Assembly (NCBI GenBank): GCA_946406145.1
Contig: CAMJJL010000003.1
Coordinates: forward strand, 17,395-81,394
Direction of reading: 5' to 3'
Origin: an uncultured Clostridia bacterium
GTDB taxonomy: Bacteria > Bacillota > Clostridia > Oscillospirales > Acutalibacteraceae
DNA length: 64,000 bases
Below are positions 1-64,000 of this stretch, one piece after another. A program made the position numbers and the translations under genes. How positions within the stretch are numbered: the stretch's first letter is position 1; each line of letters begins with the position of its first letter. Under the pieces are notes generated by a model. That model was not told the DNA's origin, did not search any database, and saw only the letters and a list, made by a program, of their open reading frames with translations.

Positions 1-439
1 TGCGACAAAAGACATGATTTGAATGTGGATCACCGTCGGATTTGATCAGCCCGATGTTATCGAGATGGATACCGAGGCAGTAGAAGTAATGCGCACCGAA
101 GATACAAAAGATACCCGACAGAATCAGCATGTTTGCCGTCATCGGTGCGTTCGGAAAACGATTGAAGATGATGAGCGGATTGAAGAAGATACCGACAAAC
201 GCAAGACTGAACACAAGCGGCAGAATAACATTGCCGATAGCGATTTCCGCTTCATTTGTATTGCGGTAATAGAAGATGTTGCTGACGACAGCGAAGAGTA
301 CCAATACCGCGAGAAATCCCCATTTCAAAGGAGCATAGCCGCTTTCCGCGCTCAGATTGCCAAAGCCTTTTGCGGCGAATAAAAGTATCAGTCCGAACAC
401 AAAGGTGATCGAATCGATCACATAAAGTTTTCTGTTCAT
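1..439 (-). CDS. Multi-pass membrane protein, truncated by window start (3' end missing)
   Basis: ATG at 437-439 (minus) after AGGAGG; open frame to window edge: MNRKLYVIDSITFVFGLILLFAAKGFGNLSAESGYAPLKWGFLAVLVLFAVVSNIFYY... Absent from the ORF track because it has no stop in the window. Confidence 0.75.
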   Translation of the reverse strand, partial: MNRKLYVIDSITFVFGLILLFAAKGFGNLSAESGYAPLKWGFLAVLVLFAVVSNIFYYRNTNEAEIAIGNVILPLVFSLAFVGIFFNPLIIFNRFPNAPMTANMLILSGIFCIFGAHYFYCLGIHLDNIGLIKSDGDPHSNHVFCR

Positions 440-900
440 TAGATCCTCCTTTTGATGATATACTCCAGCAGCGCCCGACATCCTTTTGTGATATCATCCC
501 ATGTCGCCGCAAAGTCGCCCGTATACCACGGGTCGGCGACGTCGCGCGTGCTGTCGGCGTATTCCATCAGTAGGCGCACCTTGTTCTCGGGATCACTGCC
601 GATGATCCGCATGATGTTGCGCTGATTATTTCGATCCATGATCGGGATGTAATCGTAGCGCTCATAGTCGGCGGCGGTCATCTGACGGGCGTATTTGCCG
701 GAGCAGGACAGACCGTGCTTTTGAAGCTCTCTGCGCGCGGGAGGATAGACGGGATTGCCCAGCTCCTCGCGGCTGGTGGCGGCGGAGGCAATCTCAAAAT
801 CCTTTTCCAGTCCCGCCTTTTTGACATAATCTTTCATCACGAATTCCGCCATCGGACTGCGGCAGATGTTCCCGTGACAGACGAATAATATCTTGACCAT
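439..900 (-). CDS. Low-molecular-weight protein-tyrosine phosphatase
   Basis: MVKILFVCHGNICRSPMAEF (C-x5-R P-loop) and C-terminal DPWYTGDF; start placed at internal Met (900), not 1017. Confidence 0.92.
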   Translation of the reverse strand: MVKILFVCHGNICRSPMAEFVMKDYVKKAGLEKDFEIASAATSREELGNPVYPPARRELQKHGLSCSGKYARQMTAADYERYDYIPIMDRNNQRNIMRIIGSDPENKVRLLMEYADSTRDVADPWYTGDFAATWDDITKGCRALLEYIIKRRI

Positions 901-1137
901 ATCGCACCTCCATATTCTGATCGTTATTGCAAAGGATAAGATGGAGATTGCCGCGTCGGAACGATGTTCCTCCTCGCAATGGCAATCTGAAATGCGCCCC
1001 GCGGTAATCTCAACCAAGCAATTGATCCTGATATCAGTATACCATACTAAGGTAATATTGTACAGTTTTCCGGTCAGAATCTTGTATGCTATGAGGATAG
1101 AAAAAACGTCGACAATACTGGTATAATATAAATGATA

Positions 1138-1186
1138 GTCTCCCTTTCCTAAGGGAGGTGGGCGCGCTTGCGCGCTCGGAGGGTTG
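1138..1186 (+). repeat. Family B two-hairpin intergenic repeat
   Basis: CTCCCTTTCCTAAGGGAG followed by GCGCGCttGCGCGC and GGAGGGTTG. Confidence 0.7.
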
Positions 1187-1187
1187 A

Positions 1188-2705
<1,518 letters not shown>

Positions 2706-2716
2706 AGTGAGGAGCT

Positions 2717-3254
2717 AAAAAGGCTTCCCCTCGGGGGGAAGCTGTCAGACAGACATGTCTGACTGATGAGGGGATAACCTATTCTTTCAATCTGTTTTTC
2801 AAAGAGTGGTGAACGATGCAGAATAAACTAACCGGTTTTTCACAAAAGCTCCGTAAGAATATGACAAAAGAAGAAAGACACCTTTGGTATGATTATCTGA
2901 AACGATTACCTGTTACTGTGAATCGTCAAAAGGTAATCGGAGAATATATCGTTGATTTTTATGTCGCCGAAGCAAGAATAATAATTGAACTCGACGGTTC
3001 ACAACATTATTCAGAAGCCGGAGAACACCACGATAGAGAACGTGATGATTATTTCAGAAGAATCGGGGTTAAAGTGTTGCGATATACCAATCGACAAATA
3101 CATAAAGAGTTTGACAATGTATGTCATGACATCGGGCGTCAAATTGAGAGTTCGATGAAAGGAAGAAAACTCTTTGTATAAAGCATTTGGATGCAAGGTG
3201 AGCCCCTCATCCGTCAACGTTGTTGACACCTTCCCCCCGAGGGGAAGGCTATTG
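2717..3254. mobile_element. Candidate mobile unit: DUF559 endonuclease gene bounded by inverted family A two-hairpin repeats
   Basis: Left GGCTTCCCCTCGGGGGGAAGCTGTCAGAC...GTCTGACTGATGAGGGG; right, in reverse complement, AGCCTTCCCCTCGGGGGGAAGGTGTCAACAACGTTGACGGATGAGGGG. Confidence 0.55.
2816..3181 (+). CDS. DUF559 domain protein (Vsr/PD-(D/E)XK-like endonuclease)
   Basis: KLRKNMTKEERHLWYDYLKRLPVTVNRQKVIGEYIVDFYVAEARIIIELDGSQHYS...DDYFRRIGVKVLRYTNRQI, typical DUF559 pattern. Confidence 0.9.
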   Translation: MQNKLTGFSQKLRKNMTKEERHLWYDYLKRLPVTVNRQKVIGEYIVDFYVAEARIIIELDGSQHYSEAGEHHDRERDDYFRRIGVKVLRYTNRQIHKEFDNVCHDIGRQIESSMKGRKLFV

Positions 3255-3279
3255 ATCCAATAAGTGAGGAACAAGATTT

Positions 3280-4725
3280 ATGTACGACATTATCATCCTC
3301 GGCGCAGGCGTGATCGGTTGCGCCGTGGCGAGAGAACTCAGCAAATACAACGCCAAGATACTGGTGCTCGAGAAAAACGAGGACGTATGCTCCGGCACCA
3401 GCAAGGCGAACAGCGGCATTGTCCACTCGGGCTATGACGCGCACAACGGTACCCTCAAGGCAAGGTTCAATATCGAGGGCAACCGCATGATGGGCGACGT
3501 CTGCAATGAGCTGGACGTTCCCTTCGACCGTATCGGTTCGCTGACCGTCTGCACGGATGAAAAGAATATCTCCGATCTCGAAGCGCTCAAAGAGAGGGGA
3601 GAGAAGAACGGGGTAGAGGGTCTCACGATCCTCAGTCGTGAAGATCTGCTCAAAGTGGAGCCGCATATCGGCGATGAGGTCGTTGCCGCGCTCTACGCGC
3701 CCACGGCAGGCGTGATATGTCCGTTCAAGCTGACCATTGCTTTTGCCGAAAACGCCGCCGTCAACGGCACAGAATTCCGCTTTGATACCGAGGTAAAAAA
3801 GGTATATTGTGATAACGGGATTTGGCACGTTGTGACCGATGACGAAGAATATACGGCCGCGGTCGTCGTCAATGCGGCAGGCGTTTACGCGGATGTGTTC
3901 CACAATATGGTATCCGAAAAGAAGCTCCGCATCACGCCGCGCCGCGGTGATTATATCCTGCTTGACCGTGCGGTAGGGGGCTTTGTGAACCATACCATCT
4001 TCCAGCTGCCCACCAAGCTCGGTAAGGGTGTGTTGGTCACACCCACCGTCCACGGCAACACCATCGTCGGTCCCACCGCTGTGGATATGGACGACAAGGA
4101 GTGTACCGCCACCTCTGCCGGCGGTATCGACAGCGTGATCGAAAAGTCGGCACTGAGCGTCAAGAATCTCCCTATTCGTCAGGTCATTACCTCCTTTGCG
4201 GGCTTACGCGCGCATGAGGACGGAGGCGATTTCATCCTCGGCGAGCCGGATGACGCGCCCGGCTTCTTTGACTGCGCCGGTATCGAAAGCCCCGGCTTGA
4301 CCGCGTCGCCTGCCATCGGCGTGTATATCGCCGATTTGATACAGAAAAAATACAGCCTGAGCGAGAAAGCGGATTTCATCGCTCAGCGCAAGGATATATT
4401 GAATCCCTCGACCTTATCGCTCGAGGAGCGTAACGAGCTGATCAAACGTGAACCTGCATACGGCACCATCATCTGCCGATGTGAATCTGTCACCGAGGGC
4501 GAGATCCTCGACGCGATCCGCCGCCCTGTCGGCGCACGCTCACTCGACGGCGTCAAGCGCCGCACACGTGCAGGTATGGGTCGCTGTCAGGCTGGTTTTT
4601 GCAGCCCCAAGGTGATGGAGATTTTGCGCCGTGAGCTGGACATCGACCTCACACAGGTCACAAAGAGCGGCGGCAAATCCACGATCGTCAACGCGCGTAC
4701 AAAGGACGGTGACAGTAATGAATAA
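3280..4725 (+). CDS. FAD-dependent glycerol-3-phosphate dehydrogenase-like oxidoreductase with C-terminal BFD-like [2Fe-2S] domain
   Basis: MYDIIILGAGVIGCAVARELSKY Rossmann; C-terminal CRCESVTEGEI...AGMGRCQAGFC. Confidence 0.9.
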   Translation: MYDIIILGAGVIGCAVARELSKYNAKILVLEKNEDVCSGTSKANSGIVHSGYDAHNGTLKARFNIEGNRMMGDVCNELDVPFDRIGSLTVCTDEKNISDLEALKERGEKNGVEGLTILSREDLLKVEPHIGDEVVAALYAPTAGVICPFKLTIAFAENAAVNGTEFRFDTEVKKVYCDNGIWHVVTDDEEYTAAVVVNAAGVYADVFHNMVSEKKLRITPRRGDYILLDRAVGGFVNHTIFQLPTKLGKGVLVTPTVHGNTIVGPTAVDMDDKECTATSAGGIDSVIEKSALSVKNLPIRQVITSFAGLRAHEDGGDFILGEPDDAPGFFDCAGIESPGLTASPAIGVYIADLIQKKYSLSEKADFIAQRKDILNPSTLSLEERNELIKREPAYGTIICRCESVTEGEILDAIRRPVGARSLDGVKRRTRAGMGRCQAGFCSPKVMEILRRELDIDLTQVTKSGGKSTIVNARTKDGDSNE

Positions 4726-5980
4726 AGTAGATATCGTCATCGTCGGCGGAGGTCCCGCGGGACTGGCGGCGGCTGTCGCGGCATATGACGACGGCGCAAA
4801 AAGCATTTTGATCTTAGAGCGTGACGAGCAGCTCGGCGGCATTCTCAACCAGTGCATCCACAACGGCTTCGGTCTGCACACCTTCAAGGAGGAACTGACA
4901 GGCCCCGAGTACGCCGATCGCTTTATCCGGCAAGTGAGCGAACGCAAGATTCCTTTCCTGCTGAACACCATGGTCATGGAGATCTCACCCGACAGGGTCG
5001 TGACCGCTATGAACCGTGAGGACGGCATGTTTCAGATCAAGGCAAAGGCGGTCATCCTCGCGATGGGCTGTCGTGAACGGCCCCGTGGGGCTTTGAATAT
5101 CCCCGGCTACCGACCCGCCGGCATTTTTTCGGCAGGAACGGCACAGAGATTGGTCAACATCGAGGGCTATATGCCCGGCAAAGAGGTCGTCATCCTCGGC
5201 TCGGGCGATATCGGACTGATCATGGCGCGCCGCATGACCTTAGAGGGCGCAAAGGTGAAGCTCGTCGCAGAGCTGATGCCGTACTCGGGCGGCTTGAAGC
5301 GCAATATCGTCCAGTGTCTGGATGATTTCGATATCCCTCTGCGATTATCGCACACGGTCGTGGATATCGAGGGCAAGGAGCATATCACCGCCGTGACCAT
5401 CGCCGAGGTCGGCGCCGACTGCAAGCCGATCAAGGGCACGGAGGAACGTTATACCTGTGATACCCTGCTCCTGTCCTGCGGTCTGATCCCCGAAAATGAG
5501 CTGAGCACCGCCGCCGGTGTAGCACTCAGTCCCGTGACGGGCGGTCCTGTCGTCAACGAAAGTCTGGAGACCAACATCGAGGGCGTTTTTGCCTGCGGCA
5601 ATGTCCTGCATGTGCACGACCTTGTGGACTTTGTATCGGAAGAAGCGGCAAAAGCAGGCGTGACCGCGTCACGTTTTGCGCGCGGTGAACGCTCCGCTGA
5701 CAGCGGCAGAGAGATCGCCGTCAAGACTGAGGGCGGCGTGCGCTACACTGTGCCTGTTACCGTTCGTCCCGATCATGTTGAGGAAAATCTGACGATCCGT
5801 TTTCGCGTAGGAGATGTGTACAAGGATTCCTATGTCAGCGTGTATTTTGACGATACCCGCGTCCGCCATCAAAAGAAGCGTATCTTAGCGCCCGGCGAGA
5901 TGGAACAGGTCGTCATCCTGAAGAAACAACTGGATGAGATCCCTGATCTGAAAACGATCACGGTGAAGATAGAGCCATAG
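4718..5980 (+). CDS. NAD(P)/FAD-dependent oxidoreductase (GlpB/pyridine nucleotide-disulfide type)
   Basis: MNKVDIVIVGGGPAGLAAAVAAYDDG; start set to 4718, overlapping the previous stop. Confidence 0.88.
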   Translation: MNKVDIVIVGGGPAGLAAAVAAYDDGAKSILILERDEQLGGILNQCIHNGFGLHTFKEELTGPEYADRFIRQVSERKIPFLLNTMVMEISPDRVVTAMNREDGMFQIKAKAVILAMGCRERPRGALNIPGYRPAGIFSAGTAQRLVNIEGYMPGKEVVILGSGDIGLIMARRMTLEGAKVKLVAELMPYSGGLKRNIVQCLDDFDIPLRLSHTVVDIEGKEHITAVTIAEVGADCKPIKGTEERYTCDTLLLSCGLIPENELSTAAGVALSPVTGGPVVNESLETNIEGVFACGNVLHVHDLVDFVSEEAAKAGVTASRFARGERSADSGREIAVKTEGGVRYTVPVTVRPDHVEENLTIRFRVGDVYKDSYVSVYFDDTRVRHQKKRILAPGEMEQVVILKKQLDEIPDLKTITVKIEP

Positions 5981-6142
5981 CCTCCCTTTCCTAAGGGAGG
6001 TGGCCCGAAGGGCGGAGGGTTGCAACCCCCGGTCGCCTTCCGATATAACAATTCACGCGGTGAGGCGGAAACGCATCCACCTCATCCGCTTCACTTCGTT
6101 CAGCACCTTCCCCTTAAGGGGAAGGCTCAGAAAGGAACAACA

Positions 6143-6502
6143 ATGGAAATCAAAGAACTCACCTGTATCAACTGTCCGATGGGCTGTCTGCTGACCGTCG
6201 AGATGGACGGCGAAGAGATCAGGGATATCAGCGGCTACACCTGTCCGCGCGGCAAGACCTATGCCGAAAAAGAGGTCACCAACCCCACCCGTGTCGTCAC
6301 CTCGACGATCAAGGTCACAGGCGGCAAGAAGGATCGCGTCGCTTGCAAAACGCAGTACGACATCCCCAAGGATAAGATCGGCGCGGTGATGGAGGCGATC
6401 AACGCGGCTCAGGCACAGGCGCCCGTCGTGATTGGCGAGGTGCTGATCGCGGACGTCGCCGGCACCGGTGTGGACGTCGTCGCCACCGCACATGCGGTTT
6501 AG
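6143..6502 (+). CDS. DUF1667 domain protein
   Basis: MEIKELTCINCPMGCLLTVEMDGEEIRDISGYTCPRGKTYAEKEVTNPTRVVTSTIKV; typical partner of GlpA/GlpB-like genes. Confidence 0.88.
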   Translation: MEIKELTCINCPMGCLLTVEMDGEEIRDISGYTCPRGKTYAEKEVTNPTRVVTSTIKVTGGKKDRVACKTQYDIPKDKIGAVMEAINAAQAQAPVVIGEVLIADVAGTGVDVVATAHAV

Positions 6503-6645
6503 TGTATTAAATCGTTGAAAAGTGCGCAATAAACCATCCATATCAAATCTTATATTTGGTGAAAACAGAGTAAATGCCGATTGTCCGTTGACTTTCGGCA
6601 TTTTGTTGTTTATATTGTACCTTGGAATAATCCATCAATAATAAT

Positions 6646-6846
6646 TGTCATTGCGAAGCCCTTTAACCGGGTTCCCCGACACGCCCCGCGTGTTGGGGAG
6701 AGGAGGAGTCGCGGAGCAAGGTCAAGGCATACCAACCGGATATGCCTACCGCGCAAAGCGAACGACGACGACGTGGCAATCCCACAAAGCAGGAGTACAG
6801 CGGTGTGGGATTCCCACGTCGGGAGCAATCCCTCCTCGGAATGACA
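6646..6846. repeat. Composite intergenic repeat with TGTCATTgCGA ... TCGGAATGACA ends
   Basis: Inverted ends and several internal hairpins; related copies at 10617-10766 and (partial) 48530-48575. Confidence 0.5.
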
Positions 6847-6866
6847 CTTTATCGGAGGGGAATAAT

Positions 6867-7940
6867 TTGGAAAAATTTAAAGAGTTTTTAAAACGCAAGA
6901 ATATTGAGATCTCGTGGAAGCGCTACGGTATCGACGCGCTCGGCGCAATGGCACAGGGTTTGTTCTGTTCCCTGTTGATCGGTACGATCATCAAGACTAT
7001 CGGCGTACTGTCGGGCTGGCAGTTCTTTACCGATATCGGTACCTACGCGATGGCGGTGTCGGGTCCTGCAATGGCGGTCGCCATCGGCTATGCGCTCAAG
7101 GCCGATCCCATGGTGCTGTTCTCACTGGCGGCAGTCGGTTGGGCGGCAAATGCCGAGGGCGGCGCAGGCGGTCCGTTGGCGGTTCTGGTCATCGCGATCA
7201 TCGCCGCCGAATGCGGCAAGGCGGTCAGTAAGGAAACCAAGGTCGATATCCTCGTGACTCCTGCGGTGACGATCCTCGTCGGCGTGGCGCTGGCGAAATT
7301 GATCGCGCCCCCGATCGGTACGGCGGCAAGCTGGTTCGGCTTGCTGATCGACTCGGCAACAAAGCTCCAACCCTTCCTGATGGGCGTCGTGGTATCTGTG
7401 CTGGTCGGTATCGCACTGACCCTGCCGATCAGTTCGGCGGCGATCTGCTCGGTGCTCGCGCTCACGGGACTTGCCGGTGGTGCTGCCGTGGCAGGCTGCT
7501 GCGCGCAGATGGTCGGTTTTGCGGTGATGTCCTTCCGTGAGAACCGTTGGGGCGGACTGGTCAGCCAAGGGCTGGGCACCTCGATGCTCCAGATGCCGAA
7601 CATCGTCAAGAATCCGCGTATCTGGATCGCGCCCATCGTGACCTCCGCGATCACCGGGCCGATCGCGACCTGTGTGTTCAAGCTCCAGATGAACGGCGCG
7701 CCGATCAACTCGGGCATGGGCACCTGCGGATTGTGCGGTCAGATCGGCGTGATTACCGGATGGTTCAATCCGTCTGAGGAAGCAATCGCGAAAGGCGCTG
7801 CAACAATCACACCCGGCGTGATGGACTGGATCGGACTGATCCTGATCTGTATCGTACTCCCTGCCGTAATCACGCCGCTGATCAACCTGATCCTGCGCAA
7901 GGTCGGATGGGTCAAGGACGGCGATTTGAAGCTGGCATAA
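6867..7940 (+). CDS. PTS sugar transporter subunit IIC-like membrane protein
   Basis: TTG start at 6867 after cggagggg; hydrophobic, GTCGLCGQIGVI and NPRIWIAPIVTSAITGPIA typical of the PTS_EIIC_2 family. Confidence 0.8.
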   Translation: MEKFKEFLKRKNIEISWKRYGIDALGAMAQGLFCSLLIGTIIKTIGVLSGWQFFTDIGTYAMAVSGPAMAVAIGYALKADPMVLFSLAAVGWAANAEGGAGGPLAVLVIAIIAAECGKAVSKETKVDILVTPAVTILVGVALAKLIAPPIGTAASWFGLLIDSATKLQPFLMGVVVSVLVGIALTLPISSAAICSVLALTGLAGGAAVAGCCAQMVGFAVMSFRENRWGGLVSQGLGTSMLQMPNIVKNPRIWIAPIVTSAITGPIATCVFKLQMNGAPINSGMGTCGLCGQIGVITGWFNPSEEAIAKGAATITPGVMDWIGLILICIVLPAVITPLINLILRKVGWVKDGDLKLA

Positions 7941-7954
7941 TATATTGATGTTAA

Positions 7955-7980
7955 AGACACCTGCTGTGAAGCGGGTGTTT
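7955..7980 (+). terminator. Rho-independent terminator
   Basis: ACACCTGCTgtgaAGCGGGTGTTTTTG. Confidence 0.75.
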
Positions 7981-8076
7981 TTGCTTTTCACAGATAGGGT
8001 TAAGAGGGTATATAGCTCTCACTCATATAGACGCTGTGCGCTTATGTGTAGAGAAGATTTGAAAAAAATAAAAAAA

Positions 8077-8149
8077 TTATCGTTTTTCGTTAAAAATCTA
8101 TTGACAAATGAAAAAACCATGCTATAATACAGTTAACGATAAACGTTAA
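8077..8149 (+). promoter_or_regulatory. Sigma-A-type promoter with TTAACG inverted repeats
   Basis: TTGACA 8101-8106, TATAAT 8123-8128 (16-bp spacer), TTAACGataaaCGTTAA 8133-8149, related TTATCGTTTTTCGTTAA 8077-8093. Confidence 0.65.
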
Positions 8150-8194
8150 ATAATTTGTCTGTTAAATCAATTTTTTGATGAAAAGGAGAAAATC

Positions 8195-8872
8195 ATGGGA
8201 AATTCAATCAAGAAAAAGATCAATATTTTCGGCAAGGTCGCCAAGATCATCACAATGATCATCATCGTATGCTTGCTCGTCACGGAAGGCTTTATGCTTG
8301 CCGGCGGTATCATTATTGCCTGTGTTCCGAAGAACAGTGTGACGGTCGACGGAACGGGAACGATCGATGTGAATGTGAACACCGAGTATTTCGGTTTGGA
8401 GGGCGAGAGGTTCTATGTGAACACCGGCAGCGGACACCTTGCGCTCGGTGAGATCAGCACCGGCAGCTTGGACGTCAAAAACGAGAATGGTAATCTGAAT
8501 GTCAACGGCGACTTCAGGCAGCTTCACTTTGATCTGAATGACGGTATGCTGATGCTCGTATACGGAATGGTATATGTCGCGGCAATCGTCGTGGCGCTGT
8601 TCTTCTTCCGCGCTTTGATGAAGCAGTTTATGGTGTGCGACAGTCCGTTCAGCGAGGAAGTCGTCAAGAAAATGCGCGCGTTCGCGATCGCGCTGATTCC
8701 CTGCATAGCGGCTGTGCAGATCATGAAATCGGCGATCTCCGCAAAGATCAGCGGTTCCTTTAGCTTCGATATCGATTTGATCTCGGTTGCGTTTGTCATT
8801 ATTATCTTCATCTTGACGATGATCTTCAAATACGGTACAGAGCTGCAAAAAGAGCACGACGAAACGGTGTAA
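8195..8872 (+). CDS. DUF2975 family membrane protein
   Basis: Four hydrophobic segments, FFFRALMKQFMVCDSPFSEEVVKKMRAFA; followed by small XRE gene as in DUF2975/YozG pairs. Confidence 0.75.
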   Translation: MGNSIKKKINIFGKVAKIITMIIIVCLLVTEGFMLAGGIIIACVPKNSVTVDGTGTIDVNVNTEYFGLEGERFYVNTGSGHLALGEISTGSLDVKNENGNLNVNGDFRQLHFDLNDGMLMLVYGMVYVAAIVVALFFFRALMKQFMVCDSPFSEEVVKKMRAFAIALIPCIAAVQIMKSAISAKISGSFSFDIDLISVAFVIIIFILTMIFKYGTELQKEHDETV

Positions 8873-8881
8873 GGTGAGCAT

Positions 8882-9094
8882 ATGGGAAAGATTATCGTAA
8901 GGCTCGACCGTGTGATGGCAGATCGAAAAATCGGATTGAATGAACTCAGCGAGAAGGTCGGCATTTCAAATGTGAACCTCAGCAAGCTCAAAAACGGTCA
9001 TATCAGCGCGATACGGTTTTCGACCTTGATCGCGATCTGTGAAACGCTGCACTGTCAACCCGGCGATCTGCTGGAATTTTCGGAAGAAAATTGA
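8882..9094 (+). CDS. YozG-like XRE family transcriptional regulator
   Basis: LDRVMADRKIGLNELSEKVGISNVNLSKLKNGHISAIRFSTLIAICETLHCQPGDLLEF. Confidence 0.92.
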   Translation: MGKIIVRLDRVMADRKIGLNELSEKVGISNVNLSKLKNGHISAIRFSTLIAICETLHCQPGDLLEFSEEN

Positions 9095-9129
9095 GAAATA
9101 AAATACTACTTTTTATTGAATATTAGTGT

Positions 9130-9171
9130 AAAACGACATCCCGAGAGAAAGCTCCCTCGGGATGTCGTTTT
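9130..9171. terminator. Bidirectional terminator hairpin
   Basis: AAAACGACATCCCGAG...CTCGGGATGTCGTTTT perfect stem between convergent genes. Confidence 0.8.
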
Positions 9172-9222
9172 ATATACCCAAAAGTCAGGAATATCATGTT
9201 GTAGGTTTGATCAATGTTCTGC

Positions 9223-9323
9223 TGTAGGGGAGGGGCTTGCTCCTCCCGTTTACAGGACAGTTGCTTTGTGTAAAGAGGATCATGATTCACACGTTCGGTA
9301 CGTCGCAAGCGCCGTACCCTACA
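9223..9323. repeat. TGTAGGG-ended composite intergenic repeat
   Basis: TGTAGGGGAGGGGCTTGCTCCTCCCG ... CGGTACGTCGCAAGCGCCGTACCCTACA. Confidence 0.6.
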
Positions 9324-9331
9324 AAGTTACT

Positions 9332-10555
9332 TTATAACCCGAACTTCTCCTCAAACTCCGCCAGATCGTTGTTGCAATGGATAGGCTCGCCCACGGCTCG
9401 GATCGCGGAGTCGATGTCCTTCAAGCCGTTGCCCGTGACGATGGAGACGATGGTCGCGTTACGCGGCAGCTTGTTTTCTCGGCTGAGCTTTATCAGCCCT
9501 GCCGTAGCGGTCACACCTGCAGGCTCGCCGAACACACCGGCGTTCTTCGCCAGATATTTCTGCGCTTCTCTTATCTCGTCGTCGGTGACATTGACGCAGA
9601 TGCCGTCGCTGTCTTTGATGGCGTTGATCGCCTTATCCGGATTGCGCGGTACGCCCACGGCAATCGAGTCGGCGTAGGTGTTCTCCTCCTGCGGCTGCCA
9701 AGCCTGACCCGTCATCACGGCGGTGTTGATCGGGCAGCAACCCTGCGCCTGCACGCTGATGATGCGTGGAATATGATCGATCAGCCCGACCATGTACATG
9801 TCGTACAGACCCTTGTACACGCCTGCCACGGTACAGCCGTCGCCGACTGATACCGCGACATAGTCGGGTGCATGGAAATTGAGCTGTTCGCATATCTCAT
9901 GCGCGACGGTCTTTTTGCCCTCGCTGAGATAGGGGTTGATCGCGGCGTTGCGGTTGTACCAGCCGTATTTGTCAATGGCGGCTTTGGATAATTCAAACGT
10001 CTCTTCATAACTGCCGTCCACGGCGGTCAGGTTCGCGCCGAACATCATCAGCTGGGCGATCTTGCCCTTCGGCGCGCGTGACGGGACAAAGATGTAGGTT
10101 TTGAGCCCTGCCTTTGCCGCGTTGCCGGCAAGGGATGAGGCGGCGTTGCCGGTGGAGGAGCAGGCGATGGTATCGTAGCCGGCTTCGATTGCTTTGGTCA
10201 CCGCCATCGCGGAGGCGCGATCCTTGAGGGACGCGGTGGGGTTGACGCCGTCATCCTTGATGTACAGCTTCCTGATGCCGAGATCCTCGGCGATATTCGG
10301 CGCTTCATACAGCGGCGACATTCCGACCCTCAGTCCCTTGGGTACGGTATCCTCTTCGATCGGCAACAGCTCGCGATAGCGCCACATGGTGGGCTCGTCA
10401 CGCTGCGCCAGCACTTCTTTATTGAATCTGGTTTTAATGAATTCGTAGTCGTAGATCACGTCGAGAATACCGCCGCACTCGCAGGTGGTGATATCCGCCG
10501 CGGGAGCGTATGTCCTGCCGCATCTGACGCATTTGCAGTGAATAATATGCTTCAT
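9332..10555 (-). CDS. thrC: Threonine synthase or threonine-synthase-like PLP enzyme with N-terminal zinc ribbon
   Basis: MKHIIHCKCVRCGRTYAPAADITTCECGG; KDDGVNPTASLKDRASAMAVTKA PLP lysine motif; start set to 10555. Confidence 0.82.
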   Translation of the reverse strand: MKHIIHCKCVRCGRTYAPAADITTCECGGILDVIYDYEFIKTRFNKEVLAQRDEPTMWRYRELLPIEEDTVPKGLRVGMSPLYEAPNIAEDLGIRKLYIKDDGVNPTASLKDRASAMAVTKAIEAGYDTIACSSTGNAASSLAGNAAKAGLKTYIFVPSRAPKGKIAQLMMFGANLTAVDGSYEETFELSKAAIDKYGWYNRNAAINPYLSEGKKTVAHEICEQLNFHAPDYVAVSVGDGCTVAGVYKGLYDMYMVGLIDHIPRIISVQAQGCCPINTAVMTGQAWQPQEENTYADSIAVGVPRNPDKAINAIKDSDGICVNVTDDEIREAQKYLAKNAGVFGEPAGVTATAGLIKLSRENKLPRNATIVSIVTGNGLKDIDSAIRAVGEPIHCNNDLAEFEEKFGL

Positions 10556-10616
10556 AGTATCTCCATTCAGCCTTGCTCTTGAGTAAGTGCCGATTAATGC
10601 GGTTTTCGTATTCGTC

Positions 10617-10766
10617 GTCATTCCGAGGAGGGGCAAAGCCCCGACGTGGGAATCCCCCTGATAAGGGTAGAAGCTCACTGTTAAAGCCATGAATGACAAG
10701 GGGATTGCCACAGCCTGCCGTTTTACGGCACCTCCCTGAAGGGAGGCTTCGGGCTTCGCAATGACA
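10617..10766. repeat. Composite intergenic repeat with GTCATTCCGAGG ... TTCGCAATGAC ends
   Basis: Inverted ends, internal hairpins; relative of 6646-6846. Confidence 0.5.
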
Positions 10767-10814
10767 CTGTTATTGTTACGTCGATTTATTCGACGGTTAC
10801 TCGGGGGGAAGCCT

Positions 10815-12278
10815 TTAGATCAGTCCAACCTCAGCGTTGAACGCCTCGATGTATTCATCGAGCTGTTCCGCCTGCTTGTGCACGGCGTCCCAGGTGTTCT
10901 CGGTGTCATACCACAGGGCGTTGAGCTCCTCGGCGGTGCGACCCTGCTGTTCGACCCATGTGTAATACTTGAGGTTGTGCACACGCTTGCGCTCCTTGTA
11001 GGTCAGCTCCAGCATATTGTCATCCTTGAGGTTGAGGATGTGCAGGTTGTGGTCGAGCTCTGCCTTGTGCACGTCGTAGTCGCCGTACATCTCTTCGAGC
11101 TCCTTGATGCGGCTCTGATACATTACGGCTGAGTCGGTCAGCACAGTGCCGAGCACATCATTTTCGGTAAATTCATAATACTTCGCCATTTTGATACAGC
11201 ACAGAAGATTCGCGATACCAGAAATGCCAAGCAGATTGAGCTGTTCGGCAAGCTCGCGCTCAACGCCGACGGATACCAGATAATCGATACCCTCAGGCGT
11301 GTTGAACAGTCGGAGCAGTCGCTGGCTGTCCTCATCGTCGATGTCAATGACCATATCGGTGTTCTTAACGTTGTGGATCCACGGGATATGCTTGTCGCCG
11401 ATTCCCTCGATGCGGTGACCGCCGAAGCCGTTGTCCAGAATGGTAGGACACTGCAGGGCTTCGCCGACGCCGAGCTTAAGATTCGGGTATTGCTCCTTGA
11501 GGTAGTCGCCCGCGCTCATCGTGCCTGCCGAACCGGAGGTAAAGCACGCGCCCGCAAATCGATCCTTCTCACCCTTGATCGATTCAAACGCGTCCGCTAA
11601 CGCGTGACCGGTGACGTTGTAGTGCCACAGGGGGTTGCCCATCTCTTCAAACTGGTTGAAGATCATCACCTCGGGGCGTTGCTTGAGCTCCCATGTTTTG
11701 TCGAAGATCTCTTTGACGTTAGATTCGCACCCCGGGGTCGCGATGACCTCGCCTGCGATTTTACTGAGCCAGTCAAAACGCTCGCGGCTCATTTCCGCCG
11801 GCAGGATCGCGATACTGTCGCAGGACAGCAGCTTTGAGTTGAACGCGCCGCCGCGGCAGTAGTTGCCGGTGGACGGCCATACCGCCTTGTGCCTGGTCGC
11901 GTCGAACTGACCGGTCACCAGTCGCGGCGCTAAGCATCCGAACGACGCGCCGACCTTATGACAGCCGGTGGGGAACCACTTGCCGACGATCGCGAAGATC
12001 CGCGCCTTCACGCCGGTGAGAGCGGAGGGCAGCTCGATGATGTTCGGGATCTCACGGAACAGACCGCCGCTTTCCTTTGGTTCATTCTTCCATGTGATGC
12101 GGAACAGGTTGACGGGATCGACGTCCCATAAACCCGTGTGGCTGAGCTTCTCTTTGATCTTCTCGGGGATCAGCTCGGGGTGCTGCATCTGTTTGATAGT
12201 CGGGATGATGATGCCGTTTTCACGTGCTTTTTCGATATTGTGATGTAATCCTTCTTTGTTAACGGTAAAGTCGATCAT
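10815..12278 (-). CDS. PLP-dependent enzyme, fold-type II (cysteine synthase-like), substrate unknown
   Basis: WFPTGCHKVGASFGCL, WPSTGNYCRGGAFNSKL, TSGSAGTMSAGDYLKE. Confidence 0.8.
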   Translation of the reverse strand: MIDFTVNKEGLHHNIEKARENGIIIPTIKQMQHPELIPEKIKEKLSHTGLWDVDPVNLFRITWKNEPKESGGLFREIPNIIELPSALTGVKARIFAIVGKWFPTGCHKVGASFGCLAPRLVTGQFDATRHKAVWPSTGNYCRGGAFNSKLLSCDSIAILPAEMSRERFDWLSKIAGEVIATPGCESNVKEIFDKTWELKQRPEVMIFNQFEEMGNPLWHYNVTGHALADAFESIKGEKDRFAGACFTSGSAGTMSAGDYLKEQYPNLKLGVGEALQCPTILDNGFGGHRIEGIGDKHIPWIHNVKNTDMVIDIDDEDSQRLLRLFNTPEGIDYLVSVGVERELAEQLNLLGISGIANLLCCIKMAKYYEFTENDVLGTVLTDSAVMYQSRIKELEEMYGDYDVHKAELDHNLHILNLKDDNMLELTYKERKRVHNLKYYTWVEQQGRTAEELNALWYDTENTWDAVHKQAEQLDEYIEAFNAEVGLI

Positions 12279-12298
12279 AGGGTTCCTCCTTATATTTT

Positions 12299-12339
12299 AA
12301 TGGAAAGTTGAAAATGGAAAATGGAAAGTGGAAAATTGA
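12299..12339. repeat. Short tandem heptamer array (GGAAAAT-type)
   Basis: AATGGAAAGTTGAAAATGGAAAATGGAAAGTGGAAAATTGA. Confidence 0.6.
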
Positions 12340-12357
12340 GGGAGGGCGTTGCCCTCG

Positions 12358-13005
12358 TTAATTTGATTCGGTATCCTCATCCGTCAGGTACGAATAAAGC
12401 GTAAACTTTGAGATACCGAAGTAGGTCGCGATCTTGTCGCCGGATTTGGTGATCAGGAGCGCGCCTTTGCTGTTCAGATAGCGGATCGCGCGCTGCTTGT
12501 CATCCTTGTTCATCAGAGCGACGGGCTTGCCGATCAGCTCGGTGGATTTCCACAACAGCTCGTCGAGCAGCTCGCCGACGTGCGGCGTGATCTTCTCGGG
12601 CTCGGACGCGGTCGCCGGAGCGGTCAGTTCCGTCAGCGACGCGGCGGCGACGCTCAGGGCGGTGATGTCGTGGTTGATGGAGAAGATCGCGATCGCCTTG
12701 CCCTTGTCGTCGCGGATGTAGACGGTGGTGGATTTGAGCACCTTACCGTCGGTGGTCTTGGTGAAGTAGCCGATGCGATCCTCACGCGACTGTTCCGCCT
12801 GACTGAGCTCCTCGAGCACCACAGCCGAAGCGCCGTCTCCGACGCTGCGACCCGTTACCTCACCGTTTTCGATGTAGATGATGGAGCTGTCGGCGGCGTT
12901 CTTGACTGTCAGATCGTGGATGGCGACCTCACAGTCTTTGCCGTAGTGCAGGGCGATGGCGTGCGCCAAGGAGCACAGGGTGTTCTTGAGTTGTTCGTTG
13001 AGCAT
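12358..13005 (-). CDS. YheO/DauR-like transcriptional regulator (PAS-like domain plus HTH)
   Basis: N-terminal HYGKDCEVAIHDLTVKNAADSSIIYIENGEVTGRSVG; C-terminal ARYLNSKGALLI-like HTH: YLNSKGALLITKSGDKIATYFGISKFTLYSYL. Confidence 0.85.
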   Translation of the reverse strand: MLNEQLKNTLCSLAHAIALHYGKDCEVAIHDLTVKNAADSSIIYIENGEVTGRSVGDGASAVVLEELSQAEQSREDRIGYFTKTTDGKVLKSTTVYIRDDKGKAIAIFSINHDITALSVAAASLTELTAPATASEPEKITPHVGELLDELLWKSTELIGKPVALMNKDDKQRAIRYLNSKGALLITKSGDKIATYFGISKFTLYSYLTDEDTESN

Positions 13006-13188
13006 AGCAAGCCCCGTTTCTACCGGTTTTCATACAAATTTTTAGCAAATCTAAAAACTATTTATATTGTAATACATTTGCTTGTGTTTATCAATGGTTA
13101 AGTGAAGTTTTTTTGAGAATTTTTGTATGGATATCGGGGGATAGAACTTTCAAAATACACCCGATAGTGTTATAATAAAGCAGAAGCG

Positions 13189-14052
13189 ATGATGAAAGGG
13201 TGTGCTCTTTTGAAAACCTGTGATCTACATACACACTCCGTCTACTCCGACGGTACCTATACGCCTGCCGAGCTGATCGACACAGCGGTCGGCGCTGGAC
13301 TGTCCGCGGTCGCCTTGACCGACCACAACACCGTTTCGGGACTGGATTCATTCATCGAGGCAGGACAGGGGAAGCCCATCGAGTTGGTTCCCGGCGTGGA
13401 GTTCTCCACCGCCGATAACGGCACCGAGCTGCATATCCTCGGGCTGTTCATTCCGCCCGAGAGCCATTACACGATCAACAGCTATATCGATAAGGCGGCG
13501 ACGCTGAAGGAACAGAGCAATTATCGACTTGTCAATCGCTTGCGCGAGCACGGATACGACATTACCTATGTGGATATTCTCGATCATTCCAAGGGTCACG
13601 TCAACCGCGCTAACATTGCTGCTGAGCTGCTCAGGAAGGGGTATATCGAAAGCATCGACTGGGCGTTCAAAAACATCCTGCACAAGGACTACGGGTTGTA
13701 TGAGCCGCCCGAGAGGTTGTCATCGATCGAGACGATCCGCTTTATCCGTGAGATCGGCGCTGTCGCGGTTTGGGCACACCCGTATTTTCACATGACCTTC
13801 GATCAGGCGGAGGAGTTTTTGCCGCGCGCGGTAGCCGCCGGGTTACAGGGGATGGAAACGATCTACAGCACCTATGATGACGCAACGACAAAAAAGGCAA
13901 AAGAGGTATGCCGGCGGTTCGGCATCTGCGAGAGCGGCGGCAGTGATTTTCACGGTGCGAACAAGCCGAAGATCTCACTCGGAAAGGGATACGGCAACCT
14001 GCGGATCCCCTATGAATTCTACGAAAGATTGAAGAGCCTGAAAAACACCTAA
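13189..14052 (+). CDS. PHP domain metallophosphoesterase (TrpH/RNase AM-like)
   Basis: CDLHTHSVYSDGTYTPAELIDTAVGAGLSAVALTDHNTVSG; VWAHPYFH; SGGSDFHG. TTG start at 13210 is an alternative. Confidence 0.9.
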   Translation: MMKGCALLKTCDLHTHSVYSDGTYTPAELIDTAVGAGLSAVALTDHNTVSGLDSFIEAGQGKPIELVPGVEFSTADNGTELHILGLFIPPESHYTINSYIDKAATLKEQSNYRLVNRLREHGYDITYVDILDHSKGHVNRANIAAELLRKGYIESIDWAFKNILHKDYGLYEPPERLSSIETIRFIREIGAVAVWAHPYFHMTFDQAEEFLPRAVAAGLQGMETIYSTYDDATTKKAKEVCRRFGICESGGSDFHGANKPKISLGKGYGNLRIPYEFYERLKSLKNT

Positions 14053-14080
14053 AAATCTTTCAGAAAACCGAAAATTTTAT

Positions 14081-14108
14081 TTGACACAAGCCCGTGATGT
14101 AGTATAAT
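14081..14108 (+). promoter_or_regulatory. Sigma-A-type promoter upstream of ygeY-ygeW-arcC
   Basis: TTGACA 14081-14086, 16 bp, TATAAT 14103-14108. Confidence 0.75.
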
Positions 14109-14188
14109 AAAAGTGTATCAATGATTGCGCCGCGGCGCGTGGATTGCCTGCGGCATGAATTGAATGAGCCAAGAAAAGGAGGATCACT

Positions 14189-15397
14189 ATGATTGATTAT
14201 ACCGCGATCAAAAAAGCAGCCGAAAACTATGAGAAGGACATGACCGCTTTTCTGCGCGAGCTGATTGCCATTCCCAGCGAGTCTGCCGAGGAAGAGGGCG
14301 TCGCCAAGCGTATTGTCAAAGAGATGGAGCAGCTCGGCTTTGACGAGGCGTTCATCGACAAGATGGGCAACGTCCACGGCGTGATGGGCAAGGGAGAGAA
14401 GATCATCGCCTTTGACGGCCACATCGACACCGTCGGACTGGGCGAGCTCTCCAACTGGAAGTTCGATCCGTACAAGGGCTATGAGAATGACACTGAGATC
14501 GGAGGTCGCGGTGGAAGTGACCAGACAGGCGGCGTGGTATCCGCTGTCTACGGCGCCAAGATTATGAAGGATCTCGGGCTGATCCCCGAGGGCTACAAGG
14601 TGCTGGTTACCGGTACCGTGCAGGAAGAGGACTGCGACGGTCTGTGTTGGCAGTTCATCCATAACGAAATGGACGTCACTCCCGAATTCGTTGTCATCAC
14701 CGAGCCGACCGATCAGGGCATCTATCGCGGCCATCGCGGACGTATGGAGATCCGCGTCGAGGTCAAGGGCGTCTCCTGCCACGGCTCCGCTCCCGAGCGC
14801 GGCGATAACGCGATCTATAAGATGGCGCAGATCGTGCTGGAGGTCAGAGATCTCAACGAGCATCTGCATTTTGATCCTTTCCTCGGCAAAGGCACCGTCA
14901 CCGTCACCCAGCAGTTCTACAATTCTCCGTCACGCTGTGCGGTAGCGGATTTCGCGGCGATATCACTCGACCGTCGGCTGACCGACGGCGAGACATGGGA
15001 GAGTGCTCTGGAAGAAGTACGGAACCTGCCGTCCGTCAAGAAGTACGGCGCGGAGGTCAGCATGTATAAATACGAGCGTCCGTCGTGGACGGGGCTGGTC
15101 TATCCGACCGAGTGCTTCTTCCCGACATGGGTCATCCCCGAGGACCATCCTGCCTGCAAAGCGATGGTCGCCGCCCACAAGGGCATGTACGGAGAGCCCA
15201 GGGTCGACAAGTGGACGTTCTCGACCAACGGCGTGTCCATCATGGGACGCTACGGCATCCCGTGCATCGGCTTCGGACCCGGCGCCGAGGCGCAGGCGCA
15301 CGCGCCCAATGAGATCACATGGAAGGCGGATCTGGTGCGATGTGCCGCCGTATACGCCGCCGTGCCGATGAATTACGATGCGGTGAATGGTGAATAG
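14189..15397 (+). CDS. ygeY: YgeY family M20 peptidase/deacylase-like hydrolase
   Basis: [49 protein letters not shown]; neighbour of ygeW. Confidence 0.87.
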
Positions 15398-15540
15398 TGA
15401 ATGGTGAATGGTTGAGGGCGGGACACCCGCACCCGATTGATAATCATAACAGAACGTTGCGTTTTGCATTGATAGGAATCAAAAACGCGAAGCGTTTCCC
15501 ACCACCATTCACCATTAGTCATTCACCGTTCACCAAAAAG
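15382..15540. repeat. Facing pair of heptamer arrays (GGTGAAT left, ATTCACC right)
   Basis: Left GGTGAATGGTGAATAGTGAATGGTGAATGG 15382-15411; right CCATTCACCATTAGTCATTCACCGTTCACC. Confidence 0.8.
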
Positions 15541-15554
15541 GAAAGGAATCTATT

Positions 15555-16748
<1,194 letters not shown>

Positions 16749-16750
16749 TA

Positions 16751-16870
16751 GTTAGGAGTTAGGAGTTAGGAGTTAGGAGTTGTGGGTGGGCGCTGCCCAC
16801 ACCTGTTTATAAGAATCAAAACGCGAAGCGTTTCCCTCAACTCCTCACTTCTCACTCCTCACTCCTCACT
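16751..16870. repeat. Facing pair of heptamer arrays (GTTAGGA left, TCCTCAC right)
   Basis: Left 16751-16782, right 16839-16870, around a central hairpin region. Confidence 0.8.
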
Positions 16871-16927
16871 GAACAGACAGTTATTTAGGGAATTCCATTT
16901 GAGTTTTTCTGATTATTATGAGAGAGA

Positions 16928-17869
16928 ATGAAACGTAAAATTGTCGTCGCCCTGGGCGGAAATGCTTTGGGCAAAACCTTAACCGAACAATTACAGGCGG
17001 TGGAGCATACCGCTAAGGCAATTGCCGATCTGATCGAGGACGGCAACGAGGTCGTCATCACCCACGGCAACGGTCCTCAGGTCGGCAAGATCGACGCCGC
17101 GATGAACGCCCTGCTGCTCGAGGATCCCACCGAGGAAAAAACCTCGCTCTCGATGTGCGTTGCCATGAGTCAGGCGTATATAGGGTACGATATTCAGAAT
17201 GCCCTGCGCAAGGAGCTCATGCTGCGCGGCATGTACAAGCCTGTCGTCACCATCATCACACAGGTCGAGGTGAGCAGCGACGATCCTGCGATGAAACACC
17301 CGACAAAGCCGATCGGCAAGTTCATGACGTATGAACAGGCGCAACGCCTCAAGGAGCAGTATGGCTATACGATCGCAGAGGACTCCGGCAGGGGCTGGCG
17401 GCGTGTGGTCGCGTCCCCTCAGCCACAGTATATCATCGAGATCGACGCCATCCGCGCCTCTCTGCGAGAGGGCTCTGTCGTGGTATGCTGCGGAGGCGGC
17501 GGTATCCCCGTGCGCCGAAAGGGCGATTATCTCAAGGGCTGTGCCGCCGTCATCGACAAGGATACTTGCTCGGCGCTGTTGGCGGAGAACCTCAACGCCG
17601 ATATCCTGATGATCCTCACCGCGGTCGACAAGGTGAAGATCCGTTACGGCAAGCCCGATGAACGCAGTCTTGACTGTATGAGCCTCGACGATATTCAGCG
17701 CTATAGCGACCGCGGCGAGTTCGCCGCCGGCAGTATGCTGCCCAAGGTCGAAGCCTGCGCGACATTCGTCAAAGGCGCCTCCGGCAGAAAGGCGATCATC
17801 GCCGCGCTGGATCAGGCAGGCGACGCGGTAAAAGGAAATGCAGGGACGGTTGTTTTTGGTGAACAGTGA
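16928..17869 (+). CDS. arcC: Carbamate kinase
   Basis: KIVVALGGNALGKTLTEQ, VVITHGNGPQVGKIDAAM, full length 313 aa. Confidence 0.96.
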   Translation: MKRKIVVALGGNALGKTLTEQLQAVEHTAKAIADLIEDGNEVVITHGNGPQVGKIDAAMNALLLEDPTEEKTSLSMCVAMSQAYIGYDIQNALRKELMLRGMYKPVVTIITQVEVSSDDPAMKHPTKPIGKFMTYEQAQRLKEQYGYTIAEDSGRGWRRVVASPQPQYIIEIDAIRASLREGSVVVCCGGGGIPVRRKGDYLKGCAAVIDKDTCSALLAENLNADILMILTAVDKVKIRYGKPDERSLDCMSLDDIQRYSDRGEFAAGSMLPKVEACATFVKGASGRKAIIAALDQAGDAVKGNAGTVVFGEQ

Positions 17870-18078
17870 ATGGTGAATAGTGAATAGTGTTGGGAAAGCC
17901 TGACGGCTTTTGGATTCAATAACAGCATATAAACAGAAATGCTCACGACTCTTTGTCAGCCGTGAGCATTATTTTTTGGAATGACTATGTCATTGTATTG
18001 ATCGCCGATTCTTGAAAATAATTATCATTTGGGTGAGGGCAGCGCCCTCCATCAATCATTCACTATTCGCCGTTCACC
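17858..18078. repeat. Facing pair of heptamer arrays (GGTGAAT type) enclosing a terminator hairpin
   Basis: Left 17858-17890, right 18055-18078; hairpin TGCTCACG...CGTGAGCATTATTTTTT near 17940-17977. Confidence 0.78.
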
Positions 18079-20785
18079 TTAGCTTATCCTTGTCCACCTG
18101 CTGCTGGAACTGCATGATCTCGTTGTAGATACGTTCACAGTTGTTGTGATCGTCGTAGTGGTAGAAGTCATCGACCCTCGCGATGTACTCGGGCTTCATC
18201 TTGCAGCCGTTTTCCATGTATTCACACAGGGTATCGACCAGCATATCGGAGGTGGTGCAGATCTCGCCGAAGCCCATCGTGTCGTAGAAAAATCCGCCGT
18301 CATCGTAATGCGCAGGCAGCTCGTCGGGGTGGAAGTAGACCAGCGGCTTTTTCATGTACGCAAAGTCGAACTGTACGCCGGAGTAGTCGGTGACCATCAG
18401 GCTGGATTCGGTGAGGATCTTCTCGTAGCTCATATCGCCGACCGAGGAAATGACGTCCACATACGGGTCAGGCGTGTAGTCATTTACCTGCGCAGAGAGG
18501 ATCGGGTGCAGCAGATACTTGATCTTGTAGCCGGTGCGCTTAGCGGTCTCGATGAGTTTTTGGTTATTGATCAGGTCGTTGTAGATGCGATAATAGACCG
18601 TGTTCTTGAAGTCGGGGTTGTACGAGCGCTGTTCGCCCTCGCTGGTGGTGACGGGCATCGCGTTGTACATACGCCAGGTCGGAGTGATGAGGATCTGCTT
18701 TTGATCGTTGTTGATCAGTCCGTCATACCTGCCGATACCGGTCATCTTGATGATACCGGTGTCCTTGTAGCCGTAGGCGTGGTTATTCAGGTTCTTTTCT
18801 TCATACTTGGAGGCGATGAAATACATGCGTGTGTTATCGATGATACGCTGCTGTGCCATCGCGCATTTTTGTACCGACAGACCGTGCTGCAGGCACATGG
18901 TCGGGAAATTGCACAGGTCGCGGATAAAGCGGCTCTTGTCCAGACTGTAGCCGTTGAACGGGAAGGTCTGGGAGTTGGTGATCAGCGCGATATCCGCGTT
19001 GAGGAACGCCATCTTGTGCTTGATCGAACCCGTCTTGACGGGGTGCAGACCGTCCTTTTTCATCTGACGGTAGTCAGAGGTGTTCTTGTCGATGATGTAG
19101 TAGCGTGTGACGCCGTCCTTTTTATCCTTGCAGTAGCGGTACATATACTCGCTGCTGTCGCCGCCCTTGTAGAGCTTGTCGTACATCAGCCAGATGCGCT
19201 TGTTCTTGTAGAATGGGCGAGTCAACCAGTATTCCAGTCGGGTGATGAAGGTGCGCTTGCTCTCCCTGAATACGCGCGGCAGGTATTTCAGCTCGCGCTT
19301 GAGGGCCTTGCCTGCGGAGGCGTGCTCGATCACCAGCTCACGGTTATTGTTGATAGTCGCCATGTATTTGTTGAAGCGCCAGTAGCCGCCCTCGGGAGCT
19401 GCCGCGAACTTAGCCCAGTGATGCAGGTAGGAGAATTGCAGCGATACGCGGGTATTCTTGTACTTTGCGTAGAAGCTCAGTCTCTGTGTGGGGCGACTGT
19501 TGTCGAATGAAAGCTCCAAATGGAAGGTGAATTTTTTATAGGCGCTGATGCCGAAATACTTGGTGAGCGAGTAGCGATCGTTATCCTCAAGGTCGATCCG
19601 CTCGCCGTTCCACTCGGCATACAGCTCAATGTTTTTGAGGTTGAATACCTGACGGAAGGAGCCGTCGAGCAGCAGCTTGCCGTCAGTGTAGTCGAGCACA
19701 TGCAGACCGACTCTCTGCCCCTGCATACGCGCGATGACGACGTCGCTGCAGTCGAGGGTGACGTCCTCGTTGCCCTCGCTCAAATGCTGCGGCATTTGGT
19801 AGAGGTCGGTATCGTATTTGAGCATATAGAACATCTCGGCGGCTTCTTCACTGTAGCCGAGAGATTTGTACTTACCCGCGTTGAGGATGATGGTGTCGTC
19901 GAGCAGATCGAGCACCTTCTTGCACGCTTGCAGAAACAGCTCCAGCTCTTCTTCACTCATATTGCGCTTGTTGCGGTTGTTCATATTGGCGAGGAATCGC
20001 GCGGACACGGCATACATCAGGTAGTATTGGATGAAGATGGGGAGGGTGCCGTCGCTGTTTTTGAAGCGATCCGCCAGCGGCAGCAGGAAGCGCTCGATGC
20101 TGTCGCGGTACCAGTCGATGTCGTTGGAGGGGACGAAGTACGCCGAGTCGTCGCTCAGCGGCATGAAGGTGTTGAAGTTCGCCTTCTCCATCGCGAAATA
20201 GGTGGGATGATCTTGTTGCAGACGGAGCATCACATCGTGAAAGTATTCGAATTTCAGCGAGACGTCGGCAGGATACTGCCTGAGCACCTTGCTCTCGATC
20301 AGGTTACCGTCGATCTCCATTTGCAGGAGGTTGGGATAGTTGCGGATATCCGCCTCCTTGTTGAGCATAATAAGCGGCACATTGGTGCGGCTGATATATT
20401 TGTAGCGTGTGTAGACGGGATTAATGCAAAAACGGTTCGGCGCCGCAAAGCACCACGGCTTCTTTTCGCCTACCGATGTAAGGGCATTCATAAAGTAGTG
20501 ACTGCCGAACACATCACCCGGTCGTGCAACAACAGCGTAATCGGCGCTCAGGTTCTCGAGCGCGATGTTGTAGGCTGTCGCCTCACCGCCTGCGCCGGGC
20601 TTGTTGATGACGCGCACATTATGATAAGCGCTGAGCTTATCGGCGGCGTTCTGCTCGGCGGAAGTATCGATGACCAGCAGTTCGATCTCTCCGGTATTGA
20701 CGCTTCTCTGATTCTTGACGGAATCAGCTGTTTTCAGGATCAGGTCTGAGCTCTCGATATATGGAACGATAACGGAGACTGACAT
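18074..20785 (-). CDS. Glycosyltransferase family 2 plus CDP-glycerol glycerophosphotransferase (TagF-like) protein
   Basis: N-term MSVSVIVPYIESSDLILKTADSVKNQ; C-term GIGRYDGLINNDQKQILITPTWR, LTESSLMVTDYSGVQFDFAYMKKPLVYF. Confidence 0.92.
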   Translation of the reverse strand: MSVSVIVPYIESSDLILKTADSVKNQRSVNTGEIELLVIDTSAEQNAADKLSAYHNVRVINKPGAGGEATAYNIALENLSADYAVVARPGDVFGSHYFMNALTSVGEKKPWCFAAPNRFCINPVYTRYKYISRTNVPLIMLNKEADIRNYPNLLQMEIDGNLIESKVLRQYPADVSLKFEYFHDVMLRLQQDHPTYFAMEKANFNTFMPLSDDSAYFVPSNDIDWYRDSIERFLLPLADRFKNSDGTLPIFIQYYLMYAVSARFLANMNNRNKRNMSEEELELFLQACKKVLDLLDDTIILNAGKYKSLGYSEEAAEMFYMLKYDTDLYQMPQHLSEGNEDVTLDCSDVVIARMQGQRVGLHVLDYTDGKLLLDGSFRQVFNLKNIELYAEWNGERIDLEDNDRYSLTKYFGISAYKKFTFHLELSFDNSRPTQRLSFYAKYKNTRVSLQFSYLHHWAKFAAAPEGGYWRFNKYMATINNNRELVIEHASAGKALKRELKYLPRVFRESKRTFITRLEYWLTRPFYKNKRIWLMYDKLYKGGDSSEYMYRYCKDKKDGVTRYYIIDKNTSDYRQMKKDGLHPVKTGSIKHKMAFLNADIALITNSQTFPFNGYSLDKSRFIRDLCNFPTMCLQHGLSVQKCAMAQQRIIDNTRMYFIASKYEEKNLNNHAYGYKDTGIIKMTGIGRYDGLINNDQKQILITPTWRMYNAMPVTTSEGEQRSYNPDFKNTVYYRIYNDLINNQKLIETAKRTGYKIKYLLHPILSAQVNDYTPDPYVDVISSVGDMSYEKILTESSLMVTDYSGVQFDFAYMKKPLVYFHPDELPAHYDDGGFFYDTMGFGEICTTSDMLVDTLCEYMENGCKMKPEYIARVDDFYHYDDHNNCERIYNEIMQFQQQVDKDKLR

Positions 20786-20920
20786 ATTCTTTCCCCTTTC
20801 ACAGGAGCGTTCATACGCTCCTTTTCAACTATACATCATACCATATACAAGCCCTTTTTGTCAATAAAAGCGCACGTATTTGAGTGAGGAGTTGAGGAAG
20901 CGGCTAATCGGAATCAGGAG

Positions 20921-21126
20921 AGCCTTCCCCTCGGGGGGAAGGTGTCGACCAACGGGAGACGGATGAGGGGACAACCTTTCCTATAGATGTAGGATTCAGT
21001 GGGCTGAATGATTACCGAGAATCGTGAAAAAGCCTTACTCTCTTTGTTAAGATGATCTTTCGGCTAACTCAGCCCCTCATCCGACTCGGCTTGCGCCGAG
21101 CCACCTTCCCCCCGAGGGGAAGGCTT
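20921..21126 (+). mobile_element. 206-bp hairpin-ended element, non-autonomous copy 1 (family A ends)
   Basis: Outer inverted GCCTTCCCCTCGGGGGGAAGG / CCTTCCCCCCGAGGGGAAGGC; body similar to reverse complement of 32331-32536. Confidence 0.65.
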
Positions 21127-21338
21127 TTTATTTTCAACGAAACGTTTCAGTAACACAGAAAAAGGCGCACGCGCCCCCCCGAGGGGAAGACTTTTGCGTT
21201 TTGATTGATCATTCCTCGTGATTATACCTATATTTATGCGCATAATACCGTGATTATTTGACTTGATAAATGACGGAAAGTTCGCTATAATAGTATACGG
21301 ATTTTGTCGAGAGTGACTGAAAATGCAGAAAAATGAAA

Positions 21339-21383
21339 AAATATGCAAAACGCCCTTGACAAATATGCAAAACGGTGTATAAT
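21339..21383 (+). promoter_or_regulatory. argG promoter with AAATATGCAAAACG direct repeats
   Basis: TTGACA 21356-21361, TATAAT 21378-21383; AAATATGCAAAACG at 21339-21352 and 21361-21374. Confidence 0.65.
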
Positions 21384-21431
21384 TAATGCATAAACTTCAA
21401 TTTTAACGCATATTCATTCGGAGGTATTACC

Positions 21432-22661
21432 ATGCAAGCTATCAACAAGGAAACCATCAAGAAGGTCGTTCTCGCTTATTCGGGCGGTCTGGACACATCC
21501 ATCATCATCCCGTGGCTCAAAGAGAACTACAATAACTGCGAGGTCATCGCGGTATCCGGCAATGTCGGTCAGAACGACGAGCTCGAGGGGCTGGAGGAAA
21601 AGGCGCTCAAAACCGGCGCTTCCAAGCTCTATGTCCTCGACCAGACCGAGGAGTATGTCGATGATTTCATCATCCCCACCATGAAGGCCGGCGCAGTATA
21701 CGAGGAATACCTGCTGGGCACCTCTACCGCTCGTCCCTGCATTGCGAAGGGTCTTGTTGAGATCGCACTCAAGGAAGGCGCCGACGCGATCTGCCACGGC
21801 TGTACCGGCAAGGGCAACGATCAGGTTCGTTTTGAGCTGGCGATCAAGCACTTTGCGCCCAATATGCCCATCATCGCTCCGTGGCGAATCTGGGATATCA
21901 AGTCCCGTGAGGAAGAGATCGAGTATGCCGAGGCGCATAACATCCCCCTCAAGATCAACCGTGAGACCAACTACAGTAAGGATAAGAACCTGTGGCATCT
22001 GAGCCATGAGGGTCTTGACCTCGAGGATACCAACAACGAGCCGACTTATGAGAAGCCCGGCTTCCTCGAGATGGGCGTATCCCCGATCGACGCCCCCGAT
22101 GAGCCGACTTATGTTACCATCGAATTTGAACAGGGCACGCCCGTCGCGCTCGACGGCGAGAAGATGTCCGCGAAGAATATCATCCTCAAGCTCAACGAGC
22201 TGGGCGGCAAGAACGGTATCGGTCTGCTCGATATCGTCGAGAATCGTCTGGTCGGCATGAAGTGCCGCGGCGTCTACGAGACCCCCGGCGGCACCATCCT
22301 CTACAAGGCGCATGAGACCCTAGAATCCATCTGCCTCGACAAGATGACCATGCACGAGAAACAGCGCCTGTCCATCACCTTCGCTGAGCTGGTCTATAAC
22401 GGTCAGTGGTTCACTCCGCTGAGAGAAGCCCTCTCCGCCTTCGTCGACAAGACGCAGGAGAAGGTCACCGGTTATGTCAAATTAAAGCTCTATAAGGGCA
22501 ACATCATCAAGGCCGGCGTTGACAGCCCCTACAGCCTGTACAGTGAGGAGATCGCAACCTTCGGCGAGTCCGATTACGATCAGACCGATAGTGCCGGCTT
22601 CATCAACCTCTACGGTTTGCCCATCAAGGTGCAGGCGGTCGTGGACGAGAAAAATAAATAA
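21432..22661 (+). CDS. argG: Argininosuccinate synthase
   Basis: [37 protein letters not shown]. Confidence 0.97.
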
Positions 22662-22673
22662 TTTTTCTCGTCA

Positions 22674-22777
22674 GTGGAAAATGGATAATGGAAAATTGTT
22701 TCAGCATCAATCGGAAAATTGTTCGAGCGAAGCGAGGTTCCTTCATTTTCAACTTTCCACTTTCAACTTTCAATTCA
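22674..22777. repeat. Facing pair of heptamer arrays (GGAAAAT type)
   Basis: Left GTGGAAAATGGATAATGGAAAATTG; right TCATTTTCAACTTTCCACTTTCAACTTTCAATTCA. Confidence 0.75.
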
Positions 22778-22852
22778 AAGATCAACGTTTACGGGTCGGG
22801 GAAGTCTATCGATACCCCCGACCCTCACGGCGTATATAAAGGATGTATTATT

Positions 22853-24223
22853 ATGGCTAAAATGTGGGCGGGACGTACCGCAGGAGATACCAGTAAACTG
22901 GCTGACGAATTCAACAGCTCCATCGGCTTTGATTCGCGGATGTTCAAGGAGGACATCACGGGCTCCATCGCGCACGCGCAGATGCTCGCGAAGCAGGGCA
23001 TCATCGAGCGCAAAGAGGCTGATACCCTCTGCGACGAGCTGTTAAAGATCCTCGAGGACATCACCTCGGGCAAGCTTTCGATCGATATGAACGCCGAGGA
23101 CATCCACATGTTCATCGAGGAAGAGCTGACAAAGCGCGTCGGCGATGTGGGCAAGAAGCTCCATACCGCGCGTTCCAGAAACGATCAGGTCGCGCTCGAT
23201 CTGCGCATGTATCTGATGAACCGTGTGGATGAGCTGTGTGCCGATGTAAAGCACCTGATCGCCGCCCTTGCCGATAAGGCGGAAACATACAAAGAGGCGA
23301 TCATGCCCGGCTACACCCACTTGCAGCGCGCACAGCCCATCATGTTCGGTCATCATTTGCTCGCTTACGCGATGATGCTCCTGCGTGACGTCGACCGCAT
23401 GACCGACTGCAAGCGAAGGATGAATATCTCTCCGATCGGCTGCTGTGCTCTGGCAGGCACTACTTATGACACCGACCGTTACTTTGAGGCGGAGCAGCTC
23501 GGCTTTGACGGTATTGCGATGAACTCGCTCGACGGTGTGTCCGATCGTGATTTTGTCATCGAGCTGCTGTCCGATATCGCAATTTTAATGATGCACCTCT
23601 CGCGCCTGAGTGAGGAGATCATCCTCTGGTCAAGTTGGGAATTCGGCTTTGTGGAGCTGTCCGACGCCTACACCACCGGTTCGTCCATCATGCCGCAGAA
23701 GAAGAACTCCGATATGGCGGAGCTGGTACGCGGCAAGACGGGTCGTGTCTACGGCGATCTGATAGGCGCTTTGACGGTGCTTAAGGGTTTGCCTCTCGCC
23801 TACAACAAGGATATGCAGGAGGATAAGGAGGGCGTGTTCGACGCGGTCGATACCGCTTCCATGTCTGTAAAGATCTTCATCGGCATGATCTCTACCATGA
23901 AGGTCAAGACCGAGAATATGAAGAAGGCGGCGCAGCGCGGATTTATCAATGCGACCGATCTCGCCGATTACCTCACCAAGAAGGGTATGCCCTTCCGTTC
24001 GGCATATAAGATCTCCGGCTCCATCGTCGCCTATTGCATCGAGAACGGCGAGGTGCTCGAGACCCTGCCCTTGGAGAAATATAAAGAGTATTCAGACCTG
24101 TTTGAGCAGGATCTGTATGAGGATATCGATCTGTTCACCTGCGTCAACAAGCGCAATTCCGTCGGCGGCACCTCGGTGCAGTCGATCGAACAGCAGATCA
24201 AATTTGTGAGAGAGAAGTTGTAA
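22853..24223 (+). CDS. argH: Argininosuccinate lyase
   Basis: MAKMWAGRTAGDTSKLADEFNSSIGFD; GSSIMPQKKNSDMAELVRGK; start set to 22853. Confidence 0.97.
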   Translation: MAKMWAGRTAGDTSKLADEFNSSIGFDSRMFKEDITGSIAHAQMLAKQGIIERKEADTLCDELLKILEDITSGKLSIDMNAEDIHMFIEEELTKRVGDVGKKLHTARSRNDQVALDLRMYLMNRVDELCADVKHLIAALADKAETYKEAIMPGYTHLQRAQPIMFGHHLLAYAMMLLRDVDRMTDCKRRMNISPIGCCALAGTTYDTDRYFEAEQLGFDGIAMNSLDGVSDRDFVIELLSDIAILMMHLSRLSEEIILWSSWEFGFVELSDAYTTGSSIMPQKKNSDMAELVRGKTGRVYGDLIGALTVLKGLPLAYNKDMQEDKEGVFDAVDTASMSVKIFIGMISTMKVKTENMKKAAQRGFINATDLADYLTKKGMPFRSAYKISGSIVAYCIENGEVLETLPLEKYKEYSDLFEQDLYEDIDLFTCVNKRNSVGGTSVQSIEQQIKFVREKL

Positions 24224-24274
24224 ATAGCCTTCCCCTTGAGGGGAAGGATCTGATTTACTCTACCCGGAAGGAAT

Positions 24275-25201
24275 ATGAAAATGCACAAAATATTTATCGA
24301 CGGCAGTGCCGGTACCACGGGACTGCGGATCCGCGAGCGCTTATCCGAGCGCCGGGATCTTGAGCTGATGATCCTGCCCGACGAGCTCCGCAAGGATACC
24401 GCCGCACGCCGTGAAATGCTTAACAAAAGCGATATCAGCTTTCTCTGCCTGCCCGATCAGGCGGCGATAGAAGCGGTATCGTTGATCGAGAACCCTGACA
24501 CGGTCGTGATCGACACCTCCACCGCCCACCGCACGGAGGACGGCTGGACATACGGCATGCCCGAGCTGACAGGTCTGCGTGAACAGCTCAAAACAGCGAC
24601 CCGTATCGCTAACCCCGGCTGTCACGCGAGCGGCTTTATCGCGCTCGTTCGCCCTCTCGTTGAGTTGGGAATCATCCAAAAAGACAGCGCGCTGGCGTGT
24701 TTCTCGCTGACGGGCTATTCCGGCGGCGGCAAGAAGATGATCGCCGAATATGAAGCTGAGGATCGTGATCCGCTGTTTGACGCGCCGCGCATCTACGCGC
24801 TTACTCAGTCGCATAAGCATCTGCCCGAGATGAAGCGGATATGCGGACTCGACAAGGACCCTGTATTCAGCCCCGTCGTCGCGGATTATTACAGCGGTAT
24901 GGAGGTCAGCGTGCCTGTCACGCGTGACATTTTATCCGCTTCGCTGAAAGATATCCAAACGGCATATCGAGATTATTACAAGAGCGGATTGATCCGCTAT
25001 GACGACAGCACAGAGGGCGGCCTGATCAGCGCCTCGGCATTCAGCGGCCGTGATGATATGGTGGTCGCGGCATACGGCAACGATGACCGTATCACCCTGA
25101 TCGCGCGTTTTGATAACCTCGGCAAGGGCGCTTCCGGCGCCGCGATCCAGAACATGAACATCCGTCTGGGTCTGGATGAAGCAGAGGGCTTGATCGTATA
25201 G
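24275..25201 (+). CDS. argC: N-acetyl-gamma-glutamyl-phosphate reductase, short (type 2) form
   Basis: MHKIFIDGSAGTTGLRIRERL; NPGCHASGFIALVRPLVE; 308 aa. Confidence 0.94.
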   Translation: MKMHKIFIDGSAGTTGLRIRERLSERRDLELMILPDELRKDTAARREMLNKSDISFLCLPDQAAIEAVSLIENPDTVVIDTSTAHRTEDGWTYGMPELTGLREQLKTATRIANPGCHASGFIALVRPLVELGIIQKDSALACFSLTGYSGGGKKMIAEYEAEDRDPLFDAPRIYALTQSHKHLPEMKRICGLDKDPVFSPVVADYYSGMEVSVPVTRDILSASLKDIQTAYRDYYKSGLIRYDDSTEGGLISASAFSGRDDMVVAAYGNDDRITLIARFDNLGKGASGAAIQNMNIRLGLDEAEGLIV

Positions 25202-25250
25202 GCTCCCATTGGTAATGGGTCGCGTGCGACATGCTGTCTCTCAAAAAAAG

Positions 25251-25479
25251 GCTCCCTTTGGTAAAGGTGCTCCCCGTTGGGGAGACGTCGCGAAGCGACA
25301 GAGGGGGAGCCGCTTCCGGCGAGGAGGCTGTCTCCGAACGGAGGCTGAGGGATTGGATAATTGTTTGAGCGTTAGCGAGTAACCATTTTATAATAAGGTT
25401 GCCATGGTAATTGGCGATTCATACAATCCCTCCGAGCTTGCCTTTGGGCAAGCCCACCTCCCTTTACCAAAGGGAGGCT
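25251..25479. repeat. Composite family B repeat
   Basis: GCTCCCTTTGGTAAAGG ... CCTTTACCAAAGGGAGGC outer inverted ends; internal hairpins GTCGCgaaGCGAC and GCTTGCCtttGGGCAAGC. Confidence 0.6.
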
Positions 25480-25500
25480 AAGTTTTCCGAAAGAAGGAAT

Positions 25501-26721
25501 ATGAATATGAAATTGATTGAAGGCGGTGTGACCGCGGCTCAGGGCTTCAAGGCATCGGGCGTCCATTGCGGTATCCGCAGGAATACATCGAAAAACGATC
25601 TGTCGCTGATCGTCAGCAGTACCCCTGCCTCGGCGGCGGCGGTCTATACGACCAACCTCGTCAAGGGTGCTCCCCTGACCGTCACCAAGGCGCATATCGC
25701 CGACGGCAAGGCGCAGGTGATCATCTGCAACTCCGGCAACGCCAATACCTGCAACGCCGACGGCATTGAGATTGCCGAGGGTATGGCGCAGCTGGCAGCA
25801 AGTGCGCTTGTGTTAGATCCCTCTGACGTGGTGGTAGCTTCAACAGGCGTCATCGGTCAGCCACTGAGCCTTGAGCCCATTCAAAACGGAATGGACGAGC
25901 TGGTCGACAAGCTGTCCGAAACCGGCAGCCGTGATGCGGCGCTGGGTATCATGACCACCGACACCGTGCCTAAAGAGGTCGCGGTGGAGTTTACATGCGG
26001 CGGCAAGACCTGCCGTATCGGCGGCATCGCCAAGGGCAGCGGCATGATCCACCCGAACATGGCGACCATGCTGGTGTTCATTACCACTGACTGCGCGATC
26101 GCTCCCGCACTGCTCCAAAGGGCGCTCTCGGGCGACATCCAAAATACATTCAATATGATCTCTATCGACGGCGACACTTCTACGAACGACATGGTCGTGG
26201 TGCTCGCGAACGGTGTGGCAGGTAACGCCGAGATTACCGCTGAGGGCGAGGATTATACCGCCTTCATGCAGGCGCTCAACACGGTCACCGTGGGACTGTG
26301 CCGCATGATCGCCGGTGACGGCGAGGGCGCGACCAAACTGCTTGAATGTCAGGTCAGCGGAGCCAAGACGCTCGCTATCGCCAAGACGGTCGCCAAATCC
26401 GTCATCTGCTCGAGCCTGCTCAAAGCGGCGATGTTCGGTGCGGACGCAAACTGGGGTCGTGTACTGTGCGCGATCGGTTACTCCGGCGCGGATGTGGATG
26501 TGAGTAAGATCGATGTATCTTTTAAGAGCGCTAAAGGCACGATCGATGTTTGCAAAAACGGCGCAGGTATCGCGTTCAGCGAGGAAAAGGCGAAGGAGAT
26601 CCTGCTCGAAAAGGAGATCGAGATCCTTGTCTCCCTCAACGACGGTGAGTACGATTCCACCGCGTGGGGCTGTGATCTGACCTATGATTACGTCAAGATC
26701 AACGGCGATTACAGGACGTAA
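25501..26721 (+). CDS. argJ: Bifunctional ornithine acetyltransferase / N-acetylglutamate synthase
   Basis: MNMKLIEGGVTAAQGFKASGVHCGI; AKGSGMIHPNMATMLVFITTD; start set to 25501. Confidence 0.97.
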   Translation: MNMKLIEGGVTAAQGFKASGVHCGIRRNTSKNDLSLIVSSTPASAAAVYTTNLVKGAPLTVTKAHIADGKAQVIICNSGNANTCNADGIEIAEGMAQLAASALVLDPSDVVVASTGVIGQPLSLEPIQNGMDELVDKLSETGSRDAALGIMTTDTVPKEVAVEFTCGGKTCRIGGIAKGSGMIHPNMATMLVFITTDCAIAPALLQRALSGDIQNTFNMISIDGDTSTNDMVVVLANGVAGNAEITAEGEDYTAFMQALNTVTVGLCRMIAGDGEGATKLLECQVSGAKTLAIAKTVAKSVICSSLLKAAMFGADANWGRVLCAIGYSGADVDVSKIDVSFKSAKGTIDVCKNGAGIAFSEEKAKEILLEKEIEILVSLNDGEYDSTAWGCDLTYDYVKINGDYRT

Positions 26722-26742
26722 AAGCTAAGCAGAAACGCTTAT

Positions 26743-26853
26743 TGTAGGGTACGGCATTTATGACGTACCGCAGAGACAGGCTTTATTAACAGTAGTAGCG
26801 TGTGATAGGAATTGAGGGCTACAGCGGTACGTCGACAAGCGCCGTACCCTACA
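26743..26853. repeat. TGTAGGG-ended composite repeat
   Basis: TGTAGGGTACGG...GACGTACCGC ... GCGGTACGTCG...CCGTACCCTACA. Confidence 0.65.
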
Positions 26854-26883
26854 GCTCACATATAAATTGCTATTGAGGTAACC

Positions 26884-27753
26884 ATGAACAACGAAATCTC
26901 AAACGCGGAGCGTGCGGAGGTACTGACCGCCGCTTTGCCGTACATCAAAAAATATAACGGAAAGATCGTCGTCGTCAAATACGGCGGCAACGCGATGATC
27001 AACGAAGAGCTTAAACAGCAGGTCATGCAGGATATCGTCCTCTTGTGGCTGATCGGCGTCAAGGTCGTGCTGGTGCACGGCGGCGGCCCCGCGATCAACG
27101 AGGTGATGGAGCGCGTGGGCAAGAAGCCTGAGTTCGTCGACGGCTTGCGCGTGACCGATCAGGAGACCATCGACATCGTCCAGATGGTGCTGTCCGGCAA
27201 GGTCAATAAGACGCTCGTCAACCTGATTGAGAGCAAGGGCGGCAAGGCGATGGGTATCTCCGGCATGGACGGCAGACTGATCGAAGCGGAGCAAAAGGAT
27301 CCCCGACTCGGTTTTGTCGGCAACGTCACCAATATCCGTCCCGAGCCCATCATGGATCTGCTCGAAAAGGGCTATATCCCCGTCGTGTCCACTATCGGAT
27401 GTGACAACGACGGCAACGCCTATAACATCAACGGTGATACCGCCGCGGCATATATCGCCGGCGCGATCAAGGCGGAGCGTTTGATTATGATGACCGATAT
27501 CGCAGGTATTCTGAAGGATAAGAACGACCCCGACAGCCTGATTCCGCAGATCACGGTCAGCGAGGCACAGACCCTCTATCGCGACGGCGTGATCTCCGGC
27601 GGCATGATCCCCAAGGTCGGCTGCTGTATCGAGGCGATCTATAAGGGTGTGCAGAAGGTCATCATCATGGACGGCAGAGTGCCGCATTCCATCCTGATGG
27701 AGCTGATGACCGACGAGGGCGCCGGCACAATGGTGCTCGGGGATGAGAAATAA
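26884..27753 (+). CDS. argB: Acetylglutamate kinase
   Basis: KIVVVKYGGNAMINEELKQQVMQDIVLLWLIGVKVVLVHGGGPAINEVMERVGKKPEFVDGLRVTD. Confidence 0.97.
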   Translation: MNNEISNAERAEVLTAALPYIKKYNGKIVVVKYGGNAMINEELKQQVMQDIVLLWLIGVKVVLVHGGGPAINEVMERVGKKPEFVDGLRVTDQETIDIVQMVLSGKVNKTLVNLIESKGGKAMGISGMDGRLIEAEQKDPRLGFVGNVTNIRPEPIMDLLEKGYIPVVSTIGCDNDGNAYNINGDTAAAYIAGAIKAERLIMMTDIAGILKDKNDPDSLIPQITVSEAQTLYRDGVISGGMIPKVGCCIEAIYKGVQKVIIMDGRVPHSILMELMTDEGAGTMVLGDEK

Positions 27754-27798
27754 CCCAATGCCTTCCCCTCAAGGAGAAGCCTATAAGGAGGATTTATA

Positions 27799-28953
27799 TT
27801 GAGTATCAAACAGACCGATGAGCGCTATATCGCGCATACCTATAAACGCTTCGATCTCGCGATCGTCAAGGGCAAGGGCTGCCTTTGCTATGACGACAAC
27901 GGCAAGGAGTATATCGACATGACGTCGGGCATCGGCGTCAATGCCTTCGGCTATTCCGACCCTGTGTGGGCGGACGCTGTCGCAAATCAGGCGAAGCTGT
28001 TACAGCATACCTCCAACCTGTACTATACCTCTCCCTGCGCGGAGTTGGCGGAGATCCTCTGCACCCGTACCGGGATGAGCAAGGTGTTTTTCTCGAACTC
28101 CGGCGCCGAGGCGAACGAGTGCGCGGTCAAGGTCGCGCGTAAATATGCCGCACAGCATAAGGGCGCGGAGTATTACAATATCATCACACTGCAAAAGAGC
28201 TTTCACGGCAGAACGCTGACGACGCTCGCGGCGACAGGTCAGGATAACTTCCACCATGATTTTCTGCCGCTGACCGACGGCTTCCTTTACGCTGAGCCGA
28301 ATGATACCGAGGGACTGCAGCAGCTCGTCAACGAGAACAAGGTCGCCGGTATCCTGATCGAGATCGTACAGGGTGAGGGCGGCGTCAATACGCTTGATGC
28401 GGACTTTGTCAAGGCGGTTGACGCGATCTGCAAGGAGAACGACATCGTCTTTATGGTCGACGAGGTACAGACCGGCAACGGACGTACCGGCAAGCTCTAT
28501 TCCTATATGCACTACGGCGTGCGTCCCGACGTGGTTTCAACCGCAAAGGGACTGGCGGCAGGTCTGCCGATGGGCGCGACCCTGATGAGTGAAAAGGTCG
28601 GCGAAGTGCTCGGCTATGGCGATCACGGCTCCACCTTCGGCGGCAACCCGGTTTGCGCCGCCGCCGCGATCTCGGTGGTGAACCGCATGGATGAGGCGTT
28701 CCTCGCTGATGTCGCCGCAAAGGGACAGTATGTCAAGGAGCGTATCGAGGCGGCAGGCTTTGCCGTCAGCGGTATGGGCTTGATGATCGGTATCGAAACA
28801 AAGAAGCCTGTGTCCGAGGTAATCGCCGCGTGCATGGACAATGGCGTCTTATGCCTGTCCGCCAAAGAAAAACTGAGATTATTACCGCCGCTGAATATCC
28901 CGATGGAACAGCTCACCAAAGCGGTGGATGTGATCATAGAGGCGTTGAAATAA
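27799..28953 (+). CDS. argD: Acetylornithine aminotransferase
   Basis: [49 protein letters not shown] start. Confidence 0.95.
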
Positions 28954-28958
28954 CATTT

Positions 28959-29071
28959 TGTAGGGTACGGCGCTTGCGACGTACCGCATCCCGCAGGGAT
29001 GTTTGCAAAGCAAAGGTACAAATCATTGAATTAACAGAAGTGTTTCGGCGGGAGCAAGCCCTCGCCCTACG
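28959..29071. repeat. TGTAGGG-ended composite repeat (two half types)
   Basis: TGTAGGGTACGGCGCTTGCGACGTACCGC ... CGGCGGGAGCAAGCCCTCGCCCTACG. Confidence 0.55.
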
Positions 29072-29090
29072 AAAATACCGAGGTGTCAAC

Positions 29091-30077
29091 ATGAACCTGA
29101 AAAATCAACATTTCCTGAAACTATTAGACCTGACTCCCGACGAGATCGGTGGTCTGATCGATCTTGCCGCTGAGTTAAAGGCGAAGAAAAAGGAAGGCAC
29201 GCCCCATCGTCTGTGCGAGGGTAAAAGCATTGCGCTGATCTTTGAAAAAACCTCGACTCGTACGCGCTGCGCATTTGAGGTCGCGGCGGCTGACCTCGGT
29301 ATGCACCCGACTTACCTCGATCCCTCGGGCTCGCAGATCGGCAAGAAGGAGAGCATCGCCGACACCGCCCGTGTGCTGGGCAGGATGTATGCCGCGATCG
29401 AGTACCGCGGCTACGGTCAGGCGATCGTCGAGGAACTTGCGAAATACGCAGGCGTCCCCGTTTATAACGGACTGACCAACGAGTTCCACCCGACTCAGAT
29501 CCTCGCCGACTTCCTCACCATCCGTGAGCATTTCGGTTCTTTGCAGGGAAAAAAGCTCGTCTATATGGGCGACGCGCGCTATAATATGGGAAATTCCCTG
29601 ATGGTCGGCTGCGCGAAGATGGGCATGCACTTTGTTGCCTGCGCACCTTCGAAATACTTCCCGAACGCGGAGCTGGTCGCACAGTGTCAGACGATCGCAG
29701 AGGACACGGGCGCTGTCATCGAATTCATTGAGGATCCGATGACAGCGACCAAAAATGCCGACGTGATCTACACAGACGTGTGGGTCAGTATGGGCGAGCC
29801 GGACGCAGTCTGGGAGGAACGCATCCGTGACCTCAGCCCCTATCAGGTGAACAAGGCGCTGATGGACAACGCCGGGGAAGGGTGCCGCTTTATGCACTGT
29901 CTGCCTGCGTTCCATGACCTGAACACCACCATCGGCAAGCAGATCCACGATAAGTTCGGTATCGACTGCATGGAGGTCACCGACGAGGTGTTCGAGAGCG
30001 AGCAGTCCATCGTCTTTGACGAGGCGGAGAACCGCATGCACACCATCAAGGCGGTCATCGCCGCGACGCTGGCGTAA
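29091..30077 (+). CDS. argF: Ornithine carbamoyltransferase
   Basis: [60 protein letters not shown]; start set to 29091. Confidence 0.96.
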
Positions 30078-30085
30078 TCATTGAT

Positions 30086-30120
30086 ACAAAAGCTGCTGTA
30101 TTTCGGTACAGTAGCTTTTC
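30086..30120 (+). terminator. Terminator of arg locus
   Basis: AAAGCTGCTGTatttcggTACAGTAGCTTTT. Confidence 0.7.
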
Positions 30121-30190
30121 ATTTATCATTTTCTCTGTTATAATGTGACCAAATACAAAATAGCGGTAGTATACAGATAGAGGTGATAAC

Positions 30191-30748
30191 ATGGAGGATG
30201 AAAAAATCGTCGCGCTGTACTGGGCGCGTGACGAGCGTGCGATCACGCTCAGCAAAGAAAAATATGAACACTATCTGTATACGATCGCCCTCAATATCCT
30301 CGCTTCCCTACAGGACGCGGAGGAGAGTGTGAGCGATACCTATGTCGGCGCGTGGAATTCTATTCCGCCGCACAAGCCCGTTGTCCTGCGCACCTATCTG
30401 GGCAGGATCACGCGCAATCTTTCGCTCAAGCGCTACCGCTATCTGCACGCTGAAAAGCGATACGGCGGTGAAACGGAACTGGCGCTGGACGAGCTCTCAG
30501 AGGTCGTCGCCGATACCGAAACGGCTGAGAGTGAAGCGGAACGCAGGGAGTTGATACGGATGATACAGGTGTTCTTGGCGAGCCTGCCGAGCGATCAGCG
30601 CATGATCTTTTTGATGCGGTACTGGCATATGCACCCTGTCGCCGTGATTTCAAAGGAGCTCGGCTACTCGCAAAGCAAGGTCAAGATGGCCCTCAAGCGC
30701 ACGCGTGACAGCCTGCGCGATTCTCTCAAAGAGGAGGGATTGCTGTGA
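30191..30748 (+). CDS. ECF-type RNA polymerase sigma factor
   Basis: Sigma70 r2/r4 layout; DAEESVSDTYVGAWNSIPP, RYWHMHPVAVISKELGYSQSKVKMALKRTRDSLRDSL. Confidence 0.9.
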   Translation: MEDEKIVALYWARDERAITLSKEKYEHYLYTIALNILASLQDAEESVSDTYVGAWNSIPPHKPVVLRTYLGRITRNLSLKRYRYLHAEKRYGGETELALDELSEVVADTETAESEAERRELIRMIQVFLASLPSDQRMIFLMRYWHMHPVAVISKELGYSQSKVKMALKRTRDSLRDSLKEEGLL

Positions 30749-32004
30749 AGAAGAACGAACTCCTGCTCGATGTGATCGGCGAGGTCAAGGATGAGTATTT
30801 GCAGGAGATCGACAGCCGCATAAAGCGCGTGCGCCACAGGCGGATGTGGAAGCGCGGATTACTCGCCGCGTGTGTGATCCTGATTGCGGGCGTCGTGGTG
30901 CAGTTCGCTGTGATGCTCGGCGGCGGTCTCGGATCGAGGGGCGGAGGCTTTTCAGCGGAGGGGCTTGCCGCAGGAGGATACTATTTTCATCAAACAAGAG
31001 ATGGAGATGTTTTCCGTTATACACCTGAGAAAGGAGCGGTTTGCTTGGTAAAGGGGGGCGTCTTTGACCGATGGAAAAACACGCGGTATTCCATAACAGC
31101 GAATGACTACGGCTTCTACTACTCCAAGGGCGATTGGATCTATCGTATTAAGCACGGCGAAACAAAAAGCGAAAAGCTCTATCGTTATGAAGCTAAAGTG
31201 GGCAATATTTATCTTTACCCTGCCGGAGCAAGCGATATTGCGGTGGAGGTACATTATGATGATAAAAATGTGGGTTTTCATAATGAATTGTTTATCATAG
31301 ACGGTATTATCGGTGATCGCAAAGTGACCATCATCGATGAATATGTGAATCAGGAAGAGATCGGCGCGATTCGCAATGTGTTGCGAAACGAAGAACCCGG
31401 ATCCGACGCCTATAATAAATCATTGGATCAATTGAACAAACATACACCTGCCTTTGCGAAGAAGATAACTTACACTGTAGGAAAAAGAACGCTGGAGCTT
31501 GCATTGGAAGAGGGAAAAGATTGGTTCGACTACACCTACCGCCTGACCGAAAACGGCAGAACGCTCTTTAACGGCTATGTCGAGCCGTATGATGTGCGGA
31601 CGGTGGGCGACAGTCTGGTGTTTACCGTTGGGCGCGGCGGCAATAACCTCGGCAATGACCTGAACGGCTATGTGATCGTTTCTCCCGATGGCACCAATCG
31701 CGTGGTCAATGTTCCGTCTGTACCGGGTAACGAGAAGTTCTTCTTTACCGTCAAGGATATGGATGACGGACAGGATATTCTCGCGGTACGCGTCAGCGAT
31801 AATGAGAAGTTCAAGCTGAAATGGGACAGAGCGGAGGAACGTCACGTTTGGGATATCTATTCCGACGGATCATATCTTTGGACGATGGGATTTGATGGGA
31901 AGAAGGGTGATTATCTGGCATCCTGCTATCGAATCGAGTATGAGAACGGAATCCCGACCGCTCTGACCTTGATCGACGATGATATCACCGACAACAACAA
32001 ATAA
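30745..32004 (+). CDS. Predicted anti-sigma-like membrane protein (one N-terminal TM, large extracytoplasmic domain)
   Basis: Overlaps the sigma gene stop by 4 nt; TM GLLAACVILIAGVVVQFAVMLGG. Confidence 0.65.
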   Translation: MKKNELLLDVIGEVKDEYLQEIDSRIKRVRHRRMWKRGLLAACVILIAGVVVQFAVMLGGGLGSRGGGFSAEGLAAGGYYFHQTRDGDVFRYTPEKGAVCLVKGGVFDRWKNTRYSITANDYGFYYSKGDWIYRIKHGETKSEKLYRYEAKVGNIYLYPAGASDIAVEVHYDDKNVGFHNELFIIDGIIGDRKVTIIDEYVNQEEIGAIRNVLRNEEPGSDAYNKSLDQLNKHTPAFAKKITYTVGKRTLELALEEGKDWFDYTYRLTENGRTLFNGYVEPYDVRTVGDSLVFTVGRGGNNLGNDLNGYVIVSPDGTNRVVNVPSVPGNEKFFFTVKDMDDGQDILAVRVSDNEKFKLKWDRAEERHVWDIYSDGSYLWTMGFDGKKGDYLASCYRIEYENGIPTALTLIDDDITDNNK

Positions 32005-32330
32005 GACAAAAGGCTCCTTTGTATAAGGAGTCTTTTTACATGTATGCGCAAATATCTTCCGTATTTCTCAGCCTTGCGCCAGTGTTTCGTACCCTGCGCC
32101 AATCTTCCGTAGGATGGGATGATTTCCGTTTTGTCTTTCGATAATCCGTGAAAACATTACCGAAAAATCCATCCACACCCCGACAAACGCGCGCAGTCAT
32201 ATCCGCTATACTTAGGACAAGATCAATATGAATGGTGAACGAAAAAGCCTTCCTCTCGGGGACACGTACGTCTTTTCTATATCACTATAATTATTCGCTG
32301 AACAGATCAGATGTGCGTGGTAGGTAAAAA

Positions 32331-32536
32331 AAGCCTTCACCTCGGGGGGAAGGTGGCTCAGCGTAAGCTGAGTCGGATGAGGGGCTGACTTAGTTGAAAG
32401 ATCATCTAAACAAAGAGTGTGAATCTTTTCCTTTATCCTCGGTAAACATACAGCCTTAGCGAGTCCGACATCAATAGGAAGAGTAATCCCCTCATCCGTC
32501 ACCTTTGGTGACACCTTCCCCCCAAGGGGAAGGCTT
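32331..32536 (-). mobile_element. 206-bp hairpin-ended element, non-autonomous copy 2 (opposite orientation to copy 1)
   Basis: Outer family A ends; same length as copy 1; reverse complement aligns over the body. Confidence 0.65.
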
Positions 32537-32574
32537 TTGATAACCGGTGACTATTCAAGAAAAGGAATGATAAA

Positions 32575-34908
32575 ATGTCTGTTGTACAAGCTGTTCGGGG
32601 GAGTCGTACCCGTGGAAAGGAACGTTCCGCGCGGAATGTGGCGCGGGAGGTGGTCATCCATATCTCTTGTTTCTTAATGGGCGGCGTAGTGTCACGCGGC
32701 GCGACCTTGGGTGAGCTGTCGCCGTTCGGCGCGTCGGTGGTGGCGGCATTGCCGTTTACTTACATGCCCGCGGGAATGCTTGGTGCGGCGCTGAGCTATT
32801 TGTTTGCGTCGCCGGTATCGTCCTTTCGGTACATCGCGGTGGTAGTGTCTATCGGGGCGATCCGCTGGGTGCTGAATGAGATCAAAAAGCTCTCCGACAG
32901 CCGCTTCTTCGCGCCGGTGGTCGCCTTTATCCCGATCTTTGCGACGGGGATCGCGCTCACCTTTTCGGCGAAAAGCGAGATAACCGAAGTGGTCGAATGT
33001 GTGATCGAGGGGCTGATCGCGGCGGCAGGGGCGTACTTTATGAGCCGAACCGCTCAACTGTTTTCGTCAAAAAGAGCGCTGTCGGGTTTCTCTCAGCAGG
33101 AGTTGAGCTGTCTGTCAATGAGCGGCTGTATCCTGTTGTTGTCGCTGTCACGCGTGATGATCGGCACGGTGTCGGTCGGCAGGATCCTCGCCGTACTGTT
33201 GGTATTATTATTCGCACGCTACGGGATGGTCAAGGGCGGCAGTATCGCCGGGATCGCGACAGGCGCGGTATTCGCACTGTCGGACAGGGGACTCCTTTTT
33301 TTGGCGGCCGGCTACTCGCTGTCCGGTTTGATCGGCGGACTGCTTGCACCGATGGGGAAGGCGGCGGTGATCTTCGCCGCGGTGATCTGCAACACGATGT
33401 TCGCGTTCGCGTCACCCGATCGGGCGATGGTGCTGTCGGTCGCGATCGAGAGCGCCGTGGCGTCGGGAATCTTCCTGCTGATCCCGAAGGACGCAGGCAA
33501 CTTCCTCTCAACGGTGTTCACAGATGACGGTTCACGTACCTCTGAGGAAGCGATCCGCCGCAATGTGACGATGCGTCTGGAGCACTGCTCCAAGGCGCTC
33601 GATAACGTCAGCTCCTGCGTCAACGCGGTGTCGGACAGGCTCTCTAAGCTCTATGAGCCGAACGCGGACAAGATCTATGAGCGTGCCGCCGACTACACCT
33701 GCAAGAGCTGCGGACTGCGTGCTTATTGCTGGGAGAAAGAGCGCGGACTGACAATGGATGACTTCCACCGCCTGACCGACGCGTTAAAGGAGCGCGGCTA
33801 TGTCAGGGAGAAGGATATCGAGGACAACTTCATCAAGCGATGCTGTAAGTCGTCGGAGCTTACGCACAGCGTCAACCGCAGTTATCGTGAATACCAATCG
33901 CTGGAGGCTGCACGCCATCGGATCACCGCGGTGCGCAGTGTGGTGGCAGGACAGTTTGCCGGGCTGAGCGACATCCTGCACGATCTGTCGCAGGAATTCG
34001 CGGCGGTCGAGGGCTACGATGAGGCGCGCGCCGAACGCGTGATCGAGGCGCTCACGGCGGAGGGGCTGACGGTAGCGGACTGCTCCTGCCGCATGGGTGA
34101 GATCAGCGGCATGACCGTGGAGATCGAGATCATCGTCGGCAAAAAGACCGCATTGTCCAAGACGCTGTTGCTGCGTGTGGTCAACCGTGCCTGCGGACGG
34201 TATTTTGAGAGCCCCGAGCTGAGTTTTGAGGGCGATCGTGCAAGGGTGGTGATGTGCGAGATGCCGCTCTTTGATCTTGAGATCGGCTCGGCACAGCATG
34301 TGTGCGATGACGGCGAATTATGCGGCGACTGTCTGAACTATTTTGTCAACGGTTCAGGCAGTGCCGTGGCGTTGATTTCGGACGGCATGGGCTGCGGCGG
34401 CAGAGCGGCTGTGGACGCGAACATGGCGGTCAGCATCATGTCCAAGCTCTGCAAGGCAGGATTGAGCTACGACTGCGCTTTAGCGGTGACAAATTCCTCG
34501 CTGATGATCAAGAGTGAGGAGGAGTCACTCGCGACGATGGATCTGATGGACTTCAACTGCTTTACGGGCAGGGTCAGGCTGATGAAGGCAGGCGCCTGCA
34601 CGACCTATATCAAGAAGAACGGCAAGCTCCTGCAAAAGGAAATGCCCTCCCTGCCGCTCGGGATCCTGAATGAAGCCCGATTCAGCAAGGAGGACGCCGT
34701 GTTGACCAAGGATGACTGGATCGTGATGGTGTCGGACGGCGTGATGATCGGCTCTCTCGAATGGATCGAGCGGCTGATTCTGACATGGCGTGAGGGAAGT
34801 GCCGAACAGCTCGCCGCTCAAATCGTCAAGGAGGCGCAAAAGCGCAGAAAGAACGACCATGATGACGACATCACCGCAATCGCGATGAGGGTGGTGGAGA
34901 ATGGATGA
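32575..34908 (+). CDS. spoIIE: Stage II sporulation protein E-like PP2C phosphatase
   Basis: About 10 TM N-terminus; C-term ALISDGMGCGGRAAVDANMAVSIMSKL ... DDDITAIAMRV. Confidence 0.93.
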   Translation: MSVVQAVRGSRTRGKERSARNVAREVVIHISCFLMGGVVSRGATLGELSPFGASVVAALPFTYMPAGMLGAALSYLFASPVSSFRYIAVVVSIGAIRWVLNEIKKLSDSRFFAPVVAFIPIFATGIALTFSAKSEITEVVECVIEGLIAAAGAYFMSRTAQLFSSKRALSGFSQQELSCLSMSGCILLLSLSRVMIGTVSVGRILAVLLVLLFARYGMVKGGSIAGIATGAVFALSDRGLLFLAAGYSLSGLIGGLLAPMGKAAVIFAAVICNTMFAFASPDRAMVLSVAIESAVASGIFLLIPKDAGNFLSTVFTDDGSRTSEEAIRRNVTMRLEHCSKALDNVSSCVNAVSDRLSKLYEPNADKIYERAADYTCKSCGLRAYCWEKERGLTMDDFHRLTDALKERGYVREKDIEDNFIKRCCKSSELTHSVNRSYREYQSLEAARHRITAVRSVVAGQFAGLSDILHDLSQEFAAVEGYDEARAERVIEALTAEGLTVADCSCRMGEISGMTVEIEIIVGKKTALSKTLLLRVVNRACGRYFESPELSFEGDRARVVMCEMPLFDLEIGSAQHVCDDGELCGDCLNYFVNGSGSAVALISDGMGCGGRAAVDANMAVSIMSKLCKAGLSYDCALAVTNSSLMIKSEEESLATMDLMDFNCFTGRVRLMKAGACTTYIKKNGKLLQKEMPSLPLGILNEARFSKEDAVLTKDDWIVMVSDGVMIGSLEWIERLILTWREGSAEQLAAQIVKEAQKRRKNDHDDDITAIAMRVVENG

Positions 34909-35096
34909 CAGTGAGGAGTGAGGAGTTAGGAGTGAGGAGTTATTATTATAATGCAATGTTACATTTGCTTTGCGTTTGGTAATGATAGCATATAAAACAA
35001 GGGTCATCGGACAATCGTGTCTGATGACCCTTATCATGTTCAGTTTTAAAACAGGTGTGGGCAAAGCCCACCGTTAACTCCTCACTCCTCACTGTT
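34909..35096. repeat. Facing pair of heptamer arrays (GTGAGGA / TCCTCAC) enclosing a terminator hairpin
   Basis: Left 34909-34941, right 35074-35096; hairpin GGGTCATCgGACA...TGTCTGATGACCC. Confidence 0.78.
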
Positions 35097-37278
35097 ACAG
35101 CTCACCCATCACCTTTTCGATGTACGGCAGGTAGTGCATGGAGTAGCCCCGGCCGTTCGGGTGTACGCCCGAATCATCAACGCTGTCGTCCGACCAGTAG
35201 CCATCATAGCAGAATTTTGCGACCATGCGCTTGTTGAAGCCGTCGAGGTCGGAGATGTTGAACAGATCGACCGTGCGAATGTTCATTTCGGCGGCGATAC
35301 GGAGCACCTTTTCCTGATAGATCCTTTGATATTCCAATGCACCGTAATCGATCTGGTGGGAGCGGACATAGATGACGGGAGCTGAAGAATAGTTCTTCTT
35401 GATCAGGTCAAAGGTCATCCTCGTGCCGTCAACAAAGGAGGTCTCGTTGGAGTAGTTTTCGATGACCTTGCTGTCTTTATAGTGGAAATACTCGGGGTGG
35501 GCATAGTGAAAATCTCGGTGAATAGGGATGCTGAACCAATCGGGTGCGCTGTAGCCCCAGTCATGCACATATCGGGACGGAGTAGCGTCAGAAAACGGGA
35601 TCGACGGATAATAGACGTCGTTGTCGCCGCCGTTAAGGATGACCAGATCCGCGTCTTGATTCTCTTTGATCGCGGTACGCACCTGATTGGCGATATGGCA
35701 TTTATAGGAAGCATAGTTGGCGAAGATGTAATAGACGCCCGATTTCTCCAGCTCAGTGCCCATCGACGCACCCGACCAGGAGTAATCACGGTGGTTCATG
35801 CCGTATTTTTCGCCGATGATTTCGACGGGACCCTCCATCATTTCCTCATTCAAGCGAGGAAAACGCTTGTTGACAAAATCCTTGCGGTTGAAATCGCGAT
35901 AAGAGTCTTCGAAACTCGCACCGTTGACCTTGACGATATTGCCTCTGCCCTGCATACCGCTGTCGCCGAAGGAGATCACGGTCTTGCCGTGCCATGTATG
36001 GTAGAGCGCAAGCTCGTCCATCAGATGATCCCATTCGTCGGCGTTGACCTCGTCAAAGAGGTGGAGCTGGTTGTGATAATCGGGATTGAACCAGCCGTAG
36101 TAGGCGACCGTGTTGATGTTGGAGTAGGAGGTGTCTGCGGCATAGTAGAGGTTGTTATTCCATTTGATGAAGTCCTCTGTGTTGTTGCCGGGGATGTTGT
36201 AGGTGTTGCCGAGCGCATGCGGCTCGTATTGATACAGGTTGATCAGGGTATCGGCGGTGAAGCGTCGATTCAGACCGGCGCCGTCGTTGAAGTAGCCCAT
36301 CGGCGTCAATGCGCCGTATTCATGCGCCAGATCGCTGAGCTCCTCGTAGGTGTAATCCGCAAAATCTTTTGCGGCAATGTTATCGTATTTGGTGCACAGC
36401 AGTTCATAGATCCAGCGGTTACGAGTGCAGTATAAGTCACCCTCGGTGAAATAGGGCGTCACACCGCAGGCGCTCGCGACCTCGCCGTAGCGATCGAGCG
36501 CGCACACCTTGTAGGCGTAGACAGAGTCGTCCTGCCCATACTCATAGGTAAAGGAATGATCGGCGGTTGAGTCGCAGATCACCTCTAGGTCGTCGGAAGC
36601 CATGCGCTTGCGATAGACGCGATAAGCAGGCGCGTCGCCCGTCCATGAGAGGGTATCCTGCTTGATGACAGGGGTAGTTTCCGCTGTAGGGGCAAGATCG
36701 GAATCGCCCTTAGATCTGATGGGCAATTCCTCTTCCTCCATGTCGTCAAAGGACTCTTGTGTGTCGGTCATACCATGATCGGTATCAACTTCGTCCTGTC
36801 CGTCATCCGCAGTTTTTGCAAGCGTTTGTTTGGCTTGGTTCACGCTGTTATTTGTTGTGACGCTTCGTCCGACTTCTGCAGAGAGCGAGGGAGCGTCATA
36901 GTAGGTAACTGTCCAGCCTGTCTCGTTGAAGCTCGAGGCAAATTCGCTCTCATCGGGTGTGACGCAGCGGATCGTATAGGTGTACGACTGACCGATATGG
37001 ATATCGAGATCGACAAATCGTGTGGAGGCGGTTGTGATCATCCTCACCCAGTCGCCCGAGGCGCTTTTGTAATAGACGCGGTAGAATACGCCGTTGGGAT
37101 AACTGCTGTCGATATACGGCTCCCATGTGAACCGCACGCCGCCGTCAATAACCTCGATACTGCTGAAAGACGGCACATAAGAGGACTGTGCGGCAGAGGT
37201 AGAAGTAGGCATCGCGGCAAACAGTCCGATCATGATGACCGCCGCCAACAGGATCGAAAGGATTCGTTTTAAGAGCAT
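35095..37278 (-). CDS. Secreted SGNH/GDSL-like hydrolase with N-terminal fibronectin type III-like domains
   Basis: Signal peptide MLLKRILSILLAAVIMIGLFAAMPTSTSAA; VISFGDSGMQGRGN, LNGGDNDVYY, DSGVHPNGRGYSMHY; start set to 37278. Confidence 0.82.
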   Translation of the reverse strand: MLLKRILSILLAAVIMIGLFAAMPTSTSAAQSSYVPSFSSIEVIDGGVRFTWEPYIDSSYPNGVFYRVYYKSASGDWVRMITTASTRFVDLDIHIGQSYTYTIRCVTPDESEFASSFNETGWTVTYYDAPSLSAEVGRSVTTNNSVNQAKQTLAKTADDGQDEVDTDHGMTDTQESFDDMEEEELPIRSKGDSDLAPTAETTPVIKQDTLSWTGDAPAYRVYRKRMASDDLEVICDSTADHSFTYEYGQDDSVYAYKVCALDRYGEVASACGVTPYFTEGDLYCTRNRWIYELLCTKYDNIAAKDFADYTYEELSDLAHEYGALTPMGYFNDGAGLNRRFTADTLINLYQYEPHALGNTYNIPGNNTEDFIKWNNNLYYAADTSYSNINTVAYYGWFNPDYHNQLHLFDEVNADEWDHLMDELALYHTWHGKTVISFGDSGMQGRGNIVKVNGASFEDSYRDFNRKDFVNKRFPRLNEEMMEGPVEIIGEKYGMNHRDYSWSGASMGTELEKSGVYYIFANYASYKCHIANQVRTAIKENQDADLVILNGGDNDVYYPSIPFSDATPSRYVHDWGYSAPDWFSIPIHRDFHYAHPEYFHYKDSKVIENYSNETSFVDGTRMTFDLIKKNYSSAPVIYVRSHQIDYGALEYQRIYQEKVLRIAAEMNIRTVDLFNISDLDGFNKRMVAKFCYDGYWSDDSVDDSGVHPNGRGYSMHYLPYIEKVMGEL

Positions 37279-37455
37279 GTAATCATTCACTTCCGTTGAA
37301 AATTTCGCATCAAAGAATTCTGATGATAGCTGCATAATATTATATAATAGCAGTTTTTGTCGAATCGGTCAAGAGTAGGGAGCTAAAATTGTTGATGTAC
37401 AATCACAGGAGAAATATGACAAAAGCCTCCCGAAAAGGAAGGCTTTTGTAGTCGA

Positions 37456-38022
37456 TTATGTTTGAAATTCGTTCCTGAGGATCGCGTGCAAGGCGGTATC
37501 ACATATACCCTGATTATTGTGGCCCGCCTGACGCATGGTGCCCTCATACCGCATACCGCACTTCTCCATTACTCTGCCCGAGTTCGGATTGTTCACGTCA
37601 TGGCCTGCCTGGATACGATTCAGCCCGACAGTGTCAAACAGATAACGGATGACGACGCTGAGCGCCTCGGGCATATAGCCCCTACCCCAAAAATCGTCGC
37701 TCAGACAGTAGCCGACCTCGGCAGACGCAACCTCTTCATTAAGCCATATCACACTGATACTGCCGATGACCTGTCCGCTGTTCTTTTCCTCGATCGCCCA
37801 ATAGTAGGCGTCGGGTTTTTCATAGGTATCGATAATGTATTGTAGATAGCCTTTGACATCCTCAACGTTTTGGTAGGGCTGCCATGTCATATAGCGCGTG
37901 ACCTTCTCACGCGACATCCAGTTGTCAAATGCCTGCTGCGCGTCATCCAATGTGAACCGCCGCAGGAGCAGGCGTTCGGTCTCGAGCGGAGCGGTTCCTG
38001 CGTGTTTCATAAATACCTCCAT
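37456..38022 (-). CDS. GNAT family N-acetyltransferase (RimJ/RimL type)
   Basis: LETERLLLRRFTLDDAQQAFDNWMS; GRGYMPEALSVVIRYLFDTVGLNRIQAGHDVNNPNSGRVMEKCGMRYEG. Confidence 0.92.
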   Translation of the reverse strand: MEVFMKHAGTAPLETERLLLRRFTLDDAQQAFDNWMSREKVTRYMTWQPYQNVEDVKGYLQYIIDTYEKPDAYYWAIEEKNSGQVIGSISVIWLNEEVASAEVGYCLSDDFWGRGYMPEALSVVIRYLFDTVGLNRIQAGHDVNNPNSGRVMEKCGMRYEGTMRQAGHNNQGICDTALHAILRNEFQT

Positions 38023-38064
38023 ACAGACAGAAGGACGGTATGGACCGCCCTCCTTGATTGATAA

Positions 38065-39633
38065 TTATCCTTCTGATCGCAGCAGCAGGAAGCTGCGGCT
38101 GCGGATGGTGACATGATCCTCGCCGATCTCATAGCCGCCGAGGAAGTAATATTCCTTCATGCCGTCTGCGTCGAATTCGATGGTCTTGTCTTCGTCGCTC
38201 GGATTGATGAATGCCGTAAAGCTCCCCCTCTTGTAGACAAAGGGATACTCCTTCTCCTTGGCGTACACGATCTCAAAATCGCTTTCGTTCATCAGCTCGG
38301 GATTTGCTTTTCTCAAGGCGATCAGGGATTTGAGGTTCTCATAAATACTGCCGCCCACGCCGATTTGCTCCTCGACGGTGGGGTAGCCTTCGCTGTAGTC
38401 GAGCGGCAGATAGAGCATATCCTCGTCTGCGTCGGAGAAGCCGAGGTTCTTCTCATGGTTCCACTGCATCGGGGTGCGCGAGCCGGTGCGCGAGAAGCCG
38501 CCTTCCTTAGAGATCAGGTCGGTGCGGTAACGCATGCCGATCTCGTCGCCGTAGTAGACGAAGGGCACGCCCGGCAACGTCATGATGAAGGCGTGGCTGA
38601 GCTGTATCATCCACTCGCTCATGTAGAACGGCGCTCTGGGCATATCGTGGTTGTTGGTGATGAAGCTGATATAGCCGTGGTTCTTTGAGCACATATAGGC
38701 GGGCACATAGTCGGCTAAAAAGGCGGTGATGTCACCGTGCGCGCCGTCGGCAAAGAAGCTCTGATTGTCGCCGTCGGGGGTGGCTCTTTTGCGGAAGAGC
38801 TCATTGTAGCCGTTGCCCTGATGATCAAGGTAAAAATCCGCGTGGAAGCCAGCGTTGACGATCGCGCGCAGGGGATTGCTCCATTCGCTCACCAGCACCG
38901 CGTCGGGGTAATCGCTGTCCATCATTTCACGGATATTGCGCCAGATCTTAGCGGTCGCAACCTTGTCATCATCGTTCTTGACCAGCGAATCCGCCATGTC
39001 GACACGGAAGCCGTCGATGCCCTTGTCAAGCCAGAAGCGCATGATATCCTTGAGTGCGTCAACAGTCTCCCATGCTTCGGGAGAGTCGGATGAGAATTGC
39101 CACTCGGGATGGGTGACCTCATAGAAGCCGTAGTTAAGCGCTGGCTGAGAGGAGAAGTAGTTGACAAGATAGTTGCCGTCGCGCTCACATATGCCGCACA
39201 TCATGCGGTATTCTGTGGGCGCGTCCCATACGCATTTGGTGAAGATATAGCGATCGTCGTGCGGCGTCGGAAAGCCCGTCTTGGCGCTTTGGAACCATTC
39301 ATGCGTATCGCTGGTGTGACCGGGCACCAAATCAAGCAGGATCTTCATATCACGCCTATGAGCCTGCTCCAACAGATGCTCAAAGTCCTCCATTGTGCCG
39401 TAGCGTGGGGCGATCTTCTTATAATCGCGCACATCGTAGCCTGCGTCCATGAACGGTGAGTCATAGATGGGGTTGATCCAGATCGCGTTACAGCCGAGAT
39501 TCTTGATATAATCGAGCTTGGTCACGATACCGCGCAGATCGCCGATACCGTCCGAGTTGCTGTCGCAAAAGCTCTGAGGGTAGATCTCATAGAAAACGGA
39601 ATTTTTCAGCCAGCTTGTACTCATGTCATTCAC
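38065..39633 (-). CDS. GH13 alpha-glucosidase (oligo-1,6-glucosidase-like)
   Basis: FYEIYPQSFCDSNSDGIGDLRGI, DGFRVDMADSL, VYYGDEIGM. Confidence 0.92.
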   Translation of the reverse strand: MNDMSTSWLKNSVFYEIYPQSFCDSNSDGIGDLRGIVTKLDYIKNLGCNAIWINPIYDSPFMDAGYDVRDYKKIAPRYGTMEDFEHLLEQAHRRDMKILLDLVPGHTSDTHEWFQSAKTGFPTPHDDRYIFTKCVWDAPTEYRMMCGICERDGNYLVNYFSSQPALNYGFYEVTHPEWQFSSDSPEAWETVDALKDIMRFWLDKGIDGFRVDMADSLVKNDDDKVATAKIWRNIREMMDSDYPDAVLVSEWSNPLRAIVNAGFHADFYLDHQGNGYNELFRKRATPDGDNQSFFADGAHGDITAFLADYVPAYMCSKNHGYISFITNNHDMPRAPFYMSEWMIQLSHAFIMTLPGVPFVYYGDEIGMRYRTDLISKEGGFSRTGSRTPMQWNHEKNLGFSDADEDMLYLPLDYSEGYPTVEEQIGVGGSIYENLKSLIALRKANPELMNESDFEIVYAKEKEYPFVYKRGSFTAFINPSDEDKTIEFDADGMKEYYFLGGYEIGEDHVTIRSRSFLLLRSEG

Positions 39634-39844
39634 TCCTATGTATGGTATATGATGGGGTGGATCATTGCCTATACCAAAATATTACAATATGCGACAGGGA
39701 GTGTCAAGAATAATTAGGAATTAATAGCGCGGAATTAGGAATTGCCGTCACCGCTCCGTACATCTTCGCATAGAATAAGAATGCCAATGATTTCCATCCA
39801 GTGATCTTCACTTGCCTGTGGATGGCGGATGATTTATCATGGGT

Positions 39845-39877
39845 TAGGATGAAGGGAGTTGAACTCTCTTCATCCTA
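39845..39877. repeat. 33-bp near-perfect palindrome, solo form of the 49246-49625 element ends
   Basis: TAGGATGAAGGGAGTT g AACTCTCTTCATCCTA, 15 of 16 pairs. Confidence 0.75.
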
Positions 39878-39888
39878 AGAGTTGAGGT

Positions 39889-40401
39889 GTGCGTATGACG
39901 GTTGAGATGATCGGGGAAAAGACGATATTGGTGTCCCTTTGCGAGGGGGATATGCGGCGGTACTCACTCACATTGGACGGTAACGCCGACAAGGTGCAAT
40001 CGGGGCTGAAAGACCTGCTCTGTCGCGTGGGGGAGATCTGCGGACTGGATCACCGCGGCAAGAGCTATCTGATCGAGGCGCTCCCCTCGAACAAGGGCTG
40101 CCTACTGATCATCTCGGTGCATACCGTCAAGCATCGCAGGAAGTTCCGTATCAAGCGGACACAGGCGCATGAGCTTTGCGTGTTCTTCGACGCTGACGCC
40201 ATGCTCGATTTTTGGCGGTCGCGACCGCAGGGCGGCTATGCCGTTTATGAATACGAGGGCAGATTTATCCTCCTGCCTTGTGGTTCGGCAACGGCAGAAC
40301 CGATAGCGCGACTGAGTGAATACGGCGAGCTGTATCCTGTGAGCGACGCCGTTTTCGCGCGGATCCGGGAGCACGGCACTATCCTGCTGAACAGCCGATG
40401 A
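39889..40401 (+). CDS. MecA-like adaptor protein
   Basis: N-terminal MTVEMIGEKTILVSLCEGDM, IEALPSNKGCLLIISV; C-terminal YEYEGRFILLP...LSEYGELYP resembles MecA C-domain. Confidence 0.6.
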   Translation: MRMTVEMIGEKTILVSLCEGDMRRYSLTLDGNADKVQSGLKDLLCRVGEICGLDHRGKSYLIEALPSNKGCLLIISVHTVKHRRKFRIKRTQAHELCVFFDADAMLDFWRSRPQGGYAVYEYEGRFILLPCGSATAEPIARLSEYGELYPVSDAVFARIREHGTILLNSR

Positions 40402-41515
40402 CCGTGTCCAGAGAAGCCATATAGGCGGCAGGTGAGTGGCTGTCCGCGACACTGCACCGTGGGATCGCATCCGCGGATGCGATCAGGTCGTTCAGATCGG
40501 CGCCGCTTGATAAAAAGTTGAGCAGATCGGCGTAGTCGGACATCATCGCCGAGAGGAAGATGTCCGCGGCGGCGTCATCCATGTTCTGTGACAGCATGTC
40601 CGCGACTGAGGTCATGAATTCATAGAGGCTGAGTTTGCGGCTGCCGACCTCTCTGCGGCGTCGATAGTAGGCATTGACGTTCGGTGCAAGGTCATAGACA
40701 GCGCCGATAAAGTTGTCCACGGCTCTTTGACGAGTGAAGCCGATGTAATCCTCACCCGTGAGCTGACGATAACGCGCGGTCATATCGCCCGCGTTCGACA
40801 GTGAGATGTTCTTGCCGTACTTGGTGTAGCCCCAGCCTTCGGGCGGTACACGGGTGAACAGATCCTCCTGCCGCACGAGATTAAAGATACAGTTGTAGCG
40901 GTTGGTGCGGCGGCTGAGCGTGGTGGAGGGGGACGCGAAGGTATAGGCGCAGACGCGTTCAAGCCCGTAGCGGTCGCATAATCGCTTTGCGAGGATATTG
41001 GCGACGGCGCCGCCGCGGCTGTAGCCCATTACAAAAAACTCCGGCTCCATCCCGATGGCATGGGTGAATACATAGTCCCCGAGCTTCAGCTCCGCAAAGT
41101 CAGCCGCCTTCGCAAAGCCGCTGTGCTCCGCCGAGTAGCCGACTTCAAAGTTGGAGTACCATTCGTTGCCGCTTGTGCCGCGCAGTATCACGGCGATCTG
41201 CAGGCGGTTTTCTCTCACGCGGCTCGCGATACACATGCCGACCTTATCTCGCTCGGTGTTTTGGTACGCAATCGTGATGATGTCGCCGTAGCCTAAGGCG
41301 CTCAGATTATCGCGCAAGAGCTTTTCATTATCGGCGCTCATGCTCAGCGCTGCCGCGACACAGCAGGCTGTCGGATTGAAAAAACAACTGTTCTGCGGCA
41401 GAAAATCGTGATCTGCCGTGACCCTTTGCAGGACAGTTTGACGAGGTGAATCCGAGATCATATAGCGCAGCAGCCATTCCTTTTTATCGGGTTTGATGAT
41501 CATAATACCCTCCAT
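40379..41515 (-). CDS. Lipase class 3-like alpha/beta hydrolase
   Basis: FFVMGYSRGGAVANILAKRLCDRYG (G-x-S-x-G); convergent with previous gene. Confidence 0.72.
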   Translation of the reverse strand: MEGIMIIKPDKKEWLLRYMISDSPRQTVLQRVTADHDFLPQNSCFFNPTACCVAAALSMSADNEKLLRDNLSALGYGDIITIAYQNTERDKVGMCIASRVRENRLQIAVILRGTSGNEWYSNFEVGYSAEHSGFAKAADFAELKLGDYVFTHAIGMEPEFFVMGYSRGGAVANILAKRLCDRYGLERVCAYTFASPSTTLSRRTNRYNCIFNLVRQEDLFTRVPPEGWGYTKYGKNISLSNAGDMTARYRQLTGEDYIGFTRQRAVDNFIGAVYDLAPNVNAYYRRRREVGSRKLSLYEFMTSVADMLSQNMDDAAADIFLSAMMSDYADLLNFLSSGADLNDLIASADAIPRCSVADSHSPAAYMASLDTVIGCSAG

Positions 41516-41620
41516 CGTGTTGACTAAATCGTAATTTGTGCTATAATAGCAGATGTCAAATCACGACCATAAAGAGCGTTTCGCGCTATGGCGCGACCGC
41601 TATGTATAAGGAGAGGTTTT

Positions 41621-42118
41621 ATGAAACGGATCATTTCATTATTGCTTGCTGTGATGCTCATACTGTCTGTCGCCGCAATGACAGGCTGTAACAAGAAGAC
41701 GGAGAAGAAAGCTGATACCGACACCGTGTCGAGCGCACTGAGTGCGGCATCGGTCCCCGAGGGTGCTGTGCCGATCGCCACCACCGCCGAGGGCAAAGCG
41801 ACCGGATACACGAAGTTTGATAAGGACGAAAAGGATCGTGTCGTGCGTAACTATACCTATGATTCGCTCGGTAAGCTGCAGGGATCGATCGGCTATGAGT
41901 ACGACGATAACGGCTTTGTGTCGAAGGAGATCCACTATGATGCTCAGGGTCAGGTCACCTCTCAGATCGTTCTTGAGCACAACGAGAACGGCTTTGAGAC
42001 CAAGCGAACCACCATGGACGCGCAGGGCAAGGTGCAGTCCAGCGTAGTGACTACCTATCATGAGGACGGTACCACCACTCGCACGAAGTTTGACGCGAAC
42101 GGCAAAGAGATCAAATAA
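41621..42118 (+). CDS. Lipoprotein with repeated YDxxGxxxG-type segments
   Basis: MKRIISLLLAVMLILSVAAMTGCNKKTEKK lipobox; YDSLGKLQGS, YDDNGFVSKE, YDAQGQVTSQ, HNENGFETKR repeats. Confidence 0.75.
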   Translation: MKRIISLLLAVMLILSVAAMTGCNKKTEKKADTDTVSSALSAASVPEGAVPIATTAEGKATGYTKFDKDEKDRVVRNYTYDSLGKLQGSIGYEYDDNGFVSKEIHYDAQGQVTSQIVLEHNENGFETKRTTMDAQGKVQSSVVTTYHEDGTTTRTKFDANGKEIK

Positions 42119-42135
42119 TAGCAGTAAAGCAAAAA

Positions 42136-42165
42136 AAAGAAGCAGGAGTTCATGCTCCTGCTTTT
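42136..42165 (+). terminator. Rho-independent terminator
   Basis: GAAGCAGGAGttcatgCTCCTGCTTTTT. Confidence 0.75.
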
Positions 42166-42208
42166 TATTATATCCGTTTTCTTTTGTTTTATGAAAAGAT
42201 GGATACGC

Positions 42209-42859
42209 TTATTCGCACAGTCCGCGCAGCTCGGTGATCGCTTCCTTTGCGTCGGGCGCGCCGAATACCGCCGTGCCCGCAACGCAGATATCTACGCCTG
42301 CTTTTGCGGCAGTGGCGATGGTGTCCTTGGCGATACCGCCGTCTACCTCGATCAGGGTAGAGATTCCGCGCTTTTTGATCTCCTCCTTGAGGAAGGTGAC
42401 CTTCTCCATCATGTCGGGCATAAAGCTCTGTCCGCCGAAGCCCGGCTCCACCGTCATCACCAGTACCATGTACAGCCTGTCGAGATACGGCAGGATAACA
42501 TGCGGCGAGGTACCCGGCTTGATGGCGAGGGCGGGCTTGACGCCGCGCGCTTCGATCAGCTTCAGGGTCTCGTCGATGTCGCTGTCGGACTCGGTGTGGA
42601 AGGAGATGATATCCGCGCCTGCATCGGCAAAATCATTGATATAGCGGTGCGGTTCACTGATCATCAGATGGACGTCAAATGGCTTTTCAGTCGCTTTTCT
42701 GAGTTTTTTGATGACCGGTGCGCCGAAGGTGAGGTTCGGCACGAAATGCCCGTCCATGACGTCGAGATGCATGATGTCCGCGCCACCTTGATCGATGCGG
42801 ACGATCTCGTCGCGGAATACGGAAAAATCACAGGATAACAGGGATGGTGCAATTAACAT
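42209..42859 (-). CDS. rpe: Ribulose-phosphate 3-epimerase
   Basis: MLIAPSLLSCDFSVFRDEI; HLDVMDGHFVPNLTFGAPVI; TVEPGFGGQSFMPDM. Confidence 0.97.
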   Translation of the reverse strand: MLIAPSLLSCDFSVFRDEIVRIDQGGADIMHLDVMDGHFVPNLTFGAPVIKKLRKATEKPFDVHLMISEPHRYINDFADAGADIISFHTESDSDIDETLKLIEARGVKPALAIKPGTSPHVILPYLDRLYMVLVMTVEPGFGGQSFMPDMMEKVTFLKEEIKKRGISTLIEVDGGIAKDTIATAAKAGVDICVAGTAVFGAPDAKEAITELRGLCE

Positions 42860-43050
42860 AATGAAACTCCTTAAGAGATTGTGCAGGGGAGGGTCTTGAC
42901 CCTCCCGAAAACCTATATTGAAATAATCGTCTTGTTATGATGCTTCCATGATTCAGTATTCATTTCTTACGGTTGTTTGACCGGTTATGCGATGATCACG
43001 CCCCTACAGGGGCGCAACCGTATTGGTTAAGAGAAAAAGGCATACGTGCC

Positions 43051-45714
43051 CTATGGTCGCCTGACCAATTCGGCAATGAGGGTCGCGCCGACCCAGAAGC
43101 CGATGTAGATCAGCAGCTCGACAATCGACAGCCTCGCCACAGAGGCGTACAGCGCAAGGGTCGCGCACAGCAGGATACCCAGTATCATGCCGAATACTTC
43201 GATCACGATGCCCAGGCTGATGTTGGATTTAACGCTGATACATCCGCCCACGGCGCGTGCCAGTGAGCCGATGCGTCCGCGTGTTGCGACATAGGCGCGC
43301 GAGGCTTCCTCCACCTTTTCGGTGGCTTCATCGATGACGTTGGAATAGCCCGGCGCGGTGACCTTGACCGAACGGTAGAAGATCTCATAGCGTGTCGCGA
43401 TCAGCTCGGGCGTGATGTTGGCGTCGGTGGTGCTCACGATAAACGAAAGGCCGGTTTTCTCGGCGCGCTGGATCTGCGTTTTGAGCGGATCGGCCGCTTC
43501 ATAGGACAGTCCCAGCACCGCGACCGCCTGTCCTGCGACCGCGACATACGCGATCTCGAGATTGCCGCCGCGCTTCTTGAAGGGGATATCGGTAGTGGGG
43601 ATGGTAATGTGGTAGCGGTTCATCAGCTTCATGTTGCCGATGAGGATGCGTTCACCCTTGATCCAGCCGACCACGCCGCTCTTGTCCTCATACATGACGC
43701 TCTCGACGGAGGGCAGGACGTTGTTGTTCTCCATCACCAGCTCGTCAAAGACAGGCGCAATGGGAGAATTCGCCTCACGCAGTACCGCGGTGGCGAGCAA
43801 CAGGTTCTCGCTGATCCTGTACTGCTGCAGGGGGTACATCTCCTCGAGCCTGACCGATCCGTTGGGGAAGAGGTCGGTGGCGTTGAACATCACGGCGTTG
43901 GTATCGCAGAACTGGCGTACCGACGGATAGCCGGCTACCATTGCGTCCTCGCGCAGCATCTTGCGGCTGAACAGCAGCATGGGCAGGTTGCCTGCGAGCA
44001 TACCCGTGAAGGGGATGCCGATGCACAGCATGACTGTCAGCGCCGATACCGCGCCCTGCACGCTTTTGAAGATGATCGCGTAAAGGATGGTGACGACGAG
44101 GGAGCTGATGATCGCGATCGGCGCCATCTTGCCGGTGAGCTCCTCACTCGGGTCGGGTGCGTAAGAGATCTTCAAGAAGTCCGATAAAAACCGTGTGACA
44201 TGCTGATAGGCGATGATCCCCTTGGAGGAGGTCGTGCCGCTGACCAGCCTGCGCGCTGTTTCAACGTCGTCATATATCTTTGCCGCATAGGCAGGAGAGT
44301 GCGCGCTGATGAATTTAAAGTTGCTCTTGACCCTTAATGCCATCAGCAGTCTGCCCGTAGCGTTCAGAATCAGCGCGAACGCGACGACAAAGCTGTACAG
44401 GTGATGATCGCCTCCGACAAAGGAGGTGCAGGTGAAGAGGGAGACAAGGCACTGCAAAAAGCACGCGATATATGAGAGTGAGATCACAGTGCCGCAGTTG
44501 AATTTAAAGTGAGCCAATGGTTTGAGCCCGTCGATCAGGGTGTGACGCGCGACCAGTCCCAACGCAAAGGTGAGGATCAGATACAGTCCGCAGAAGGTAA
44601 AGGCGCTACCTGCGCCGTTCGCGGCGACCGTCGCCGCGCCTGCCATGCGCTCCCAGATCGTCAGCCCGAGCATGCCGATACCGATCAGCAGCGCGAGCAG
44701 CAGATGGGTGAGCTGACGCTTGATGTTCTGGCGGATGGTGTCAAAGATGTACTGCTCGTCCTCGTTGTTGCTGTAGTCCATCGCGCGCATCTGCTCGTCC
44801 TCGGACGGCGTTGTGATACCCGATGAGATCACAGCACCCAGTACGCGGAAGAATTTGACGACACGCGAGCGCTTCTTTTTCTTGGGCTTGGGCGCTTCTT
44901 CGTCAAAGTTGTTCCGCATGATCTCTTTGTTCTTCTGCTTTTGTGCCGATTCTGTCTTGTGACGCGCGGCGATCTGCGTAAGGGTATACAGCAGGCTCTG
45001 GTGCGGTCTGACCATCGGCTTTGTCGCGTGATAATTCCCCGATATCGTGGGGTCGGTGGATTTGAGGTATTCGTCGTATTCGCTTTCGACCACATCGGTG
45101 AAACGCCCTGCCTTGAGGTAGAGCTTATCCACGCTCTCCTCGTGCTGATAGATGGGGATGGTTTCCACGACCGTATCGCCCGAGGGAGTATAGGGCTTCG
45201 ACTGCTTTTTGGGAGGATGGGATCCATGATGCTCCTCAGCCTGTTCGGGCTTTTCGGGCGCCTGTGCCGGGTCAAGGCTGACGTCGATGTCATCGATGTC
45301 CTGCACATAGATGTTGCGCAGCTTCTTGACGTCCACGACATCCTCGATGATATCCTCGGCGATGGTGGCGTTGGGGTCGAGCTCCGGCTCGAGCTGTACC
45401 TCGGGTGTATTGACCTTCTCGGGCATACTGAACTCCAGCTTGCCGCGGATCAGCTCGTCCTTGGTGACCTCCTTGCGCCGTGCCGCCGCTTCTTCCTCAA
45501 GCGGCTGATGACGGCGGAATTTCACCTGTTTATCTTTTGTGGAGTAGATCTCCTCCATCTTGTTGTCGAGAGACTGTGAGGATGAGTCGTATGCCGCTTC
45601 GTTGATGTCGGTCAGCTCGTCCTCTGCCGCGTTATCAATAGGAAGCTCGATGATACCGTCGGATTTATCCTTGTTATCTCCTCTGTCCCAGCGGAATATG
45701 CTCATGTTTCTCAT
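43051..45714 (-). CDS. Degenerate P-type-ATPase-like membrane protein lacking the catalytic motifs
   Basis: AVMFNATDLFPNGSV at the DKTGTLT position; GVVGWIKGERILIGNMKLMNRYHI and AYVAVAGQAVAVLGLSYEAADPLKTQIQRAEKTGLSFIVSTTDANITPELIA match P-type N/P-domain context; about 310-aa charged N-terminus. Confidence 0.72.
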   Translation of the reverse strand: MRNMSIFRWDRGDNKDKSDGIIELPIDNAAEDELTDINEAAYDSSSQSLDNKMEEIYSTKDKQVKFRRHQPLEEEAAARRKEVTKDELIRGKLEFSMPEKVNTPEVQLEPELDPNATIAEDIIEDVVDVKKLRNIYVQDIDDIDVSLDPAQAPEKPEQAEEHHGSHPPKKQSKPYTPSGDTVVETIPIYQHEESVDKLYLKAGRFTDVVESEYDEYLKSTDPTISGNYHATKPMVRPHQSLLYTLTQIAARHKTESAQKQKNKEIMRNNFDEEAPKPKKKKRSRVVKFFRVLGAVISSGITTPSEDEQMRAMDYSNNEDEQYIFDTIRQNIKRQLTHLLLALLIGIGMLGLTIWERMAGAATVAANGAGSAFTFCGLYLILTFALGLVARHTLIDGLKPLAHFKFNCGTVISLSYIACFLQCLVSLFTCTSFVGGDHHLYSFVVAFALILNATGRLLMALRVKSNFKFISAHSPAYAAKIYDDVETARRLVSGTTSSKGIIAYQHVTRFLSDFLKISYAPDPSEELTGKMAPIAIISSLVVTILYAIIFKSVQGAVSALTVMLCIGIPFTGMLAGNLPMLLFSRKMLREDAMVAGYPSVRQFCDTNAVMFNATDLFPNGSVRLEEMYPLQQYRISENLLLATAVLREANSPIAPVFDELVMENNNVLPSVESVMYEDKSGVVGWIKGERILIGNMKLMNRYHITIPTTDIPFKKRGGNLEIAYVAVAGQAVAVLGLSYEAADPLKTQIQRAEKTGLSFIVSTTDANITPELIATRYEIFYRSVKVTAPGYSNVIDEATEKVEEASRAYVATRGRIGSLARAVGGCISVKSNISLGIVIEVFGMILGILLCATLALYASVARLSIVELLIYIGFWVGATLIAELVRRP

Positions 45715-45723
45715 CTCCTTTCA

Positions 45724-45822
45724 GCGTCACGCAGCGCGTGACAGTGATGGTTTGCCTGACGGCAAAGTGATGTGCGCGTTGCGTGTGGTTAGTGAGATTT
45801 GCCTTACGGAAAGTTGCGGGAG
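45724..45822. repeat. AGTGATG-spaced mini-hairpin array
   Basis: GTCACGCagcGCGTGAC-AGTGATG-gTTTGCCtgacGGCAAA-GTGATG-...-TTAGTGAG-aTTTGCCttacGGaAA. Confidence 0.5.
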
Positions 45823-45876
45823 GGCTTTGCCCTCACCCGAATTATATGGATTCCTGAAACGTGTCAGTGTTTTTTG

Positions 45877-46638
45877 TTATCGATTTTCGGCTACCTTATA
45901 CATCAAAATGCCCGCGGCAACCGAGGCGTTGAGGGAGTTGATTTTTCCCTTCATCGGCAAGGATACGATGACGTCGCATTTCTCGCGCACGAGTCGGGAG
46001 ATGCCCTTGCCCTCGTTGCCGATGACCAGCGCCGCGCCGCCGCTGAAATTGGTTTTGCGGTAATCCTCGCCGTTCATGTCCGCTCCGTAGATCCAGATGT
46101 TGCGGCGCTTTAGGTCGTCGATGGTGTCCGCGATGTTGGTTACTCTGGCGACGGGCAGGTATTCCAGCGCGCCTGCGGATGCCTTATAGGCGGTATAGGT
46201 CAGCCCTGCGTTACGGCGCTTTTTTATGATGACGCCGTGTGCGCCGACACACTCCGCCGAGCGGATGATCGCGCCGAGGTTGTGCGGATCCTCGATCTCA
46301 TCGAGGATGATGATGAAGGGTTGTTCACCGCGTTCTTCAGCGAGGGAGAGGATGTCCTCCACATCGGCATACTCCTTCATCGCGCACAGCGCCGCGATCC
46401 CCTGATGCGCCGCGCCGCCCGTCATGAAGTCCAGCTTTTTGCGCTCAACCTCCTGCACGGGGATACCGGCTTTCTTCGCTTTGGCAGTGATCTCCACTGC
46501 GGCGCCCGATTGGTTGCCCTTGGCGACCATTACCTTGATGATCGAGCGCCCTGCACTGAGCGCTTCGGCTACGGGGTTGCGCCCAATCAACAGCTCGTCG
46601 TTCTGATACGGCTGATTCTTTTCATTATTCATAGGCAT
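45877..46638 (-). CDS. rlmB: 23S rRNA (guanosine(2251)-2'-O)-methyltransferase RlmB-like SpoU enzyme
   Basis: LIGRNPVAEALSAGRSI; IILDEIEDPHNLGAIIRSAECVGAHGVI; ALVIGNEGKGISRLVREKCD. Confidence 0.94.
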   Translation of the reverse strand: MPMNNEKNQPYQNDELLIGRNPVAEALSAGRSIIKVMVAKGNQSGAAVEITAKAKKAGIPVQEVERKKLDFMTGGAAHQGIAALCAMKEYADVEDILSLAEERGEQPFIIILDEIEDPHNLGAIIRSAECVGAHGVIIKKRRNAGLTYTAYKASAGALEYLPVARVTNIADTIDDLKRRNIWIYGADMNGEDYRKTNFSGGAALVIGNEGKGISRLVREKCDVIVSLPMKGKINSLNASVAAGILMYKVAENR

Positions 46639-46781
46639 ACCTACACATCATAATCATACTTATACCAATACAGTATACCATATATAGTATGTGGCTTTGC
46701 TTCTTCGCAAGAATAAAAGCGAAAAATGAAGGATAATTTATTTGATACTAAGTAGCAATAAAAAGGTTTAAAAAGATATTA

Positions 46782-46867
46782 GCGGAGATTTTCGCAGAGC
46801 GAGGCGGAGGACGCAGATAGGCTGGCGCCTATCAAGGACGACAACAAAGCTATGCGAAAATATACGC
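46782..46867. repeat. 86-bp stem-loop element with terminal inverted repeats and inner hairpin
   Basis: GCGGAGATTTTCGCAGAGC / GCTATGCGAAAATATACGC ends; inner GATAGGCtggcGCCTATC. Confidence 0.6.
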
Positions 46868-46910
46868 AATAGATGTAAAGGGTTTAATTAGAAATTAGTA
46901 TGAGATACCC

Positions 46911-47477
46911 TTACTCTTTTTCGGCAATCCTCTCCACGATCCCGAATCCGCCAGTGACAGGGTCGCGGAACAAATCGGTTTTCGGCGGAAAAATCGTGAA
47001 GGAGAAGAACATCAGATAGTACAGCGTCAACAGCATCAATGCCGGCAGGAAGTATTCCGAGATCCGATTGTCTGCGGTTTCCAAACGGTATGACACCGCT
47101 TGTGCCGTGATTACGGCAATCAGAGAAGCGACGATATCCAGCCAAAAGATATTTTGCTCCGTGAACAGCGAGAGGAAATATGACGCGCCGATGATCATGC
47201 CTGCCATCAGGTAGAGCCCGATCACCTTGGCGACCACATACTGCCGAAAATGTACTTTGAGCCAGCACAGCTGCAGCAGTGCCCAGCCGATATAGGGTGC
47301 GGCAAAGATCTTGGTGTGCTCCCATACGCTCTCGTTGACAGCGCCGAACACGATGCTCAATGCGGCGCCCCTGCTCAACGGATAGACGAAGTGCAGCAGC
47401 ACGGCGGCACAGTAGATAACGACGCACCCTGCCGCCTCCGACAGAGCGACAGCCCTCTTGTCCATATGATCCCCCAT
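46911..47477 (-). CDS. DUF6512-like multi-pass membrane protein
   Basis: Hydrophobic 188 aa; SIVFGAVNESVWEHTKIFAAPYIGWALLQL. Confidence 0.65.
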   Translation of the reverse strand: MGDHMDKRAVALSEAAGCVVIYCAAVLLHFVYPLSRGAALSIVFGAVNESVWEHTKIFAAPYIGWALLQLCWLKVHFRQYVVAKVIGLYLMAGMIIGASYFLSLFTEQNIFWLDIVASLIAVITAQAVSYRLETADNRISEYFLPALMLLTLYYLMFFSFTIFPPKTDLFRDPVTGGFGIVERIAEKE

Positions 47478-47937
47478 TTATCAAGCAGTCATCGCGCAGG
47501 AGTCGGCATGCCAACCCCTGCGGCGTTCTCATTCCATCATCCTTTGCAGATCAAAAGTGATGAACAGTCGGTAATATGATATGAGAGCCGTCTTGTACAC
47601 TATTCCTCGTCAGGAGGGGGCGACTTATAATGATAAATAATAATTATTTAAAGAAATTATACAGTCTGTATTATTCGTATTTTTCAATAAAAATGTTGAT
47701 AACTCTGTGGATAAGTGGAATAACTCGAGGTTCAAAAGGCTCAAATCGACTAATAAATCCAATGTTTTTTTGAGTTTTCATAGTTTTCCATAATTTTTTT
47801 AACAGAATTATCCTATCTTCTTTTTGTGAATAAAGGTGTTTTTCTTTTACAAATTGTAATATAGTGCTTGTCAATTACCATATGGAAAAATAAGAAAAAA
47901 TTTCCTCTGTATGATATTTCCGCAAAGAAAAAAACAT

Positions 47938-47962
47938 CCCGTTTTGCAACAGGATGTTTGCT
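47938..47962 (-). terminator. Terminator of PAP2 gene (minus strand)
   Basis: Minus strand AACATCCTGTTGCAAAACGGGATGTTTTTTT. Confidence 0.7.
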
Positions 47963-47963
47963 G

Positions 47964-48503
47964 TTAACCCTTGAAGATGAACGCCCTGAAGAGCAGCGTG
48001 ACCAGGCTGCCGTCGATGACCCCCAGCACGATGCCGCCCAACACGTCGGTCAGGTAATGTACCCTCAGGTACATGCGCGAGAACGCGATCGCACTCGCCA
48101 ACAGCAGTGCCGGAATCCAGATCCAGGGAGGACAGCACCATGCCGTGACCGTAAAGGCGCAAAAGGACGAGGCGCTGTGTCCCGAGGGGAAGGAGTGATC
48201 CTTGGGTTTATTGATTTTCATATCTTCGTCAGAGATCCATGTGGACGGGCGGTTGCGACCGACAGACTTTTTGATCAGCACTTCACCGATCAGATAGTTC
48301 ACGCCTAATGCCGCGGTCATGATCACGCTGGTCTCGCGGAAGCGGCGTGTGATCAAAAAGGGAATCACAAAGGCGACCAGCCAGATGAATCCGCCGGTAC
48401 CGGCGTAGGTGAACAGCACCATGATCCTGTCCAACACGGGACGGTGGATCTCGGACATCCGCTTGACTACGCGCTCGTCCAGCTCACGCAGTTTATGAAA
48501 CAT
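47964..48503 (-). CDS. PAP2 family phosphatase
   Basis: KKSVGRNRPSTW, SFPSGHSASSFCAF, SRMYLRVHYLTDVLGG. Confidence 0.93.
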   Translation of the reverse strand: MFHKLRELDERVVKRMSEIHRPVLDRIMVLFTYAGTGGFIWLVAFVIPFLITRRFRETSVIMTAALGVNYLIGEVLIKKSVGRNRPSTWISDEDMKINKPKDHSFPSGHSASSFCAFTVTAWCCPPWIWIPALLLASAIAFSRMYLRVHYLTDVLGGIVLGVIDGSLVTLLFRAFIFKG

Positions 48504-48655
48504 AGTATGCTCCGTAATGATTCAAATAGTCATTGCGAGGGGCAAACACGCGTGTTAGCCCCATGGCAATCTCAACCGATTTCTCTTCATTTCCATTATA
48601 TATGAAAAGGGAGAGCGGTGTCAATAATTTGTGCAAAAGATTCTGTCATAAAGTC

Positions 48656-48686
48656 GAAAAAGCTCCCTTTCGGGAGCTTTTTCATT
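48656..48686. terminator. Terminator hairpin
   Basis: AAAAAGCTCCCtttcGGGAGCTTTTT. Confidence 0.75.
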
Positions 48687-49227
48687 TACGGTTATGGATA
48701 TCGTTGAGGATCGCTTCGATGTCATCCTGTGTGGTGGAGGTATCGAGCTGTGTATCCTCGTTGGGATCCTCCGCCTGAAAATCCTCTGTCGGCTTTTCTT
48801 TTTCCTTGACATTCACGCGGCGCGCACGCAGAGAACGGCGGCGCGGAGCACCCTCCTGATTAGTGTCTTCCCTTTTGCCGAAGGGCAGCCATTCGCCGAG
48901 CAGCTGTCCCAGATAGCCGCACAAAAAGTAGGCGACGATATAGATCAGCACCGTATACCACGAGGTTCTCCACATGCCGTAGAGCAGCGCGGAGATCGCG
49001 TAGAAGATCGGCGCGATCAGGCAGAGATAGAAGTTGCTCTGTTTTTTTTGCATTTTATAGAACGCGCCGCAGCCAAAGGAGGTGAGCGGAAAGATTCCGA
49101 TCTGGATGATGTAGGTCATGGCTGAAGCGGTTTTGCCCATCAGCAGGGGCAGCAGCAGGAAGATGATGCCGATGATAATGATATATGGGATCAACTCTTT
49201 GAGCGCTTTTTCAAGTTTGTCGTTCAT
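48682..49227 (-). CDS. Small membrane protein of unknown function
   Basis: MNDKLEKALKELIPYIIIIGIIFLLLPLLMG...; start set to 49227. Confidence 0.65.
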   Translation of the reverse strand: MNDKLEKALKELIPYIIIIGIIFLLLPLLMGKTASAMTYIIQIGIFPLTSFGCGAFYKMQKKQSNFYLCLIAPIFYAISALLYGMWRTSWYTVLIYIVAYFLCGYLGQLLGEWLPFGKREDTNQEGAPRRRSLRARRVNVKEKEKPTEDFQAEDPNEDTQLDTSTTQDDIEAILNDIHNRK

Positions 49228-49245
49228 TTTTTCTCCGTAGTGATA

Positions 49246-49626
49246 TAGGATGAAGGGAATTGAACTCAATTGCCGATAATGAGTCATTTTCAGTCTTTAT
49301 CGGCTTATCGTCGATCGCAACCCGTCAGATCGTCGTCACGCGCCGTACTCGTTGAGAGCGTTCAAGTGTGACCGCTCTCGTACTCGTGTGGCGATTCCTC
49401 CTCTCCCCAAAAAGATGACTTTTTGGGGACCCCATTGACTCCTCTGCACCGAGAAATCCATGAAAATGATCTCATTCTCGGTGCGAAGCAGTTGATAGCG
49501 AGTAGTTTTTTGTCTGATCGAGGAAAAACCGGAGTGAATACTGGCGTATTCACGAGGATTTTTGACGAAGAGCAGGCGGAAATATACCGCTATCAACCAA
49601 TTGGGGTTCAACTCTCTTCATCCTAG
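49246..49626. mobile_element. About 380-bp element with terminal inverted repeats and five internal hairpins
   Basis: TAGGATGAAGGGAATTGAACTCAATTG ... CAATTGGGGTTCAACTCTCTTCATCCTA; hairpins at 49272-49304, 49354-49379, 49405-49428, 49446-49484, 49534-49553. Confidence 0.7.
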
Positions 49627-49718
49627 GTTTTTGGTTCTGTTTTTTAGTAGCTTTAATTATAGATTATCAATTTCATAAAATCAAGATAAATATTACCTAA
49701 AATTCGTCGATTTTTTGA

Positions 49719-49747
49719 TTGACTTATTAGTGACAGGGGAGTAAAAT
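49719..49747 (+). promoter_or_regulatory. Candidate promoter of mgtE leader
   Basis: TTGACT 49719-49724, 17 bp, TAAAAT 49742-49747. Confidence 0.55.
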
Positions 49748-49836
49748 AGTATTACTGTTGAGAGAGGGTGTAACCCTGTATGTGACAGAATCCACTTAAT
49801 GAAAGAGGCGAGAGAATGGACACCGGAAGTACGAGC

Positions 49837-50030
49837 GGCACTGCAGGAGGGCGACGATGTGTCAAGTATTGCGGTACGAATGACGAGGGGGTACGGTTTT
49901 CAGTTAAAAGCAGATAAACAGCGAGCTGACGGGCATTTTGAATGAACGCCCGATCCGCGGCGCTTTTACACGACTTATCTGTTTTTCACTGAAAATCGGC
50001 TGTGTCCGCAATACTCCCTTCAACAGTGCC
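49837..50030 (+). promoter_or_regulatory. Long imperfect inverted repeat in mgtE 5' leader
   Basis: GGCACTG/CAGTGCC; AGTATTGCGG/CCGCAATACT; GGTTTTCAGTTAAAAGCAGATAA/TTATCTGTTTTTCACTGAAAATC, nested in the correct order. Confidence 0.65.
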
Positions 50031-50061
50031 TCCGCGATCCCAAAACGTAGGAGGTTATTTT

Positions 50062-51441
50062 ATGGAAAGGAATTCAGTGAGCTTGTTCGAGACGATCCAG
50101 ACCCTGCTCGATAACAAGCGCTATTCCACCCTGCGCGACATCCTCAACACGATGAATCCCGTCGATATCGCGGCGGTATTCGAGGATCTGCAGAGTGAGA
50201 AGACGGCTCTGCTGTTCCGACTGCTGCCCAAGGAAACGGCTGCCGAGACCTTCGTCGAGATGGACGAGGAGACCCAGCAGCTCTTGATCCACGGCTTTTC
50301 GGATACGGAGCTCAAAGAAGTCATCGATGAGCTGTATGTCGATGACGCGGTCGACCTGATCGAGGAGATGCCCGCGAATGTGGTCAAGCGAATTCTCCGA
50401 CAGGCTGATCCCCAGACAAGAAAAGAGATCAACGAAATATTGAAATATCCCGAGGACAGCGCCGGGTCGATCATGACGACCGAGTGCGTGATTCTCCGTC
50501 CCAAGATGACTGCGGAAGAGGCGATCAAGCGTATCCGCCGCACCGGTATCGACAAGGAGACCATCTACACCTGCTATGTGTCGGATTCCTCCTCCACGCT
50601 GATCGGTATCGTCACCATCAAGACGCTTCTGCTCAGTGATGATGACGAGGTCATCGAGAACATCATGGAGACCAACGTCATCTCCGTCAACACCCTCGAC
50701 GACCAGGAAGAGGTCGCCCAGATGTTCAACAAATACAATTTCCTCGCTCTGCCTGTTGTCGATAAAGAGAACCGCCTGGTCGGTATCGTCACGGTCGATG
50801 ACGCGATCGACGTCATGGAAGAAGAGGCGACCGAGGATATCCAGAAGATGGCGGCTATCACGCCGACCACCGACAAGCCCTATGACCGTATCGGTGTGTT
50901 TGAGACCTATCTCGCGCGTATCCCGTGGCTGCTGATCCTGATGATCTCCGCCACCTTCACCGGTATGATCATCACCGGCTTTGAGGACGCGCTGGCAGGT
51001 TCGCTGGTACTGTCCGCTTTCATCCCGATGCTGATGGATACCGGCGGTAACTCCGGATCACAGGCGTCCGTCACCGTTATTCGTGCGCTCTCGCTGGACG
51101 AGATCGAGTTCAAGGATATTTTCAAGGTCGTCTTTAAGGAAGCGCGTGTAGCGCTGTTGTGCGGCGTTACGCTCGCCGCGGCGAACTTCGCCAAGATCAT
51201 GCTGTTCGACCGCCTTGTGCTCGGCAATACCGGCATCACCGTAGAGGTGGCGCTGGTGGTATGTCTGACGATGGTCGTCACCATCTTTATCGCCAAGCTC
51301 GTCGGCTGTACCTTGCCGATGATCGCGGCAAAGATCGGCTTTGACCCTGCCGTCATGGCGTCGCCGTTTATCACCACCATCGTGGATGCGATCTCACTGT
51401 TCGTCTACTTCCAGATCGCCAGAGCGCTGCTGAATTTGTAA
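50062..51441 (+). CDS. mgtE: Magnesium transporter MgtE
   Basis: DIAAVFEDLQSEKTALLFRLLPKETAAETF; CBS domains; MLMDTGGNSGSQASVTVIRALSLDEI; start set to 50062. Confidence 0.96.
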   Translation: MERNSVSLFETIQTLLDNKRYSTLRDILNTMNPVDIAAVFEDLQSEKTALLFRLLPKETAAETFVEMDEETQQLLIHGFSDTELKEVIDELYVDDAVDLIEEMPANVVKRILRQADPQTRKEINEILKYPEDSAGSIMTTECVILRPKMTAEEAIKRIRRTGIDKETIYTCYVSDSSSTLIGIVTIKTLLLSDDDEVIENIMETNVISVNTLDDQEEVAQMFNKYNFLALPVVDKENRLVGIVTVDDAIDVMEEEATEDIQKMAAITPTTDKPYDRIGVFETYLARIPWLLILMISATFTGMIITGFEDALAGSLVLSAFIPMLMDTGGNSGSQASVTVIRALSLDEIEFKDIFKVVFKEARVALLCGVTLAAANFAKIMLFDRLVLGNTGITVEVALVVCLTMVVTIFIAKLVGCTLPMIAAKIGFDPAVMASPFITTIVDAISLFVYFQIARALLNL

Positions 51442-51464
51442 AGGCTCGCGAAAAGTATAAAACT

Positions 51465-51497
51465 GCTCCCCCTGTCGCCGACAGAGGGAGCTTTTTG
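51465..51497. terminator. Terminator hairpin
   Basis: GCTCCCCCTGTCGccGACAGAGGGAGCTTTTT. Confidence 0.75.
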
Positions 51498-51517
51498 ATT
51501 GGGCTGAATGGTACGGA

Positions 51518-52930
51518 TCACGGATAGAGGGTCATCGCCTTCTCGACATAGGATGCACCGGCGAGCTGATAGTGGCGATACAGCACCGTCGGATTACCGT
51601 TTTCATCAAAATACATGCGGTTGAAGTCGTTAACAGGGGAGAAGTCCTCTACCGTGCTGTTGTATAGATCATCGATGTAGTCCTCGGACACTTCGGAGGA
51701 ATATCGGTCTTTTGTAAAAAATGGCTTGACCTGCTTCGCAAAGGAGGGTTTGATAAGTTGCGGATCAACACCATAGCTGTTGAGCAGACAGAGGTTGCCG
51801 ATCTCCTTTTTGGCAGGGATGTCGATATGATAGATATAATGCTGATCGGGTGAATCCGTTCCGCCGAAGCCGATCGCGCTGATCACCAGCGACAGTACAC
51901 CTGCGTAACCGTATACCGAATAATCGACGGTCTGATACCTCGGGGCGCCTGCCTGCTGACTGCCGGTATTCTCGAGCAGATCGATCCCGTCATTGAACAG
52001 GTCGATAATCTCTTCGTTGATATGATCGATCTCATCGCTCTTCAGATCGATCTGAGGGATACGGTAATGCAGGGTCTTTTCCTTGCCTAAAACAGTCACC
52101 TTGCCGCTCGCATCCTTGAAGGTGCTTACAAGAGCGTTAACGTCGCCGCTGTAGCTGCCTGCCTTGATATTCGGGTTCTTCCGGTTATCCTTGATCTGAT
52201 CGATCAATCCGTTGATCGACATACATTCAGGAGCCTTTGCCTTATCTGCGTCATAGTAATCCTTGATCGTCGAGGAAAGATCTGCTGTTACGGAGATGAC
52301 AGGGTTATCGGAGGAATCCGCGACTTTTGTGTAGGGATCGCCGTCGCCGAGGCGGTCTTCCGTCAGACAATACGAGATATCCAGTGATTCACCGGTAAAG
52401 TAGTACAGCTGTGCGCTGTGTGTTTTTTGGGTGGTAGCTTTCCTCGTCGTTTTGTCCGTAACATTGTTGATGATTTGGCTGTCTTTGTCATTGAGCAGGA
52501 ATCTGCCCTGTTTTTCCAGATAGGTGAAATCGCTTGTCTCTTTTTCCATGATCTCCTGTGCGGTGACGAACAGACCGTCATCGGTGACATATGTCAACAG
52601 ATCATAACGGCTCTCGTCGTCGGTATCGAGAAAGAGCTCGGGCACATCGTCGTTGTTGAGATAGATCAGGGCGCACCGGGGATAGATTTCGCTGTCGAGG
52701 GCGTTCAAATGCTCGTAGTACAGGCTCTGCCAGTCGGTATCGGCGCTCAAAGTGACGGTGGGGACGTCCGGATCCTTGAGGGGTGGTGAGTCAGTATCGG
52801 GCGAGACGGTGTCCGCCGGCGTGACACCGCCGGTATCGGATGTGTTGGTTTTACCGCAGGCTGTAAAGCTGAACAGCAGTGCGAGGATACAGAACACGGA
52901 TAGGATTTTTTGAAAAAGCGTATGTGGCAT
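51518..52930 (-). CDS. Lipoprotein with DUF3298/RsiV-like C-terminal domain
   Basis: Lipobox MPHTLFQKILSVFCILALLFSFTACGK; TKDRYSSEVSEDYIDDLY...NPTVLYRHYQLAGASYVEKAMTLYP; start set to 52930. Confidence 0.6.
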   Translation of the reverse strand: MPHTLFQKILSVFCILALLFSFTACGKTNTSDTGGVTPADTVSPDTDSPPLKDPDVPTVTLSADTDWQSLYYEHLNALDSEIYPRCALIYLNNDDVPELFLDTDDESRYDLLTYVTDDGLFVTAQEIMEKETSDFTYLEKQGRFLLNDKDSQIINNVTDKTTRKATTQKTHSAQLYYFTGESLDISYCLTEDRLGDGDPYTKVADSSDNPVISVTADLSSTIKDYYDADKAKAPECMSINGLIDQIKDNRKNPNIKAGSYSGDVNALVSTFKDASGKVTVLGKEKTLHYRIPQIDLKSDEIDHINEEIIDLFNDGIDLLENTGSQQAGAPRYQTVDYSVYGYAGVLSLVISAIGFGGTDSPDQHYIYHIDIPAKKEIGNLCLLNSYGVDPQLIKPSFAKQVKPFFTKDRYSSEVSEDYIDDLYNSTVEDFSPVNDFNRMYFDENGNPTVLYRHYQLAGASYVEKAMTLYP

Positions 52931-52949
52931 GGTATTCTCCTGATGGATA

Positions 52950-54218
52950 TTATTTCGCTTGTTTATTGATATATCTTGCCCTGCGCTTGGAGTACATGAT
53001 CTTCTGTCCCGAGTACAGGCTGTAGTAGCCCGACAGCATATAGCTGATGCACAGTGCGACCGCAAAGAAAATAAGTCCACGGCTCCCGAACAGCTCGATC
53101 GAGAGGATGATGGAGGCGATGGGGCAGTTGACCACGGCGCAGAACAGGGCGATCAGTCCGACCGCCGCGCCGAACGAAGCAGGCAATCCCAGCAGGGGTG
53201 CGATCGTCGCGCCCATTGCGTCGCCGATGAAGAAGGTGGGGATGATCTCACCGCCCTTGTAGCCGAAGCCGATGGTGATCACGGTGAACACCATCTTGAG
53301 GATAAAGTCGTAGGGCAGCGCCTTGCCCTGTGTGACAGCGGCTTCGATCACTTCGCCGCCGATGCCGTTGTAGCGTGTGCCGATCAACAGCGTCAAGAGG
53401 GCGATCGCCGTACCGCCCACGGCGGTGCGCAGGTATTCGTTCTTGAAGAACCTCACCGCACACGCGTGTGTCTTTTCCAGCAACACACAAAAGGCGATGC
53501 TCGTTACTGCCGCCGCGAGTCCGATCACGGCGACGGTAAGGATATTCACGATATTCAGCTCAGGGATGTCCTCGAGTACGTATTTGGTCGGAGCCAGTCC
53601 GAAGAGGTTGGTGATGCCGAACGCTGTTAATGCCGCGACAATACACGGCAGAAAGGCGCTGTAGTAGATGATGCCGACTGAGATGACCTCCATCGCGAAC
53701 ACGGTAGCGGTCAGGGGCGTACCGAACAAGGCGGAGAACAGTCCGCTCATACCGCACATCAGGGCGATGGGCATATCCTTTTCATTGAGCTTGACGACTC
53801 TGCCGATGAAGCTGCCGATACAGCCGCCGAGCTGCAGTGCCGCGCCCTCTCGACCCGCCGAGCCGCCGAACAGGTGGGTGATGACGGTAGACAGGAAGAT
53901 CACGGGCGCGAGGGTAATGGGCACCTTGTCCTCGGAGCGCACCGAGTTGATGATAAGGTTGGTGTCCGCGTGACCGCTGAGTTTGGTGACGCGGTACAAA
54001 AAGGCGATGATCACGCCGCCCACGGGCAGCAAATAGCACAGCCACGGATTCTGTGTGCGGATGTCGGTAACGTAGGTGATCGCCCAGCGGAAGCCTGCGC
54101 CCAGCGCGCCGCCGATACCACCCGTGACGATCGCGATCAGCGACCATTTGAAGAATGAGATGATGTATTGTTTGACGCGCACCGCGTCATGCCGCACGGT
54201 TTGTTTGAAATGGTCCAT
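52950..54218 (-). CDS. ClC family voltage-gated chloride channel/antiporter-like protein
   Basis: GGSAGREGAALQLGGCIGSFIGR, GMSGLFSALFGTPLTATVFAMEV, GYKGGEIIPTFFIGDAMG; start probably 54218. Confidence 0.93.
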   Translation of the reverse strand: MDHFKQTVRHDAVRVKQYIISFFKWSLIAIVTGGIGGALGAGFRWAITYVTDIRTQNPWLCYLLPVGGVIIAFLYRVTKLSGHADTNLIINSVRSEDKVPITLAPVIFLSTVITHLFGGSAGREGAALQLGGCIGSFIGRVVKLNEKDMPIALMCGMSGLFSALFGTPLTATVFAMEVISVGIIYYSAFLPCIVAALTAFGITNLFGLAPTKYVLEDIPELNIVNILTVAVIGLAAAVTSIAFCVLLEKTHACAVRFFKNEYLRTAVGGTAIALLTLLIGTRYNGIGGEVIEAAVTQGKALPYDFILKMVFTVITIGFGYKGGEIIPTFFIGDAMGATIAPLLGLPASFGAAVGLIALFCAVVNCPIASIILSIELFGSRGLIFFAVALCISYMLSGYYSLYSGQKIMYSKRRARYINKQAK

Positions 54219-54310
54219 TTTTTCGTTTTCAGTGAGGGCTTGAGCGTCATTGCGATCATATTCAATCAGTTGTATGGCGTACTCCGGCACAAAGGGACGC
54301 GATATAGTCC

Positions 54311-54352
54311 GCCATAAACTCCTCACTCCTAACTCCTCACTCCTAACTTCTA
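54311..54352. repeat. Single-sided heptamer array (ACTCCTC/ACTCCTA)
   Basis: AAACTCCTCACTCCTAACTCCTCACTCCTAACTTC. Confidence 0.65.
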
Positions 54353-54490
54353 TCTATATCGTCAATCTGCCTAAAAGTATACCTCATTTTTCGGTAATAT
54401 TCAATATCAAAGGGGAATTATTTTCTTGAAAAACCATTTTGCGTATGTTAATATGAAAATTAGCGAACGCTGGTTGACTGATTGATTCAG

Positions 54491-54534
54491 CAACCCTCCG
54501 TCACTTTGTGACACCTCCCTTAGAAAAGGGAGGC
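54491..54534 (-). repeat. Family B two-hairpin repeat
   Basis: CAACCCTCCGTCACtttGTGACACCTCCCTTAGAAAAGGGAGG. Confidence 0.7.
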
Positions 54535-54580
54535 TTTGATAAGTATAACACTATTGAGATAAAAAGGCTACGGTGATATT

Positions 54581-54991
54581 TTGCGTAATTTTTTGACAAA
54601 AGTCGCTGAATTCATGCAGGGTCGTTACGGAAACGATAAATTGAATACCTTCATCTGGATCGTTGCCGGTGGGTTGTATGTGATCAATCTGTTTGTCCGC
54701 AACCCGATTTTGATGATCGTTGTTTTGCTGTTGGGAGCGCTGGCGATCTTTCGCGCGCTGTCCACCAACATTACCAAGCGCTTGTATGAGAACAACCGCT
54801 TTCTCAGCATTTATAACGTTGTCGCGGGCTTTTTCAAGCGCCAATTTATGAAGATCAGGGATTTCAAGACCCATCGCTATGTGACCTGTCCCTACTGTAA
54901 GGCGCAGTTAAGGCTGAAAAAGCGCACCGGCATACAACAGATCCATTGCCCGAAATGCGACAAAGATTTTAAGAAAAATATCTTATTTTAG
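54581..54991 (+). CDS. Small membrane protein with C-terminal zinc ribbon
   Basis: Two TM segments; CPYCKAQLRLKKRTGIQQIHCPKCDKDF. Confidence 0.78.
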   Translation: MRNFLTKVAEFMQGRYGNDKLNTFIWIVAGGLYVINLFVRNPILMIVVLLLGALAIFRALSTNITKRLYENNRFLSIYNVVAGFFKRQFMKIRDFKTHRYVTCPYCKAQLRLKKRTGIQQIHCPKCDKDFKKNILF

Positions 54992-54993
54992 GA

Positions 54994-55234
54994 GAACGGT
55001 TAACAGATAACGGTTAACGGTGAAGGGTGGGACAGCAGTTGCGCTATACCGTTCACTTCGTTCTCGGAGCGCTGTTGCATGGGAATTGTAAGCCAAATCG
55101 CAGATTTGGACAACTCCTCAACCCACACCCGTTTTGTATAAAGAAACCGCACATAGTTGATAACGGGATATAGGAATCAGGTGAGGACGGAGTCCTCCCA
55201 TAACCGTTCACCATTCACCATTCACCGTTCACCG
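54994..55234. repeat. Heptamer arrays bracketing an intergenic body
   Basis: Left GAACGGTTAACAGATAACGGTTAACGGTGAA; right TAACCGTTCACCATTCACCATTCACCGTTCACCG. Confidence 0.68.
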
Positions 55235-55255
55235 AAAAAGAAAGGAGGTTCGCAT

Positions 55256-56650
55256 ATGGTCTTTTCATCACTGTTATTTTTGTTTATGTATTTGCCGATT
55301 GTGCTGATACTCTATTACATATGCCCTCGCCGCTGGCGTAACCTCCTGCTCTTTATCGTCAACCTCATCTTCTACGGCTGGGGTGAGCCGATCTTTGTCA
55401 CCCTGATGATCTTCTCCACGATCGTGGACTACACCTGCGGTTATTTCATCAACAAATACCGCGAGACGAACAAGAAAAAAGCCAAGGGATTTTTGATTGC
55501 CTCGGTTTGTATCAACCTCAGTCTGCTGGGCTTCTTCAAGTACGCAGGATTCTTGACGAACACGCTCAATTACCTGCCGTTCCTGAATATCCCCGCACTC
55601 AAGATCCCCCTGCCGATCGGTATCAGCTTCTACACCTTCCAGACGATGTCCTATTCGATCGACGTCTATCGCGGCGACGCGCCGATGCAGAAGAACATCA
55701 TCACCTTCGGCACCTATGTATCGCTGTTTCCGCAGCTGATCGCCGGTCCGATCGTCCGCTATAAGGACGTTGCCTATCAGCTCGATCACCGTCGTGAGAC
55801 CCTCGATCAATTCACCAAGGGTGTGTGCCTGTTCTGTGTGGGCCTCGGCAAGAAGGTTCTGATTGCCAACCAGATGGGCGCATTATGGGATAACATCCGC
55901 GAGACGGGTGAGATGGGCTGGCTCGGCTCATGGGTCGGTATCATCGCCTATACCTTCCAGATCTACTTTGACTTTTCCGGTTACTCGGATATGGCGTGCG
56001 GTCTGGGCAACATGTTCGGCTTTGAGTTCCTTAAGAACTTCAACTATCCCTATATCAGTAAGAGTATCACCGAGTTCTGGCGCAGATGGCATATCTCGCT
56101 GGGCACATGGTTCAGGGAGTATGTCTATATTCCCTTGGGCGGCAATCGCATGGGGGTGCCGCGACAGATACTCAACCTGCTGATCGTCTGGTTTTTGACC
56201 GGCTTCTGGCACGGCGCCGACTTCAACTTCATCTTCTGGGGACTGTATTTCGGTCTGTTGCTGATACTCGAAAAATTCGTGCTCAAAAAGTGGCTTGACA
56301 AAGCTCCTGCCGTGATCCGGCATATCTACGCGCTGTTCTTTATCATTATCGGATGGGTGCTGTTCTACTTCAGCGATCTCGGCGAGATGGGCGCGTTCTT
56401 TAAGTCGATGTTCAGCTTCGGCGGCGCGGCAATCACACCCGACGCAGGCGCATTGACGCTCTCTTATTTGCCGATGCTGCTGGTGGCGGCGCTGGCGTCC
56501 ACTCCGCTGATGGCAAAGCTCTACAAAAAGGTAGAGAACACCAAGGCGGCTCCGGTGCTGCAAGCGCTGTTCTGCTGCGTGGTGTTGGGTATCGCGACCG
56601 CGCTGCTGGTATCCCAGAGCTATAATCCGTTTTTGTACTTCCGTTTCTGA
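55256..56650 (+). CDS. MBOAT family O-acyltransferase (AlgI/PatA/DltB-like)
   Basis: GISFYTFQTMSYSIDVYRGD; FEFLKNFNYPYISKSITEFWRRWHISLGTWFREYVYIPLGGNR; FLTGFWHGADFNFIFWG. Confidence 0.96.
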   Translation: MVFSSLLFLFMYLPIVLILYYICPRRWRNLLLFIVNLIFYGWGEPIFVTLMIFSTIVDYTCGYFINKYRETNKKKAKGFLIASVCINLSLLGFFKYAGFLTNTLNYLPFLNIPALKIPLPIGISFYTFQTMSYSIDVYRGDAPMQKNIITFGTYVSLFPQLIAGPIVRYKDVAYQLDHRRETLDQFTKGVCLFCVGLGKKVLIANQMGALWDNIRETGEMGWLGSWVGIIAYTFQIYFDFSGYSDMACGLGNMFGFEFLKNFNYPYISKSITEFWRRWHISLGTWFREYVYIPLGGNRMGVPRQILNLLIVWFLTGFWHGADFNFIFWGLYFGLLLILEKFVLKKWLDKAPAVIRHIYALFFIIIGWVLFYFSDLGEMGAFFKSMFSFGGAAITPDAGALTLSYLPMLLVAALASTPLMAKLYKKVENTKAAPVLQALFCCVVLGIATALLVSQSYNPFLYFRF

Positions 56651-56660
56651 TGAAACATAA

Positions 56661-56778
56661 TGTAGGGGAGGGTCTTACCCTCCCGTTCGCCAAAGGCGAT
56701 ATAGAACGAAACTTTTGATAGTATCCTCTGAAAATCAACATTGATTTTCAGTCGGGAGGGTCAAGACCCTCCCCTACA
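56661..56778. repeat. TGTAGGG-ended composite repeat
   Basis: TGTAGGGGAGGGTCTTACCCTCCCG ... CGGGAGGGTCAAGACCCTCCCCTACA; inner perfect hairpin CTGAAAATCAAcaTTGATTTTCAG. Confidence 0.72.
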
Positions 56779-56798
56779 AAAAGCATGAAAGGAGGAGC

Positions 56799-57932
56799 AT
56801 GATGAAAAAGGCATATAAATTCCTGCCGGCGGCGATCTTTTTGATCTTCATCGTCGGGATGATGGTATTGTTCTTTGTGCTGCCGAAAAAAGAATACAGC
56901 TCCTCCGAGAAGCGCTATCTGGAGCAGGCGCCGAAGTTTACCGTTGACAGCCTGCTGTCCGGTAAGTTCGGCGAGGATTTTGAAAAATTCCTGTCCGACC
57001 AGACCGTGGGACGTAATTTCTGGGTTGGCTTATCCGCTTATTACAACTACGCCATCGGCAACAACGGCTCGACCGGCATTTATCTGGGAAAGGACGGTTA
57101 CCTCGTCAACGATCCCGAGAAGATGGATGATCTGAGCCGCAACATCGGCTATATCAATGAGTTCGCCGCGAGATGCCCCGTGGAAACCACCGTGCTGGTC
57201 GCGCCCTCTACGGGCTATATCTGTGATGATATCCTGCCGGATGTCCACAAGCAGTATCGCGATGACGAGCATTTTGAGAACATGAAAGCAGAGCTTGACT
57301 CCGCGAAGTTCATCGATATACGCGAGACGTTCAAAAAGGAATATGCCGACGGCAATCAGATCTACTACAAGACCGATCATCACTGGACGGCTTACGGCGC
57401 GTATACCGCGTATCGGGAGCTCGGCGATGCGCTCGGCTATACCCCTCACGCAAAAGAGGATTATACCGTGACCTCGTATCCGGGCTTCTACGGAACGACC
57501 TACTCGTCCTCCGGCTTCTGGTTGACTGAGCCCGATACGGTGGAGGTGTGGGATAACCCTGAGAATGACAGCACGGTCATCACCGCTATCACCGATAACG
57601 GCAATGTGACCGAGCAGAAGGATATGTTCTATTTGAATCATCTGGAGGATGACGACAAATATCCCATCTATCTGGACGGCAATCACCCCTATACGGTGAT
57701 CAGGAATTCCGCAGCGAGCTCGAATGAAAAGCTGTTGGTCATCAAGGACAGCTTTGCCCACTCGATGGTACCGTATCTCGCCGATCATTACAGCGAGATC
57801 ATCATGGTCGATCTGCGCTACTATTCCGAGCCGGTGAGCAAGTTGATTGAGAAAGAGGGGATCGATCGCGTGCTGGTGGTTTACTCCATCGACAATCTGG
57901 CGACCGATACCAACCTCGGTTGGTTGGAATAA
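56799..57932 (+). CDS. DHHW family protein (AlgX/AlgJ-like), partner of MBOAT
   Basis: QIYYKTDHHWTAYGAYTAYRELGDALG; LLVIKDSFAHSMVPYLADHYSEI. Confidence 0.9.
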   Translation: MMKKAYKFLPAAIFLIFIVGMMVLFFVLPKKEYSSSEKRYLEQAPKFTVDSLLSGKFGEDFEKFLSDQTVGRNFWVGLSAYYNYAIGNNGSTGIYLGKDGYLVNDPEKMDDLSRNIGYINEFAARCPVETTVLVAPSTGYICDDILPDVHKQYRDDEHFENMKAELDSAKFIDIRETFKKEYADGNQIYYKTDHHWTAYGAYTAYRELGDALGYTPHAKEDYTVTSYPGFYGTTYSSSGFWLTEPDTVEVWDNPENDSTVITAITDNGNVTEQKDMFYLNHLEDDDKYPIYLDGNHPYTVIRNSAASSNEKLLVIKDSFAHSMVPYLADHYSEIIMVDLRYYSEPVSKLIEKEGIDRVLVVYSIDNLATDTNLGWLE

Positions 57933-57943
57933 AAACAAAAAAG

Positions 57944-57976
57944 TAAGGAGAGAAGCAGCCGCTTCTCTCCTTTTTC
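57944..57976. terminator. Bidirectional terminator
   Basis: AGGAGAGAAGCagccGCTTCTCTCCTTTTT. Confidence 0.78.
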
Positions 57977-57992
57977 TGTATAGTTGTTTTAC

Positions 57993-58394
57993 TTACGGTC
58001 GGTCGGTTTTCCACTGTGCGATCACATCCTCGAGCTGATGCACCTCATCGGCGCTTTCGCACTCGTCCATGTAAGCGGTGAACAACTTGAGGAAGCTGTT
58101 ATCGGGATTTTCGTTCAGATACTCACGCAGGCAATAGCTCTCCTTGCTCAGCTTGGGCACAAATTTGCGCGCATAGCTGCGCGAGACCAACTCAAACGAC
58201 ACGACCTCGACCAGATCCTTCTTCATCAAAGATTTGATCAGGGAGTGCACATAGCTGTCCTTCCATGTTTTGTCGCCGGACATTTGGATGATCTCCGTGC
58301 AGGAAAGCGGCTCGTCTACGCTCCACAGCAGATCCATGATTTGCTTCTCGCTTTTTGTCATCATAACATACCTCTTTCTTGTGGTCGGAAACAT
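57993..58394 (-). CDS. BlaI/MecI-type transcriptional regulator
   Basis: KSEKQIMDLLWSVDEPLSCTEIIQMSGDKTWKDSYVHSLIKSLMKKDLVE. Confidence 0.88.
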   Translation of the reverse strand: MFPTTRKRYVMMTKSEKQIMDLLWSVDEPLSCTEIIQMSGDKTWKDSYVHSLIKSLMKKDLVEVVSFELVSRSYARKFVPKLSKESYCLREYLNENPDNSFLKLFTAYMDECESADEVHQLEDVIAQWKTDRP

Positions 58395-58515
58395 CGGGAT
58401 GAATCGAAAGATAATGCAATTTTTGTATGATTATGGCGTGATTATAATATAAAATCCGCAATTAGTCAACAGATATTTGCAAACTTTTTTATTATTTTTG
58501 AGAAAGAAGCGCCAT

Positions 58516-58549
58516 GATAAAAGAGCGTTAAATATTTAACGCTCTTATC
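58516..58549 (-). terminator. Terminator downstream of M16C peptidase
   Basis: GATAAAAGAGCGTTAAATATTTAACGCTCTTATC palindrome. Confidence 0.6.
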
Positions 58550-58573
58550 ACGATATTAACGGTCACAGGCGGA

Positions 58574-61402
58574 TCACAGCTTCAAAATATCGTCGTACAG
58601 GTCTTTGTTCGCTTCGATATATTCGGTACTGCCGACGGTGCAAAAAGCGGCATTATTTGCATAATTATTCAATTTGCTGCCGATTGCGTTGAGATCGCCG
58701 AGGGTCGTGGACAACAGCTCGTCACGCTCCTTTTGGATCGCGGCGTTATCTCTGCCGAGCAGATGATAGACAGTGCTCAGGTACGCGGTCGCGCGCGGCA
58801 GCTGCGGATTATCGAGTGATCGCACGACGCTGATGATATAATCCTCTAAGGCGCGGTCGCTGAGTTGCAGATCGCTGAGGAAAGCCGCGGCGTTTTGGAA
58901 GGTGTTCAGCGTGATCCCGATCTGCGGATCGCGGTAGCTCCACATATCGAGCCGCTTGGCGGAATTCGGGATCGTGCCGCAGCCGTAGGCGCCGTTTTCG
59001 ACGCGGATCTTCTGCCACAGGTATTCGAGGGAGAGGATCTTTTTGGCGAGCAGCAAAGCGCCGCCGCTGATGTCGTTATCCGCGTTGAAGCTGTATCCGT
59101 TGAACACGATGTCGCAGGGTGCGCACAGCGCGATATTGCCGGACAGCAGGGTGCTTTCTGCCTGACTGAGCGTATCGGTCAGGGCGCTCCGCATCGGCAG
59201 GGGGATATCTTTGATCTTCTCATAGCTTTCTTCATCACACGCAAGGGAGAATACCGCCCTGCCTTTTTTGATAAATCTTTCGTAGGCGTTCTCAAGGCGT
59301 GTTTTGAGTGCCGAGAAGCTCTCGGGATCGGAGCTCAGCTTTTCCCTGAGCGCCTTGAGACGCTGATAGAAGCTGATGCCGCCTGTCTTGTCGAGGATCG
59401 CGTCACGCGTATTGTGGGTCGCGGCGGCACGGGTCGCGGCAATCTGGCTGGAGTTGTTGATGAAGCCCAGCTGCAGCTCGGTCACCATCTGGTCAATCAG
59501 ATCGCAGATCGCTTTTTGATCGATAAAAACGGTCTGTGTGAGGATCTCTTCGGCAAGGGAAACCGCCTGTGCGTAGTTGTCGGTGAGCGCCTTGAAGCGC
59601 AGAGCAGCGGAGGAGATCACTCTGCTGTCACAGCTCGATACGGAGCCTGACATACTCAGCGAGCCTGTATAGAGCCCGAGCTTGGTTTGCAGGGTCTTGC
59701 CGTCGGTCATTTCGGTGGCGATGTTGCCGAGCAGAGAGGACAGGATGCTGATATCGAAGAGCTCGTCATCATTCGCCTGTCCGATATCAAAGAACAGATC
59801 GGCATAGACGATACCGTCCGTTTTCAGCGGATGATACAGAAACGAAGCTTCTTTCCTTTTTACTTCTGTCAGGAAGGGAACTGCTTTTTTATCAATGTCA
59901 CCGATATTCAAGTGCGGGATACGCGCGTCTTTTTCGGCTTTTAGATCGGAGGGGCTGCTGTCGTTCGCGGTGACAGCGGCATCCTCGTCGGGCTCGTTAT
60001 ATTTCTTCTCAGTCGCGGTGGGCGTCATCACGACGATATTCCGCTCTTTGTTCCACAGTAAGAATACCCGTATCAGATCCTCAAAATAGCCTTTGTCGAT
60101 AATGGATTTGATGGTTTCGAGCGATTCCTCATATTCGAGATAGCGCCACGGCTCGTAACCGTACAGCCATGTGTCGGCGATCTGGATATTATAGTACAGT
60201 CCCTTGGTCAGTCCGGCGGCGCTGCCCTCGCGCAGATTGAATTCGGTGGTGCTCAGCTTAGCGCGCACCGCTTCTTTGTCCAGTCTCGCGGCACATTCCG
60301 TGAGGCACGCGGTGACCTCACGCTCGATCTCGTCGAGGCGGCTTGCGTCACAATGACGGAGCTTGATTGTAAAGAGGGGATAGGCGATGTCCTCGATCAT
60401 CTCGCACTCACATTCCACCGCTAAGCCCTTGTCGAGGATGCGCTTTTTGAGCGGATCGTAGTTGGTATCGGCGAGGATATCGGTGAGAACGGACAGTCCG
60501 AGATAGGTGGTGAAGGCAGGCATTTCACAGATCGGATAGGTGAATGCGATATAATCCTCATTTGCCTTGTCGCCGTTGGCGGTATAGGTACAGTAGAAGG
60601 GCTTCTCCTGCTTTTTGACCGTGATCTTCGGCTCCTTGACCGCCTCCTGCGGCTCGACCTTGCTCAGGTACTCCTCATCGAGGAAGCGAAGCTTCTCTTC
60701 TATCTCCATCTTACCGTAGAGGTAAAATCTTGCGTTGGACGGATGGTAGTATTTTTGGTGATTGGCGATGAAATCCTCATACGTGAGCTTGACGATGTGG
60801 TCGGGATGACCGCCCGATACGGTGGTGTACTGACACGGCTCGTAGCTCTCGTTGAATACCGCCTGATACAAGGTCTCTTCGGGATCGCCCAAAGCGCCCT
60901 TCATCTCGTTGTAGACGACGCCCTGATAGTAGGGCTTGCCGTTCTCGTCGCGCTCGATGTGCCAGCCCTCCTGACGAAAGGCGTTCTCGTTATCATAGAT
61001 CAGCGGACGGAACACCGCGTCGGTGTAGACCGACATCAGGTTCATCAGATCCTTGTCGTTCATGCTCGACACGGGGTACATCGTCTTGTCGGGGAAGGTC
61101 ATCGCGTTGAGGAAGGTGTACAGCGAGCTTTTCATCAGCTCGACAAAGGGATCGTCAACGGGATATTTCCGTGAACCGCATAAGACGCTGTGTTCGAGGA
61201 TATGGAACACACCGGTCGAATCATGCGACGGAGTCGCGAAGGTGATCGAGTAGGTCATGTTGCGGTCGTCGTTATCGACATAGCATAAGAGTGCGCCGCT
61301 GTGGGTGTGGCGCAGGATATACAGGTCGCCGCCGATCTCCTTGACATGACGACGCTGTTCCACCACAAAGCCGTGGATGGTATCACCAATGTTGTATTTC
61401 AT
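58574..61402 (-). CDS. M16C (presequence protease/insulinase-like) metallopeptidase
   Basis: TGVFHILEHSVLCGSRKYPVDDPFVELMKSSLYTFLNAMTFPDKTMYP (HxxEH); 942 aa. Confidence 0.95.
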   Translation of the reverse strand: MKYNIGDTIHGFVVEQRRHVKEIGGDLYILRHTHSGALLCYVDNDDRNMTYSITFATPSHDSTGVFHILEHSVLCGSRKYPVDDPFVELMKSSLYTFLNAMTFPDKTMYPVSSMNDKDLMNLMSVYTDAVFRPLIYDNENAFRQEGWHIERDENGKPYYQGVVYNEMKGALGDPEETLYQAVFNESYEPCQYTTVSGGHPDHIVKLTYEDFIANHQKYYHPSNARFYLYGKMEIEEKLRFLDEEYLSKVEPQEAVKEPKITVKKQEKPFYCTYTANGDKANEDYIAFTYPICEMPAFTTYLGLSVLTDILADTNYDPLKKRILDKGLAVECECEMIEDIAYPLFTIKLRHCDASRLDEIEREVTACLTECAARLDKEAVRAKLSTTEFNLREGSAAGLTKGLYYNIQIADTWLYGYEPWRYLEYEESLETIKSIIDKGYFEDLIRVFLLWNKERNIVVMTPTATEKKYNEPDEDAAVTANDSSPSDLKAEKDARIPHLNIGDIDKKAVPFLTEVKRKEASFLYHPLKTDGIVYADLFFDIGQANDDELFDISILSSLLGNIATEMTDGKTLQTKLGLYTGSLSMSGSVSSCDSRVISSAALRFKALTDNYAQAVSLAEEILTQTVFIDQKAICDLIDQMVTELQLGFINNSSQIAATRAAATHNTRDAILDKTGGISFYQRLKALREKLSSDPESFSALKTRLENAYERFIKKGRAVFSLACDEESYEKIKDIPLPMRSALTDTLSQAESTLLSGNIALCAPCDIVFNGYSFNADNDISGGALLLAKKILSLEYLWQKIRVENGAYGCGTIPNSAKRLDMWSYRDPQIGITLNTFQNAAAFLSDLQLSDRALEDYIISVVRSLDNPQLPRATAYLSTVYHLLGRDNAAIQKERDELLSTTLGDLNAIGSKLNNYANNAAFCTVGSTEYIEANKDLYDDILKL

Positions 61403-61418
61403 ATAAATCTCCTTTCAA

Positions 61419-61583
61419 GCCTCCCTTTCCTAAGGGAGGTGGGTAAATCGGCTTGCCGATTTGGTCGGAGGGTTGTTACGTTTGTTTTGATGTGGTTTAA
61501 GATGTTATATAAATAAAAAGTTTTCAACCCTCAGTCATCATGACGCAAGCGTCAGATGACAGCTCCCTTAGGAAAGGGAGCCT
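61419..61583. repeat. Composite of two inverted family B repeats
   Basis: GCCTCCCTTTCCTAAGGGAGG + AAATCGGCttGCCGATTT ... GTCATCaTGACGCaaGCGTCAgATGAC + GCTCCCTTAGGAAAGGGAGC. Confidence 0.72.
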
Positions 61584-61951
61584 AACTGATCTTCAACCGC
61601 TTCGATCGCGTTCTTTACGCAGTCCTCGCAGGAGCAGAGCATGTGTCCTGTCACCACGCCCTTGAGGTCGATACAGCGTGACGCGCCGCATTTCTCTTCA
61701 AAGGTTTGGAACAGCTTGCGGCTGATCGGGTTCATGCCGCGTGTCTGCTTGCTGAGGATGCCGAGCACCATTTCCGCGCCGATCAGCGCGCCGCAGGTGC
61801 CCATCATACCGCCCATGCCCGAGCCGAAGGTCGAGCTGAGCATCAGGAGGGCTTCTTTGTCATAGGGGAGCTTGTCCTCAAAGGCGAGCAGTACCGCCTG
61901 ACAGCAGTTGTGGGAGCGCTTGAGAGAAGCGCCGAGTTCAGATCGGTTCAT
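61568..61951 (-). CDS. C-GCAxxG-C-C family protein
   Basis: HNCCQAVLLAFEDKL...TFGSGMGGMMGTCGALIGAEMVLG...CEDCVKNAIEAVE. Confidence 0.88.
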   Translation of the reverse strand: MNRSELGASLKRSHNCCQAVLLAFEDKLPYDKEALLMLSSTFGSGMGGMMGTCGALIGAEMVLGILSKQTRGMNPISRKLFQTFEEKCGASRCIDLKGVVTGHMLCSCEDCVKNAIEAVEDQLGSLS

Positions 61952-62207
61952 CGTATCATTCCTTTATGTATGTGATTAACATTAGTATAGCTTTCATGTT
62001 GCTCATTATCCTACTTTTCTTCTGCGATGTCAACCGCCGTGTTTATTATTTTCTCAAAAACTTTGCACGAAAAAGCACCCCGTCTGTACAAATATCCGAA
62101 ATCTCGTCGGGATTATTGACATCATCAATCAATAGGTGTATAAAGCATAGTGTAAAAGGCTCCCTTTACCAAAGGGAGGCTGAGGCAACTAAATCCGGGA
62201 GGTAATT

Positions 62208-62915
62208 ATGGAAAAACGTGAACAGCTTTATGAAGGTAAGGCAAAGAAAGTATTTTTGACCGACGACCCCGAATGCTATATCGTATCCTATAAGGATGAT
62301 GCGACCGCGTTCAACGGTCTGAAGAAGGGTACTATCGTCGGCAAGGGCGTCATCAACAATAAGATGAGCAACCTGCTGATGCAGAAGCTTGAGAAAGAAG
62401 CCGGCATCCCCACTCACTTTGTCGAGGAACTCAGCGACCGTGAGACCGTGGTCAAGAAGGTTTCCATCGTACCTCTCGAGGTCATCATCCGCAATATCGC
62501 CGCAGGCTCTTTCTCCAAGAACTACGGTGTAGAAGAGGGCGTTGTCTTTGATCAGCCCACCATCGAGTTCTCTTACAAGAACGACGATCTCGGCGATCCG
62601 CTGATCAACGATTATCACGCGCTGGCGCTCAAGCTCGCAACCCCTGAGGAGATCGAGACCATCAAGAAGTATGCTTTTGCCGTTAACGATTATTTGAAGG
62701 CCTACTGGAAAGAGCGCGGCGTTATCCTCGTCGATTTCAAGCTCGAGTTCGGCAGACTCTCCGACGGCACCATCGTGCTGGCTGACGAGATCAGCCCCGA
62801 TACCTGCCGCTTCTGGGATGCCGAGACCAAGGAAAAGCTCGACAAGGATCGCTTCCGTCGTGACCTCGGCGGCGTAGAGGACGCTTATGCCGAGATCATG
62901 GGAAGACTGTCTTAA
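62208..62915 (+). CDS. purC: Phosphoribosylaminoimidazole-succinocarboxamide synthase
   Basis: [61 protein letters not shown]. Confidence 0.97.
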
Positions 62916-62917
62916 TA

Positions 62918-63080
62918 GATAACGGATAACGGATAACGGATAACGGTTCCCGGAAAGCCAAATGGCTTTTGAATTTGAATAACGTATACTGTCAATTACG
63001 CTCGTAGCTTCAGAAAAGCTGCGAGCGTTAAATTTTTCAATGAGAAAGAAAACGCCCGTCGTAAAATGTTATCCGTTAGC
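62918..63080. repeat. Heptamer array (GGATAAC) with weak facing array and terminator hairpin between
   Basis: GATAACGGATAACGGATAACGGATAACGG; ACGCTCGtAGCTTcagaaAAGCTgCGAGCGT; right ATGTTATCCGTTAGC. Confidence 0.62.
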
Positions 63081-63100
63081 TTAGTTATATTTACTTTTGA

Positions 63101-63128
63101 TTGACAAAAGTGTTTACTATGATATAAT
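63101..63128 (+). promoter_or_regulatory. Sigma-A-type promoter of proB
   Basis: TTGACA 63101-63106, 16 bp, TATAAT 63123-63128. Confidence 0.75.
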
Positions 63129-63157
63129 AATATCGGAAAAGTATTTGGGGGGAAAAT

Positions 63158-63925
63158 ATGAGAATCGTGATTAAGGTGGGCACCTCGACGCTCACCCATT
63201 CTACGGGACTTTTGAATATCAAGCGCGTTGAGAAGATGTGCAAGGTCATCTCCGATTTAAAGAACGCCGGTAACGAGATCGTGTTGGTATCGTCCGGCGC
63301 GATCGGTATGGGGCTGAGCAAGGTCGGCATCCACAGCCGCCCCGATGATATTTCGACCCTGCAGGCAGGCGCGGCGATCGGTCAGTGCGAGCTGATGTAT
63401 GTGTATGACAAGCTGTTCGGCGAGTATAATCACACCGTCGCACAGATCCTGATGACCGGTGCGTTTGTCGCAATCGACGACTACGGCAAGAATCTCGACA
63501 ACACGCTGTACCGCCTGTTGGAGCTGGGCGTGATCCCGATCGTCAACGAGAACGATACCGTCACGACCGATGAGATCGTGATCGGCGATAACGATACACT
63601 CGGCGCGATTATCGCCGAACGCGTGGACGCACAGCTCTTGATTATCCTCTCGGATATCGACGGATTGTACACCGCGAATCCTGCCGTTGACCCCGACGCA
63701 AAGCGGTTAGAGGTTATTGAGGAGATCACTCCCGAGATCGAGGCGCTCGCCGGAGCGGCAGGCTCCAAGCTCGGCACCGGCGGAATGGTGACCAAGCTCA
63801 AGGCGGCGAAGCAAGCGACAGAGAACGGCATCGAGGTCGTGATCGCCAACGGCAAGGATCCGGATATCCTGTATGATATCATGGACGGCGTCGCCGTATG
63901 TACGAGATTTGTAGTGAAGAAGTAA
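63158..63925 (+). CDS. proB: Glutamate 5-kinase, short form (no PUA domain evident)
   Basis: MRIVIKVGTSTLTHSTGLLNIKRVEKMCKVISDLKNAGNEIVLVSSGAIGMGLSKVG; VNENDTVTTDEIVIGDNDTLGAIIA; GTGGMVTKLKAAK. Confidence 0.95.
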   Translation: MRIVIKVGTSTLTHSTGLLNIKRVEKMCKVISDLKNAGNEIVLVSSGAIGMGLSKVGIHSRPDDISTLQAGAAIGQCELMYVYDKLFGEYNHTVAQILMTGAFVAIDDYGKNLDNTLYRLLELGVIPIVNENDTVTTDEIVIGDNDTLGAIIAERVDAQLLIILSDIDGLYTANPAVDPDAKRLEVIEEITPEIEALAGAAGSKLGTGGMVTKLKAAKQATENGIEVVIANGKDPDILYDIMDGVAVCTRFVVKK

Positions 63926-64000
63926 ATAGCCTTCCCCTTGAGGAAATTCCCCTGTTAGGGGAAATGGGCAAAGCCCAAAAGGGTTGCCGTTCCTGCAAGG

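Follow-up and report, generated by a model that had tools for sequence, protein, structure and literature searches.

The stretch at 49246 to 49625 of the window (the whole 64,000-nucleotide stretch of DNA that was analysed) raises the question of whether a densely folded sequence between two genes is an RNA, a folded DNA or a decayed coding sequence. The preliminary description saw here a compact element of 380 bp with inverted ends and five independent internal stems, which looked like a multibranched RNA or a folded single-stranded DNA substrate rather than decayed coding sequence, and it named folding energy, further copies and covariation as ways to check this. All of the sequences that it quoted, for the inverted ends as well as for the five stems, lie where it placed them, except that the right end is at 49625 and not at 49626. 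The folding energy of the stretch is -165 kcal/mol, whereas 100 dinucleotide-shuffled versions give -109 +/- 5 kcal/mol (z -10.4) and none reaches the same energy. It has no coding capacity; its longest internal open reading frame, of 91 amino acids, depends on an extra module (module A) that the short form of the element lacks. The left neighbour is a minus-strand gene (48682 to about 49227), and the right neighbour is the leader of a plus-strand mgtE-like gene (about 50062-51441). This leader (49640-50060) has no match in Rfam; parts of it (about 49632-49865) show 72-93% conservation among relatives, and it may serve the magnesium transporter gene as a cis-regulatory RNA not yet described. 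The parts of the element, together with a collapsed copy elsewhere in the window, are as follows.

49246..49625, plus strand: whole element with both flanking TA, 380 bp, placed by the empty site in G012 and the match to covariance model R1
49248-49623: mobile part without the TA repeats, 376 bp
49246..49247, no strand: left TA of the duplicated target; the empty site has a single TA
49624..49625, no strand: right TA of the duplicated target; the empty site has a single TA
49246..49272, plus strand: left terminal inverted repeat, the 5' strand of end stem P1, from the sequence and the changes in P1 pairs
49273..49482, plus strand: arm P2, with a base helix of 49273-49291 with 49462-49481, from long-range covariation
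49329..49436, plus strand: module A, an extra hairpin module of ~100 nt, not present in the C18, C64 and C96 copies
49354-49379 and 49405-49428: stems of module A, the second and third of the five stems described earlier
49482..49490, plus strand: mini-hairpin P3 (TGCGAAGCA) between arms P2 and P4, kept, with a C-G/G-C exchange at one pair
49491..49597, plus strand: arm P4, a long, interrupted hairpin whose A-rich internal loops are conserved, with 39 covarying pairs
49534-49553: tip of arm P4, the fifth of the stems described earlier
49598..49625, plus strand: right terminal inverted repeat, the 3' strand of end stem P1, on the same basis as the left repeat
39845..39877, plus strand: collapsed copy, a near-perfect 33-bp palindrome formed by fusion of both end repeats (TAGGATGAAGGGAGTTGAACTCTCTTCATCCTA)

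The window copy is a recent insertion of a small mobile DNA element. The corresponding site of the relative G012 reads GTGATA-TA-GGTTTT, compared with GTGATA-TA-element-TA-GGTTTT in the window, and the element is also absent from this locus in G067, G017 and G102. A second empty site is given by L237 compared with L244 (GTAACGA-TA-TGCTCGA), where the locus reads CGGTAACGA-TA-TGCTCGACCG in one case and CGGTAACGA-TA-element-TA-TGCTCGACCG in the other, and the end-repeat subfamily differs from that of the window copy. Thus, two independent empty sites, each with a single TA as opposed to TA-element-TA, demonstrate a target site duplication. G067 carries a 380-bp copy with 99% identity at another locus, and the six copies in G099 show 0-3 differences over 279 bp, with unrelated flanks and TA at every boundary. 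TA is present on both ends in 53 of 75 non-redundant relatives, and the flank bias of these 75 is symmetric (A 4% at -2 and T 8% at +2), as a double-stranded target would give. By simple and hence approximate ORF calls, 66 of 74 copies lie between open reading frames, compared with 27% of random positions.

The 380-bp copy is not the basic unit but an element of 278 bp carrying an extra module. The closest intact relatives in the same genome (C18:25622-25898, C64:54-330 and C96:569-846, with 94-99% identity in the matched parts) are without query bases 90-199. The window copy therefore represents a long form, in which module A enlarges the tip of arm P2 of a 278-bp element. The core form of about 278 bp consists of two end repeats of ~28 nt and two inner arms of ~110 nt with the mini-hairpin between the arms. 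Three of the end-repeat subfamilies contain both long and short forms. Both hairpins of module A likewise show paired changes, and relatives of the module are found elsewhere in the genome, either alone or inside MITEs with TACTAA ends. Module A (L010-L030, L053-L056) is a nomadic structured repeat in its own right, which is also carried by the IS630-type MITEs that end in TACTAA and by elements bordered by GTCATTGCGAGGCTCC/GTGGCAATCTC. A solo palindrome similar to the one at 39845-39877 occurs in L072 (G067), and L284 1400-2000 (G214:C30) shows an apparent nested insertion of one element within the arm of another. G000 and G012 have many weaker matches of ~160 bp (e.g. G000:C5:48403-48560 and G000:C41:14524-14683), which apparently represent a shorter related element type. 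A hairpin-bearing repeat array with GATGAAGGGAATCGAAAG in L059 (G026:C20) shares with the element no more than a short end-like sequence.

Further copies are found in the genome of the window and across the order. The covariance model R1 was derived from 18 short copies and spans 277 positions. It matches the window copy at 266.8 bits (E 1e-74) and has matches, most of them along its entire length, in 55 of 199 genomes from the order, representing 30 of 111 genera and many families, with about 25 places each in G332 and G238. A degenerate pattern matched 73 stretches in 85,462 named species genomes, nearly all of them in rumen or ruminant-gut assemblies of Ruminococcus and other Clostridia; three matches in marine Bacteroidota have weak scores and are probably due to chance. 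A phage or plasmid origin found no support, as 50,697 phage records, 72,556 plasmid records and viral contigs all gave no match. Literature searches of open-licence papers found no description of the element family.

The fold is conserved among these relatives: the ends and inner arms still pair, although hardly anything of their sequence has stayed the same. From a sequence-only alignment, RNAalifold predicts a junction joining P1, P2, P3 and P4, and 51 of the 84 pairs have changes on both sides. Among 106 model-aligned matches, 82 of the 84 consensus pairs have two-sided changes, paired cells amount to 94.4% (66.3% after shuffling, 37-46% after sliding), with a covariation score of 0.683 compared with 0.175. 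The sequence-only result is nevertheless the safer one because the model-aligned set leans towards the model and includes some second-strand matches. In end stem P1, all 23 pairs vary across relatives, 22 of them on both sides. Hence folding energy, copies and covariation all gave positive results, and the preliminary description was right in seeing a compact, multibranched, folded element rather than decayed coding sequence. Its five independent stems are all present locally, but two of them (49272-49304 and 49446-49484) are not conserved pairing: they are stable locally only, with few pairs covarying across relatives, and they are excluded by the helix of about 49273-49291/49462-49481, which covaries in 11 of 16 pairs in the sequence-only alignment. 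Certain distant copies consist of two halves that are inverted homologues of each other, clearly so in L287 (68% compared with 50% when shuffled), L278 and L320, a relation lost in others, and R1 is matched by both strands in some distant copies, suggesting that the unit arose as an inverted pair.

Paired changes of this kind could also come from a mutational process, in which template switching copies one palindrome arm onto the other without selection on the fold. GC-to-CG and AU-to-UA flips are common, mismatched intermediates are few and the changes are strand-symmetric, all in agreement with such copying. However, copying alone would not hold the length near 278 bp or the junction and loop sequences, which are conserved across families, and the two arms are unlike each other in most copies, so that template switching is a rather unlikely source of the pairing.

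RNA tolerates G-U but not A-C, whereas in a DNA hairpin a G-T on one strand is an A-C on the other. In 61 non-redundant copies, the GU:AC ratio is 0.89 (0.62-1.24) in P1 and 0.84 (0.49-1.42) in P2, and both 95% intervals include 1. The 28 tRNAs from the same loci have a GU:AC count of 49:0, where the tRNA finder itself favours such pairs. G-T is therefore as common as A-C in P1 and P2, unlike in tRNA, suggesting from sequence comparison that pairing in these two helices is maintained mainly at the DNA level, which argues against an RNA gene. In P4, the ratio is 2.09 (1.46-3.17) with three conserved G-U columns left out and 4.5 with them, an excess that may reflect an additional constraint there, acting on single strands or on RNA. 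A structured non-coding RNA or an RNA processing site, mobile by chance and with selection on the fold of the plus-strand RNA, would account for the very strong covariation, the conserved loop sequences of P4 and its GU excess. Such an RNA is nevertheless improbable in view of the P1 and P2 ratios, the mixed orientation of the element relative to flanking genes and a search of Rfam 15, in which no known structured RNA matched above the gathering score; moreover, the ends are accounted for by TA-bounded mobility. Between the two possibilities raised at the outset, a folded DNA thus fits better than a multibranched RNA because the element moves and duplicates TA, and because pairing in P1 and the first arm shows strand symmetry.

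The window copy is probably a non-autonomous MITE-like DNA element, which inserts at TA and duplicates it, with a transposase acting in trans. It has terminal inverted repeats with TA ends, a duplication seen at empty sites, multiple copies and no coding capacity, as TA-type MITEs do. Three points stand against this: the end repeats vary widely between subfamilies, which is unusual for one transposase, P4 has more GU than AC, and no transposase-bearing partner was found. Searches for DDE_3, Y1, DDE_Tnp_1 and rve domains gave none within an element with matching ends, and the rve-matching open reading frames that were read resemble IS3-type OrfB. DDE_3, Y1 and DDE_Tnp_1 are all missing from G332 with its many copies. 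Searches for end-repeat pairs found no transposase-bearing element with these ends; half-element matches lie mostly at contig ends. An autonomous long form was rejected, the facing end repeats found in these searches being less than about 500 bp apart. The absence of a mobiliser is weak evidence, since the genomes are drafts, in which repeats often break contigs.

An ordinary IS630 derivative would have ends matching those of a resident IS630. IS630/Tc1 elements typically duplicate TA, and the ends of an IS630 in G086 match those (TACTAATATTC) of other MITEs that carry module A. However, no IS630 with GGATGAAG or GGGTGACAGG ends was found, and the ends of the element match no resident IS630; DDE_3 is absent from G067, G017, G012, G102 and G332, and one interior is common to eight or more end-repeat types. 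An origin from IS630 is therefore unlikely. The G086 element itself (L114 1396-2506, G086:C24), with its transposase in two frames and ends TACTAATATTCAAT, is the likely mobiliser of the TACTAA MITEs.

Least probable of all is a REPIN-like system, in which paired inverted hairpin units are mobilised by a resident Y1 (RAYT-type) transposase. The inverted homology of the halves in L287 and the matching of the model by both strands are in agreement with it, and in G327 a RAYT-like Y1 gene and a copy of the element are separated by 135 bp. But a clear copy adjoins only 1 of 20 divergent Y1 loci, G000, G332 and G238 carry copies and have no Y1 match, and TA duplication with symmetric flanks is ill-suited to Y1 insertion. 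The sole case among the 20, L351 (G327:C10), has the Y1 gene and the element copy at 1301-2065 and 2200-2478; tandem repeats whose frame reads LGVRPQKLNFL adjoin them.

For a MITE-like element moved in trans, cut-and-paste insertion at TA by the transposase is the best supported mechanism. The two arms, the end repeats and the mini-hairpin could fold into a cruciform-like structure on either strand of the DNA. This DNA fold, either extruded or single-stranded in replication, may be recognised by the transposase or a host factor, and the sequence may therefore drift while pairing is kept. That the element is recognised by its folded-DNA shape and not by its end sequence, by a transposase of an undescribed kind, is a tentative proposal, less likely to hold than to fail. 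If true, it would explain why ends and arms drift freely while the pairing and the length of ~278 bp are fixed across the order. MITEs usually have conserved ends and a free interior, whereas here it is the multibranched folding of the entire element that is conserved, in 30 genera or more, and nearly all of its base pairs covary. Dependence of bacterial transposons on DNA shape thereby becomes a testable question. The elements also provide a covariation data set in which mismatch symmetry separates DNA-level from RNA-level pairing, and a warning that intergenic covariation, even when strong, is no proof of RNA on its own.

Among known systems, REPINs are inverted pairs of hairpin-bearing units for which the single-strand fold is important, but they have no TA duplication and adjoin their RAYT gene. 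They are shorter than the element described here, in which adjacency to a RAYT gene is not the rule. RUP of S. pneumoniae is likewise non-autonomous, TA-flanked and folded, and IS630-Spn1 is its proposed mobiliser; its ends are common to the resident IS630 (PMC2229807), whereas no such partner was found here. Correia/NEMIS elements of Neisseria resemble the element in having TA at both ends, target duplication, inverted repeats of ~25 bp and two size classes set by an internal insert (PMC2229807). They measure about 107/155 bp and belong to one genus (PMC2229807), whereas the element measures 278/376 bp, is distributed across the order and has two arms with a mini-hairpin and many end-repeat types. 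BOX elements of Streptococcus, built as boxA-boxB-boxC, are short, intergenic and highly folded, with an optional self-folding inner module, and in S. suis the same inner module occurs within different outer modules (PMC3049150); the likeness is one of organisation only. Unlike BOX, the element has a fixed length of ~278 bp, a TA duplication shown by empty sites and a fold conserved by covariation across many families of the order. The element family, for which open-licence papers gave no description, is thus of a similar kind to Correia, RUP and BOX, but it is spread more broadly and its structure is conserved.
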